Assembly: GCA_030647255.1 (NCBI GenBank)
Contig: JAUSJK010000053.1
Coordinates: 1-44,151 of the forward strand
Reading direction: 5' to 3'
Source: a bacterium
Lineage (GTDB): Bacteria > Patescibacteriota > Microgenomatia > UBA1406 > GWC2-37-13
Length of the DNA: 44,151 nucleotides
Positions 1 to 44,151 of this stretch are shown here, piece after piece. The translations under genes and the position numbers were made by a program. The notes beneath the pieces were generated by a model. The model was given only the letters and a program-made list of their open reading frames with translations, ran no database searches and was not told where the DNA came from. The first letter of the stretch is position 1; every line of letters begins with the position of its first letter.

Positions 1-826
1 GAATCTCTAAAAGTTGACTGACACTGAGACACGAAAGCTAGGGGAGCGAAGCAGATTAGAGACCTGCGTAGTCCTAGCCCTAAACGAATGCTTGCTAGCT
101 GCATGAGATCGGAACTTAGTCGTGAGGCAACTCACGACTGATTTCTGATTTCGTGTGGCGAAGGTAACCCGTTAAGCAAGCCGCCTGGGGAGTACGACCG
201 CAAGGTTAAAACTCAAAGGAATTGGCGGGGAGGCACACAACCAGTGGAACATGTGGTTTAATTCGAAACGAAACGAGGAACCTCACCAGGGTTTGACATC
301 CTAGTGAAATTCCGATGAAAGTCGGAACCTCCCGCAAGGGACACTAGAACAGGTGCTGCATGGCTGTCGTCAGTTCGTTCCGTGAGGAGTGCCCTTAAGT
401 GGGACAACGAACGCAACCCCCATCTTGTGTTATATTTGTCACAAGAGACTGCTCCACGTTTTTCGTGGGGAGGAAGGAGGGGCAGACGTCAAGTCAGCAT
501 GGTCCTTATACCCTGGGCTACACACATGTTACAATGGGGAGGACAGAGGGTTTTGCAAGCCGGCAACGGCAAGCGAATCCCTAAAACCTCCTCTCAGTAG
601 GGATTGAGGTCTGCAAGTCGACCTCATGAACCTGGAATTGGTAGTAATCGCGAATCAGCTATGTCGCGGTGAATACGTTCTTGCCTCTTGCACACACCGC
701 CCGTCAAGCCAACAAAGTCGAGGACATTTGAACCCCGATGTAAATCGGGGGAGAATCTTCTCGGCGATGAGGGTTAAGTCGTAACAAGGTATCCGTTCTG
801 GAAGGAGCGGATGGATCACCTCCTTT
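1..826 (+). rRNA. rrs: 16S ribosomal RNA, 3' part (5' end cut off by window)
   Basis: Conserved 16S landmarks appear in order: the 790-loop region (ATTAGAGACCTGCGTAGTCC, 55-74), the 915 region (AAACTCAAAGGAATTGGCGG, from about 209), the 1100 loop, the 1400 decoding region (GCACACACCGCCCGTC, about 690-706) and the 3' end GGATCACCTCCTTT (813-826). The gene enters at about E. coli position 735, so roughly half is present. The anti-Shine-Dalgarno CCTCC is intact. No intron is seen in this half. Helix 26 (98-159) is about twice the E. coli length because of a long hairpin capped by GCAA. The 1100-loop wording is typical of Microgenomates-type CPR bacteria. No tRNA or 23S gene follows; protein genes on the opposite strand begin within 150 nt. 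Confidence 0.97.
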
Positions 827-896
827 CTTTTTTTTATTTTCTTTTTAAAGAAAAATATGTGTTTTTCATCGAGCTCAAACTTAAAATAAAAAAAGT

Positions 897-921
897 GAAG
901 TATCTTCGCAAGAAGAGCTTC
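897..921 (+). other. hairpin downstream of 16S rRNA
   Basis: GAAG/CTTC and TCTTC/GAAGA pair around a GCAA loop, giving a stem of about nine pairs with small bulges, 70 nt after the rRNA 3' end. It may be an end-processing or termination structure of the 16S transcript. A T-rich stretch (826-845) lies between it and the rRNA. The function is inferred only from position. Confidence 0.35.
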
Positions 922-971
922 CTAACCCGATTTCTACCTACAATCCCTATTTGAATACTCCATTAAGAAGA

Positions 972-1799
972 TTATTTGAAGACGATTTCTACTTTCATCC
1001 CCGGTCTCGGGTGGTTGAACTCGTGTACGCCAGTTGTCGGGGTTTTTTCAGTAAAGTGCCTCCATATCGATATCTCAAGAAAAGGATTATCTCTTTTTCC
1101 TGAGGAACCTGGATACATAACCAGTTCCCCCGGTGTTCCTCCAAAAAGATTGCTCACATATTTGACTTTCTTCTTTGTATCATTTATGGATACCTCAACC
1201 ATTTCTCCATGTTCAAACTTTCCCTTAAAATCATCCAAAGATATAGTTGTTTTTATATTTCCATAGTTATCGATATGTCCTATATAGTGTTCTTGTACTT
1301 CAGGTATTTCATTAAGTGAAATCTCCTCAAATTCCATCTCATCCTCCATTGTATCCATTAGGTGAGCCGAAACCCTGGCATAGAGATCTCTTGATCTAAA
1401 CTGACTTCCTTTATCCAGTCCTTTATAGACATATGCTTCATCAATCTTTTTCTTTATGAAAGTAAAATCATATCCGGCATTCGGACCACAGATATATATG
1501 CCCGACTTTAACCTTACGATAATAAATTCCGCTCCTTTAGCTTTTTCTATCGATGTAGTAGTCTGAATACGAGGATCCGTATTCTCAAAAATAACTGTCT
1601 CCAGCGGCCTTCCATATCGTTCCTCTACCTCCACAATCTGGGAGATCAGATACGATGTATGGATAGTCGATGGAGTCGAAGATATAAATGTTATACGAGC
1701 CTGGGAAGAATCCTTCAAAAAACCGCTGACAGCCGAATTTACTTCCTGACAAGTAAGCGAATCCTCCACCCAATCGGCCACAACGATAAGTTTTTTCAT
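972..1799 (-). CDS. SAM hydrolase / SAM hydroxide adenosyltransferase-like protein (DUF62)
   Basis: 275 aa. The C-terminal half has the pattern of the S-adenosyl-L-methionine hydroxide adenosyltransferase family: a GPNAGYDF segment where the family has its substrate loop, SRDLYARVSAHL (family: GRD-F-P-AAHL) and GHIDNYGNIKT (family: I-Y-D-FGN--TN). Known members split SAM into adenosine and methionine using an activated water. The N-terminal TD-G-xDxYVG motif is poorly kept (the start reads VVADWVEDSLT), so activity is not certain. It is the third gene of a minus-strand operon, starting 12 nt after the NRAMP-like gene ends. Cytosolic; no signal peptide. Confidence 0.8.
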   Translation of the reverse strand: MKKLIVVADWVEDSLTCQEVNSAVSGFLKDSSQARITFISSTPSTIHTSYLISQIVEVEERYGRPLETVIFENTDPRIQTTTSIEKAKGAEFIIVRLKSGIYICGPNAGYDFTFIKKKIDEAYVYKGLDKGSQFRSRDLYARVSAHLMDTMEDEMEFEEISLNEIPEVQEHYIGHIDNYGNIKTTISLDDFKGKFEHGEMVEVSINDTKKKVKYVSNLFGGTPGELVMYPGSSGKRDNPFLEISIWRHFTEKTPTTGVHEFNHPRPGMKVEIVFK

Positions 1800-1811
1800 G
1801 CGCTTAATAAA

Positions 1812-3047
1812 TTATAAAAAGAAAGATACTATTGTAAATAATGATGCAATAATAATCAATACGGAAGAGATAATTGCAAAATAGTTGTACCATTTTTTAT
1901 TTGTATATGTTCCCATGAGTTCCTTATCATTTGTTATATTCAGGAGAAAATAAAATATTACAGGTAAAAGTATGCCGTTTACGGACTGAGTTACAAGAAC
2001 AATTTTAAACAGATTAACCGAAGGAATCAAGGCAATTAAACAGGCGATAACAAGCTGTGCCAGGAAAATAATATAAAACGCTTTCCCTTTTTGAAATGGA
2101 ACATCAAGACTGCCTACTAGACCGAAAAATTCGGAAAAAGCATAGGCTGTGGTCAAAGAAATGATGATGATACCCATAATTGCCGCATTGAGAAGGCCCA
2201 CTCCAAAGAGTATCCCGGCGAGTTCTCCGGCAAATGGACGAATAGCCAGAGCCGCTTCTTCACCCGAAACAAGCGGAATTTTATGCACAAAAAGAGTTGC
2301 CGCAGTCGCCACGATCATAAAGAAAGAGAAAAAGTTGGTAAGAAATGCACCGAAAAAAGTTTCAAACTGCACATACTTCAGCTTTTCTAAAGAGATTTTT
2401 TTATCGAGGAGATAGCTTTGAACAAAAAATTGTCCCCACGGTGTAATGGTGGTACCCAACACAGCTATGGCTGAAAATACAAATTCACCTGACAACTTGA
2501 GATCTGTAGGAAGAAATACACTAACAAATGCTTTTTCCCAATCGGGAGATCCTTTCACAGCTGATATGACATACGCAAAGTAAAGAACCATTCCCAAAAG
2601 AAATAACCTCTGATTGGTAATATAATTCCCTTTTGAAACAAACAAAAATGCGAAAACAATGATGAGAACCATAAAAGGAATCGTCGGAATATGAAACATG
2701 GACGTAGTTGTTTTTAACGCAGCAAAATTAGCAACAATCGATCCCATATTAGCCAGACTCAAAGCAAAAAATACCACAATAGAGACGAGTATTCCAAACT
2801 TTTCCCGAATGATATCACCCAGTCCTTTACCTGTTACAATAGCTATACGGATACCCATTTCTTGTGTAATACCCAAAAGTAACGTTACATAAAATAAGAC
2901 AAAAAGCATGGAGTATCCAAACCTGGCTCCGGCAAGTGAATAGGTGGCAACCCCCGCTGCATCGTTATCCGAAATAGCGGTGATGGTTGCAGGACCAAAT
3001 ACGAGTAGGAAAAGGAGCAGTCTTCTTTTTAAACTGGATAGATTCAT
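1812..3047 (-). CDS. NRAMP-superfamily divalent metal transporter (possible Mg-type)
   Basis: 411 aa, almost entirely hydrophobic, about 11 membrane segments, LeuT-fold NRAMP family. The two metal-binding segments differ from classical Mn/Fe NRAMPs. TM1 reads SDNDAAG (26-32) where canonical members have DPGN, and TM6 reads TTITPWGQ (P203, W204) where canonical members have MPH. Asp27 or Asp29 could still be a metal ligand, but the soft methionine ligand is absent. Loss of that Met is a feature of NRAMP-related magnesium transporters, so Mg2+ or another hard cation is a reasonable guess; Mn2+ cannot be excluded, especially with a Mn-type SOD nearby. Its start overlaps the stop of the upstream sensor gene by ATGA (3044-3047), so translation is probably coupled. 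Confidence 0.85.
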   Translation of the reverse strand: MNLSSLKRRLLLFLLVFGPATITAISDNDAAGVATYSLAGARFGYSMLFVLFYVTLLLGITQEMGIRIAIVTGKGLGDIIREKFGILVSIVVFFALSLANMGSIVANFAALKTTTSMFHIPTIPFMVLIIVFAFLFVSKGNYITNQRLFLLGMVLYFAYVISAVKGSPDWEKAFVSVFLPTDLKLSGEFVFSAIAVLGTTITPWGQFFVQSYLLDKKISLEKLKYVQFETFFGAFLTNFFSFFMIVATAATLFVHKIPLVSGEEAALAIRPFAGELAGILFGVGLLNAAIMGIIIISLTTAYAFSEFFGLVGSLDVPFQKGKAFYIIFLAQLVIACLIALIPSVNLFKIVLVTQSVNGILLPVIFYFLLNITNDKELMGTYTNKKWYNYFAIISSVLIIIASLFTIVSFFL

Positions 3048-4258
3048 AGTGATAATTTACTTAATATAAAATCTGCCATATCATCAAATGTGACGATCCC
3101 CAAAATCTTTTTTTCCCGGTCGAGGACAGGGAGTGCATGCAGCTTATATTTGAGCATTTTATTTACCGCAATCTCTTCGGGTGTGGTCAGATGAATGACA
3201 ACTACATCCTGTCTCATGCATTTGTATAACGGAGTGTCTACATGTTGCAGAAGTAATTCATGCAAGCTTATCACTCCGATAAGTTGATTTTGTTCGTTTG
3301 TCACATATACATAACTGAAGAATGAAAAATCGGCCGCTTCCCTTTTTATGGCTTCCATCGTTTTTCCAACAGATAACTGGGAAGATAAAGCTAAATACTC
3401 CGACGTAATGAGTCCTCCGATAGGCGTCTTGGCCAGATGTAATAGGTACTCCACTTCTTTCTTCTTTTCAGAACTGAGAATATTGATTACCACTTCTCTT
3501 CTTTTTTTACTCAAGGTCAATAATATATCCGCCGCATCATCTGGGTCAACCAACGAAATGATCTTGGCAGATTTTTCGGGAGAAAAACTCCGAAATAGCA
3601 CTGTCTGATAATTGACATTGAGATTACCGATAACTTCAGCCGCAAAATCATCTTCTAAGATATTAAGGATTTTGGTGACATTGCGAATATTGGTTTTTTC
3701 CAGATAGTCGGCAAGGTCTTCAGGGCGTATTTTCTCCAGTTTATCTTCTTCCTTTTTTAACCGTACTCTTCCTTGTGCCAGTTCCAGAGGGTGAATATCA
3801 GCCCAGGATAAAAAATTGGGGACTATTCGTAGTCCCAAAAATGTAAGCAGTTGCAGCGAAGCATGCTCGATCTTTAACCATCTGAGTATTCCCAAAATCC
3901 CTATATCCGCCCCGGCGATATACAATGTCGGTTTGTCCTGGATTACAATGTCGTTTACCCGCACAACTTTGTTTCCCTTTATATCTATAACCTGTTTATC
4001 AACTACGTTGATATCCACGAAAAGCTCATTTTCTATAAGTTCAGTCGTCTGATAGTTTTTAGCAATAACTATATGAGAGTTTATTTTTTTGAGATATTCA
4101 ATGGGGACGTTGAGTTTTTCCTTCGTGTCTGTTTTGATGACAATTTTTGTGATATTAGGTTTTTCGGAGGCAATGAAGATAAGATCCTGGAGACGACCAA
4201 TATATACATTGTCCTCGGTATACACTTTTTTGCCCTTTACCTCTGAAAAGTAGAGCAT
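3044..4258 (-). CDS. PRC-barrel / MgtE N-domain / CBS-pair cytosolic sensor protein
   Basis: 404 aa. In order: one or two PRC-barrel-like beta domains (about 1-130), an MgtE intracellular N-domain helical repeat (about 170-275, with the family wording LVDPDDAADILLTLSKKRREVV) and two CBS repeats (about 285-400). The membrane domain of MgtE is missing, so the protein carries the Mg2+-sensing, gating part of a magnesium channel without a pore. The next gene, overlapping by 4 nt, is an NRAMP-like carrier; the pair probably forms one complex in which this protein senses cytosolic Mg2+ and gates the carrier. That complex is an inference. First gene of the operon; a TATAAT box (4267-4272) sits 8 nt before the ATG, so the mRNA is probably leaderless. 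Confidence 0.87.
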   Translation of the reverse strand: MLYFSEVKGKKVYTEDNVYIGRLQDLIFIASEKPNITKIVIKTDTKEKLNVPIEYLKKINSHIVIAKNYQTTELIENELFVDINVVDKQVIDIKGNKVVRVNDIVIQDKPTLYIAGADIGILGILRWLKIEHASLQLLTFLGLRIVPNFLSWADIHPLELAQGRVRLKKEEDKLEKIRPEDLADYLEKTNIRNVTKILNILEDDFAAEVIGNLNVNYQTVLFRSFSPEKSAKIISLVDPDDAADILLTLSKKRREVVINILSSEKKKEVEYLLHLAKTPIGGLITSEYLALSSQLSVGKTMEAIKREAADFSFFSYVYVTNEQNQLIGVISLHELLLQHVDTPLYKCMRQDVVVIHLTTPEEIAVNKMLKYKLHALPVLDREKKILGIVTFDDMADFILSKLSL

Positions 4259-4266
4259 ACGGCTAT

Positions 4267-4272
4267 ATTATA
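4267..4272 (-). promoter_or_regulatory. -10 box of the metal-transport operon, leaderless spacing
   Basis: TATAAT on the minus strand, 8 nt before the ATG at 4258. Transcription starting 6-8 nt after the box would begin at or next to the start codon. No Shine-Dalgarno sequence lies between. Confidence 0.6.
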
Positions 4273-4444
4273 CACCACAAATATGTAATTTAACTCCTTT
4301 TTTAGGAAGTATTTGTTGTGCATATAGAAGTTATATAGATATACTAGAGAAGTGTCAAGGGTATAAAATAAGTCTGACATCAAATCCCATTACTGGAGCA
4401 TATGCTATAATAAAAAGGCTAGCGTGCCTAGTTTCAAGGTGAAA

Positions 4445-4516
4445 GGGTGTGTAGTTTAACGGTAAAACAGTTCTCTGATAAAGAACAGAGCGATGGTTCG
4501 ACTCCATCCACACCCA
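4445..4516 (+). tRNA. tRNA-Ile (GAT)
   Basis: Complete cloverleaf: acceptor GGGTGTG/CACACCC, D arm GTTT/AAAC, anticodon stem GTTCT/AGAAC with loop CTGATAA (anticodon GAT), T stem GATGG/CCATC with loop TTCGACT, discriminator A at 4516. The next bases are CCG, so CCA is not encoded. It stands alone; a small hairpin (CCGAGT CAA ACTCGG, 4517-4531) follows. Confidence 0.95.
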
Positions 4517-4647
4517 CCGAGTCAAACTCGGCTTCGCCAAGTCGAACTTAACTTCGCATTAGATAAGCCATATGCCTTCGGGTCAACCTCCACGTCACAG
4601 CCTTTACCTTTCATATTTCCGTCTTAGTTGTTATAATATCTGCTCTT

Positions 4648-5589
4648 ATGCTAGGCTTAACGTTAGAAAATGCCGTTCAAAAAGAAAACACTGGGGTAAA
4701 AGAGAAATTGCAAAATAATATTCGTCTTTTTGTAGGTGGCCTTATTTATAAGCCGTCTCATCATATTTATTGTCTCTCCGACTTATACTTACCTGCACGG
4801 CAAAAAGTGGCAACTGCTATTTTAGACGGATATGCCCCTGAAGCATTTGATGACGTAGAAAAATCTTCTCGAGAAGCCCTTGGAGAGATGGATGACACGC
4901 TAAGCGAGATCTTTAATAAGACTAGTCTACAAGAGGTTCTATCTTTTCTAAAAAAGGCACTTATCTATCCTTATGGAGATAGGACAAATAGATTTGATTT
5001 AACAAGAGGTCTTCATTATGACCTTCGGCTACAAGTACAACAAAACATATTAAATTTGGATCCTGTAATAGCTTCTTTCTTATTCGCTGGGATCCCGCTC
5101 ACCCTTGAATCACCTCCTCTTTCAGATATGACATCACTCATGTTAAGTAATCGTGAAAAACATATACCTATTCTACCTATTCAATTTGGTGTTATAAAAT
5201 CGGGAAATAATGTAATTATAAAAGACTGTCCAGTAAAAATTTTCACTCTTTCCTCTAATGCTCACTTAGATTATGAGCGTGACATGACAGACTCTCATAA
5301 TGAAGTATTTTCCTCTTTAGAGATAGGACGACTAGAAGGATCAGCACAAATACAAGCTCAAAGAAGAAATCCTAAAGACTCAACTCTAACTGCCCAAATT
5401 GCTGAATTAATTAATGGAAGTAGTTTGTTCGCTGAAGGAGCCAATTTGACTATTATTGAAACATTTCCGGGAAGTAAATTAGACTTATCAAATTCTGTCG
5501 CTAATATAAACATACATCGAGGAGATTCAACTTCATATACTTCGGTGATAAACTTGGTATCTAATGGCCATTATAAATCGAGAGAATAA
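4648..5589 (+). CDS. hypothetical protein
   Basis: 313 aa, no family recognised. Mixed alpha/beta composition without membrane segments or signal peptide, so probably cytosolic. The N-terminal half is helical and charged; the C-terminal part (from about residue 170) is richer in beta-type residues and short Ser/Asn turns. A TATAAT box at 4632-4637 ends 10 nt before the ATG, giving at most a very short leader. It lies alone between tRNA-Ile and tRNA-Val, a common place for lineage-specific genes. The reading frame is long, free of internal stops and has codon use like its neighbours, so it is very likely a real gene. Confidence 0.7.
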   Translation: MLGLTLENAVQKENTGVKEKLQNNIRLFVGGLIYKPSHHIYCLSDLYLPARQKVATAILDGYAPEAFDDVEKSSREALGEMDDTLSEIFNKTSLQEVLSFLKKALIYPYGDRTNRFDLTRGLHYDLRLQVQQNILNLDPVIASFLFAGIPLTLESPPLSDMTSLMLSNREKHIPILPIQFGVIKSGNNVIIKDCPVKIFTLSSNAHLDYERDMTDSHNEVFSSLEIGRLEGSAQIQAQRRNPKDSTLTAQIAELINGSSLFAEGANLTIIETFPGSKLDLSNSVANINIHRGDSTSYTSVINLVSNGHYKSRE

Positions 5590-5718
5590 TATTCGCCGAT
5601 ATTCAAATACTTTAGACTTCAAGAAAGATGTTCAGTTTTTTGATAAAATATAGAAATTGGCCCCTTAGCTCCTTCCTACGTCTCGATTTGCGAGAATACG
5701 GAAGAGCAGGGTTGATAA

Positions 5719-5793
5719 GGACTCGTAGCTCAACGGTAGAGCGCTTCGTTTACATCGAAGATGTTAGAGGTTCAAATCCTCTCGAGTCCACCA
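5719..5793 (+). tRNA. tRNA-Val (TAC)
   Basis: Acceptor GGACTCG/CGAGTCC, D arm GCTC/GAGC, anticodon stem CTTCG/CGAAG with loop TTTACAT (anticodon TAC), T stem AGAGG/CCTCT with loop TTCAAAT, discriminator A (5790) and an encoded CCA (5791-5793). Encoding CCA contrasts with the other three tRNAs in the window. Confidence 0.96.
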
Positions 5794-5797
5794 CAAT

Positions 5798-5846
5798 AGA
5801 CCTTAGACTTTAGACCTTAGATTTTAGTCGCTAGTCGTTAGAAGAC
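5798..5846 (+). repeat. heptamer array (7 units of 7 nt)
   Basis: Directly after tRNA-Val: AGACCTT, AGACTTT, AGACCTT, AGATTTT, AGTCGCT, AGTCGTT, AGAAGAC. Every unit starts with AG at an exact 7-nt spacing. The array ends just before the -10 box (TAGTAT, 5851-5856) of the next gene. Similar 7-nt-period arrays with other sequences occur at 25146-25224, 30466-30534 and 36752-36779. Confidence 0.8.
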
Positions 5847-5863
5847 AAAATAGTATACGATGT

Positions 5864-7633
5864 ATGAACGGGAACACAAATAATATTAGCCTGATAGGAC
5901 TGTCTCAACATGAAGAAATGACAGGGAGAAAAGTACCTCATTTACGATATATAAAGCACGTTTTTTTTATTCTTAAGGAACCTGTGCAAGAAGTTGGTGG
6001 GCATTGGCAGGATCTTTATCAAAAAGTAAAATCATTTAATAATAGCACTGAACTTTCCGATTCTGTACACGACGTACTGCAAGCCTGGATTGAAAATAAG
6101 GTTTCTCCTCTCAAAAAATCTGTTCATAGTCTTCGTCAACTTACCAACAAAAGTCTCGTAGAGGCGATTCTTGAAGGATGGTTATCTACGGATATACACG
6201 ACCGTCAAGGCAATCCAATTAGTTTAAATGGGCAAAGAAGAGGCGTCCTTCTTGCAACTATGTCCCACATCATTCGCAAAGTTGAAACAACCATGTATGT
6301 GAATATCCTTAAAAAAGCTTCTTCGAATGATCTGGAAAAACTTGGGCTTGATGAAAGTTTAAAAAAACTAACTGTCGATTTACTCACGACATCATTGAAA
6401 ACAGACCCTCTCTTCGTAAGATTTTTAACTTATACGCAGGTAAGCTCAACTAAAACAAAACAAACAACAACAGAAACTCTCTATATTACTGAGAACGAGC
6501 CTTATTCAATTCGTACCTTTTTTCCTAGAGAAACTAAGTTACTTGCTCGTCATTTTCAAAAACTGGCACAAGAAGGGGGAGACTGGGTTAAAAAACCTGG
6601 CGGTGGAGATTTCCAAAAATATCTTAATGTTGTCGGTCAATACTATGCGGCAATCGACCACCAGGAATCCTCAAGATTAAGAGGCGAAGCTAACGCCCTC
6701 TATAAACAATGTCTTAAGGCGGGTTTCCCCATTATTCTGACAGGTGATAACGATGAAATTATGAGATCTCCCAATAGAGATCCGGAGATCAAAGTTTCTG
6801 TCCGTACACGAGAAGCGAAAGAAGAAGAAAATAGGTGGGAAAAAATGAAACATGCCTTCGCATCTTCTCTTGAAGATATTGAAGCCCAAAATCAAAAAGC
6901 TTCCGTGACTGACCAACTCATCATAGGTTCTGTTGTTTTTGGTAGTTATGGAATAAACTCTATATTTAGTACCGTTGCCCAAGAGAATCCGACGATTCAA
7001 ATCTTTTTGGACACACAGGCAAGAGCATATGACCGGGGATTTCCCAATGAGTGGCTGAAAAAATATATATCCGGAACTGCGAAAGCTTTTATAAAGCTGT
7101 CTGACTCGCAAGCGACCGGCCTTATGGAGTGTATGTCCCGGACAAACACTGTCCTCCATGAACTTTCTCATTGGGTCTTTGGCGAAGATTCAAAAGAAAC
7201 CTTGAGATTCGAAAACGGGCCAACCAATCGCACTATGCAAGAAGTAAAAGCTGAGACTTTATATCGAGCCCTCATTCCGCAGATGCTTCAGAAGGAAGCT
7301 CTTGAAGGCACATTGGAGCAATGGGCCATGGGGACATGCGCCACATCACTCCAAATTCTCAAAGATAATAGTGGCGATTGGAATGACGATTATTTCTTGG
7401 GTGCAGTTTTTTCTTTGAACGATCTACTGGACAAGGATATTGTAACGATTGTCAATAACCAGTTACACATACAAGATGTTCAAAAATATTTTGTTACTAT
7501 GCAGGAACAAGCCAAAGAAATAGTAGCTCTTCACCAAAATTCTGAAATGAATGAAACAAAAGCAAAAGAATGGATAAAACAGAGGTGCCAGCCAAACGAT
7601 GCACTAAAAAAAATATTAAAAATGATCGAATAA
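5864..7633 (+). CDS. putative gluzincin metallopeptidase-like protein
   Basis: 589 aa. It contains HELSH at residues 432-436 (HExxH zinc motif), followed by EVKAE (E460, E464) about 25-30 residues on, where a gluzincin keeps its third zinc ligand. The phrase VLHELSH...EVKAETLYRAL recalls the HELLGH...EECRAE layout of dipeptidyl peptidase III (M49), but the motif is five residues, not six, and the rest of the protein is not recognisable, so the link is tentative. No signal peptide or clear membrane segment; acidic, Lys/Glu-rich and probably cytosolic. A TAGTAT box 7 nt before the ATG suggests a leaderless mRNA. 48 nt separate it from the AAA+ gene, which has its own -10. Confidence 0.6.
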   Translation: MNGNTNNISLIGLSQHEEMTGRKVPHLRYIKHVFFILKEPVQEVGGHWQDLYQKVKSFNNSTELSDSVHDVLQAWIENKVSPLKKSVHSLRQLTNKSLVEAILEGWLSTDIHDRQGNPISLNGQRRGVLLATMSHIIRKVETTMYVNILKKASSNDLEKLGLDESLKKLTVDLLTTSLKTDPLFVRFLTYTQVSSTKTKQTTTETLYITENEPYSIRTFFPRETKLLARHFQKLAQEGGDWVKKPGGGDFQKYLNVVGQYYAAIDHQESSRLRGEANALYKQCLKAGFPIILTGDNDEIMRSPNRDPEIKVSVRTREAKEEENRWEKMKHAFASSLEDIEAQNQKASVTDQLIIGSVVFGSYGINSIFSTVAQENPTIQIFLDTQARAYDRGFPNEWLKKYISGTAKAFIKLSDSQATGLMECMSRTNTVLHELSHWVFGEDSKETLRFENGPTNRTMQEVKAETLYRALIPQMLQKEALEGTLEQWAMGTCATSLQILKDNSGDWNDDYFLGAVFSLNDLLDKDIVTIVNNQLHIQDVQKYFVTMQEQAKEIVALHQNSEMNETKAKEWIKQRCQPNDALKKILKMIE

Positions 7634-7681
7634 ACTAACAACCCTTTCATCTCTTCTCCATATTTCTGTATAATCAATTTC

Positions 7682-9937
7682 ATGAGACCTGGATTTGTGA
7701 AACACTATTTTACTAACTTTTTTGAGGCTGTTGTCAATATCTTCATGTTTCTGCCCTATTTTTTTTCTATCGGAACACTTTTTAAGACACTTTTTTCTCC
7801 CTGGAAAAACGTTATAACCGTAAAGAAGGGATCTGGGTTTTCTTTCAATGAGTGGCTCAATACGGCGAGTTTCAACTTGATCTCCCGAGGAATAGGCTGC
7901 ATGATGCGTGCATCAATTATATTTTTCTATCTTTTTTTTCAAGTTTTCTTGATAATTTTCCTTCCCTTTATATTGCTTATGTATATTCTTCTTTTTCCCG
8001 CCTTTTTTTTAATAGAACTTTTTACTCTTTCTGACGAACAAAAGAAAGAACAGGAGCGCGAACAATTTCTCAAAACTCATACGCTGAAGCAGGAAAATCT
8101 CTCTCGTGTCTCCGCTTGGTTTGATAAAAAATATGCTCTCACACACTCCCAGTCACAGTGGTGGAAGTTGAAAAATCTCCAGGCCATGCCTCCTCTGGCC
8201 CGCGACTGGTCAGCCGGATATACTCCCACGCTTGACGCTTATGCAACCGACCTGACCCACACTTCCTACCGATCAAATAATTATCACATCGTCGACAGAC
8301 AAAAAGAAATAGAGGAAATCCAGCGCATTTTATCTAAAAGTGAAGAGGCCAACGTGATCATTGTCGGGGACGAGGGAGTGGGGAAACATACGGTCATTGA
8401 AGCACTGGCACAGCGTATATATGAAGGCAAGTCGACAAGCATACTCATGTACAAGCGCCTTCTAAAATTAAACATGGAGAAGATTCTCAGTCAAAGTCTT
8501 GATCAAAGTCGAAGAGAAGAAGTTCTGTCCGCTCTTTTGAAAGAAGCGGCTGAAGCAAAAAATATAATTATCTGTATCGATAATCTTGACAGATACGTCT
8601 ATACAGATCAACAGCGTGTAGATATTACTTCCGCCATCGAGCCTTTTGCACGCAGTTCTCAGGTACAATTTATCGGTATTACGACACCTTTTCTTTTTCA
8701 AAGATATATTGCCCAAAATGAAAAAATTTCCCGGCTGTTTACGAAAATTGACGTGGAGGAAATACCTAAAACTAAGGCGCTGGATATTATTTTGGAAAAT
8801 GCTTGGCTCTACGAGAACCGCCATTCTGTCATAGTTCCATACGAAACAATCATCGAAACGATTGAAAAAAGTGATTTTTTCATTACTGTTATTCCTTTTC
8901 CTGAAAAAGCAATGAAGCTTTTGGACGATGTCTGTGCGTATACCTCCCAGACACTTCATAAAAAAGTAGTGACACCTGAAATAGTAGACTTTATACTCTC
9001 CCAAAATACTCATACTCCAGCAACTCTCACCGAATCAATGAAGGAAAAACTCCTGAATTTCGAATCTCTTTTGTCCGCCAAAGTGATCGACCAACACGAT
9101 GCGGTCAATGAGGTCGCCTCCGCTCTTAGGCGGGCATTTTTACTTTTGGGTAAACGAAAAAAACCATTGGCCAGCTTTCTCCTCCTCGGATCAACAGGAG
9201 TAGGCAAAACAGAGACAGCCAAAGCTATAACGGAAGTATTTTTTGGTCCAAAGAATCTTATCCGTTTCGATATGTCTCTCTATCAAAGTAAGCTTGATAT
9301 TGCGACACTTGTCGGTTCATCGTATACTGGCGAACCGGGATTGCTGACCAAAGCTATACACGAACATCCTTATGGCGTATTGCTTTTGGACGAAATTGAA
9401 AAAGCCGATAAAGACCTCATTAATATTTTTCTCACCATGCTTGATGAGGGTTATTTGACGGATGGATTTGGCAGACGGGTCGATTGTAAAAATCTCGTGA
9501 TTATCGCGACATCCAATGCCGCCGCGGATAAGCTCATGAACATGGGTCCTGTAGAGCAAGATCAACTCGCTTCAGATGAAAAATCGTACCAATCATTTGA
9601 AAAGAAATTTATCGATTATTTGATTCAATCTCATTATTTTTCTCCCGAGTTTCTCAACCGGTTCGACGGCGTGGTGGTCTATACACCCCTTCAAAATGAT
9701 TCTGTCATGAAGATAGGCAAGCTCATGATTAACCATATCTCTCAAGAACTTATGGAGTTATATAAAGTGAAAGTAGATGTGTCAGATGAGACACTTTCGA
9801 GTATGATAAAGACGAGTTATTCTTCCTCATTCGGAGCCCGCGACCTAGAACGCATCATCCGCAAAGAGATAGAAGACAAAATCGCTAAGATGATCCTCCA
9901 AAACCAACTCCAAGCCAACCAAAGTATTACTTTATAG
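7682..9937 (+). CDS. membrane-anchored Clp-type double AAA+ ATPase
   Basis: 751 aa. The N-terminus is not a Clp-N domain but carries hydrophobic segments at about 12-35 and 78-125, which should anchor the protein in the membrane with the ATPase in the cytosol. Two AAA+ modules follow. D1 (about 205-450) has GDEGVGKH (229-236), where the usual S/T after GK is His, and a Walker B reading ICIDNLD with Asn in place of Glu; D1 is probably a non-hydrolysing module. D2 (about 470-750) is intact: GSTGVGKT (503-510), VLLLDEIEKAD and a ClpB-type C-terminal small domain (SFGARDLERIIRKEIED). There is no long ClpB M-domain between them. Probable role: unfolding or extraction of membrane or envelope proteins. 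TATAAT lies 7 nt before the ATG. Confidence 0.85.
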   Translation: MRPGFVKHYFTNFFEAVVNIFMFLPYFFSIGTLFKTLFSPWKNVITVKKGSGFSFNEWLNTASFNLISRGIGCMMRASIIFFYLFFQVFLIIFLPFILLMYILLFPAFFLIELFTLSDEQKKEQEREQFLKTHTLKQENLSRVSAWFDKKYALTHSQSQWWKLKNLQAMPPLARDWSAGYTPTLDAYATDLTHTSYRSNNYHIVDRQKEIEEIQRILSKSEEANVIIVGDEGVGKHTVIEALAQRIYEGKSTSILMYKRLLKLNMEKILSQSLDQSRREEVLSALLKEAAEAKNIIICIDNLDRYVYTDQQRVDITSAIEPFARSSQVQFIGITTPFLFQRYIAQNEKISRLFTKIDVEEIPKTKALDIILENAWLYENRHSVIVPYETIIETIEKSDFFITVIPFPEKAMKLLDDVCAYTSQTLHKKVVTPEIVDFILSQNTHTPATLTESMKEKLLNFESLLSAKVIDQHDAVNEVASALRRAFLLLGKRKKPLASFLLLGSTGVGKTETAKAITEVFFGPKNLIRFDMSLYQSKLDIATLVGSSYTGEPGLLTKAIHEHPYGVLLLDEIEKADKDLINIFLTMLDEGYLTDGFGRRVDCKNLVIIATSNAAADKLMNMGPVEQDQLASDEKSYQSFEKKFIDYLIQSHYFSPEFLNRFDGVVVYTPLQNDSVMKIGKLMINHISQELMELYKVKVDVSDETLSSMIKTSYSSSFGARDLERIIRKEIEDKIAKMILQNQLQANQSITL

Positions 9938-9979
9938 GCTTATTTGTAATCCAAAGAAACCTATAGTATAATTACCTTC

Positions 9980-11098
9980 ATGCCGCCACTTAATTATCTT
10001 GAAACGCTACAAAGACGCCTTAAAAAAGATCATATATCAAGAAGTCAATTTATTCATGGAGCTTCGGATGTTATTAAATATGTAGGTATCGGAGCTTTAG
10101 GTACTTATATAGGAAATACAGTAGGTCATAAAAGAGGTTATGAAGAAGCTTTATCGTCTGTAGTAGCAAGTTATCCTCCTCAATATATTGACACCTCACA
10201 AGAAGAAGCGGTACATAAATTCTTGTTGGATGGGAGTATAGATTATGTTCCACCTACTGAAAAAGAAAGACCAGTAGTTAGCCTGCCAGAAAATATTTTT
10301 CCTACGAAACCATTACAAAGCTTAGCGGAATTTTTCAAGGCTGCTCCCAACTATCTTCAGAGCCTTATTGAGATAATCGAAGCAAATAAAAATAATCCAA
10401 ATTTTAATCCAGATTTTTCTCATTTATATACATTTCAAAAGTTATCTCGATATAAGAAGTGGAGTCCCCAAACACTTCTGACTACACTTAGTATTTTACA
10501 TGAAGACATTAATGGTGGGTATATAGCATTAAAGGAAGGAGACGAAAAAGATAATGTCAGAGATAATATGATAAATCGTTCAGCGGCAACTTTCACTCCT
10601 TTGCAGATTGATGATGAGTATAAACCTCGAATACTACCATCAATTATGTCCTTTTATCCTAATATGCTTTCTCAAAAATATCCAAGTGTAGAAAATGGAG
10701 ATGAAAATGTTCCGATAAGCCAGATTGGGTTATTACCTATAATCGTATATGAATCTATGAATAGATACAATGTTATAGCAAATCTGGAAATATTAGATCG
10801 TCAATTAGAGTTATTTCAGGATAGGCACTTTACTACAGACGAATTTTATGATCTTGAAGATGATCTTATCAGAGTAATGCACAAATATGGACGTCGGTAT
10901 AGTGCAGAAAATAACACAGTTCAACTTGGTATGATACGTTCTCTAGCAGCGATTGCGGGTAATCCCAATGGAAAAGTTAAAGGACTTGAGCGCTCAGAAG
11001 ACTGGTCACCAAGAATATATCAAGTCGCCGCATTACAAGGAGACGTAAAAGCCCTCACATACCTTCAAAGAAATCTATATCAAAATGCCGGATATTAA
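9980..11098 (+). CDS. hypothetical protein with N-terminal membrane segment
   Basis: 372 aa, family not recognised. A basic N-terminus (RRLKKDHISRSQF) is followed by a Gly-rich hydrophobic stretch (about 34-52). This resembles a signal anchor; the Tat consensus (twin Arg directly before FL) is not fulfilled. The remainder is soluble-looking, helical and charged, with a possible repeat-like helical C-terminus (about 270-370, ending AALQGDVKALTYLQRN, which looks like a helical hairpin repeat). The TATAAT box at 9967-9972 is 7 nt before the ATG, so it is transcribed on its own and probably leaderless. Confidence 0.65.
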   Translation: MPPLNYLETLQRRLKKDHISRSQFIHGASDVIKYVGIGALGTYIGNTVGHKRGYEEALSSVVASYPPQYIDTSQEEAVHKFLLDGSIDYVPPTEKERPVVSLPENIFPTKPLQSLAEFFKAAPNYLQSLIEIIEANKNNPNFNPDFSHLYTFQKLSRYKKWSPQTLLTTLSILHEDINGGYIALKEGDEKDNVRDNMINRSAATFTPLQIDDEYKPRILPSIMSFYPNMLSQKYPSVENGDENVPISQIGLLPIIVYESMNRYNVIANLEILDRQLELFQDRHFTTDEFYDLEDDLIRVMHKYGRRYSAENNTVQLGMIRSLAAIAGNPNGKVKGLERSEDWSPRIYQVAALQGDVKALTYLQRNLYQNAGY

Positions 11099-11123
11099 TC
11101 CTATAATATAGTATAATTCCCTT

Positions 11124-11636
11124 ATGGCAGAAAATGGAAAAGGGTTTGGAATAGAAGAAGTTCCTGGAGTTTTTAAAAGAACACTCTATTACTCAAGTGA
11201 ATTTAAACCCGGCACAAATGGACACTGTCCTTTTACTAAGTCTGTACTTGTGATAAGAACAACTGATAATAGAGAGACCCCCATCACTCATTATTTATTT
11301 CCTGTGAATAGTTTTCCAAATCTTTCGTCAAATGGAGAAATAATTATTCAAAATGGAAATCCGGCCGCACAAGGAAAAGTAGATTTTACATGCCAAGCTA
11401 ATGACGAGGAAGGAGTAGATGTCCTCTGGTATCAGGGAAGTAATGGACAACCGATTAAAAAGATAAAAGTCGGTGGTAAAGGAAATCGGCCTAGCGAAAC
11501 ATTAGACTCAGATGGAAATAAAATGTCATGGAAAATACATATATGTAATGATGTTGGCACATTAAATGGTTTTTTAATCATGAATAAATATAATATTGTT
11601 TTTGATTCTCCTAATAACCGTCCATTTACGGGATAA
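11124..11636 (+). CDS. hypothetical protein
   Basis: 170 aa, no recognised family. Rich in Gly, Asn, Thr and beta-type residues, no signal peptide, two Cys in its middle part (DFTCQAND and IHICNDVG) plus one near the N-terminus (GHCPF). It reads as a small beta-sandwich-like protein. A TATAAT box at 11112-11117 is 6 nt before the ATG; a second copy lies at 11102-11107. It sits between a membrane-anchored unknown and a glycosyltransferase, without operon-type overlap. Confidence 0.6.
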   Translation: MAENGKGFGIEEVPGVFKRTLYYSSEFKPGTNGHCPFTKSVLVIRTTDNRETPITHYLFPVNSFPNLSSNGEIIIQNGNPAAQGKVDFTCQANDEEGVDVLWYQGSNGQPIKKIKVGGKGNRPSETLDSDGNKMSWKIHICNDVGTLNGFLIMNKYNIVFDSPNNRPFTG

Positions 11637-11695
11637 ATTGTATTTACGGTTCGAGAGATGAGCGAGAACTATCTTTGTATCATATAATTATCTCC

Positions 11696-12865
11696 ATGCT
11701 TAAGATAGCTAAAAAATATTCCCTTCATATCTCTCTAGTCTTTTTTCTCCTTTCTCTCCTTCAAATACTCTTTAATATGACGGCTGTGTTGGGTCAAAGA
11801 GAGCTTATTGACTTTAGCGTCTACTACGGAGCAACCAAAGTCTTTATGGAGGGACAGAATGTATACGCACAACTCTATGGAGGAGTGCCTTTTAACTATC
11901 CGCCGTCAATTCTTCCTTTCCTAGTTCCTTTTACCTTACTACCTCTGCGTATCTCTCAAATTCTATTTACGATTATCTCATTTAGCTCACTTGCTGTGAG
12001 TTTCTATTATCTGAAAAAGGTCCTTCATACGATACAAATTGAGATCGCTCGGCCATTCTTCTTTATTCTCTTAGCATTTGCATACCAAACATTCCCCGTG
12101 AAATTTACTTTAGTCTTAGGTCAGATCAATCTCATCGTCCTCGCTCTCACTATCGCCTCAATCTATTATTATCTTGCGTCTGAGAAGTATGATAAAAACT
12201 ATTACCTTTCTCTTATTCTTTTTTCTATTGCTTCATGTCTCAAAGTATTTCCACTCTACCTTCTTACATTATTTTTCATCAGAAAAGATTATCGATTTTT
12301 TATTCTATCACTTGTTATGTTTGGCTTAGGGAATATTATAGGAGGAACAACTAATCTTATGTTTTTTATGACCAACGTATATCCAAGTCTGACCAATCTC
12401 CTGAGTTACCCCAACTTTTATGACCAATCACTTTTTGCTTTAGGTATGAGATTACAAATACCAGCTCTCATCGCCAAACCTATCACATCCGTTCTAGCTC
12501 TTTTTATTCAGCTTGCTATTCTTCTCCACTATAAAAGAAATTTCCACGATGAAAAAGTTAAAAACTTAAACTATATATTTGTTATCTGTGCGTTTTTAAT
12601 TCTGGCTCTCTCATCGATTTCTGGTCCATTCTCCTGGCAGCACCACCTAGTCTTCGCCTACCCACTCATATTTCTTTTTGCGATACAGTATAAAAATAAT
12701 ATTGTCGCACTTCTTGTGACATGGCTTTTTCTCACCCTTCACTTCCGCAACGATCACCTTGCCAGTTTATTTCCGCCTATTTTACTTTCCTACCAAACAT
12801 TTCTGATCCTATTTATCGTCATCAAATGTATTCACGATACAAATAAAAAGATCATAAAAGACTAG
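11696..12865 (+). CDS. GT87/DUF2029-type integral membrane glycosyltransferase
   Basis: 389 aa from this start, about 9-11 membrane segments. The first large loop carries the family signature: DFSVYYGATKVFMEGQNVY followed by FNYPPS, matching DUF2029 (GT87) polyprenyl-phosphate-dependent mannosyltransferases, where the Asp after TM1 is catalytic. It would add a hexose from a lipid carrier to an envelope glycan or lipid on the outer face of the membrane; the acceptor is unknown. An in-frame ATG 21 nt upstream (11675) is possible, but the TATAAT box (11683-11688) lies between the two and 7 nt before 11696, which favours the later start. Confidence 0.83.
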   Translation: MLKIAKKYSLHISLVFFLLSLLQILFNMTAVLGQRELIDFSVYYGATKVFMEGQNVYAQLYGGVPFNYPPSILPFLVPFTLLPLRISQILFTIISFSSLAVSFYYLKKVLHTIQIEIARPFFFILLAFAYQTFPVKFTLVLGQINLIVLALTIASIYYYLASEKYDKNYYLSLILFSIASCLKVFPLYLLTLFFIRKDYRFFILSLVMFGLGNIIGGTTNLMFFMTNVYPSLTNLLSYPNFYDQSLFALGMRLQIPALIAKPITSVLALFIQLAILLHYKRNFHDEKVKNLNYIFVICAFLILALSSISGPFSWQHHLVFAYPLIFLFAIQYKNNIVALLVTWLFLTLHFRNDHLASLFPPILLSYQTFLILFIVIKCIHDTNKKIIKD

Positions 12866-12920
12866 TCTCATACCCGTTTGACTTTTATATAGTAATGGAT
12901 TAGTATATTGTCTATAGGCT

Positions 12921-13946
12921 ATGTCTCTATACGACACTATCAGAAACTTCGGAAAAGAAAACACTCCTTCTGCGAGTCTTTTTCTAGGCACGTATTCATA
13001 TACTTATAGACTATTAACGAAAGACTCTGCAAGTATGTATAGCTACAATAACACTTATGGAGAAATTGCGACAAGATTAAGCAGAGTAAATTTAGCTCAA
13101 CAAGGAGATCTTTCCTTTTATCAATGGCAAAAGGAACCATTACAAAAAGTAAAAGTCGACATGCTTCATAGTCATCGTTCCCACATGGACGAAAGATTTT
13201 ATACGCTCCGCTATAATGGGTTTCAAGGTACGATCGTTCCTGATACAACACTAGCAGATGGACCAAATGCTCTTACTCTACGTACTCCTGTTCGAGAAGT
13301 TCAGCTTCTTCACGATCACTTGGAACATAGCATTTCTTTAGAGGAGATTCAAAAAATTGCTCATACTAATCCTGAAACGGCAGTCCTATCGTTACAACGC
13401 ATTTCTCCCTCTTTAAAAAACTTTGTCGAGCTAGGAACTACAGGGGAAAAACAACACAAATACATAACTGACTTTGTCCGACAACAAAAACTCCTCACAC
13501 AAAAATTGTTGGAAAATGCATTAACTGATGATCCTGCCAAGAATGAGGAGTGGGCTCATTTTTTTAATTCACATCTTCATGCAAAAGATTTTTGGAAAAC
13601 ATTTGCTCCCCATGCACATAAACTTCCCCCAAAAATTCAGGCGGAACTGCTTCCTTCACTTAGTCAAGAATGGAAAACTCTAGGATTTGAACGAGCTGCA
13701 AGTCTGGGTGCAGTTGGAGTAGGTTTAATTGGTATGGCCGTGGGTCTACATTTCATCCCTCCGGATCAAGAATTCCTTCGTCAAGCGACAATTGCAGGAG
13801 GAGCAATTCTTACTCCCGCAAGCATCTTATATTATGCAAAATTATGGAAAGAGGAACGCGAGCTTGAGACGTTGACCAGAAATACAAACTATATGATCTT
13901 TGAATATCCACAAGAGGTGAGTGGTGGTAGTAAAAAAATAATGTAA
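12921..13946 (+). CDS. hypothetical protein with C-terminal membrane hairpin
   Basis: 341 aa, not recognised. The N-terminal 250 residues are soluble-looking and His/Leu-rich (several helical stretches with LHDHLEHSISLEEIQKIA-type sequence). Near the C-terminus two hydrophobic segments (about 260-282 and 288-306, separated by PPDQEFLRQ) form a likely membrane hairpin, after which the chain ends in a short charged tail. Probably a membrane-attached cytosolic protein. The promoter is unclear: TATATT ends 11 nt before the ATG. It lies immediately upstream of tmk, which has its own -10 box. Confidence 0.62.
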   Translation: MSLYDTIRNFGKENTPSASLFLGTYSYTYRLLTKDSASMYSYNNTYGEIATRLSRVNLAQQGDLSFYQWQKEPLQKVKVDMLHSHRSHMDERFYTLRYNGFQGTIVPDTTLADGPNALTLRTPVREVQLLHDHLEHSISLEEIQKIAHTNPETAVLSLQRISPSLKNFVELGTTGEKQHKYITDFVRQQKLLTQKLLENALTDDPAKNEEWAHFFNSHLHAKDFWKTFAPHAHKLPPKIQAELLPSLSQEWKTLGFERAASLGAVGVGLIGMAVGLHFIPPDQEFLRQATIAGGAILTPASILYYAKLWKEERELETLTRNTNYMIFEYPQEVSGGSKKIM

Positions 13947-13997
13947 TCCTGAAAATTTATCTTTGATTTTTTCTCTTTCATATTCTATATTTCTATC

Positions 13998-14765
13998 ATG
14001 GGTTTACTTATCACTGTCGAAGGTGGGGAGTATGTTGGCAAAACGTCTGTCGCCGTCCCTGGTCTCAAACTTCTTCTGGAAAAAGCAGGGGTAGAAGTGC
14101 TCACAAGCCGTGAACCAGGGGGTACTGCCGCAGGCGAAGAGATGCGCCAACTTATATTTCAAAAACATAAAGATGGCGCTCCGCCTGAAGAATTGGCTCT
14201 TCTTTTTAACAAAGCACGTAAAGTTCATCTTGAGTCGACAGTCATCCCTTTTCTAGGAAAGAAAAAAGAAAAACACACTATAGTTATTCTTGACAGATAT
14301 CTCGACTCCACCCGAATATATCAAGGACTTCTGGAAAAGGTTCCTATGGAACATATCCATGCTCTTGAAAAAGAGTATGTACAAAATTATCTTCCTGATC
14401 TCACTTTTATTCTCTATTTTCCGGAAACCCTTTTTGCCAAAACCTTCCTGAACCGTAAACATAAAACAGAAGAATCGGGCGAACGACACGCCAATACGTG
14501 GGATGAAGAAAAACTTGCTACACATCTCAAAAGACAACAACTGTATCTTCAACTACCAGAAGTGGCAGAAAAATGGCACGAAAAACGCTCCTTTGCCTCT
14601 ATTAACGCCTCTCAAAGACCCATCGACGTAGTCTCAGAGATGGGAAAAGAACTCTACCCAATACTTGTCAGTCAAGGATTTATCAAGAAATCAAACTATT
14701 CTCTAGACGCTTTTCTATCTCCAGTTACTTCAGAGAACAAGTCAAGTTTTCCCTTTTTTCTTTGA
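13998..14765 (+). CDS. tmk: thymidylate kinase-like protein
   Basis: 255 aa. Phosphorylates dTMP to dTDP. P-loop EGGEYVGKTS (8-17; usual EGxDGxGKTT), REPGGT (about 38-43, dTMP binding) and LDRYLDSTRIYQG (the DRY-x-DS motif). The family usually has about 205-215 residues; here the region around the LID (LNRKHKTEESGERHANTWD) and the C-terminus are longer. The ATG is 6 nt after a TATATT box. A structured GC-rich segment starts right behind the stop codon. Confidence 0.85.
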   Translation: MGLLITVEGGEYVGKTSVAVPGLKLLLEKAGVEVLTSREPGGTAAGEEMRQLIFQKHKDGAPPEELALLFNKARKVHLESTVIPFLGKKKEKHTIVILDRYLDSTRIYQGLLEKVPMEHIHALEKEYVQNYLPDLTFILYFPETLFAKTFLNRKHKTEESGERHANTWDEEKLATHLKRQQLYLQLPEVAEKWHEKRSFASINASQRPIDVVSEMGKELYPILVSQGFIKKSNYSLDAFLSPVTSENKSSFPFFL

Positions 14766-14768
14766 TTC

Positions 14769-14848
14769 ATACGGTGGCCACATCCGATAATATCGAGGAT
14801 GCGGCACAAGGGACCGTATCCGTCCCGCTTAGCGCGACGGACGATCCC
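14769..14848 (+). other. GC-rich structured segment (three-helix fold)
   Basis: In an AT-rich spacer this 80-nt stretch can fold into an outer helix ATACGGT (14769-14775)/ACCGTAT (14813-14819) enclosing a GCC-CATCC/GGATG-GGC hairpin, followed by a CCGTC-CGC/GCG-GACGG hairpin with TTA loop (14820-14840). An alternative GGGA/TCCC pairing (14810-14813/14845-14848) could compete with the outer helix. No T-run follows, so it is not an ordinary terminator. It could be a small RNA, a leader element of the downstream operon or a mobile palindrome. Strand is not decided by the sequence. Confidence 0.5.
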
Positions 14849-14863
14849 TATGTCATATAATAT

Positions 14864-14892
14864 TTGACAATCTATTGAGAAAATGATAATCT
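14864..14892 (+). promoter_or_regulatory. putative promoter upstream of the Ig-like/galU operon
   Basis: TTGACA (14864-14869), then 17 nt and TAATCT, or 15 nt and GATAAT (14885-14890). It is one of few places here with a consensus -35. The transcript would have a real leader before the gene at 14942, or a longer one if the start at 15077 is used. Confidence 0.45.
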
Positions 14893-14941
14893 TGAAAACA
14901 GGAATAATGATAATGAGTCTTAACTTTTAAAATCGGAACAG

Positions 14942-15508
14942 ATGTCGAGAAGAAGGGGTTCCCGGCAGCGCGCAGATCTGGCGATATTCGCCGCCAGTCG
15001 AGCACTGACGGTGAATGAATTCGAGACAGAATCTGTGGAGATAGAGAATATAGAGTATTCGGATAATAAAAAACTTATGGATAAGAAATTAGCTGGACTT
15101 TTATTTATTTTTTTTCTCTCATTTACACTTTTTGCCAGTGTCGTCATCTTCGATCAGTCACCTATCAGCCGTTTTACCCGAGCTTCAGGAACCAGCGACG
15201 CCTCCGATACTCAGTCAATCGCGCTCATATGGCCCCTTGAGCCACCCGCTGATGGAAGCAGTGAAAGCACCATTACCGTCTTTGTGCGCAACGCCAATGG
15301 CGGAAAAGTATCAGATAAAGTAGTCACTGTAAGAGCTACCAACGGCACAATCAAAGAAGCCTCTGTCGTAAGCGATAAAGAAACAGGGAAAGCCGAGTTT
15401 CACTTTCGTTGTACTGCTCCGGGAAAAGCCGCTATTTCTGTCTTCGTCAACGCCACAGTTGAGCTCAAACAACAGTTAGGAGTTACGTGTGTTTCCAAAA
15501 CTCCATAA
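14942..15508 (+). CDS. membrane-anchored Ig-like (Big-1 type) domain protein
   Basis: 188 aa. One membrane segment (about 48-68, LAGLLFIFFLSFTLFASVVIF) followed by an exported beta domain (about 85-188). The pattern STITVFVRNANGGKVSDKVVTVRAT...GKAEFHFRCTAPGKAAISV is that of bacterial Ig-like/invasin Big-1 domains. It is probably a surface protein. The 45 residues before an inner ATG at 15077 are Arg-rich, then acidic; the start could be 15077, with GATAAT (15062-15067) 9 nt upstream. The stop is 2 nt before the galU start, so the two genes are probably co-translated. Confidence 0.68.
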   Translation: MSRRRGSRQRADLAIFAASRALTVNEFETESVEIENIEYSDNKKLMDKKLAGLLFIFFLSFTLFASVVIFDQSPISRFTRASGTSDASDTQSIALIWPLEPPADGSSESTITVFVRNANGGKVSDKVVTVRATNGTIKEASVVSDKETGKAEFHFRCTAPGKAAISVFVNATVELKQQLGVTCVSKTP

Positions 15509-15510
15509 CC

Positions 15511-16395
15511 ATGAAAAAAATCAATAAAGTTGTTATCCCTGCAGCCGGATTTGGTACCCGCTTCTTGCCTCAGACAAAAGCAATGCCGAAGGAGATGCTA
15601 CCCATCGTCGATAAGCCAGTCATTCAGTACGTTGTTGAAGAAGCCGTAGCCTCTGGAATTGAAAATATCATTATCATCACCGGTTCGAATAAGCGTGCAA
15701 TCGAGGACCATTTTGATGCTCCCAATCAAGACCTTGTTAAAAATCTTCTTCAAGGAAAAAAAGAAAAACTTCTTCAGGAGGTCGAAAGAATCTCAGAGAT
15801 GGCTAACTTCATCTATATCCGTCAAAAGGGACCATATGGAAACGGCACTCCCGTTCTCACCGCCGAGCCAGTTATTGACAATGAGCCCTTTGCGGTACTC
15901 TGGGGAGACGAGTTTATTTATTCAACACCTCCTCGACTTTCTCAGATGCTTGAAGTGTATGAAAAATATGGGGGAGTGGTCATATCCGGAGTCAAAATAG
16001 AGAAGAAAGAAGACCTGAAACGATATGGCATCGCGGCTTTGGAACCTGTGGAAGGAAATGTGTTTAAGATCAAAGAAATTATCGAAAAACCGGAACCAGA
16101 CGAAGCTCCTTCGAATATTGCCACCCACGGGGGCTATATCCTGCCTCCTGAAATTTTCGGAGCTCTCAAAAAAGTCCAGCCGGGAAAAGGGGGAGAGATC
16201 TGGCTCGTCGACGCCATCAATATGCTCAAAAGAGACGGTATGCCGATTTATACTGTCGTCATAGAAAACGGTAAATATTATGACACGGGAAACAAGCTAG
16301 AATATATGAAAACAGTCGTCGACATGGCCTGGCAACACCCCGATATCAACGGCGAATTTAAACAATATCTTAGAGACAAGGTGAGCAAAGACTGA
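15511..16395 (+). CDS. galU: UTP-glucose-1-phosphate uridylyltransferase
   Basis: 294 aa, full length for the family. Makes UDP-glucose from UTP and glucose-1-phosphate for envelope glycans. N-terminal nucleotide-binding signature AAGFGTRFLPQTKAMPKEM, then DKPVIQYVVEEA; further GalU marks are GNGTPVLTAEP, LWGDEF, EKPEPDEAPS and KYYDTGNKLEYMKT. The frame extends upstream without a proper start, but the ATG at 15511 begins the conserved sequence and follows the previous stop by 2 nt. Cytosolic. Confidence 0.95.
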   Translation: MKKINKVVIPAAGFGTRFLPQTKAMPKEMLPIVDKPVIQYVVEEAVASGIENIIIITGSNKRAIEDHFDAPNQDLVKNLLQGKKEKLLQEVERISEMANFIYIRQKGPYGNGTPVLTAEPVIDNEPFAVLWGDEFIYSTPPRLSQMLEVYEKYGGVVISGVKIEKKEDLKRYGIAALEPVEGNVFKIKEIIEKPEPDEAPSNIATHGGYILPPEIFGALKKVQPGKGGEIWLVDAINMLKRDGMPIYTVVIENGKYYDTGNKLEYMKTVVDMAWQHPDINGEFKQYLRDKVSKD

Positions 16396-16407
16396 GTGCA
16401 TTTATTC

Positions 16408-16436
16408 TTGCAAATAACCTCGGCTCCTGCTACAAT
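16408..16436 (+). promoter_or_regulatory. rpsB promoter
   Basis: TTGCAA (16408-16413), a 17-nt spacer and TACAAT (16431-16436). The ATG of rpsB is 15 nt after the box, so the leader would be about 8 nt with no Shine-Dalgarno site. Confidence 0.6.
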
Positions 16437-16451
16437 CTCCCTATACAAAAT

Positions 16452-17183
16452 ATGACAGCCAACGAAATTACCAAAGATGATGTTCGACAAGTAGAGGAAC
16501 TATTTGCTCTCGGAGCGCACATGGGACATAAGAAAAATAGACTTCACCCAAGGGCGAGAGGGTATGTATATAAGATCATCAATGGTGTTTCTATTATCGA
16601 CCTCACTCTGACCATCAAGGATCTTGAGCGGGCAAAACAGTTTCTTCGCGCACAAGGAAAAGAAGGAAAAAAACTTCTTGTTGTTGCGACTAAAAAAGGA
16701 GCCACTCAGCCTATCACTGCGTTCTGCAAAGAGAATTCCATATCGTATATCACCTCCAAATGGCTATCCGGCTTTTTAACCAATTTTACGACTCTCATAA
16801 AAAACGTCAAAAAAATGAATGAGCTGAAGATTGAAAAAGAAAAAGGCGAATGGGATAAATTTGTAAAGCATGAACGAATAGCTCTAGACAAAGAACTGTA
16901 TAAAATGAACAAACTATACGGCGGAATAGCCGATATGATGAAAAAACCTGATGTCGTATTTGTAGTTGACATACGCAAAGAAAAAAATACAGTCAAAGAA
17001 GCGAGAGAAGAAGGGATTCCCATAGTCGCCCTTGTCGACACCAATTGTGACCCACGTGAAGTATCATATCCCGTGGTAGTAAACGACGATAAATCAGGCG
17101 TAGTTGAATATGTCAGCAAGGTCCTTTTACAAGCATACGTTGACGGGAGGAAAGAAGTCAAGATAGAAGCCAAAGCAGCATAA
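16452..17183 (+). CDS. rpsB: 30S ribosomal protein uS2
   Basis: 243 aa, full length. Signature GAHMGHKKNRLHPRARGYVY near the N-terminus and the second signature VVDIRKEKNTVKEAREEGIPIVALVDTNCDP. uS2 binds the back of the 30S platform, close to helix 26, which is enlarged in this genome's 16S. It heads the classical rpsB-tsf-frr run; tsf begins 1 nt after its stop. pyrH, usually between tsf and frr, is not here. Confidence 0.98.
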   Translation: MTANEITKDDVRQVEELFALGAHMGHKKNRLHPRARGYVYKIINGVSIIDLTLTIKDLERAKQFLRAQGKEGKKLLVVATKKGATQPITAFCKENSISYITSKWLSGFLTNFTTLIKNVKKMNELKIEKEKGEWDKFVKHERIALDKELYKMNKLYGGIADMMKKPDVVFVVDIRKEKNTVKEAREEGIPIVALVDTNCDPREVSYPVVVNDDKSGVVEYVSKVLLQAYVDGRKEVKIEAKAA

Positions 17184-17184
17184 T

Positions 17185-17640
17185 ATGGTTAACATTTCTA
17201 AGCTCAAACAACTTCGTGAAGAAACAGGTATATCTTTCTCCCTATGCAAAAAAGCTCTTGAAGAAACAAAAAATAATGTAGAAGAAGCAAAAAAGAAACT
17301 ACAAGAATGGGGAATAGAAAAAGCATCCGAAAAATCCTCTCGAATTACTTCTCAAGGTGGAATCTTCAGTTATGTTCACCACAATAAAAAAATCGCTTCA
17401 CTCGTCGAGTTACAGTCTGAAACGGACTTTGTCTCCGGTAACGCAGAGTTTCAAAAACTTGGAGTTGAAATAGCCATGCAGGTTGCCACATTCCGGGCCG
17501 CCGACGTAGAAGAACTTATGAAGCAAGAATATATCAGAGACGCAGGGAAAACTATCGAACAGCTTGTGAAAGATGCTGTCTTAAAGTTTGGAGAAAATAT
17601 AAAAGTATCAAGAATAGCCCGATGGCAATTGGGAGAATAA
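17185..17640 (+). CDS. tsf: elongation factor Ts, short form
   Basis: 151 aa against about 280-290 in E. coli. UBA-like N-domain (LKQLREETGISFSLCKKALEE), then a single core subdomain with ETDFVSGN, the EF-Tu contact motif. The second core subdomain and coiled-coil are missing, as in other small-genome or mitochondrial-type EF-Ts. It recycles EF-Tu-GDP to EF-Tu-GTP. No frameshift is apparent; the C-terminus (RIARWQLGE) resembles a natural end. Starts right after rpsB. Confidence 0.95.
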   Translation: MVNISKLKQLREETGISFSLCKKALEETKNNVEEAKKKLQEWGIEKASEKSSRITSQGGIFSYVHHNKKIASLVELQSETDFVSGNAEFQKLGVEIAMQVATFRAADVEELMKQEYIRDAGKTIEQLVKDAVLKFGENIKVSRIARWQLGE

Positions 17641-17645
17641 ACAAT

Positions 17646-18206
17646 ATGGATCCAATCATCTCAGAACTCAAAACACTTTCTCAACAGACTGTGTCTCATC
17701 TCAAGGAGGATCTAAAAACCATTCGTACCGGTCGAGCCAATCCTTCAATGCTCGAAAGTATGGTTATAGAGGTATACGGTGGACAATCGAAGCTGAAACT
17801 CATGGAGCTCGCGACAATAACTACTGAAGGACCTTCAACTATCGTCATCATGCCTTTTGACCCATCGACAGTAGGGGATATAGAAAAATCTATTTTAAAA
17901 TCACCCATCGGTTTCACTCCCAGAACTCAGGGAACTCGTATACTTGTCGCCATCCCTCCTTTATCTGAAGAACAAAGACAAAAAATAACCAAAGTAGTCA
18001 ACAGTAAAATAGAAGAAAAGAAAGTTGCAGTAAGGAATCACAGAGACGACGCCAGAAAGAAAATAAAACAGCAGTTTGAGTCCAAATCCATCTCGGAAGA
18101 TCAAAAATATCGTCTAGAAAAAGAAATTGATACACTTACACAAGAATTTACCTCCGAAATCCACCGCATCAAAGAGCAAAAGGATAAAGAGATCATGGAA
18201 GTATAG
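17646..18206 (+). CDS. frr: ribosome recycling factor
   Basis: 186 aa, normal length. LKTIRTGRANPSMLESMVIEVYGG and PLSEEQRQKITKVVNSKIEEKKVAVRNHRDDARKKIK are hallmark RRF segments. With EF-G it splits post-termination ribosomes. The frame is open 24 nt further upstream (MAIGRINN) inside the tsf end; the ATG at 17646 begins the conserved MDPIISELK and follows the tsf stop by 5 nt, so it is preferred. Confidence 0.96.
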   Translation: MDPIISELKTLSQQTVSHLKEDLKTIRTGRANPSMLESMVIEVYGGQSKLKLMELATITTEGPSTIVIMPFDPSTVGDIEKSILKSPIGFTPRTQGTRILVAIPPLSEEQRQKITKVVNSKIEEKKVAVRNHRDDARKKIKQQFESKSISEDQKYRLEKEIDTLTQEFTSEIHRIKEQKDKEIMEV

Positions 18207-18246
18207 CTGAAAACATATTTCAGGTATGATATAGTAAGGAATTCAT

Positions 18247-19326
18247 ATGATTATTACCATTATCTCTTTTATTCTTATCTTAGGACTTCTCGTATTCGTA
18301 CATGAACTCGGACACTTCATCGCCGCCAAAAAAAATGGCATTCTCGTCGAAGAATTTGGTATTGGCTTCCCCCCCCGATTATTCGGAATAAAAAAGGGTG
18401 AAACTCTTTACACCATCAATCTTCTTCCTCTCGGAGGGTTTGTAAAAGTCTATGGAGAAGAGTATCACGAACTTGCGACAAAGGATAAAATACATAAAGA
18501 CAGAGCGTTTGCGTATAAAAAACCTTGGCAGAAAGCCATCGTGATTGTAGCCGGCGTAATTGGTAACTTTTTACTGGGGTGGGTGCTTATTTCATTTCTT
18601 TTCACTCAGGGTGTACCCGTCGCTATCAACAAAGTATTTGTAGACAGCGTCCAGCACAGCTCTCCCGCAGAACAAGCGGGACTGAAGAAAGACGATATTA
18701 TCTCGTCTCTTACGCCACAAAGTGGGTCGGCCATTCCTCTTGGAACTTCGTCTGAACTTGCTACTATCATACAAAAATATGGCGACAAACAAGTAACTCT
18801 TACATATATTCGAAACGGAAATACATATGAAACACAGCTTACACCAAGAAAAAATCCACCACCAGGACAAGGATCTATCGGTATTGTGATGATCACTAAG
18901 TTCACGGAAAGAAAATATCCTTGGTACCAAGCGCCTTTCTACGGACTCGGACACGCGTTTGATATCACGAAAACTATCGTTACCGAGCTTTCCAAGACCA
19001 TTATTCAGTTGGTTTCACTCCAGAAACCTCAAGTAGATGTCACCGGACCTATCGGTATAGCCCGATTTACCGGTCAAGCAATCAAGTTTGGTCACAATGC
19101 CGTGCTGGAATTTATCGCTCTTCTTTCTTTGAATTTAGCAGTGGTAAATATTTTACCATTTCCCGCACTTGATGGAGGACGACTTGTTTTTATAATCTAT
19201 GAGTGGATCACGAAAAAAAGAGTCAACCAAGCGTTTGAGAGAAATCTTAATCTCGCAGGTATAGTCATATTGCTTACCCTGGCAGTCCTTATCTCTATCA
19301 ATGATGTAATCAAAATTTATAAATAA
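18247..19326 (+). CDS. rseP: RseP-type site-2 protease (M50)
   Basis: 359 aa. HELGH (about residues 19-23) in TM1, a central PDZ domain (about 120-205, GLKKDDIISSLTPQSG...) and NILPFPALDGGRLVF carrying the third zinc ligand Asp in a late TM. It cuts membrane-embedded substrates, typically anti-sigma factors or signal-peptide remnants. AAGGA (18236-18240) gives a Shine-Dalgarno 6 nt before the ATG, and a TATAGT box (18230-18235) overlaps it. uppS and cdsA, frequent neighbours between frr and rseP, are absent. The cmk-like gene starts 1 nt after its stop. Confidence 0.94.
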   Translation: MIITIISFILILGLLVFVHELGHFIAAKKNGILVEEFGIGFPPRLFGIKKGETLYTINLLPLGGFVKVYGEEYHELATKDKIHKDRAFAYKKPWQKAIVIVAGVIGNFLLGWVLISFLFTQGVPVAINKVFVDSVQHSSPAEQAGLKKDDIISSLTPQSGSAIPLGTSSELATIIQKYGDKQVTLTYIRNGNTYETQLTPRKNPPPGQGSIGIVMITKFTERKYPWYQAPFYGLGHAFDITKTIVTELSKTIIQLVSLQKPQVDVTGPIGIARFTGQAIKFGHNAVLEFIALLSLNLAVVNILPFPALDGGRLVFIIYEWITKKRVNQAFERNLNLAGIVILLTLAVLISINDVIKIYK

Positions 19327-19327
19327 T

Positions 19328-19921
19328 ATGACTTTGAAATTTGACAACCTCACTATATCAGGAGGTATTGCAGTGGGCACTTCTACGTTGGCAAACAATC
19401 TTAAAACATACCTCAAGCCATACAGCTGGACTTTTTTCTCGGGAGGAGAATTTATGAGAGATTATGCCATAAAAAAAGGGCTTTTTCCTAAGGATAATAG
19501 ACAACATCACAATGCCAATGTATATTCAGATGAGTTTGATAAACAGATAGATTACGGCATGCGAGAACGTTTACAAAAAGAAAAACATATTGTACTAGAA
19601 GCGTGGCTCTCCGGATTTTTCGCCAAAGATCTTAAAAATACGTTAAAGGTACTTCTCGTCTGCTCAAATGAAGCTTTACGAATAGATAGAGTTGCCAATA
19701 GAGACCAAGTAAGCATATCTGAAGCAAAGAATTTAATAAAAGAAAGAGTAGAAAGTAATTTTAAAAAATGGGAAAGACTTTATGGAGTAAGTGATTTTTT
19801 CGATCCAAAGTACTATGATCTCATCCTCGACACCTACTCCTCCGGACAAATGGAAACGGCCGGCAAAGTCCTTGACGCTCTAGGCTATGACAACGGCAAA
19901 ATCGTCATAAATAAGAAGTAG
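19328..19921 (+). CDS. cytidylate-kinase-like P-loop kinase
   Basis: 197 aa. P-loop SGGIAVGTSTLANNLKTYL, an FSGGEFMRD segment where Cmk-type kinases bind the nucleotide, DEFDKQIDYGMRERLQKEKHIVLEAWLSGF, and an arginine-rich lid (RIDRVANRDQVS). It matches the AAA_18/Cmk-like kinase family better than bacterial Cmk proper (about 220 aa), whose CMP-specific insertion is lacking. It may phosphorylate CMP or act on another nucleoside monophosphate. Directly coupled to rseP. Confidence 0.78.
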   Translation: MTLKFDNLTISGGIAVGTSTLANNLKTYLKPYSWTFFSGGEFMRDYAIKKGLFPKDNRQHHNANVYSDEFDKQIDYGMRERLQKEKHIVLEAWLSGFFAKDLKNTLKVLLVCSNEALRIDRVANRDQVSISEAKNLIKERVESNFKKWERLYGVSDFFDPKYYDLILDTYSSGQMETAGKVLDALGYDNGKIVINKK

Positions 19922-19955
19922 CCCCGAATTCACTTCTTAGATATCACTAACCCAA

Positions 19956-19974
19956 ACCAACCTGCCAGGTTAGT
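19956..19974 (+). repeat. REP palindrome, left of RAYT 1
   Basis: ACCAACCTGCCAGGTTAGT: AACCTG/CAGGTT around a single C, with one C-A mismatch in the extended stem. It is a copy of the perfect palindrome at 20778-20804 on the other side of the transposase gene. Confidence 0.75.
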
Positions 19975-20060
19975 CGACATATCCTGACAATCCGAAAACT
20001 CTATTTTGTCGCTTATATGCTATTGACTGTCTTCAAATTGTATCTCAAAATTATAAATAT

Positions 20061-20744
20061 ATGCCTGGAAGAGAAATTCAGTTTTCTACTGACGAAATCT
20101 ATCATATCTTTACAAAAACATTAGATCATAAAAGTATTTTTAGAGACAATTCCTATCCTAATCTTTTTCTAAAAATTCTCCATTATTATCGATCGAGTGC
20201 GGTCACCGTTAGTTTTTCTGACTTTAAAAATTTACCAGAAGAAAATAAGATTCGTCTGCAAAAGAAAATTGATATGAGAAAGTATTTCCATATTGAAGTT
20301 CTTAGTTATTGTATAATGCCTACTCATTTCCACCTTCTTATAAGACAAGTGAGAGAAAAGGGCATTACTACCTGTATTTCAAATACACTCAACTCGTTCA
20401 CTCGAACTTACAATTTACTTTCCGAAAGAATGGGGCCAATTTTTCTTCGACCATTCAAATCGGTAGAGGTGAGAAGTAGAGAGCAATTTATCCATGTTTC
20501 CAGATATATTCATTTAAATCCATACTCTTCTTCTATTGTGAGTTCCTTTAATGAACTTCTTGAATATCCCTATTCATCAATAAAAACATATCTAAATACT
20601 ACTCTAAATCCACTCATATCAGATTCAGCGCTTTTACTGGGTGAGTTTCAAAACGATTGTAATAAATACAAAAATTTTCTGTTGGATAATGCCGATTATC
20701 AACAGCATTTGGAAAGATTAAAGTATCTCCAAAAATGGGAATAG
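20061..20744 (+). CDS. REP-associated tyrosine transposase (Y1_Tnp/RAYT)
   Basis: 227 aa. Single-stranded-DNA transposase of the HUH type: YHIFTKTLDHKSIF near the N-terminus, CIMPTHFHLLI (HUH metal site His-Phe-His) and SRYIHLNPYS with the catalytic Tyr. GPIFLRPFKSVEV links the two, as in RAYT and IS200-like proteins. It is flanked on both sides by the same REP palindrome (19956-19974 and 20778-20804), as expected when the enzyme recognises and moves these hairpins. The ATG follows a TTATAA-like stretch. The gene seems intact, inserted between the cmk-like gene and the proline operon. Confidence 0.9.
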   Translation: MPGREIQFSTDEIYHIFTKTLDHKSIFRDNSYPNLFLKILHYYRSSAVTVSFSDFKNLPEENKIRLQKKIDMRKYFHIEVLSYCIMPTHFHLLIRQVREKGITTCISNTLNSFTRTYNLLSERMGPIFLRPFKSVEVRSREQFIHVSRYIHLNPYSSSIVSSFNELLEYPYSSIKTYLNTTLNPLISDSALLLGEFQNDCNKYKNFLLDNADYQQHLERLKYLQKWE

Positions 20745-20777
20745 AATTGCTTTTCAATTTTTAGATTGTCCCATCAA

Positions 20778-20804
20778 TCCAACCAACCTGCCAGGTTGGT
20801 TGGA
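20778..20804 (+). repeat. REP palindrome, right of RAYT 1
   Basis: A perfect 13-bp inverted repeat around one C: TCCAACCAACCTG / CAGGTTGGTTGGA. It shares its core with the left copy. Strong cruciform or hairpin potential on both strands; it lies 33 nt after the transposase stop. Confidence 0.85.
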
Positions 20805-20850
20805 CTGTCGTAGTAATACGTAGTCGATTTTTCCAGGAGTTACTCTGAAC

Positions 20851-20879
20851 TTGATTTTTACATAACTCTTTTGTATAAT
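20851..20879 (+). promoter_or_regulatory. promoter of the T-box/proC operon
   Basis: TTGATT (20851-20856), 17-nt spacer, TATAAT (20874-20879). The transcript would start near 20886, exactly where stem I of the T-box begins. Confidence 0.75.
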
Positions 20880-20885
20880 GTCCTC

Positions 20886-21124
20886 AAAGCATTGAGGGAG
20901 CTCCCACTCCTGAACACAAGGTTGCATACGATGAGTATGACGGAAGGAATACCGTATAAATACATCCGAAGTGTGTCGTAAAAAACGGAGCACTATGAGA
21001 GCTTTATAACACACACTGTAAAAGGTGTGTTTTTTAAAGCTAAAAACAAGGTGGTACCACGGAACTTTAAGCCGTCCTTGTAATTTATAACGTTATCGTT
21101 ATAAGTCGTCAGGACGGTTTTTTT
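20886..21124 (+). ncRNA. T-box riboswitch (proline type)
   Basis: A tRNA-sensing leader. Stem I closes with AAAGC (20886-20890)/GCTTT (21001-21005), with GCTCC/GGAGC above it. The distal part has helix ATACG/CGTAT, an ATGA bulge (20931-20934), helix GTAT/ATAC and a 10-nt loop, matching the AG-bulge and distal loop that contact the tRNA elbow. Stem III is ACACAC/GTGTGT (21011-21030). The antiterminator is canonical: ACAAGG (21046-21051), the bulge TGGTACC (21052-21058), ACGG, loop, then CCGT and CCTTGT (21072-21081). TGGT can pair with the ACCA end of an uncharged tRNA. A CCG (20966-20968) followed by A on the 3' side of stem I is the likely specifier, reading Pro. Downstream genes are proC and proS. 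Confidence 0.92.
21072..21124 (+). terminator. T-box attenuator terminator
   Basis: CCGTCCT (21072-21078) pairs with AGGACGG (21111-21117), enclosing a perfect inner hairpin TTATAACG/CGTTATAA, and is followed by seven T. The 5' arm is the same sequence used by the antiterminator, so the two folds exclude each other. The T-run touches the proC ATG at 21125. Confidence 0.92.
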
Positions 21125-22000
21125 ATGGAAAAAATTACTAATGAGTTAGAATTACAAACAATACAAAAAAGCAGAATTGGTATTATCGGACTAGGCAATA
21201 TTGGATTACCTATGGCAAAGGGTCTAATACAAGCGGGTATACTTCGAGAGAAACAACTCTTTCTTAGTAATAGAGTCCGAGAGACTACGGAAATGTTAAG
21301 TAAAGATCTTACTAATTTTCCTGAAGTAGTTATTGCCGAAAATAACGACGATGTTGCCAAAAACTGTGATATCATTTTTGTCGCCCTTAAACAAAAACAA
21401 ATACAAAAAGAATTTTACCAGTGGAAAGAATTAGATATTCTCAAGAAAGATGCTCTTCTTGTATCTCTTGCGGCCGGCGTAAGAATCGATACGCTCATAA
21501 AATGGCTAGGAAACCCTTCACAACCGATGGCAAGAGTCATGCCTAATATAGCTGTTGCAGTAGGCAAGGGAGTATTTGGCTGGACCGTTAGTGATAAAGT
21601 TACCATTGGCCAATGTAAAACTCTTAAGTATCTTTTGAGCACTTTAGGTACAGAATGCCTGGTCGATTCAGATGAAAAAATTGATACCATTACCGCTGTG
21701 TCTGGAAGTTGCCCTGCCTATTTTTTTTATCTAGCGGAAGAAATGATAGAAACTGCAGTTCAAATGGGTATGCAGCAAAAACAAGCACAAAAAATCGTCC
21801 AGGAAACACTTATTGGAGCAGCCACATTGCTTGACCAATCCCAAAGTAACGTTACCACATTGCTAGAACAAATAATCTCAAAGGGAGGCACAACTGAAGC
21901 GGCACTCAAAGTTCTTTACTTCAGAGACATTATTGAAAAAGCAATGAAATCAGCAAAAAATAAAGCCGCTGAAATAGGCAACCATTTCGACTTATTATAA
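21125..22000 (+). CDS. proC: pyrroline-5-carboxylate reductase
   Basis: 291 aa. Last step of proline synthesis, P5C to proline with NAD(P)H. Rossmann motif IGIIGLGNIGLPMAKGL, central MPNIAVAVGKGVFGW (family: MPNTP--VG-G), and the C-terminal P5CR signature SGSCPAYFFYLAEEMIETAVQMG...ISKGGTTEAAL. A 16-residue N-terminal extension precedes the Rossmann fold. The ATG directly abuts the terminator T-run, so the only purine-rich site before it is AGGACGG, which is also the 3' arm of the terminator. Regulated by the T-box; proS follows. Confidence 0.95.
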   Translation: MEKITNELELQTIQKSRIGIIGLGNIGLPMAKGLIQAGILREKQLFLSNRVRETTEMLSKDLTNFPEVVIAENNDDVAKNCDIIFVALKQKQIQKEFYQWKELDILKKDALLVSLAAGVRIDTLIKWLGNPSQPMARVMPNIAVAVGKGVFGWTVSDKVTIGQCKTLKYLLSTLGTECLVDSDEKIDTITAVSGSCPAYFFYLAEEMIETAVQMGMQQKQAQKIVQETLIGAATLLDQSQSNVTTLLEQIISKGGTTEAALKVLYFRDIIEKAMKSAKNKAAEIGNHFDLL

Positions 22001-22006
22001 ATTTTG

Positions 22007-22012
22007 TATAAT
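22007..22012 (+). promoter_or_regulatory. -10 box before proS, leaderless spacing
   Basis: TATAAT, 6 nt before the proS ATG at 22019. It suggests that proS also has a constitutive start of its own, independent of the T-box. No convincing -35 is seen. Confidence 0.5.
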
Positions 22013-22018
22013 ACATCT

Positions 22019-23722
22019 ATGTTGTACTCAAAAATGTACGGTAGAACGAATAAAAGTTTTAAAGAGTTCAAATCTGTTAATGCGACTCTTCTCCAAAAAG
22101 CCGGTTTTATAGAACAGGCCATGGCAGGTGTCTATTATTACCTGCCTTTAGGATTACGAGTGCTTTCAAAAATAGAACAAATAATAAGAGACGAGATGAA
22201 CAAAATCTCATCAGAGATGCTTATGCCTTCTATCGTTCCACAAGAATTATGGAAACAAACGGGTCGACTGGAAACAGTTGACGTACTCATGAAGACTGTT
22301 GGTGCGAATAAACTTTCTCAAGAAAAAAACGATGCTGAATACGTACTAAATTCAACCCACGAAGATACAATTACTCCTCTCACCCAGAAATTGTATAAAA
22401 GTTATAAGGATTTTCCTATCTCTGTCTATCAAATCCAAACAAAATTCAGAAATGAACCCCGCGCCAAGTCAGGACTTCTGAGGTGCAGGGAGTTTCGTAT
22501 GAAAGATCTTTATAGTTTTCATACATCTGTCGAAGATCTTAAAAAATATTATGAAGTGGTAAAAAATGCCTACTGGAATGTATTTGAGAGAGTAGGATTA
22601 AAAAAAGACACCTACATAACCTTAGCCTCGGGTGGAGACTTTACCGATGACTATTCTCATGAGTTTCAAACGCTTTCTGATGCAGGAGAAGATGTTATTT
22701 TTCATGTAAAAAGTAAAGGTCTCACCTTTAATAAAGAGGTCACACCAAGCAAAGCTCCAGAAATAAATGATTTGGGACCTGTGTTGCCTCGTAAAGATAT
22801 CAAAGGAGAAGGAATAATCGGAGTCAATGAGTTGGCAAAGTTTCTAAACATTCCTATAGAGAGAACTACTAAAACGATGATTTTTGAGACAGACGAAGGA
22901 AAAATTGTCGCCGCTGCCGTTCGTGGAGGATATAATATCAACGAGGAAAAACTTAAAAAAATCGTTGGCGCCCACTCCATCAAACTAGTTTCTCCGGAAA
23001 CAGTCAAAAAAGTAACCGGAGCTGAAATAGGATATGCGGGTATTCTCAACCTTCCCTCAGACGTACAAGTTGTCATGGACGAATCACTTAAAGGGAGAAA
23101 AAACTTTGAATGCGGAGCAAACAAGACACACTATCACTCGACCAATATTAATTTTGGCAGAGATGTTCAGGAACCGGATAAATTCTATGATATTAAAATA
23201 GCCAAAGAAGGAGATGTGTACCCGGAAACAGGGGAAAAGTATGAGGTACATAAAGCAGCCGAGGTAGGGAACATATTCCCTCTCTATACCAAATTCACGA
23301 AAGCATTCAATTATTATTACACCGACGCTGAGGGCAAAGAACAACCAATTTATATGGGTTGTTATGGTATTGGTTCAAGCCGTATTATGGGTGTTATAGT
23401 TGAAAAGTTCCATGATGAAAAAGGAATTATGTGGCCGGAAAATGTGGCGCCTTTTCACATACACCTTATTGGACTTGATCTCCATGATGACGAAATAAGT
23501 AAAAAAGCTCACGCCCTTTATAAAAAGTTGACGGAAGAATACAAACAGGAAGTACTATTTGACGATAGAGTGGAAACACGAGCCGGTGAGAAGTTCGCCG
23601 ACGCTGATCTTATAGGCATACCTGTGCGTCTCGTCATATCAAAAAAATCCGGAGACAAAATTGAGTATAAAAAAAGGGCTGAAAAGGAATCGAAACTTGT
23701 GAATGTGGAGGAGATAGTATGA
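22019..23722 (+). CDS. proS: prolyl-tRNA synthetase
   Basis: 567 aa, bacterial type. Class II motifs: motif 2 around TKFRNEPRAKSGLLRCREFRMKDLYSFH, motif 3 at MGCYGIGSSRIMGVIVEKF; C-terminal anticodon domain from about 465. Between motifs 2 and 3 lies the YbaK-like editing insertion (about 225-375, with FETDEGKIVAAAVRGGYNINEEKL). It charges tRNA-Pro, the effector of the upstream T-box. A TTG start 15 nt upstream is in frame, but it would overlap the TATAAT box; the ATG starts the conserved MLYSKMYGRT and is preferred. The stop overlaps the next ATG (ATGA). Confidence 0.97.
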   Translation: MLYSKMYGRTNKSFKEFKSVNATLLQKAGFIEQAMAGVYYYLPLGLRVLSKIEQIIRDEMNKISSEMLMPSIVPQELWKQTGRLETVDVLMKTVGANKLSQEKNDAEYVLNSTHEDTITPLTQKLYKSYKDFPISVYQIQTKFRNEPRAKSGLLRCREFRMKDLYSFHTSVEDLKKYYEVVKNAYWNVFERVGLKKDTYITLASGGDFTDDYSHEFQTLSDAGEDVIFHVKSKGLTFNKEVTPSKAPEINDLGPVLPRKDIKGEGIIGVNELAKFLNIPIERTTKTMIFETDEGKIVAAAVRGGYNINEEKLKKIVGAHSIKLVSPETVKKVTGAEIGYAGILNLPSDVQVVMDESLKGRKNFECGANKTHYHSTNINFGRDVQEPDKFYDIKIAKEGDVYPETGEKYEVHKAAEVGNIFPLYTKFTKAFNYYYTDAEGKEQPIYMGCYGIGSSRIMGVIVEKFHDEKGIMWPENVAPFHIHLIGLDLHDDEISKKAHALYKKLTEEYKQEVLFDDRVETRAGEKFADADLIGIPVRLVISKKSGDKIEYKKRAEKESKLVNVEEIV

Positions 23723-24552
23723 AACTGCTTGTCACTCACCAATCTCCAGACTTTGACGCCTGCGCCGCCTGTTGGCTGATTCAAAAATATCTACCCGGAT
23801 GGAGTGAGGCAGAGCTGGCATTTGTACCCCCGGGAGGAACATACAATGATCGTGATCCCGATAAAAACCCCGACATCATTCATGTTGACACAGGCAAGGG
23901 ACAATTCGATCATCATCAATTTTCCGGTCGCCACTCGGCCGCAGAAAAAGTATTAATCTACCTAAAGGAAAATGTGCTCACTCCCCAAAAAGACACTCCC
24001 GCTCTTGAACGGATAGTCGAATTTATTACCTCCATAGATAATTTTGACGAAGTTCATTTTGCAAATCCCGGAGCAGATTTATACGATTATCTTCTTCCTC
24101 AACTTATTGGGGGAATAAAAAAAGAACTTCATGAAGATGTACACGTCGTGCACACCTCCCATCTTCTTTTCGATGCCACGCTCCAAATCATAAAAAATAA
24201 AATAAAAAATGAACAGGAAATACATAAAGGGCTCATTCTCCATACTTCTTTAGGGAAAACTCTCGTCATAGAAACGGGGAACGAAGGCATATCTAAGTTT
24301 TCATTAAAAAACGGTTTTACACTCGTTGTGCGGATAAATACCAAGATAGGAAATATCAATATCAAGTCTTTTCCCAGGCCTGAGTATGATCTGACCAGCC
24401 TATATGAAATACTAAAAAAAACTGATCCTCAGGCGAACTGGTACTTTCACTCATCCAAACACATCATCTCTACCGGTCCTCTCAGCGCTTCCTCAGCCAA
24501 ACCTACCACTCTCACCATCGCAAAGATCATTGAAATCGTCAAGAAAATATAA
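23719..24552 (+). CDS. DHH-like phosphoesterase-family protein
   Basis: 277 aa. The opening VTHQSPDFDACAACWLI matches the first metal motif of the DHH superfamily (xDxDA), and HVDTGKGQFDHHQFSGRHSA supplies the D-HH motif. It resembles short single-protein DHH-related hydrolases acting on phosphoesters or nucleotides; the substrate is unknown, and the DHHA1 domain is not obvious. Translationally coupled to proS by a 4-nt overlap with GGAGG upstream. Cytosolic. Confidence 0.72.
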   Translation: MKLLVTHQSPDFDACAACWLIQKYLPGWSEAELAFVPPGGTYNDRDPDKNPDIIHVDTGKGQFDHHQFSGRHSAAEKVLIYLKENVLTPQKDTPALERIVEFITSIDNFDEVHFANPGADLYDYLLPQLIGGIKKELHEDVHVVHTSHLLFDATLQIIKNKIKNEQEIHKGLILHTSLGKTLVIETGNEGISKFSLKNGFTLVVRINTKIGNINIKSFPRPEYDLTSLYEILKKTDPQANWYFHSSKHIISTGPLSASSAKPTTLTIAKIIEIVKKI

Positions 24553-24580
24553 TACAATTCGATTGTAGAAATTAACTGTT

Positions 24581-24598
24581 TATAATATTTAGGGGGTG
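24581..24598 (+). promoter_or_regulatory. rpsU -10 box and strong Shine-Dalgarno
   Basis: TATAAT (24581-24586) is followed by AGGGGGTG (24591-24598), 5 nt before the rpsU ATG. The transcript would begin around the purine run, so the site would sit at the very 5' end of the mRNA. It is the clearest Shine-Dalgarno in the window and contrasts with the leaderless genes. Confidence 0.6.
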
Positions 24599-24603
24599 TT
24601 TTT

Positions 24604-24795
24604 ATGATTGTTGTCACAAGAAAAAAAGGAGATTCTAAAGACTCACTTTTTAGAAAATTTACAAAAGTATTCATCGACGAAGAGATAGTAGACACTATTA
24701 GAGACAGACTTTTTTACAAAAAACCTTCTCTCAAAAGAAGAGAGCACGAAAAAGAGCGTCTCCAAAATAGAAATAAAAGAAGATCGTCAAGATGA
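24604..24795 (+). CDS. rpsU: 30S ribosomal protein bS21
   Basis: 63 aa, very basic. MIVVTRKKGDSKDSLFRKFTKVF...RLFYKKPSLKRREHEKERLQ matches bS21 (V-V-E-ES-D-ALRRFK...R-R-EYEKPS-KRKRK). It binds the 30S platform near helix 26 and the anti-Shine-Dalgarno. It overlaps the next gene by ATGA, forming a unit with the ybeY-like gene. Confidence 0.92.
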   Translation: MIVVTRKKGDSKDSLFRKFTKVFIDEEIVDTIRDRLFYKKPSLKRREHEKERLQNRNKRRSSR

Positions 24796-25154
24796 GTTAT
24801 ATGATATCCATCGTTACTTCATCACGATATACCATCGATAAAAAACATCTTGAACATGTTGCTCGAGAGTATATGGGTGAAAATGAGATTCCAAACGACG
24901 TCAGTTTGAATGTTGTTTTTGTGGGTGCACGCAGGATGAAACAAATATCTGCACAGTATAAACACGATATAATTGCCCATCCAGTACTGACATTTTCCTA
25001 TAGAGACGATCCCCAAGGCGAAGAAAAGCTCATTGGAGAGATATTTATATGTTATCCTCAAGCGATTCTTCTCGCCGCCGAAAAAGATAAGAAAGTGGAG
25101 GATATGATGGCATTCCTCGTCAAACACGGAATAGATAATATAATGAAAAGTTAA
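24792..25154 (+). CDS. ybeY: YbeY-like rRNA-processing endonuclease, C-terminally truncated
   Basis: 120 aa; the family usually has about 140-160. The body fits YbeY: NVVFVGARRMKQISAQYKHD (family L-D---I--LN--Y-----TDVLSFP), PVLTFSYRDD and LIGEIFICYPQA (family LGDI-I). The catalytic zinc motif HGxLHLxGYDH is reduced to HG at the very end (KHGIDNIMKS stop), so two of the three zinc histidines are missing. The stop codon lies inside a heptamer array (25146 onward), as if the array had replaced the 3' end. No lost motif was found in other frames downstream. Activity is doubtful. Confidence 0.75.
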   Translation: MSYMISIVTSSRYTIDKKHLEHVAREYMGENEIPNDVSLNVVFVGARRMKQISAQYKHDIIAHPVLTFSYRDDPQGEEKLIGEIFICYPQAILLAAEKDKKVEDMMAFLVKHGIDNIMKS

Positions 25155-25224
25155 AAATGAAAAATGCAAAGTGTGTTTGTTAAATTCAATTTTGTACTTT
25201 TCACTTTAAACTTTTAACTATCTA
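25146..25224 (+). repeat. inverted heptamer arrays between ybeY and dnaX
   Basis: Left arm AAAAGTT, AAAAATG, AAAAATG, CAAAGTG (25146-25173); right arm TTTTGTA, CTTTTCA, CTTTAAA, CTTTTAA, CTATCTA (25190-25224). Each arm has a 7-nt period, and the arms are imperfect reverse complements of each other, separated by 16 nt. The left arm contains the ybeY stop codon and the right arm runs up to the dnaX start. Confidence 0.7.
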
Positions 25225-25226
25225 TT

Positions 25227-26270
25227 ATGTTCTATCTTACATATCGCCCACATACTCTGGCAGAGGTAGATAATGTAATCGTCCGAGACACATTGATACA
25301 TATTTTAAAATCGAAACAGATTCCTCATGCGCTCCTTTTGGTCGGACCGAAAGGAACCGGAAAGACATCGACCGCCCGCATACTCGCTATGTCTATAAAC
25401 TGCCTCAACAATGCATTTTCTGGAAAAGGAGAGAGTATTGAGCCTTGTAACAGCTGTACCAACTGCAAATCAATCGAAAATTCATCTTCTCCCGACGTCA
25501 CCGAGATGGATGCCGCCTCCAACCGGGGTATAGACGAAGTCCGCACTCTCATTCATGACGCTTCTTTTTCTCCCATCGCCGGCAAATATAGAGTTTTTAT
25601 CATTGATGAAGCTCATATGATCACCAACGAAGCGTTCAATGCGCTTTTGAAAACACTTGAAGAACCTCCCGCCTCAGTCGTGTTCATTCTCGCCACCACG
25701 AACGAAGAAAAAGTCCCCCGCACCATTATTTCACGTTGTCACAAAGTAGTTTTTGGCAAAGCAAAGATAGAAGATATTATCCATATGCTCAAACGCATTG
25801 CCAAAGAAGAAAAAATTGTTCTCACAGAGGAAATACTTCAGCTTATCGCCCGCCACGCGGATGATTCTTTCAGAGATGCAGCTAAACTTTTTGAGGAACT
25901 TCACGTTCAAAACAAACTTGACACGATACGTGCTCAAGAATATCTCGGCATCCGGGCCAAAGGGACACTTATTACCACCTTAGAAACCCAGCCGCTCGAT
26001 AAAACTTTGGCATGGGTAGCTCTATTTTCAGAGAGCGGGGGAAGTATCAAATACCTTATAGAAGATTCCCTTAAAGAACTGCGTCGTATCCTTTTGCAGT
26101 CTCATAACATACCGTCAGAAGAACCGGAGATAAAAACAACTCTCTCTCCACAACGCATCACCTCGCTCATGAGACTTCTTCAGGAGGCATATATAAATCT
26201 AAAGTATGCCCCTGTCGAAACTATTCCCCTTGAGATTGCAGTAGTAGAGTTCTATAATAAACAGAAGTAA
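25227..26270 (+). CDS. dnaX: DNA polymerase III subunit gamma (short DnaX)
   Basis: 347 aa. Clamp-loader ATPase: P-loop GPKGTGKTSTARILA, four-Cys zinc site (CLNN...CNSCTNC), Walker B VFIIDEAHMI, sensor ATTNEEKVPRTIISRC (SRC motif), then the helical lid and collar. It ends after domain III, so it is a gamma-like form without the tau C-terminal part that binds DnaB and polymerase alpha. No slippery A-run for frameshifting stands out at the usual place. Upstream of ybaB, the conserved order. Confidence 0.95.
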   Translation: MFYLTYRPHTLAEVDNVIVRDTLIHILKSKQIPHALLLVGPKGTGKTSTARILAMSINCLNNAFSGKGESIEPCNSCTNCKSIENSSSPDVTEMDAASNRGIDEVRTLIHDASFSPIAGKYRVFIIDEAHMITNEAFNALLKTLEEPPASVVFILATTNEEKVPRTIISRCHKVVFGKAKIEDIIHMLKRIAKEEKIVLTEEILQLIARHADDSFRDAAKLFEELHVQNKLDTIRAQEYLGIRAKGTLITTLETQPLDKTLAWVALFSESGGSIKYLIEDSLKELRRILLQSHNIPSEEPEIKTTLSPQRITSLMRLLQEAYINLKYAPVETIPLEIAVVEFYNKQK

Positions 26271-26292
26271 GGTATTATCAATTTATTATTTT

Positions 26293-26556
26293 ATGAACAA
26301 TCCTTTAAGCGGACTTGGAGATTTACAAAAACTTCAGCAACAAGCACAACAGATGCAGCAGGCACTTCAGCAGGAAGAAGTTACCATAGATAAAAACGGT
26401 GTCCGCATAGTGATGCGCGGTGATCAGCAGATATTGGAAGTATCCGTCGACGGTATCATCGAAAACAGAGTAGCCGACGCGGTCAATGAAGCCGTAAAAA
26501 AAACACAGGAACTTGCAGCCCGCAAGCTGATCGAAATATCCCAACAACAAAGATAA
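26293..26556 (+). CDS. ybaB: YbaB/EbfC nucleoid-associated protein
   Basis: 87 aa. Gln-rich N-terminal helix (LQKLQQQAQQMQQALQQEE), then the beta-hairpin and helix typical of YbaB (VRIVMRGDQQILEVSVDG...DAVNEAVKKTQELAARKL). A small DNA-binding dimer. It follows dnaX by 22 nt, as in many bacteria, but recR, the usual third gene, is separated and inverted. Confidence 0.93.
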   Translation: MNNPLSGLGDLQKLQQQAQQMQQALQQEEVTIDKNGVRIVMRGDQQILEVSVDGIIENRVADAVNEAVKKTQELAARKLIEISQQQR

Positions 26557-26568
26557 TTTAACTTATTT

Positions 26569-26685
26569 CGTCATCCTGGTAAGTCCTGAGCGAAGTCGAA
26601 GGACGCATCCAGGATCGTGGTTAACTCATCATTCTCGACGATTCTGGGCAAGACCCAAAGGGTCCCCTTCGGGGCCAGAATGACG
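26569..26685. repeat. MITE-like palindromic element, copy A
   Basis: Ends CGTCATCCTGG and CCAGAATGACG are inverted repeats with one mismatch. Inside are two CTGG...CCAG hairpins and a central ATCGT/ACGAT stem, so the 117 bp can form a cruciform with side arms. No ORF. Copy B is at 36410-36500 with the same ends and layout but a shorter left arm. Confidence 0.8.
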
Positions 26686-26705
26686 TATACGGTAGTAAGA
26701 TTTGT

Positions 26706-27647
26706 ATGTTAAAACTATTTTCCGGTTCTGCCAATATTCCTCTCGCCCAGGAAGTATCTTCATTAGTTAAGATTCCCCTTGCTACATCCGAAATAATCCG
26801 GTTCGGAAATTCCGAAGTCAAGGTTACCATTCAGGAAGACGTCAAACATAATGAGTGTGTTATTATACAGCCAACTGCCAACCCCACAGATACCAATATG
26901 ATGGAACTTTTCTTCTTCTGTGATTCATTGCGAAGACAAGAAGCAAGACGAGTTATCGGCATCATTCCCTATTTTGGCTATGCTCGCCAGGATATACAAC
27001 ATAGAGAAGGGGAGTGCGTCTCGGCCAACGTCGTCATCCGCTTTTTTGAATCAATTGGTTTCTATAAAATATATACGATAGATCTGCACGATGAAGCAAC
27101 CGAAGGAGTATTTTCTATTCCTTTTAAAAATATGTCTTCACTTCCCATATTGGCCGAAAGGATAAAAGAATATATTGGAAATAATTCTATCGACGCAGTC
27201 CAAATTGTCTCGCCTGATCAAGGCGGTATTGAAAGAGCCAGAAAATTTGGCAGTTATTTTTTCGGTCAGCCGGATTTTCCTCTGACAGTCATTGAAAAGA
27301 GAAGAGATCTTAACAAAATTCATACGACGAAAGCTCTCGATCTCTATGGCGATGTGAAGGAAAAAATAGTCATATTGGTAGATGACATCGTCACCTCCGG
27401 CACAACTCTTATCAACGCTTCAAACCTATGTATGGAAAAAGGGGCAAAAAAAGTAATCGCATCTATAGTCCATCACGATTTTTCCACATCAGCGCCTCAG
27501 AAACTGCAGAACTCGGTGATCGATGCCTTTTTTACTACTAACACAATTGCACTTAAAGAAGGACAGAAGTTTAATAAAATGAAAGAAATATCTGTAGCTA
27601 AACTTATTCAAGAAGAACTCTCCCGTTTGCAAAAACTCTATACATAA
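26706..27647 (+). CDS. prs: ribose-phosphate pyrophosphokinase
   Basis: 313 aa, full length. Makes PRPP from ribose-5-phosphate and ATP. RFGNSEVKVTI, PYFGYARQDIQHREGE (ATP loop), IYTIDLHDEATEGVF (divalent-cation site) and the PRPP loop VILVDDIVTSGTTL. Convergent with recR; a perfect AT palindrome (27651-27664) lies between the two stops. Confidence 0.96.
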   Translation: MLKLFSGSANIPLAQEVSSLVKIPLATSEIIRFGNSEVKVTIQEDVKHNECVIIQPTANPTDTNMMELFFFCDSLRRQEARRVIGIIPYFGYARQDIQHREGECVSANVVIRFFESIGFYKIYTIDLHDEATEGVFSIPFKNMSSLPILAERIKEYIGNNSIDAVQIVSPDQGGIERARKFGSYFFGQPDFPLTVIEKRRDLNKIHTTKALDLYGDVKEKIVILVDDIVTSGTTLINASNLCMEKGAKKVIASIVHHDFSTSAPQKLQNSVIDAFFTTNTIALKEGQKFNKMKEISVAKLIQEELSRLQKLYT

Positions 27648-27650
27648 TTC

Positions 27651-27664
27651 TTTTTAATTAAAAA
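27651..27664. terminator. AT palindrome between convergent prs and recR
   Basis: TTTTTAATTAAAAA, perfectly palindromic and ending in T-runs on both strands. It lies exactly between two facing genes. The stem is weak, so bidirectional termination is only a suggestion. Confidence 0.3.
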
Positions 27665-28281
27665 TCTCTTCTCCCCTCTATCGACTTTTTGAGAGTCATG
27701 TAGTCGGCATACTCCAGATTTGCTCCCATAGGAAGTCCGTAGCCAAGACGAGTAATTCTAAACTTATACTTTTGTGACGTTTTTATTTCATTTAGTTTAT
27801 TCCGTATGTACATCGCGGTCGCCTCACCTTCCATATCGGGGTTTGTTGCAAGAATTATCTCATGTATATCTTTTCCTTCCTTCTTCACCCTATCCAGAAG
27901 TTGCGAGATAAATATATCGTCAGGAGTCATATGGTTAAGAGGATCAATCCGTCCATGGAGCACGTGATACATTCCTTCATAGATATTACCCGTTTCAAAA
28001 GATAAAAGATCGAGCGCATCTTCTACCACGGTCACGATGCTTTTATCTCTTTGGGTGTCGTCACAAATACTGCATATATCTTCTTCCGTCAGATTTTTAC
28101 AGATTTTACAAAACTTCGTGCGCGCTTTGAGATGTATGATATGTTCTGCAAAATCCTTGAGATCCTGTTCAGGCAGTCGTAGAAGATAAAATGCCAGACG
28201 ATTGGCACTTTTCTGACCTATTCCGGGAAATCGTTCCAGAAAAAGTGAGATCTGCCGCAAACTGGTAGGAAGCGTGGCCAT
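27658..28281 (-). CDS. recR: recombination protein RecR
   Basis: 207 aa, full length. Helix-hairpin-helix FPGIGQKSANRLAFYLL, four-Cys zinc finger FCKICKNLTEEDICSIC, then a Toprim domain (VVEDALDLLSFE...ATNPDMEGEATAMYI) and the C-terminal GYGLPMGANLEYAD. It works with RecO/RecF in gap repair. It is on the opposite strand to dnaX-ybaB, so the usual dnaX-ybaB-recR operon has been rearranged around prs. Confidence 0.97.
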   Translation of the reverse strand: MATLPTSLRQISLFLERFPGIGQKSANRLAFYLLRLPEQDLKDFAEHIIHLKARTKFCKICKNLTEEDICSICDDTQRDKSIVTVVEDALDLLSFETGNIYEGMYHVLHGRIDPLNHMTPDDIFISQLLDRVKKEGKDIHEIILATNPDMEGEATAMYIRNKLNEIKTSQKYKFRITRLGYGLPMGANLEYADYMTLKKSIEGRRDF

Positions 28282-28313
28282 AAAAGATATACAAATTTCT
28301 AATTGACCTAAAT

Positions 28314-28412
28314 GAGGAGAATATCAGAGTAACAAGAATACCGAGAGAAAGAATATCTGATTATCGGATGATCTGATATTCCTCATCTTCTTCTCCGATC
28401 CTCTTGATATTC
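28314..28412. repeat. nested inverted repeat between recR and RNase J genes
   Basis: GAATATC at 28319 and 28351 faces GATATTC at 28375 and 28406. The purine-rich left arm (GAGAGAAAGA) is roughly complementary to the pyrimidine-rich right arm (CATCTTCTTCTCC). The result is a palindrome of about 100 bp with an inner and an outer stem. It lies downstream of the RNase J gene and upstream of recR, both minus strand. Confidence 0.55.
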
Positions 28413-28439
28413 TTTAATAATTAGATCAATTTCAACTCC

Positions 28440-30110
28440 TTACACCTGTACCACATCCACGACAATGAGTGGTCTTCTTCCTCTTTCTTTAAAGAAAAAA
28501 TCCTCAAGGTGCACCCCCGTTTCTCTTTTTATATTTAAAATGTCCCGAATTTCTCCACCTCGGGGTTTGAGAGTTGTTTCAACTACACGGATTGCATTCT
28601 CCAGCAATCCTTCTTCCATTTTTTCGTATATAAACCCCCGTGATAGAATTTTAGGCCTAGTCACAAGATTCATCTGAGTGTCCAAGATGAGTACACACAC
28701 AACCATACCTTCAGACGAAATCGTCTTTCTATCTCGGAGTACTACATTGCCTACATCGCCCACGCCATACGCATCAACATAGATATTTTTTGATTCTATC
28801 GTCTCTCCCACTTTGGCATCTTTATGAGTAAACCAGACACTCTCGCCTTCATTCAGTAAAAACATCTGCTCCTTCTTATAACCCAGTTCCGTCACGAGTT
28901 TTTGGTATTGACTTTGATGGCGTATAGTGCCACCGATAGGAATAAAATATTTTGGATCTGTAAAACGAACTAATAATTTTAAGTCTTCTTGATTTCCGTG
29001 TCCGGAGGCGTGTAGTTGATCCTGAATATCCGAATATTTTACATCTGCACCTTGCACCGAAAGTTCCTCTATAAGCGCATACACCTCATTCTCATTTCCG
29101 GGAATAGGATCGGATGAAAATATAACTTTGTCTCCCGGTCTTATTTTAATATTTTTATTTCTTTTATGAGCCAGTTTGGACAAGGCCGAGTCATACTGCC
29201 CTTGGGAGCCTGCCACTATGAGACACACCTTATTGGGAGGAAGATGCGATACATCAGCCTCTTCTGCCGTCAGCGAGTCAGGAATAGGCAAATAACCTAT
29301 CTCATGTGCCAAGCGTGTATTTTCTCTCATCGATCTACCCAAGAAAACTATTTTTCGATTAAATTTGATCGCCGCTTCGACGCACTGTCTGATACGTGAT
29401 ATGTTGGAGGAGAATGTGGTTATAATAAATTTTCCTTTTGTTTTTCTCATCTCGTCTTCAAACGTCTGTCCGACTATTTTCTCTGATAACGTCAATCCTT
29501 CTCTTTCTGATCCGAGTGAATCCGAAAGTAAACATAGTACCCCATCTTTTCCAGCTTTGGTAATTCTGTAAAAATCAGGCGGCACTCCAAAAGGAGGAGT
29601 CAGATCGAGTTTGAAATCGGGGCCATGATAGATGATTCCCAAGGGAGTTTTGAGCAATATATGCATGGGGTCAGGAATCGAGTGCGTCACTGGGATAAAC
29701 TCTACTTGAAATCCTCCAAATGTATACGTCTTTCCATAATCAACGAGTGTCACATTGGGAGGCGCACCAAACTCTTTAAACTTATTTTCAATAAACGCTT
29801 TGGTAAGCTTACTCGTAAACATGGGCGGCGACCCTAGTTTTTCATAGTGATAGGGAAGCCCGCCGATATGATCTTCGTGTCCGTGACTTAAAAGTATGGC
29901 ACGTATTTTATCTACCTTATCCAGAAGATATGTCACATCTGGTATGACAAAGTCCACTCCCAGTTCTTTTTCTTGGGGAAAACCGATTCCACAATCGACT
30001 ATGAGGATATCTTGAAGAGCGTCATTCTTATACAACTCGTACACATACATATTCTTCGTCACTCCGACTATCCCACCAAGCGAGATAAACCGTATTTTAT
30101 ATTCATCCAT
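28440..30110 (-). CDS. rnj: ribonuclease J
   Basis: 556 aa. Metallo-beta-lactamase/beta-CASP nuclease: LLSHGHEDHIGGLPYH (motif 2), VTHSIPD (motif 3), GPDFKLD (motif 4), beta-CASP domain (about 200-350), then a C-terminal domain (about 455-556). The third beta-CASP His region reads LHASGHGNQEDL, close to the usual H-SGH-. It processes and degrades mRNA and matures rRNA 5' ends. A TATAAT box (30120-30125, minus) ends 9 nt before the ATG. Divergent from the DUF59 gene with only 37 nt between the starts. Confidence 0.95.
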   Translation of the reverse strand: MDEYKIRFISLGGIVGVTKNMYVYELYKNDALQDILIVDCGIGFPQEKELGVDFVIPDVTYLLDKVDKIRAILLSHGHEDHIGGLPYHYEKLGSPPMFTSKLTKAFIENKFKEFGAPPNVTLVDYGKTYTFGGFQVEFIPVTHSIPDPMHILLKTPLGIIYHGPDFKLDLTPPFGVPPDFYRITKAGKDGVLCLLSDSLGSEREGLTLSEKIVGQTFEDEMRKTKGKFIITTFSSNISRIRQCVEAAIKFNRKIVFLGRSMRENTRLAHEIGYLPIPDSLTAEEADVSHLPPNKVCLIVAGSQGQYDSALSKLAHKRNKNIKIRPGDKVIFSSDPIPGNENEVYALIEELSVQGADVKYSDIQDQLHASGHGNQEDLKLLVRFTDPKYFIPIGGTIRHQSQYQKLVTELGYKKEQMFLLNEGESVWFTHKDAKVGETIESKNIYVDAYGVGDVGNVVLRDRKTISSEGMVVCVLILDTQMNLVTRPKILSRGFIYEKMEEGLLENAIRVVETTLKPRGGEIRDILNIKRETGVHLEDFFFKERGRRPLIVVDVVQV

Positions 30111-30147
30111 ATCATTTTCATTATATCATTTGCTATACTCTAATTCC

Positions 30148-30453
30148 ATGAAGCTTACTCCAAAAAAGATCAAAGATATTCTCACCGACGTTCTTGACCC
30201 CGAGCTCAATATTTCTATCATCGATTTGGGACTCGTGTACGAGACGAATATCACAAAAAATAATAAAGTCACGATCAAGATGACACTCACGTCCATCGGC
30301 TGCCCTCTTTTTAATCTTATCGAACAGGAAATTAAATCTAAACTTCAGGATCATGGGATCAAAGAAAAAGATATTACGATTACTCTCACGTTTGACCCTC
30401 CCTGGAGTATGGAACACATCTCCGAACGCGCCAAAGCACTCCTAGGAATTTAA
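30148..30453 (+). CDS. MIP18/DUF59 (SufT/PaaD-like) protein
   Basis: 101 aa from this start. ILTDVLDPELNISIIDLGLVYE is the DUF59 hallmark (DPE-G--IVDLGL-Y), followed by TLTSIGCPLFNLIEQEI, with the Cys that takes part in iron-sulphur transfer in this family, and TFDPPWSMEHISERAKALLGI at the C-terminus. It probably helps Fe-S cluster assembly. The frame opens at a TTG (30130), but TATACT (30134-30139) lies 8 nt before the ATG at 30148, so the ATG is preferred. Confidence 0.88.
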   Translation: MKLTPKKIKDILTDVLDPELNISIIDLGLVYETNITKNNKVTIKMTLTSIGCPLFNLIEQEIKSKLQDHGIKEKDITITLTFDPPWSMEHISERAKALLGI

Positions 30454-30465
30454 TCAGAGAACGTG

Positions 30466-30534
30466 TAACATATAACATATAACCTTTTTTTATCACGCTA
30501 GATCTGTTTCATGTTACATGTTTCATGTTCAATG
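30466..30534 (+). repeat. heptamer arrays, intergenic
   Basis: TAACATA, TAACATA, TAACCTT (30466-30486) and, after about 20 nt, TTTCATG, TTACATG, TTTCATG, TTCAATG (30507-30534). Both have a 7-nt period and are roughly reverse complementary to each other. The array ends 4 nt before the next gene's ATG. Its right arm resembles the units inside murF (36752-36779). Confidence 0.7.
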
Positions 30535-30538
30535 ACGT

Positions 30539-31048
30539 ATGGCAAAGCCTGGTTTTTGGTCAGATACATTTGAGCAACTCGCTGAACTGGGTAAAACTAC
30601 TGGGAAACAGTCAGCCAAGTCCGTCGCTCAGACATTTAATCCCGTCAAGATACTTGAGCAAGCCGCAGGTTCCACCGGCTCACCCAATGAAGGTGATCTG
30701 AAAAATGAATTTCAAAAGAAAAAGAATCATACTCCCATGGATTTTGATAAGCTTCAAAAAAAATACCAGGAAAAAGATACCCAAAATCTAGCGACGCTCA
30801 GGAACAGGCTTTTTCAGATGGTCAAAAGCGGAGATGAAAAAATCCTTGCTGAAAAAAAACAGGAGGAAGAAGAAATGAAACGAAAAATCTATTATGACGA
30901 AATGGAGAAAAAGAGAAGAAAACAAGCAACAGTTCAACAGCAATCGCAGTTCGCTCCTAAGGGTAAAGAAAAAAGAGGTTTATTCTCACCAAAGAAAAAA
31001 GCCCAAGCCCAACACGCGGAGACCAAACCCGCTACCGGGAAACAGTAA
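30539..31048 (+). CDS. hypothetical charged coiled-coil protein
   Basis: 169 aa, no recognised family. N-terminus mildly hydrophobic and Ala/Lys-rich, then a long Lys/Glu helix (about 60-135, EEEEMKRKIYYDEMEKKRRKQ) with strong coiled-coil character, and a basic, Pro/Gln-rich disordered tail. It has no signal peptide. It could be a structural or nucleic-acid-binding protein of this lineage. The 3' end overlaps the facing transposase gene by 17 nt. Confidence 0.6.
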   Translation: MAKPGFWSDTFEQLAELGKTTGKQSAKSVAQTFNPVKILEQAAGSTGSPNEGDLKNEFQKKKNHTPMDFDKLQKKYQEKDTQNLATLRNRLFQMVKSGDEKILAEKKQEEEEMKRKIYYDEMEKKRRKQATVQQQSQFAPKGKEKRGLFSPKKKAQAQHAETKPATGKQ

Positions 31049-31526
31049 CTTCTTTATTCTCTGGATCTATATCCCATTTGAGAGGATTCCAGCGTATATA
31101 TTCGCGGATTTTTTGAAGGGAGTATTCCGTACGGATGATATTGTCATAGAAAGATTTTTGCCACCTAAAATTTTGATTTAAGATCCTTATCTCCTTTGAC
31201 GAAAATGTTTTAAATCCTCTTATGACCTCAGATAATGAATATATATGTGTAGGGAACGGTTTTAAACCGTTCCCTACGTTTATCTTTATAATTCCATGTA
31301 AATGGTTTGGCATAATAATATATTCATCTAATTCTATTGGTACATAATGATGAGGCAGATCTACCCAATGTTTTTCTACTATTGTGCCAAAACTGTTTAA
31401 AACTACTTTTCTCCCGTCCATCTTCCCAAACCACTCCTTTCTATCTTTTGTACAAATGGTGATATAATAATATCCAGGTGTTTTATAATCGAATCCCTTC
31501 ATCCTATTTATCTTCCTTTCTCTCAT
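31032..31526 (-). CDS. REP-associated tyrosine transposase (RAYT), second family
   Basis: 164 aa from the ATG at 31526; the frame is open to 31580, but homology begins at RMKGFDYKTPGYYYITICT. HUH motif in IIMPNHLHGII (His-Leu-His), catalytic Tyr in IREYIRWNP, and FRWQKSFYDNIIR between them. Between the two motifs the protein reads NVGNGLKPFPT, encoded by a perfect REP palindrome (31249-31277). A second REP lies upstream (31587-31615). It is only distantly related to the RAYT at 20061 and uses a different REP. Apparently intact; it faces the hypothetical gene at 30539. Confidence 0.88.
   Translation of the reverse strand: MRERKINRMKGFDYKTPGYYYITICTKDRKEWFGKMDGRKVVLNSFGTIVEKHWVDLPHHYVPIELDEYIIMPNHLHGIIKINVGNGLKPFPTHIYSLSEVIRGFKTFSSKEIRILNQNFRWQKSFYDNIIRTEYSLQKIREYIRWNPLKWDIDPENKEVTVSR
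31249..31277. repeat. REP palindrome inside the RAYT 2 coding region
   Basis: A perfect 13-bp inverted repeat (GTAGGGAACGGTT / AACCGTTCCCTAC) around TTA, followed by GTTTA. It is read in frame as part of the transposase loop between its HUH and Tyr motifs. Confidence 0.9.
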
Positions 31527-31586
31527 TTTTTTATTATTGCACAGATATGAATGAACAGTATGGCATGATAAAATACACATATAATT

Positions 31587-31615
31587 GTAGGAAACGGTTT
31601 AAAACCGTTCCCTAC
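31587..31615. repeat. REP palindrome upstream of RAYT 2
   Basis: GTAGGAAACGGTTT / AAACCGTTCCCTAC, one mismatch in the stem (A for G), followed by GTTTA as in the internal copy. It lies between the transposase start and tRNA-Pro. Confidence 0.88.
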
Positions 31616-31631
31616 GTTTAAAAAAATAATA

Positions 31632-31705
31632 CGGGGTATAGTTCAGATGGCTAGAACACACGGTTCGGGACCGTGAGGTCGTCGGTTCAAGTCCGACTAC
31701 CCCGA
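31632..31705 (+). tRNA. tRNA-Pro (CGG)
   Basis: Acceptor CGGGGTA/TACCCCG, D arm GTTC/GAAC, anticodon stem CACGG/CCGTG with loop TTCGGGA (anticodon CGG), T stem GTCGG/CCGAC with loop TTCAAGT, discriminator A (31705). CCA is not encoded. Its anticodon pairs exactly with the proposed CCG specifier of the T-box at 20886-21124. Its 3' two thirds are repeated exactly at 31847-31897. Confidence 0.95.
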
Positions 31706-31709
31706 CATT

Positions 31710-31822
31710 AGAAAGCGTTTCCGAAGAATGAGGATTACGCTTTCTTATGCCTTCCCTTCATCGCTCTTCAACACGTCGAGCAAAAAGCAAAGAGTTAAGT
31801 GTTGAAGTAAGATGTGGAGGGC
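31710..31822 (+). ncRNA. paired hairpins after tRNA-Pro, copy A
   Basis: Hairpin 1: AGAAAGCGT (31710-31718)/ACGCTTTCT (31737-31745), loop containing CGAAGAATGAG. Hairpin 2: GCCTTCC (31749-31755)/GGAGGGC (31816-31822), ATC/GAT, a small internal loop, then CTTCAACAC/GTGTTGAAG (31766-31774/31799-31807). Copy B at 31904-32004 has different stem bases that still pair. No promoter is seen between the tRNA and the hairpins, so they are probably in the tRNA transcript. Function unknown. Confidence 0.6.
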
Positions 31823-31846
31823 TCATAGCATGACAGGCGGGTGGCG

Positions 31847-31897
31847 AGAACACACGGTTCGGGACCGTGAGGTCGTCGGTTCAAGTCCGACTACCCC
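31847..31897 (+). pseudogene. partial tRNA-Pro duplicate (5' part missing)
   Basis: 51 nt identical to 31653-31703 of tRNA-Pro, from the end of the D arm to the acceptor 3' strand. The 5' acceptor strand and D loop are replaced by a shorter unrelated segment that cannot form the acceptor stem or a D arm. It is probably not a functional tRNA, although the anticodon and T arms would fold. Confidence 0.8.
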
Positions 31898-31903
31898 AAC
31901 ACT

Positions 31904-32004
31904 AGAATCCGTTTTCGAAGAATGAGAAATTACGGATTCTTGTGTCCTCCGAATATCGCTCTTCGAGTCTCGCAAAGCGAGACGAGAAGGAAGATATGGA
32001 GGAC
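31904..32004 (+). ncRNA. paired hairpins after the tRNA-Pro duplicate, copy B
   Basis: Hairpin 1: AGAATCCGT (31904-31912)/ACGGATTCT (31932-31940), with the same CGAAGAATGAG loop. Hairpin 2: GTCCTCC (31944-31950)/GGAGGAC (31998-32004), ATATC/GATAT, internal loop, CTTC/GAAG, GTCTCGC/GCGAGAC with AAA loop. Followed by a run of seven A. Compared with copy A, stem positions change in pairs while loops and the internal-loop positions stay similar. Confidence 0.6.
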
Positions 32005-32030
32005 AAAAAAAGTAATAAAAAACTTCAATA

Positions 32031-32687
32031 TTATCCCAGAATTTTTCTCAATTCTTCTTTCAACTCTTTTGAATCCAATATTCTCGTATGTCCAACTATA
32101 TCCAGCTGTATATTGGTTGCGCCTTCGAGTCTTAGGTTTTTATTCGGAATCACATGGTTATCCAGCTTTGAAAATATCGCTACTATTTTATGATTATTTT
32201 TTGTCTCATTATTAAGTTTTCTTAATAGGGGAGAACCAGGGATCATTTCATGAAGATTGAAAAAATAAAAATATCCCCAAAGTGTTCCCTGATAGGGAGT
32301 TGCAACGCTAATCGATCGGTGAATTTGCGAACTGACAGATGAAAAATCCAGACAATATTTGGCAATGAGTCCTCCTTTGCTGTGAGAGACCAGTACTACA
32401 TTTTGTAGGTTATTTTGTGCTATATATTTTTCTAAATTCTTGCTTCCCTTTTCCACAAGATATGTATTATTATCAAGTTGCGGAACATGGTGTACTCTAT
32501 ATCCAAGCTCGCTACATATCTCTCCCAGAATGAAGATAAATTTCACGTTAGTTCCGAAAGGTGGAATAAGAATAACGTCTCCTTTTGTTCCTTTTGACCA
32601 AGAGGCTGGCGGGAAGGCAATAAAGTATGAAGTAACCTTCTTATAGAGTATGACCCAATATTCTTGTACAAATAGAAGTAAACGCAT
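32031..32687 (-). CDS. alpha/beta-hydrolase, lipase/PGAP1-like
   Basis: 218 aa from this start. Nucleophile elbow SHSKGG (GxSxG-type with Ser in place of the first Gly), followed by probable Asp (FSKLDNHVIP) and His (DIVGHTRIL). An opening VILIPPFGTN supplies the oxyanion region. It resembles small esterases/lipases acting on acyl groups; the substrate is unknown. The N-terminal 25 residues are hydrophobic with aromatic residues but not a clear cleavable signal. The frame also has an ATG at 32702, but TATACT (32694-32699) lies between and 6 nt before 32687, which favours the inner ATG. Confidence 0.8.
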   Translation of the reverse strand: MRLLLFVQEYWVILYKKVTSYFIAFPPASWSKGTKGDVILIPPFGTNVKFIFILGEICSELGYRVHHVPQLDNNTYLVEKGSKNLEKYIAQNNLQNVVLVSHSKGGLIAKYCLDFSSVSSQIHRSISVATPYQGTLWGYFYFFNLHEMIPGSPLLRKLNNETKNNHKIVAIFSKLDNHVIPNKNLRLEGATNIQLDIVGHTRILDSKELKEELRKILG

Positions 32688-33053
32688 GCCAATAGTATAC
32701 ATGAAAGTTAAATTAGATTGTTGTGTCAGTATGATCTGTCATGCTTTCATGTTTAGCAAGTTGAGACAGTCTTTGATAAGAGTAGACCTATATAAATGCA
32801 GATATGACGGTCTTTGTGCCTACTTTAGATACTATTAGTAGATCAATTACTAAATAACAGAGCCTTATGACAGTATATAATACCTATAATATAATTATCA
32901 CTTAGAAGCCTTATCTGCTAATAGGCAGATTATTGATACTTAGGCTATCCTGACAATCTAAATTAAATCTAACCCCCCGAGAGTTCTCCACCAGCTAATC
33001 TTTCCATTCCGAAAGCTATACCGATAGTAATTGGCTTTTCTATGGCTCTAATT
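32688..33053. other. non-coding spacer between lipase and SOD genes
   Basis: No convincing gene. It contains a hairpin ATCTGC/GCAGAT around 32922-32939 and a dispersed 28-bp repeat (32941-32968) also found near 38275. Several TATAAT-like stretches occur around 32870-32890. Confidence 0.5.
32941..32968 (+). repeat. dispersed 28-bp repeat, copy 1
   Basis: TAGGCTATCCTGACAATCTA continues with AATTAAAT; 38275-38302 is the same with about six differences. Its inner TATCCTGACAATC also occurs at the left edge of the RAYT 1 unit (about 19979-19991), and GACAATCTAAA appears inverted at its right edge (20759-20769). Confidence 0.5.
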
Positions 33054-33635
33054 CTATATAAGCGTGAGGACATTCCACCAGTTTTGTATATAATCGGGTC
33101 GCTTGTTTTGATACTTCAGGTAGTACGCATGCTCCCAGACATCCAGACCAATAATGGGAGTATGGCCTGAGAGATAAGGCGAATCTTGATTAGCGGTAGA
33201 ATAAACTTTAAGTTCTTTTTTTTCATCCTCAACTAACCACGCCCAACCGCTCCCAAATCGACCCACTGCTGTCTCCGTAAATATTTTTTTAAACTCTTCC
33301 ATCGAGCCGAATTTTTTAGTTATTCTTTCAACTAATTCTTTATTCACTTTTTTTTCTTTGCCCATGATTTTCCAAAAGAAAGAATGATTTAAGTGTCCTC
33401 CGCCATGATTGCGCAGCATGGTTTTGTCTTTCTCGTCTATTGAAAGAGAAGCAAGGTTTTTCATTAGTTCTTCCAATGGTTTATCTGCAATTGTTGGATT
33501 TTTTTCCAGTACCAAGTTCAGCTTATCTATATATGCCTGATGATGTTTCGAGTGATGTATCTCCATCGTCTTAGCGTCGATATATGGCTCTAATGCATCG
33601 TAACCATACGAGAGAGAAGGAAGCGTATATTTCAT
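33054..33635 (-). CDS. sodA: superoxide dismutase, Fe/Mn family (Mn-type residues)
   Basis: 193 aa, full length. All four metal ligands are present: HHSKHHQAYIDKLN (His), GGHLNHSFFW (His) and DVWEHAYYLKYQN (Asp, His). GGGHLNH together with ANQDSP has Gly and Gln at the positions that favour manganese over iron. Removes superoxide; cytosolic. It stands alone, with no clear operon partner. An SOD suggests exposure to oxygen and a need for Mn. Confidence 0.95.
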   Translation of the reverse strand: MKYTLPSLSYGYDALEPYIDAKTMEIHHSKHHQAYIDKLNLVLEKNPTIADKPLEELMKNLASLSIDEKDKTMLRNHGGGHLNHSFFWKIMGKEKKVNKELVERITKKFGSMEEFKKIFTETAVGRFGSGWAWLVEDEKKELKVYSTANQDSPYLSGHTPIIGLDVWEHAYYLKYQNKRPDYIQNWWNVLTLI

Positions 33636-33730
33636 ATAAGTAATAAATAAATTAATAACTACTATCTATACAGTATTAGAATACCAAAATAAACAATTTA
33701 TGTAAAGAGATAATCTGATAAAATGACTCC

Positions 33731-34936
33731 ATGAATCTGGCGCACACAATGAGACCTACCACTCTCGAAGAATTTGTCGGACAAGAACACCTGGTGGGAA
33801 AAAATGGACTCATCCGTAAGATGATTGAGAAACAAAGTCTTTTTTCTATTATTTTCTGGGGTCCTCCAGGAACAGGTAAGACTACATTGGCGTCGATCAT
33901 CGCCCATGCATTTGAGGCAGACTTTCATATTCTCTCCGGGGTCACGAGCGGAAAAGATGATCTATTAAGAATTGTCAAAGAAGCCAAAGAGATGGTGATG
34001 TTTCAGAAGAAAACAATTGTCTTCATCGATGAGATCCATCGCTGGAATAAAGCCCAACAAGACGTGCTTTTGCCCTATGTCGAGTCTGGACTCATTACTC
34101 TTATCGGTGCGACGACGGAGAATCCTTCATTTGAAATTATCAGTGCGTTGTTATCCCGTTCTCGGGTATTTGTACTCGAGCCACTTGAACTCAAAGACCT
34201 GGAGACACTGGTAGATAGGGCCCTCAAAGATAAAGAAAGAGGTCTGGGCAAGTATGTAAAAAAAGTACCCGCATCTGCAAGAGAGATATTGATAGGGTTA
34301 TCAGGCGGAGATGCACGAATCATGCTCAATGCGCTTGAAATTGCTGTCACGACGTACAAGGAAAAAGAAATCACTCCTCATATTATAAAGCAGGTTTTTC
34401 AAGTAAAGTCGGCGGGAATATATGATAAAAAAGGAGACGAACACTACAACACCATCAGCGCTTTCATTAAATCACTGCGTGGATCAGACGCTGATGCAGC
34501 TGTCTATTATCTCGTCCGCATGCTTGAGAGTGGTGAAGATCCGACTTTCATTGCTCGGCGAATGATTATATTTGCGTCGGAAGATATTGGTCTCGCGGAT
34601 AGGGGAGCTCTCATCCAAGCCAACGCCGGATTTGAGGCGGTCGATAAAATCGGTATGCCCGAGGCCCAACTTATCTTGAGCCATATATGTATATATTTAG
34701 CCAAAGCTCCGAAGTCCCGCCTCGTTGTTAATGCTCTAGGAAAAGCCAAAGAAGTTGTCCTGAATAACCCTAACGAGCCTATCCCACTTCATTTACGTAA
34801 CGCTCCAACAAAACTCATGAAGCAGTTAGGGTATGCCAAAGATTATAATTGGTCGGAAAAATATGTCGGTCCAACAAAAGATCAATCATTTCTCCCTGAG
34901 AAGTTAAAAGGAATAAAATTTGTGGAAGAGAAATAA
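33731..34936 (+). CDS. rarA: replication-associated recombination protein A (RarA/MgsA)
   Basis: 401 aa. AAA+ ATPase of the clamp-loader group: FVGQEHLVG, WGPPGTGKTTLA (Walker A), VFIDEIHRWNKAQQD (Walker B), GATTENPSFEIISALLSRSRV (sensor 1 and Arg finger), then the tetramerisation domain with EDIGLADRGAL. It acts at stalled forks. TAAAAT is 6 nt before the ATG. cysS follows by 18 nt with its own -10. Confidence 0.96.
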   Translation: MNLAHTMRPTTLEEFVGQEHLVGKNGLIRKMIEKQSLFSIIFWGPPGTGKTTLASIIAHAFEADFHILSGVTSGKDDLLRIVKEAKEMVMFQKKTIVFIDEIHRWNKAQQDVLLPYVESGLITLIGATTENPSFEIISALLSRSRVFVLEPLELKDLETLVDRALKDKERGLGKYVKKVPASAREILIGLSGGDARIMLNALEIAVTTYKEKEITPHIIKQVFQVKSAGIYDKKGDEHYNTISAFIKSLRGSDADAAVYYLVRMLESGEDPTFIARRMIIFASEDIGLADRGALIQANAGFEAVDKIGMPEAQLILSHICIYLAKAPKSRLVVNALGKAKEVVLNNPNEPIPLHLRNAPTKLMKQLGYAKDYNWSEKYVGPTKDQSFLPEKLKGIKFVEEK

Positions 34937-34954
34937 ATAATGTAAAATGTCTTC

Positions 34955-36358
34955 ATGAAACTCCACAATACTCTCACTCGACAAATCGAAACTCTTACAC
35001 CCTTGAACCCACCGAATGTTGCTCTCTATACCTGTGGACCGACCGTATACGACTATACCCATATCGGACATCTGAGAAAATTTACCTATGACGATATTTT
35101 GAAAAGAACTCTCACCTATATGGGATATAACGTGAAACACGTGATGAATATTACAGATGTCGGACATCTTACAGGAGATACGGATGAAGGAGAAGATAAA
35201 TTGGAGAAAGGTGCAAAAAAAACAGGAAAGACTGTCTGGGAAGTCGCTCAGTTTTATACTGACCAATTTGTATCATCTATAAAAAAGATGAACATTATAG
35301 ACCCTTTAGTTCTTTGCAAAGCGACAGATCATGTAAAGGATATGATCCATTTGATCCAAAAACTTGAACAGAAAGGATTTACCTATGATACCCCTGAAGC
35401 CGTCTACTTTGATACACAAAAGTTCCCAGACTATGGAAAACTTTCTCGACAGAGCATTGAAGAAAAAAAACAAGCAGTACGAGACAATGTCCATCTTGAT
35501 CCCAATAAAAAACATCCGGCAGATTTTGCTCTGTGGTTCAAAAGAGTAGGCAGATTTAAAGATCACTCTATGCGCTGGAACTCACCTTGGGGTGACGGCT
35601 TTCCGGGTTGGCACATCGAGTGTTCCGCCATGGCGATGAAATACCTTGGCGAATCGATCGATATTCATACGGGAGGCATCGATCATATTCCGGTTCATCA
35701 TGAAAATGAAATCGCCCAGTCGGAAGCAGCCACAGGTAAACCATTTTCTCAATTTTGGGTCCATCATAATTTTTTGAATGTCGAAGGAGAAAAAATGAGC
35801 AAATCACTGGGTAATTTTTATACGTTGAATGATGTAGAAAAAAAAGGCATAGAACCGATGGCTCTCAGACTTCTATACTTGCAAGCCCATTACAGGCAGT
35901 TGTCCAATTTTACCTGGGAAGCAGTCAAAAGTGCCCAAGAAGCATACGACAAACTGAAAGAGTTCGTCATCACACTGCGCTCTCAAACATCAAGAACCAT
36001 GCTCTCAGAGGAAAAGCTGCAAAAAGTTGATGAATATAGAAATCGTTTCAGAGAGAGTGTCGCAAGTGATCTCCAACTTCCTCAAGGAGTAGCAATAATG
36101 TGGGAGATGCTCAAATCAAGTATTCCTTCGGGAGACAAACTTGATTTACTATTCGAATTTGATCAGGTACTCGGTCTTCGTTTGACTGAAGTCGAAGAAG
36201 TAAATATTCCTGAAGAGATTCAAAAGTTGGCAGAAAAAAGATTTGAAGCAAAAAAAGCAGGAAACTATGAAGAAGGAGATAAGCTCCGAAAAGAAATCGA
36301 GTCAAAAGGCTACGCAATCCTCGACTCCGCCAATTCGTACGTAGTGAAGAAAAAGTAA
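34955..36358 (+). CDS. cysS: cysteinyl-tRNA synthetase
   Basis: 467 aa. Class I synthetase: [17 protein letters not shown] (HIGH motif, zinc Cys), [14 protein letters not shown] and [21 protein letters not shown] (remaining zinc ligands), and [12 protein letters not shown] (KMSKS). The C-terminal anticodon region ends [27 protein letters not shown] as in the family. TAAAAT (34943-34948) is 6 nt before the ATG. A MITE-like element lies downstream. Confidence 0.97.
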
Positions 36359-36409
36359 AGGAGAGTTTACATATAGAACATAAAATAAAATAACATTCGT
36401 TATTATCCA

Positions 36410-36500
36410 CGTCATCCTGGTAAGTCTTGCAAAGCGAGACGCATCCAGGATCGTTGTCAATGAACTAATCAACTACGATTCTGGACAAGCCAGAATGACG
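36410..36500. repeat. MITE-like palindromic element, copy B
   Basis: 91 bp with ends CGTCATCCTGG and CCAGAATGACG, matching copy A (26569-26685). Inner hairpins: CTGG...CCAG with GTCTTGC/GCGAGAC, ATCGT/ACGAT in the centre, CTGGACAAGCCAG at the right. It sits between the convergent cysS and murF. Confidence 0.82.
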
Positions 36501-36524
36501 AAGCCCTTTTCAACGTTCTAACTC

Positions 36525-37940
36525 TTATCCAATAACTCTCTTTACTCCTAGCTTCTTCTTTTCCCACATTCCTCCCTGTCTGCACAATCTCTTCTCGTCT
36601 TCTTTATTCACAAGTAAAAATTTAATCGCCTCTTCCAAAAAAATAGTGTTTTGTGATCCCTTTACAAGTACTAAAGCATTTTCAGGCAGATGATCCTTCA
36701 TATATTCTCCCGCCTTAATCGAATTTTCAAAATGCTTTATTTCTTTGAACGTTCCATGTTCCACGTTCCACGTTTCAACTTTGGTTATGACATATTTTTT
36801 TGTCAGTTCCCCTACACAGTACAAATAATCAACGCCTCCGAGAATCTTATGCACCACTTCTTCGTGTTCTTTCTCCGCCAAGTCGCCAAGTTCTCTCATA
36901 TCCCCAAATAGAAACACAAGAGGTCTCTTTTCTTTTTCCTTTATACGATATGTCAGATCCAAAAATGCAATAACGGGTACCTTCGACGCATTGTAGGAAG
37001 AATCGACAATATATGAAGTATGCACACCTTTGAAGATAGTCGCCCGTCCCGCGGGCAACTGAAAATTCTTCTCTATACCCATTTTAATCTGAGAATCAGT
37101 AAGTCCAATATTTTTACCCGCCAATATGGCCGCCCCAAAGACTTCAAAATATTCATAAGGAAGTGCATATCCGTGTATCTCTATCTGCATTATCTCCTTA
37201 TCTCTAAACGAGAATTCAAATTTTGTACTTTGGATATCCACATCATACGCACCATAACAGATGTCACAATCTGTTTTGCCAAACGACACGAGAGCCGTCT
37301 TTTTAACTCCGTATATCTGGACTATCTCTTTGTGATGCCGGGCTATCACATCATTTATATACGAACTGTCACTATTATATATCCCTATACGACAGCCTGA
37401 GTGTGTAATAATCTTTCCTTTTTCTTCAGCTATTTTTTTGACAATTGCCTCTTCTCTTTTTTTGGGATCACTCGCTGTTTCTTCCAATTCTTTTGCAGTT
37501 AGAGCTCTTTGAAACTGAAGAGTGTGAACTGAGTGGACATTGAGAAATATGGCTGTCTCCGGTTCAAGAACGCTCAATAAAAATTCCATATTTTTAGGAG
37601 AGGTTGGTTCATCTATACCCATTTCAACGACAAGATATCGCGTGTTTTTTAAATACAACAGACCAAATGGAGCTTGGATAAGGTGGAGTATCCATTCTGA
37701 CGCTGAGTTATCTTTGATGGATAATCCCAGTATCCCCAGTGGTATCCCTATCTCTGAGTTACCTTTCTGTAGCATTTTGGTAGGGAAGTAATCTTTAAGC
37801 ATACCGTAGATAGTGTCGCGCGTAGAAGATTTACCCGCCGAACCCGTAATACCAATAACATGAGGTTTGTTAAGATACAATGCAACCCTGGCAAAAAAAC
37901 GGAGATAATACAATACCACTAAGTACACCATCGAATACAT
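36525..37940 (-). CDS. murF: MurF-like UDP-MurNAc-pentapeptide ligase
   Basis: 471 aa. Mur ligase: P-loop GITGSAGKSSTRDTI, VVEMGIDEPTSPKNMEFLL, NVHSVHTLQFQ, VDSSYNASKVPVIAFLDL and FGDMRELGDLAEKEHEEV, then a C-terminal domain ending LVKGSQNTIFLEEAI (family LVKGS). An N-terminal hydrophobic stretch (MVYLVVLYYLRFFARVALYL) would tether it to the membrane. It adds D-Ala-D-Ala to the peptidoglycan precursor. About ten extra residues (ETWNVEHGTF) in the C-terminal domain are encoded by a heptamer array. TAAAAT (37948-37953) is 7 nt before the ATG at 37940; an ATG at 37949 would overlap that box. Confidence 0.92.
   Translation of the reverse strand: MYSMVYLVVLYYLRFFARVALYLNKPHVIGITGSAGKSSTRDTIYGMLKDYFPTKMLQKGNSEIGIPLGILGLSIKDNSASEWILHLIQAPFGLLYLKNTRYLVVEMGIDEPTSPKNMEFLLSVLEPETAIFLNVHSVHTLQFQRALTAKELEETASDPKKREEAIVKKIAEEKGKIITHSGCRIGIYNSDSSYINDVIARHHKEIVQIYGVKKTALVSFGKTDCDICYGAYDVDIQSTKFEFSFRDKEIMQIEIHGYALPYEYFEVFGAAILAGKNIGLTDSQIKMGIEKNFQLPAGRATIFKGVHTSYIVDSSYNASKVPVIAFLDLTYRIKEKEKRPLVFLFGDMRELGDLAEKEHEEVVHKILGGVDYLYCVGELTKKYVITKVETWNVEHGTFKEIKHFENSIKAGEYMKDHLPENALVLVKGSQNTIFLEEAIKFLLVNKEDEKRLCRQGGMWEKKKLGVKRVIG
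36752..36779 (+). repeat. heptamer array inside murF
   Basis: TTCCATG, TTCCACG, TTCCACG, TTTCAAC on the plus strand (28 nt; a partial unit precedes it). It lies within the coding sequence of the MurF C-terminal domain and is translated without a frameshift. Confidence 0.75.
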
Positions 37941-38037
37941 ATACTCCATTTTAACAAATAATTCTGTATGACGTCAGTACTTAGACTCGTATGGGATACA
38001 AAACAAATAGGCAAAATCGTGATAAAATATAGCTATT

Positions 38038-38111
38038 GGTGATCGTAGCTCAACTGGCAGAGCATCGCCCTGTGGAGGCGAATGTTGCGGGTTCAAATCC
38101 CGTCGGTCACC
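38038..38111 (+). tRNA. tRNA-His (GTG)
   Basis: Eight acceptor pairs GGTGATCG/CGGTCACC, including the extra G(-1) opposite C73 that marks tRNA-His. D arm GCTC/GAGC, anticodon stem TCGCC/GGCGA with loop CTGTGGA (anticodon GTG), T stem GCGGG/CCCGT. CCA not encoded. A TAAAAT stretch lies about 10 nt upstream. A GCCCT/AGGGC hairpin follows within 40 nt. Confidence 0.96.
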
Positions 38112-38274
38112 CATTCGACTCGCCCTGAGTGTAATCGAAAGGGCTTGCTCATGGCTTCCAGCCAGGTCTTATAAAAGGAGATTTGGAGCTTTTAAAACAA
38201 TTAAGAAAAAAGAAACGCTAACTCGTTTATTTACAGTGAGTGCAACCGAACCGCTCAGTCACCCCATAGCTGAT

Positions 38275-38302
38275 TAGGATATTATAACAATCTAAATTAG
38301 AT
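38275..38302 (+). repeat. dispersed 28-bp repeat, copy 2
   Basis: TAGGATATTATAACAATCTA continuing AATTAGAT; matches 32941-32968 apart from about six positions. Intergenic, just downstream of the nucleotidyltransferase gene. Confidence 0.5.
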
Positions 38303-38318
38303 ACAGTTGATTGAAGAT

Positions 38319-38636
38319 TCAAGCTATAACCACACCTGTTTGCAAAGCATCTCGCAAAGTAGTTAAGTATGAAGACTTCTTCAGTTCAATGGGAGTAAAA
38401 CCAAAAGCATTAAAATCAGGATTTAAATCATTACCTAATTTATGCAATCTAATGTGCCGCTTAAACGGATCAATATTCTTAAAGGATCTTGCCACCACCA
38501 GAATATCAACATCACTATACTCTGTCGCTTCTCCTCGTGCATACGAGCCGAATAAAATAATCTCTTCAGGCTCATAAGCTTCTCTGACCCTCTTAATAAA
38601 TATCTTTAATTGTTTTTGAATTTTGTTTTTACCCAT
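38319..38636 (-). CDS. mntA: minimal nucleotidyltransferase (MntA-like antitoxin)
   Basis: 105 aa. FGSYARGEATEYSDVDILV contains the GSx10DxD active site of minimal nucleotidyltransferases. In HEPN/MNT systems this protein modifies the toxin by adding AMP to a Tyr near its active site, neutralising it. It overlaps the upstream HEPN gene by 31 nt, which fits a coupled toxin-antitoxin pair. Confidence 0.86.
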   Translation of the reverse strand: MGKNKIQKQLKIFIKRVREAYEPEEIILFGSYARGEATEYSDVDILVVARSFKNIDPFKRHIRLHKLGNDLNPDFNAFGFTPIELKKSSYLTTLRDALQTGVVIA

Positions 38637-38989
38637 AGGTAAACTTTTTCTCCCATAACTATTAACCTCTCTACTTCTTTAGGATTTTTGAGTCGAGCAT
38701 TACTTAAATCTGCATAGCGTACCCAAGTATATGCCGCACTGAGCAATTCAACTTCTGGATTATTAATTTCTTTTAGATCGAGTTTTGCATCAGAAACTAA
38801 TTTCTCAATATAATGAGTACGTATTGGCGTCCTACTCATATATTCGGCTATATATGCTTTTAGTATCTTCTCGACTGCCTGTTGAGCAAACAGCACTGCT
38901 CCACGAAGCCTTTTTTCCTTCTTCATAATCTTCATATCAACATAGTCTTCTTTTGCCAATTCTAGCCATACTTTAGTCTCTTTTTTCAT
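38606..38989 (-). CDS. hepT: HEPN-domain protein (HepT-like toxin)
   Basis: 127 aa, all-helical. FAQQAVEKILKAYIAEY is the typical HEPN second helix, and R-TPIRT-H-Y gives an R-x5-H pattern with an adjacent Tyr, as in HepT RNases. WVRYADLSNARL continues the fold. It is the first gene of the pair, with MntA downstream. Probable role: stress or phage-defence RNase, kept silent by MntA. TAAAAT lies 12 nt upstream of the ATG. Confidence 0.83.
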   Translation of the reverse strand: MKKETKVWLELAKEDYVDMKIMKKEKRLRGAVLFAQQAVEKILKAYIAEYMSRTPIRTHYIEKLVSDAKLDLKEINNPEVELLSAAYTWVRYADLSNARLKNPKEVERLIVMGEKVYLWVKTKFKNN

Positions 38990-38999
38990 AGCTTCAATG

Positions 39000-40301
39000 C
39001 TATTTTATCATATTTTCCTCTCTAGAAATCGTCGGCAACTCCGTAGTTTTGTAACTACCAGGAAATCCAACAAAGGCAATTTTTCCATCTTCATTAGAAT
39101 GCGTAGTCAAATCAGTACGCCAATCATGATGAATTCTTCGAAAAAAAGCTTCACCAACCGCATTCGGTCTTAATTCGGAATCAGTCAATGCCGGATGTTC
39201 ATTAAATCCATGAGCTTTCCTCCAATGCATCCGCTCATCAAATCCCCACAAGTAAATACCTGTTATCGCAGAATGACCGTAAAAAAGAGTAAGCATATCT
39301 CTCATATATTCTGCCCGTTGTTGGACTTTTCCACCAAACTGTTCATCGGAAACATCAAACTCTGTTATCTTAATAGGTAATCCCAAAAGAGCCACTTTAT
39401 CTAAGTTTGTTTTTGCCTGCGGGATGCTTGCAAAATCCCATGTGGTTATATGACCTTGTATCCCAATGCCTAGAAATGTCTTCATATTTTCATTACTCAG
39501 GCCTTTTTCCCGTAACCTGCTAGTTAATTTTTCAAGGAATATAATATAATCGTCGGTTTTTCTCCCTGACAAAATACTGTATTCATTGATATACAATCGA
39601 GTAGCTGGCGCTAGCTTATGTGCCTCTAAAATCAGATCTGCAAATACATCGATATCCGAGACCGGATCAAAAACAATTTCATTATGCTTATTCCTACAGT
39701 TCCAAAAACCCTGATGTCTTTTAAGGGGTTCGTTAATAATATCCCACTCAGGAATATCTGGGTATTTTTGCAACACGCTCAAACGTTTCTTAAATAATTC
39801 TTCTTGTATGTCTTTTTTTGAAGCATTTTGCAAATATATAGGTAAATTTTTTCTTCTGTTCCAGAAGATAGTATGTCCTCTGAAATTCGGCATTAGTTCT
39901 GGATATTCTCTGATGAATGCCATAACTGTATCCGTACGTAGGTAAAGTGGACTACCGTCTTCATTGGTCATTTCCTGCCATTTAAAATCGTTTTCTATAA
40001 CTGCACCGGAAAAGTGTTCTTGGAAAAATTCTAAATATTTAGCAACGTATACTTCATCAATATTCTTTTCTTTTAGATACTTCTCTACCCATGGATTATG
40101 TGATTTACCTCGAATGAGAGGACCGCTTAATACCGTCCCAAAAGGAAAAGAATGCTTATGCATTTCCACTCGGTAAGCTGTTAATGGCTTTAGATGAGAT
40201 AATGTAGTGGGTACTTGCCGAATTCTTGTAATATTTTGCTCTGCCTCTGAGATAATTCCCTCCCTGGTAATTACTTTATCCTTCGGTACGGTTTCTGACA
40301 T
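39000..40301 (-). CDS. GH10-type endo-xylanase-like glycoside hydrolase
   Basis: 433 aa. GH10 barrel: FSGAVIENDFKWQEM, FRGHTIFWNRR, acid/base Glu in EWDIINEPL (E191), GIGIQGHITTW and nucleophile Glu in IKITEFDVS (E314), then GIYLWGFDERMHWR. No signal peptide is visible from either possible start, so it may act inside the cell or leave by another route. AGGA, 6 nt before the ATG at 40301, supports this start over 40346. A complete plant-polymer-type hydrolase is unusual for such a reduced genome and may be acquired. It ends 11 nt before the HEPN start. Confidence 0.88.
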   Translation of the reverse strand: MSETVPKDKVITREGIISEAEQNITRIRQVPTTLSHLKPLTAYRVEMHKHSFPFGTVLSGPLIRGKSHNPWVEKYLKEKNIDEVYVAKYLEFFQEHFSGAVIENDFKWQEMTNEDGSPLYLRTDTVMAFIREYPELMPNFRGHTIFWNRRKNLPIYLQNASKKDIQEELFKKRLSVLQKYPDIPEWDIINEPLKRHQGFWNCRNKHNEIVFDPVSDIDVFADLILEAHKLAPATRLYINEYSILSGRKTDDYIIFLEKLTSRLREKGLSNENMKTFLGIGIQGHITTWDFASIPQAKTNLDKVALLGLPIKITEFDVSDEQFGGKVQQRAEYMRDMLTLFYGHSAITGIYLWGFDERMHWRKAHGFNEHPALTDSELRPNAVGEAFFRRIHHDWRTDLTTHSNEDGKIAFVGFPGSYKTTELPTISREENMIK

Positions 40302-40728
40302 AATTTTTCCTAGAATAATGTAAATCGTATAAAATCGGCGAACCAATCGAAATAAGTCTATCTTTCACCTATTAGGATAGGTACTTACAAGTATACAGAC
40401 TCCAAAAGCGTTAAATGTTAAGGCTTAATTCGAAGCCAAAACTGGAATCATCGTCCGGGGCAAGTGCGTAAAGATTAAGCGAAAAAAACTACAATGAAGC
40501 AAATGAAATTTTAAAAAAAGTTATATCCTTCTGCGGTGATATACTATCACAAGTCCGAACATCGTTCGGTAGGCTACTCATTTTTTATGGCCAAAAGTTC
40601 ACTCGCTGCTTATAGCCATTCACGACAATATATTCAACCTCCGAGGTTGAAAAGAATCATACGTAAGGTGTCCACTAAATAATCTACATACCATTGCTGA
40701 TTGATTAAAAATTGAGTACATTATGCGT
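40302..40728. other. non-coding spacer rich in small palindromes
   Basis: No gene is recognised. Palindromes: ACCTAT/ATAGGT (about 40367-40382), GGCTT/AAGCC (about 40421-40436), CCGAAC ATC GTTCGG (about 40556-40570) and the perfect TTCAACCTC C GAGGTTGAA (about 40632-40650). A weak TTGATT stretch precedes the TACATT box of the next gene. Confidence 0.5.
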
Positions 40729-41109
40729 ATGCAGTGGTATGGATTATTAATACTTCCAATTATTCCAGTATTTTTTGCGTATCTGGAATTAGGAGGCAAC
40801 TGGTTTGGTTTGAGATTGTTGGAGAAGGGGATAAGTCCATGGAGTATACTTGGCACAGTTCTTTTTTCAGTCGCTTACTCACTTGTATCCGCATTCGTGG
40901 CTTTACGGATGAAATTTGATCTCGGACTTCTTATGGTCAGCTATGGCTTTGGATTTAGCATGATTGCGATCTTTCTACGTTTGGAATTAGGAAAATTACC
41001 AGCTTTTTCCGGTGAATTAATTAAAACCCACCCTTCCTTATGGCTTGTAGGAGTCGTTGCTTTCCTTGGGTTTGCACTAAGCTCCTACATTTTAATTACT
41101 GGTAAATAA
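40729..41109 (+). CDS. small integral membrane protein
   Basis: 126 aa, four predicted membrane segments of about 20 residues each (starting MQWYGLLILPIIPVFFAYLE and ending GFALSSYILITG). Layout and length recall small EamA/DMT-like or SMR-like proteins, but no diagnostic residue is recognised, so the function is open. TACATT (40717-40722) is 6 nt before this ATG; the earlier ATG (40723) directly abuts the box and is less likely. Followed by a strong bidirectional terminator. Confidence 0.65.
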   Translation: MQWYGLLILPIIPVFFAYLELGGNWFGLRLLEKGISPWSILGTVLFSVAYSLVSAFVALRMKFDLGLLMVSYGFGFSMIAIFLRLELGKLPAFSGELIKTHPSLWLVGVVAFLGFALSSYILITGK

Positions 41110-41143
41110 ATTGAGACCGAGCCACCCGATCACCCATAAAAAA

Positions 41144-41167
41144 AGACCGTTTTCACGGTCTCTTTTT
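41144..41167. terminator. bidirectional intrinsic terminator
   Basis: AGACCGT TTTC ACGGTCT, then CTTTTT on the plus strand and a seven-T run on the minus strand. It lies between the convergent genes 40729-41109 and 41204-41434. Confidence 0.88.
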
Positions 41168-41203
41168 ATATTTAAATCACCTAAAATTATTTACTTATGT
41201 GGA

Positions 41204-41434
41204 TTACTGATTAGGTTTAGCATTTTTTGGAAGTACAGTCAGATTAGCTTCGTCTGGTTTTTCACCACTTTTTATACCAGCACCTTGCACCACGGGCATT
41301 TCAGCTGCTTGAATAGCTTTTGCTACGACTACAGCTGTTTTGCCAACTAAACCACCTTCTTTCCTAACTTTTACCATATCTTCTTCAGATAATCCTCGTA
41401 CAACTTCAATAATTTTTGCTTTATTTTCAGGCAT
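41204..41434 (-). CDS. hypothetical small protein
   Basis: 76 aa from MPENKAKI. The first 50 residues look like a small helical domain (IIEVVRGLSEEDMVKVRKEGGLVGKTAVVVAKAIQAAE); the tail is Gly/Pro/Lys-rich and disordered. No known family. TATCAT (41441-41446) is 6 nt before the ATG at 41434, which decides this start over the in-frame ATG at 41458. Confidence 0.55.
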   Translation of the reverse strand: MPENKAKIIEVVRGLSEEDMVKVRKEGGLVGKTAVVVAKAIQAAEMPVVQGAGIKSGEKPDEANLTVLPKNAKPNQ

Positions 41435-41559
41435 ATATGTATGATAAATTGGTAACAAATATAACTCACTTCCCAGAAGTATTAAAGGCTACTATTCCCA
41501 TTATATTCGAACAATATTTTCTTATATGTTTCAACCATTATTAGTTTCGTAATTCAAGT

Positions 41560-43389
41560 TCAATAACTATTTCTATTGAACAAGTTCAATACCCAACGTT
41601 TCACATTTTCTAAAAATGGTCGCTTGTTGGCACTTTGAATGACGAAGGAGGAAAGATTAGATAGTGTCCATTTCTCTCCGTTACACCCGACTCTTTTAAC
41701 CGCCCAATAATACAATCCTTCTGGCATATTTTTTGGTAACTTAAAGGTTAAAGCGTCCTCTTGTGATGATTTAACATTTATTGAATAAACATGCGTCGAC
41801 TCATTTACCGATACAGGAACCTGATTGGTATCCCAAAGTACTACTTCCATTTTTGTTGCGTTATCTTTTTTATTCAACACATTCCATTCAAACAGTAAAG
41901 GATCTACTGACTCATTAGGTAGTGCTGAGAACACTTCAGAAACCATGCATCTATTAACTATTTTATTCTCGTTCAAAATCGCCTTAAGCTGGGGAATCGC
42001 AGCAGTATTTAAAATATCTGTCTCGTTATAAATATCAATCACTTTTGGAACATCAACAGGCGATCTCAATGTATTATAAAGAGCATCGTGCCAGTTTTTA
42101 TCATCACGTACAAGTGGTGCAAATTCCGGAACCGCCCAACCGGGATAACCGTTTTTTTTTAGGGACATTGATAATAGAGAGAAATTTAATGGATTATTCG
42201 CAATTCCATAGGCACTCTGTCCAGGCCGGGAATAAAGTGTGATCGACGAACCAAATCCATTTACATAATCTATATCGCTTTTATCTTTTTCGTTCCAAAC
42301 ATGAGAGTAAATGCGCTGTTTTGGTATTCCGTAATCATGCGCAATTTTTGCTAAACCGTTGAAGTAATTAAAAAGTATCTTTTCTCTCTTTTGACGAAGT
42401 TCTGCTGAATTCCAGTTAGCATCCTTTCCACATAATGGGTTGTTTTGTGGACAAAAAGTGTCTTGGAGTGCCCGATAGCCATATGCCTTTATTTCATTCT
42501 TTTTCGGATTAATTGATCCATATAAACTGACTTCTGTACCAATCGATATACCGGCAAATAAATACTGTTTACCCTGTTTATCCCATCGATTTAAAACAGC
42601 AGAAATAGTATCTACTAAAGAAGTATATCGTTGTGTTTGTAATTTATTAAACGAAATAGACGAGTTATTATGATTGACAATATTAGGTGGTGGAGCGACA
42701 AGAATATCGCCTCCTCCCCAGTTACGGGTTGATATTTTCATGGGAGTTTCCCAATCTTCCCAATCAACATTCCATTTATTTTCAGGATTATATCCTTTGA
42801 TAAATCTCTGCCGAAATAGTGGATCACGCAATTTCTCAAACTTGCAACGATAGATCACTTTGTCATCTTTCTTGTCATCAACCTCACTAAATTCATTGTT
42901 TTTACAACCGGGTGTTTGGTTCCCATCATAGTCCCAATAGTTCCATATCTCAGGTAATTCATCCCACCACTGAAAACCATTTAAAGGTATAAAAATTGGA
43001 AAATTTTCTTCTTCGCTCAGTTCCATCATTCGTTTCATTCGGATGGTATACAGTGAGGAGTCAGATGGTTTATCAAGCGGATAGTTAGTATATTCCATTA
43101 GAGTACTCCAAGCAAGTATGTATTGTGATTGAGTAGGGTTGTAATTAAGAATATTCTTGATATTTCTAAGCCTGAGTTTTGCCAATGGTTTAATATTCTT
43201 TTGCCAAATATCTTCGTGAGCCGCCCAATCTAGATTGTGAAAGGAATCTGAGAAGTTAATGACAATGAATATTGGATCGTTTGTAATTTCTACCGCTTTT
43301 AAAGAAGATGTACTTGAAAATAAAAATAGAAAAATAAAAAATAAAGTATAAAAAAGAATTCTAAACTTATTCACAAAGAAGGTCTCCAT
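41560..43389 (-). CDS. secreted clan GH-A-like glycoside hydrolase
   Basis: 609 aa from METFF. N-terminal signal or anchor (KFRILFYTLFFIFLFLFSSTSS), then a large TIM-barrel-like domain with many Trp and Asn, and a C-terminal beta domain (from about 480). Two Glu at barrel-strand ends, in ISIGTE (E286) and in AVPEF (E422), are placed like the acid/base and nucleophile of clan GH-A enzymes. The exact family is not recognised. Exported, possibly surface-bound. Two earlier in-frame starts exist (43476, 43398); TACAAT (43397-43402) is 7 nt before 43389 and supports this one. Confidence 0.65.
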   Translation of the reverse strand: METFFVNKFRILFYTLFFIFLFLFSSTSSLKAVEITNDPIFIVINFSDSFHNLDWAAHEDIWQKNIKPLAKLRLRNIKNILNYNPTQSQYILAWSTLMEYTNYPLDKPSDSSLYTIRMKRMMELSEEENFPIFIPLNGFQWWDELPEIWNYWDYDGNQTPGCKNNEFSEVDDKKDDKVIYRCKFEKLRDPLFRQRFIKGYNPENKWNVDWEDWETPMKISTRNWGGGDILVAPPPNIVNHNNSSISFNKLQTQRYTSLVDTISAVLNRWDKQGKQYLFAGISIGTEVSLYGSINPKKNEIKAYGYRALQDTFCPQNNPLCGKDANWNSAELRQKREKILFNYFNGLAKIAHDYGIPKQRIYSHVWNEKDKSDIDYVNGFGSSITLYSRPGQSAYGIANNPLNFSLLSMSLKKNGYPGWAVPEFAPLVRDDKNWHDALYNTLRSPVDVPKVIDIYNETDILNTAAIPQLKAILNENKIVNRCMVSEVFSALPNESVDPLLFEWNVLNKKDNATKMEVVLWDTNQVPVSVNESTHVYSINVKSSQEDALTFKLPKNMPEGLYYWAVKRVGCNGEKWTLSNLSSFVIQSANKRPFLENVKRWVLNLFNRNSY

Positions 43390-43524
43390 GACAATCATTG
43401 TAGCATTTATTATATAAATGGGTTCGAAATCTAACTGCATCAAGGAAGTCTCGTTCTCTCTTTGCAACGCCGACAACTATGGAGAGGTGATAATCTATAA
43501 CGTCAATATACAACATGAGTAGAG

Positions 43525-44022
43525 TTACTTCATTTTTCTTAAGGATTTAAGTACTTCAGCTATTTGAGTTAAATAGTCGATTCCTTTTTTTTGAAAATGT
43601 GATTGGGAAATTTGAGAGTTTAACGGAACAAGAGCTTCGACTCTCAAAAACTGTAAGTTAGCACATAATTCTTGTGAAGCAAGAGCTAATTCGTAAAGCT
43701 TTCCTCCTCTTAATAATTCTTCAACTGCTTCTTTGTTTCCTGGTTCTGGGTGAATATCCACTCCAACAATGCGCGAAGAAAAGAAATATAGTTGTTTTTC
43801 CCATCCGCCTAGATACTCACGTGTTGGTTGATTAGGAGAGCTTATCGCAGTGGCATCTAAAAGATGTATCGGATCAAAAAGTAAAAGTTGATTTGTTTTT
43901 AAAGATTCTTCTAAAACTTGAACGGCTGTCGATTTATGAGGTTGAAATTGGCTTTGAAGATGAATATGGGTTCGATCTGGAAAACGAGTACTAAAGTTGA
44001 TTGATCCATAATCGAATTGCAA
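43525..44022 (-). CDS. hypothetical protein
   Basis: 165 aa read from TTG; no ATG or GTG exists in the open frame before it (in-frame stop near 44071), so the start is uncertain. No known family. It contains a short HIHLQSQFQPH segment and a helical C-terminus ending in basic residues. No signal peptide. It follows the terminator of the partial gene at the window edge and is on the same strand. Confidence 0.5.
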   Translation of the reverse strand: MQFDYGSINFSTRFPDRTHIHLQSQFQPHKSTAVQVLEESLKTNQLLLFDPIHLLDATAISSPNQPTREYLGGWEKQLYFFSSRIVGVDIHPEPGNKEAVEELLRGGKLYELALASQELCANLQFLRVEALVPLNSQISQSHFQKKGIDYLTQIAEVLKSLRKMK

Positions 44023-44046
44023 GGTGAAAAATGTTACCGAGGGTAA

Positions 44047-44072
44047 AAATCTGTAAGGACGTTGACAGATTT
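44047..44072 (-). terminator. terminator after the partial gene at the window end
   Basis: AAATCTGT/ACAGATTT, 8 bp with a 10-nt loop, followed on the minus strand by T residues. It starts 8 nt after the stop codon at 44080. Confidence 0.6.
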
Positions 44073-44079
44073 AAAAATG

Positions 44080-44151
44080 TTACCCAAGTAACTTTTTGAT
44101 TTTCTGTAATTTCTTCTCCATCGAGCGCTGTAACTCCGCCGGATTTAAAGA
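44080..44151 (-). CDS. partial CDS, C-terminal end only
   Basis: The last 23 codons of a minus-strand gene cut by the window edge: ...SLNPAELQRSMEKKLQKIKK... ending LLG and TAA. A charged amphipathic helix; the terminator right behind it supports a real gene end. The product cannot be named. Confidence 0.5.
   Translation of the reverse strand, partial: SLNPAELQRSMEKKLQKIKKLLG

Follow-up and report, generated by a model that had tools for sequence, protein, structure and literature searches.

Why does a tRNA-Pro(CGG) gene carry two hairpins directly behind it, and why does a copy of its 3' part further downstream carry two more of the same layout? In the window, that is, the whole stretch of 44,151 nucleotides analysed here, the functional tRNA-Pro(CGG) gene was located by ARAGORN and Rfam at 31632-31706 on the + strand. 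The first double hairpin begins straight behind the tRNA discriminator, with zero gap at the boundary between A31705 and C31706, and comprises a first hairpin, hp1, at 31706-31749 (+; CATTAGA...TCTTATG, with a U-U mismatch and a UU/AUU internal loop, defined by fold and covariation) and a second, hp2, at 31749-31822 (+; a class-wide conserved core with GGAGGGC at its end, defined by the covariance model R2 described below). It is followed by 19 nt (31823-31841) and then by a displaced tRNA-Pro 3' part at 31842-31899 (+), which has neither a 5' acceptor strand nor a D-arm and is non-functional; its Rfam score of 26.7 bits lies below the 29-bit cut-off and ARAGORN made no call. This second tRNA-Pro copy is a truncated remnant. 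Behind it stands a second double hairpin, with hp1 at 31900-31944 (+; CACTAGA...TCTTGTG, defined by fold) and hp2 at 31944-32004 (+; defined by fold and the covariance model R1), the latter with an apical hairpin unlike that of copy 1 and GGAGGAC at its end.

The first-pass annotation of this region had described the tRNA with two hairpins behind it, a 51-nt exact copy of the tRNA 3' part at a spacing of 194, and a second double hairpin behind that copy. All of these were recovered: the 51-nt block lies within an 85-nt direct repeat at the same spacing, and both double hairpins fold far below shuffled sequences (-44.9 vs -25.7 kcal/mol, z -5.5, for copy 1; -50.0 vs -25.4 kcal/mol, z -7.1, for copy 2). 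The compensatory stem pairs that were quoted are all found as written in the window sequence, and the inner hp1 stem is altered on both sides from copy 1 to copy 2 (CC/GG to TTTC/GAAA). The extent of the whole feature, 31632-32004, stands, the sole correction being that copy 1 itself spans 31706-31822. Rfam searches with the double hairpins gave chance-level matches only, the tRNA being the sole family match in the region, which agrees with the earlier statement that the hairpins resemble no recognised RNA class. Three guesses had been offered as to their nature: a tRNA-linked small RNA, a tRNA-targeting hairpin element, or the footprint of a hairpin-moving transposase.

A BLAST search with the 373-nt region in 57 relatives revealed the hairpins in other genomes, also away from tRNA-Pro. 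The covariance model R1 was built from 15 aligned copies with hand-picked boundaries. Within its alignment 92.6% of cells are paired and both sides have changed in 18 of the 31 pairs, a level of covariation that was reached by none of 500 shuffles; slid control structures were about 40% paired. R1 matches copy 1 at 31706-31822 with 127.7 bits and copy 2 at 31900-32004 with 93 bits. The model of hp2 alone, R2, has an alignment that is 93.8% paired, with both-side changes in 14 of 20 pairs, and matches hp2 of copy 1 at 31749-31822 with 72.4 bits (E 8.5e-16); the P1 stem of hp2 reads TCCNCC/GGNGGA. Unpaired bases of the double hairpin are also conserved. The foot of hp1 is NTAG (T in 96, A in 93 and G in 93 of 110 copies), with a variable first base, and most copies start with C|A or C|T. 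The covariation of R1 and of hp2 backs the earlier claim of selection on hairpin structure, and when relatives were searched with the covariance model, covarying copies recurred after tRNA genes and at other sites too.

Strong covariation, conserved unpaired bases and the position of copies in probably transcribed leaders or trailers would all be expected of a structured RNA (a tRNA trailer, a 3' or 5' UTR element or a small RNA) under selection for its fold, copies of which had arisen at several loci by duplication. The mismatches within the stems, however, argue otherwise. Pair columns of 103 distinct copies contain 72 G-T and 42 A-C mismatches, whereas the control, 101 tRNA acceptor stems at the same loci, contains 16 G-T and no A-C. 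Sense contexts give a G-T to A-C ratio of 29:15 and antisense contexts one of 27:14 (Fisher p = 1). Selection on RNA predicts opposite mismatch excesses in opposite orientations, and since none was seen, a DNA hairpin is favoured. The structural conservation is at the level of DNA, and the conserved fold is most readily understood as a hairpin formed by one particular strand of the DNA. Copies that stand antisense at tRNA, tmRNA, 16S, Shine-Dalgarno and -35 sites, together with the patchy copy number, the orthologous empty sites and the displaced gene ends described below, also count against a structured RNA, which we consider improbable. A tRNA-linked RNA or tRNA trailer in particular was rejected on the grounds of the orientation-independent G-T:A-C ratio and the non-tRNA sites; the guess of a tRNA-linked small RNA is not supported, given the number of those sites, the occurrence of both transcriptional orientations and the DNA-like mismatch spectrum.

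The copies are placed at gene boundaries, and the boundary is asymmetric. The hp1 side lies -3 to 0 nt from a tRNA or tmRNA end in 42 of 122 distinct copies, and the hp2 side of these 122 is never closer than 7 nt to such an end; Rfam confirms the exact abutment of the element to tmRNA and 5S. Sense copies are found at the 3' ends of genes for tRNA-Pro, -Met, -Cys, -Asp, -Gly, -Thr, -Trp, -Ile, -Leu, -Phe, -His, -Ser and -Gln, at 0-4 nt from the 3' end of 5S rRNA, and straight behind terminator T-tracts. Antisense copies are found at the 5' ends of tRNA-Ala, -Ser, -Leu, tmRNA and 16S rRNA genes, just 5' of Shine-Dalgarno sequences and 5' of -35 TTGACA boxes, the Shine-Dalgarno, -35 and terminator contexts being read by sequence pattern and by eye, with about one copy in ten left without an assigned context. 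In every listed context the gene-facing side is hp1. Nearest neighbours by hp1 share a context class in 72 of 102 cases vs 25 expected (maximum 42 in 1000 shuffles), and nearest neighbours by hp2 do so in 54 of 102. The only genes that recur beside copies are conserved housekeeping neighbours, such as smpB at tmRNA. The guess of a tRNA-targeting hairpin element is therefore right only in part, because tRNA ends are indeed targets but are one of several kinds of boundary that are targeted. Two genomes outside the host family have an antisense copy directly 5' of the 16S rRNA gene in which hp2 stands with an A/T-rich hp1 (loci L322 and L335).

At protein genes, the element stands behind the stop codon and the native gene end reappears after hp2. 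This was observed at genes named from our reading of their translations as gyrB (displaced end KSATLDI or KLATLDV, in four genomes), rpsG (NKAFAHFRW, with two displaced ends in series), secA (GSGKKYKKCHYPELPA) and rpmG (KRCKKHTEHKETDKLD), and at an unnamed gene (IPAEFFVTSF, in two genomes), each displaced end closing with a stop codon. The native end starts 0-2 nt past hp2 at gyrB, rpsG, secA and the IPAEFFVTSF gene. Wherever the two ends at one locus have their peptide in common, the differences between them are almost all synonymous, which argues that both ends are under coding selection and that the gene-proximal end was imported rather than duplicated in place. At gyrB, in four genomes, the spacer before hp2 pairs over 6-7 bp with its own imported codons (GTCAGC/GCTGAC, GTCCGCT/AGCGGAC, GTTAGC/GCTAAC and ATCGGC/GCCGAT) and these codons covary with it, whereas against the displaced native end, or against the other three genomes' ends, it pairs over no more than 3-4 bp. 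The rpsG spacer shows a 12-bp pairing, and at the IPAEFFVTSF gene (L159) the two ends hardly differ in this respect, 7 bp vs 6 bp. This pairing of spacer and codons indicates that hp1 is built partly of coding sequence that is inherited together with the element; gene end and element are co-inherited. A displaced end is retained in only 6 of 122 copies (family-centred set).

We conclude, at a probability of roughly 0.7, that the double hairpin represents a small piece of mobile DNA that caps genes, is non-autonomous and is moved in trans through its hairpins in single-stranded form. A recombinase encoded elsewhere would recognise the gene-proximal hp1 and the gene-distal hp2 as folded single strands of DNA, and precise insertion would place hp1 at the gene boundary and leave the gene undamaged. 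With an insertion point within a gene, the unit would bring along a gene end of its own, and the native one would remain behind hp2. The window locus looks like the tRNA counterpart of the event at protein genes: insertion at tRNA-Pro(CGG) would have produced, in order, the tRNA, element 1, the displaced 3' part and an older element 2. Transposition as a single strand is what we infer, and the proposed mechanism does not account for the exact stop at so many kinds of boundary.

Islands that target tRNA genes classically show a rebuilt gene end with the displaced native one behind it. The arrangement seen here could therefore be the scar of integrase-type islands at gene 3' ends, with the double hairpin as the attachment region after cargo loss, and relatives bear further 3' remnants at tRNA-Pro(CGG) (L014, L030 and L040), as islands might leave. 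Yet the native end lies 0-2 nt from the end of hp2 at four different genes, and such repeated junctions make random cargo loss an unlikely source. Only about two Xer-like integrases occur per genome, and islands would leave the -35, Shine-Dalgarno and terminator sites unexplained, so that we regard island scars as very unlikely. In these relatives displaced tRNA-Pro 3' fragments lie downstream of a complete tRNA-Pro(CGG), and two of the fragments begin close to the anticodon loop, after AGGCGGG; this suggests that tRNA-Pro(CGG) may also be an integration hotspot for other elements.

The capping element is repeated and patchily distributed. R1 has six matches in the window's own genome. Among Ca. 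Roizmanbacteria, the host family, copies occur in 43 of 72 genomes, at 1-14 per carrier; the remaining 29 have none, and copy number is very uneven within genera. Few R1 copies occur outside the family (8 of 380 genomes in a scan of the phylum, two of these being Ca. Roizmanbacteria), and the out-of-family copies have hp2 paired with other first hairpins. With R2, hp2 was found in 130 of 329 genomes of the class, in many families. The 27-nt core pattern had no match in viral contigs. A matching description of the double-hairpin element was not found among the open-licence papers searched; by that measure, the double hairpin is an unreported repeated element of about 90-140 nt that extends across a large group of uncultured bacteria. 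Two loci in the own genome, at tRNA-Trp (L054) and tRNA-Gly (L055), combine the usual hp1 with an unrelated hp2 (GAAGTGAATATTTCGACTGCGTGG...), which shows hp1 and hp2 to be exchangeable modules; the tRNA-Gly locus retains a displaced tRNA-Gly 3' end.

Orthologous sites without the element were found in congeners for two copies of G006 (L074, empty in G057 and G058, and L087, empty in G035) and for one copy of G035 (L076, empty in G057). No clear target-site duplication is present at the three empty sites, where the flanks are continuous; the right flank has no motif, and its similarity to the 5' arm of hp1 is not significant (p = 0.15). At the tRNA-Met locus of congeners, the element is present in some genomes, one has none, and in another two a different double hairpin occupies its position. 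Two loci with zero gap after tRNA-Met (L211 and L226) read CCAT[AG]TACC-AGA-stem-AC-GGTA[CT]ATGG and then [CT]CATGAA...TTCATG[AG], and these hairpins form a second family of double hairpins at gene ends. In several Roizmanbacteria, an insert of about 190 nt interrupts the tRNA-Met gene (L223, L226 and L139); it looks like a group I intron, with scores in L223 and L226 that miss the Rfam gathering score. Identical or near-identical copies within a genome are few, and recent transposition was therefore not caught in the act.

Copies at the same site across genomes are enriched, 17 vs 2 expected, which vertical inheritance or homing would fit at least as well as free transposition. This likeness beyond expectation, along with the presence of one hp1 type per context class and a hairpin that always faces the gene, would also suit DNA hairpins with a function for the host, for example in protein binding or as boundaries, and that owe their spread to gene conversion and to horizontally transferred gene ends, not to transposition. 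Such hairpins would not be expected to be missing from 29 of 72 family genomes or to vary so much within genera, and precise insertion with the displaced native end kept is unlike ordinary gene conversion. A host function of this kind is unlikely to be the explanation, and a mobile capping element remains our preferred reading.

Neither hairpin encodes protein, and no recombinase gene was found inside or regularly beside copies. The neighbour of the element in the window is a RAYT-like Y1 transposase gene at 31032-31580 on the - strand (PF01797, 24.3 bits, above the cut-off). This gene has its own GTAG-tagged perfect palindromes at 31249-31277 and 31587-31615 (GTAGG[GA]AACGGTTT...CCGTTCCCTAC), one within the coding sequence and translated, the other just upstream of tRNA-Pro. 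A second Y1_Tnp match in the window, at 20274-20513 (+), is weak (19.8 bits, below the cut-off). When 30 Y1 loci were searched with R1, no element ends were found, and other palindromes flank the Y1 genes. We rejected the neighbouring RAYT as parent because its palindromes are different and the element does not form the ends of any Y1 gene examined; a link between the element and this RAYT would be conjectural. The footprint of a hairpin-moving transposase came closest of the three guesses.

Across the 72 family genomes, the number of Y1_Tnp genes correlates with element copy number (Spearman 0.62, uncorrected for phylogeny and mobile-element load), and all 14 genomes with at least four copies have at least two Y1_Tnp genes. 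A PF01797 match is missing in five element-bearing genomes of the family; elsewhere in the class it is present in 17 of 20 element-rich genomes and missing in three. A Y1 (HUH) transposase of the RAYT/IS200 type is a possible, if somewhat doubtful, mobilising enzyme. Alternatively, a host Xer-type tyrosine recombinase might act on the hairpins in an integron-like manner; Xer-like recombinases number about two in nearly every genome. As they do so alike in carriers and non-carriers, a dedicated integrase was rejected. Reverse transcription was rejected as well: 11 of the 72 genomes have RVT_1, and the most element-rich (G006, G035, G057, G058 and G069) all lack it.

REP elements have a GTAG tag, and a Y1 enzyme cuts a single strand at C|T or C|A near their hairpin (PMC8266576, PMC3733652). 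Like REP, BIME and REPIN sequences, the element is a short non-coding palindrome, present many times per genome, often paired and with a mismatched hairpin kept, and the NTAG foot of hp1 and the C|A or C|T start resemble the GTAG foot and the TnpA-REP cut sites (PMC8266576). Unlike REPs and REPINs, it has no fixed GTAG (or CGTC), the first base of its foot being variable, and it consists of two unlike hairpins in fixed order that stand exactly at gene boundaries and carry gene ends. Furthermore, the Y1 genes here are flanked by other palindromes and some element-rich genomes have no Y1 gene. With non-autonomous derivatives of IS200/IS605 the element shares a hairpin at each end, a single-strand logic and the absence of target duplication (PMC6006769). 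It differs from them in having neither a fixed tetranucleotide target nor a linker between the left cleavage site and the hairpin, and no autonomous parent with the same ends was found.

Integron attC sites are sequence-variable, structure-conserved DNA hairpins that are read as folded single strands. The element is likewise variable in sequence and conserved in structure, but it has no RYYYAAC/GTTRRRY boxes and forms no cassette arrays, its copies being scattered, and no integron integrase was noticed among the approximately two Xer-like recombinases per genome. It resembles integrative elements and phages in tRNA or gene 3' ends in that the gene end is replaced and the native end left downstream, whereas its length of about 90-140 nt, its lack of an integrase and its presence also at gene 5' ends, Shine-Dalgarno sequences, -35 boxes and terminators set it apart. 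As it lacks defining features of each family tested, we place the element separately within non-autonomous palindromic mobile DNA, with a reasonable chance of its being a new kind.

A more specific proposal, to which we give somewhat less than even odds, is a new kind of mobile element of about 100 nt that is protein-free, with hp2 as the shared recognition hairpin and hp1 as an adaptor with arms matched to the host gene end. Such an element would spare essential genes by means of a replacement end, with codons doubling as a hairpin arm, and would be widespread in Microgenomates-type CPR. If this is true, a large proportion of CPR bacteria harbour a tiny DNA element, whether selfish or domesticated, and insertion damage in their gene-dense genomes is avoided through exact end-capping and re-supplied last codons of gyrB, rpsG, secA or rpmG. 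The element would then offer a concrete, testable case of hairpin-guided, gene-end-specific insertion of DNA and point to a further recombinase. It would also account for many of the 'conserved' intergenic hairpins and tRNA remnants that annotation would misread as RNA genes.
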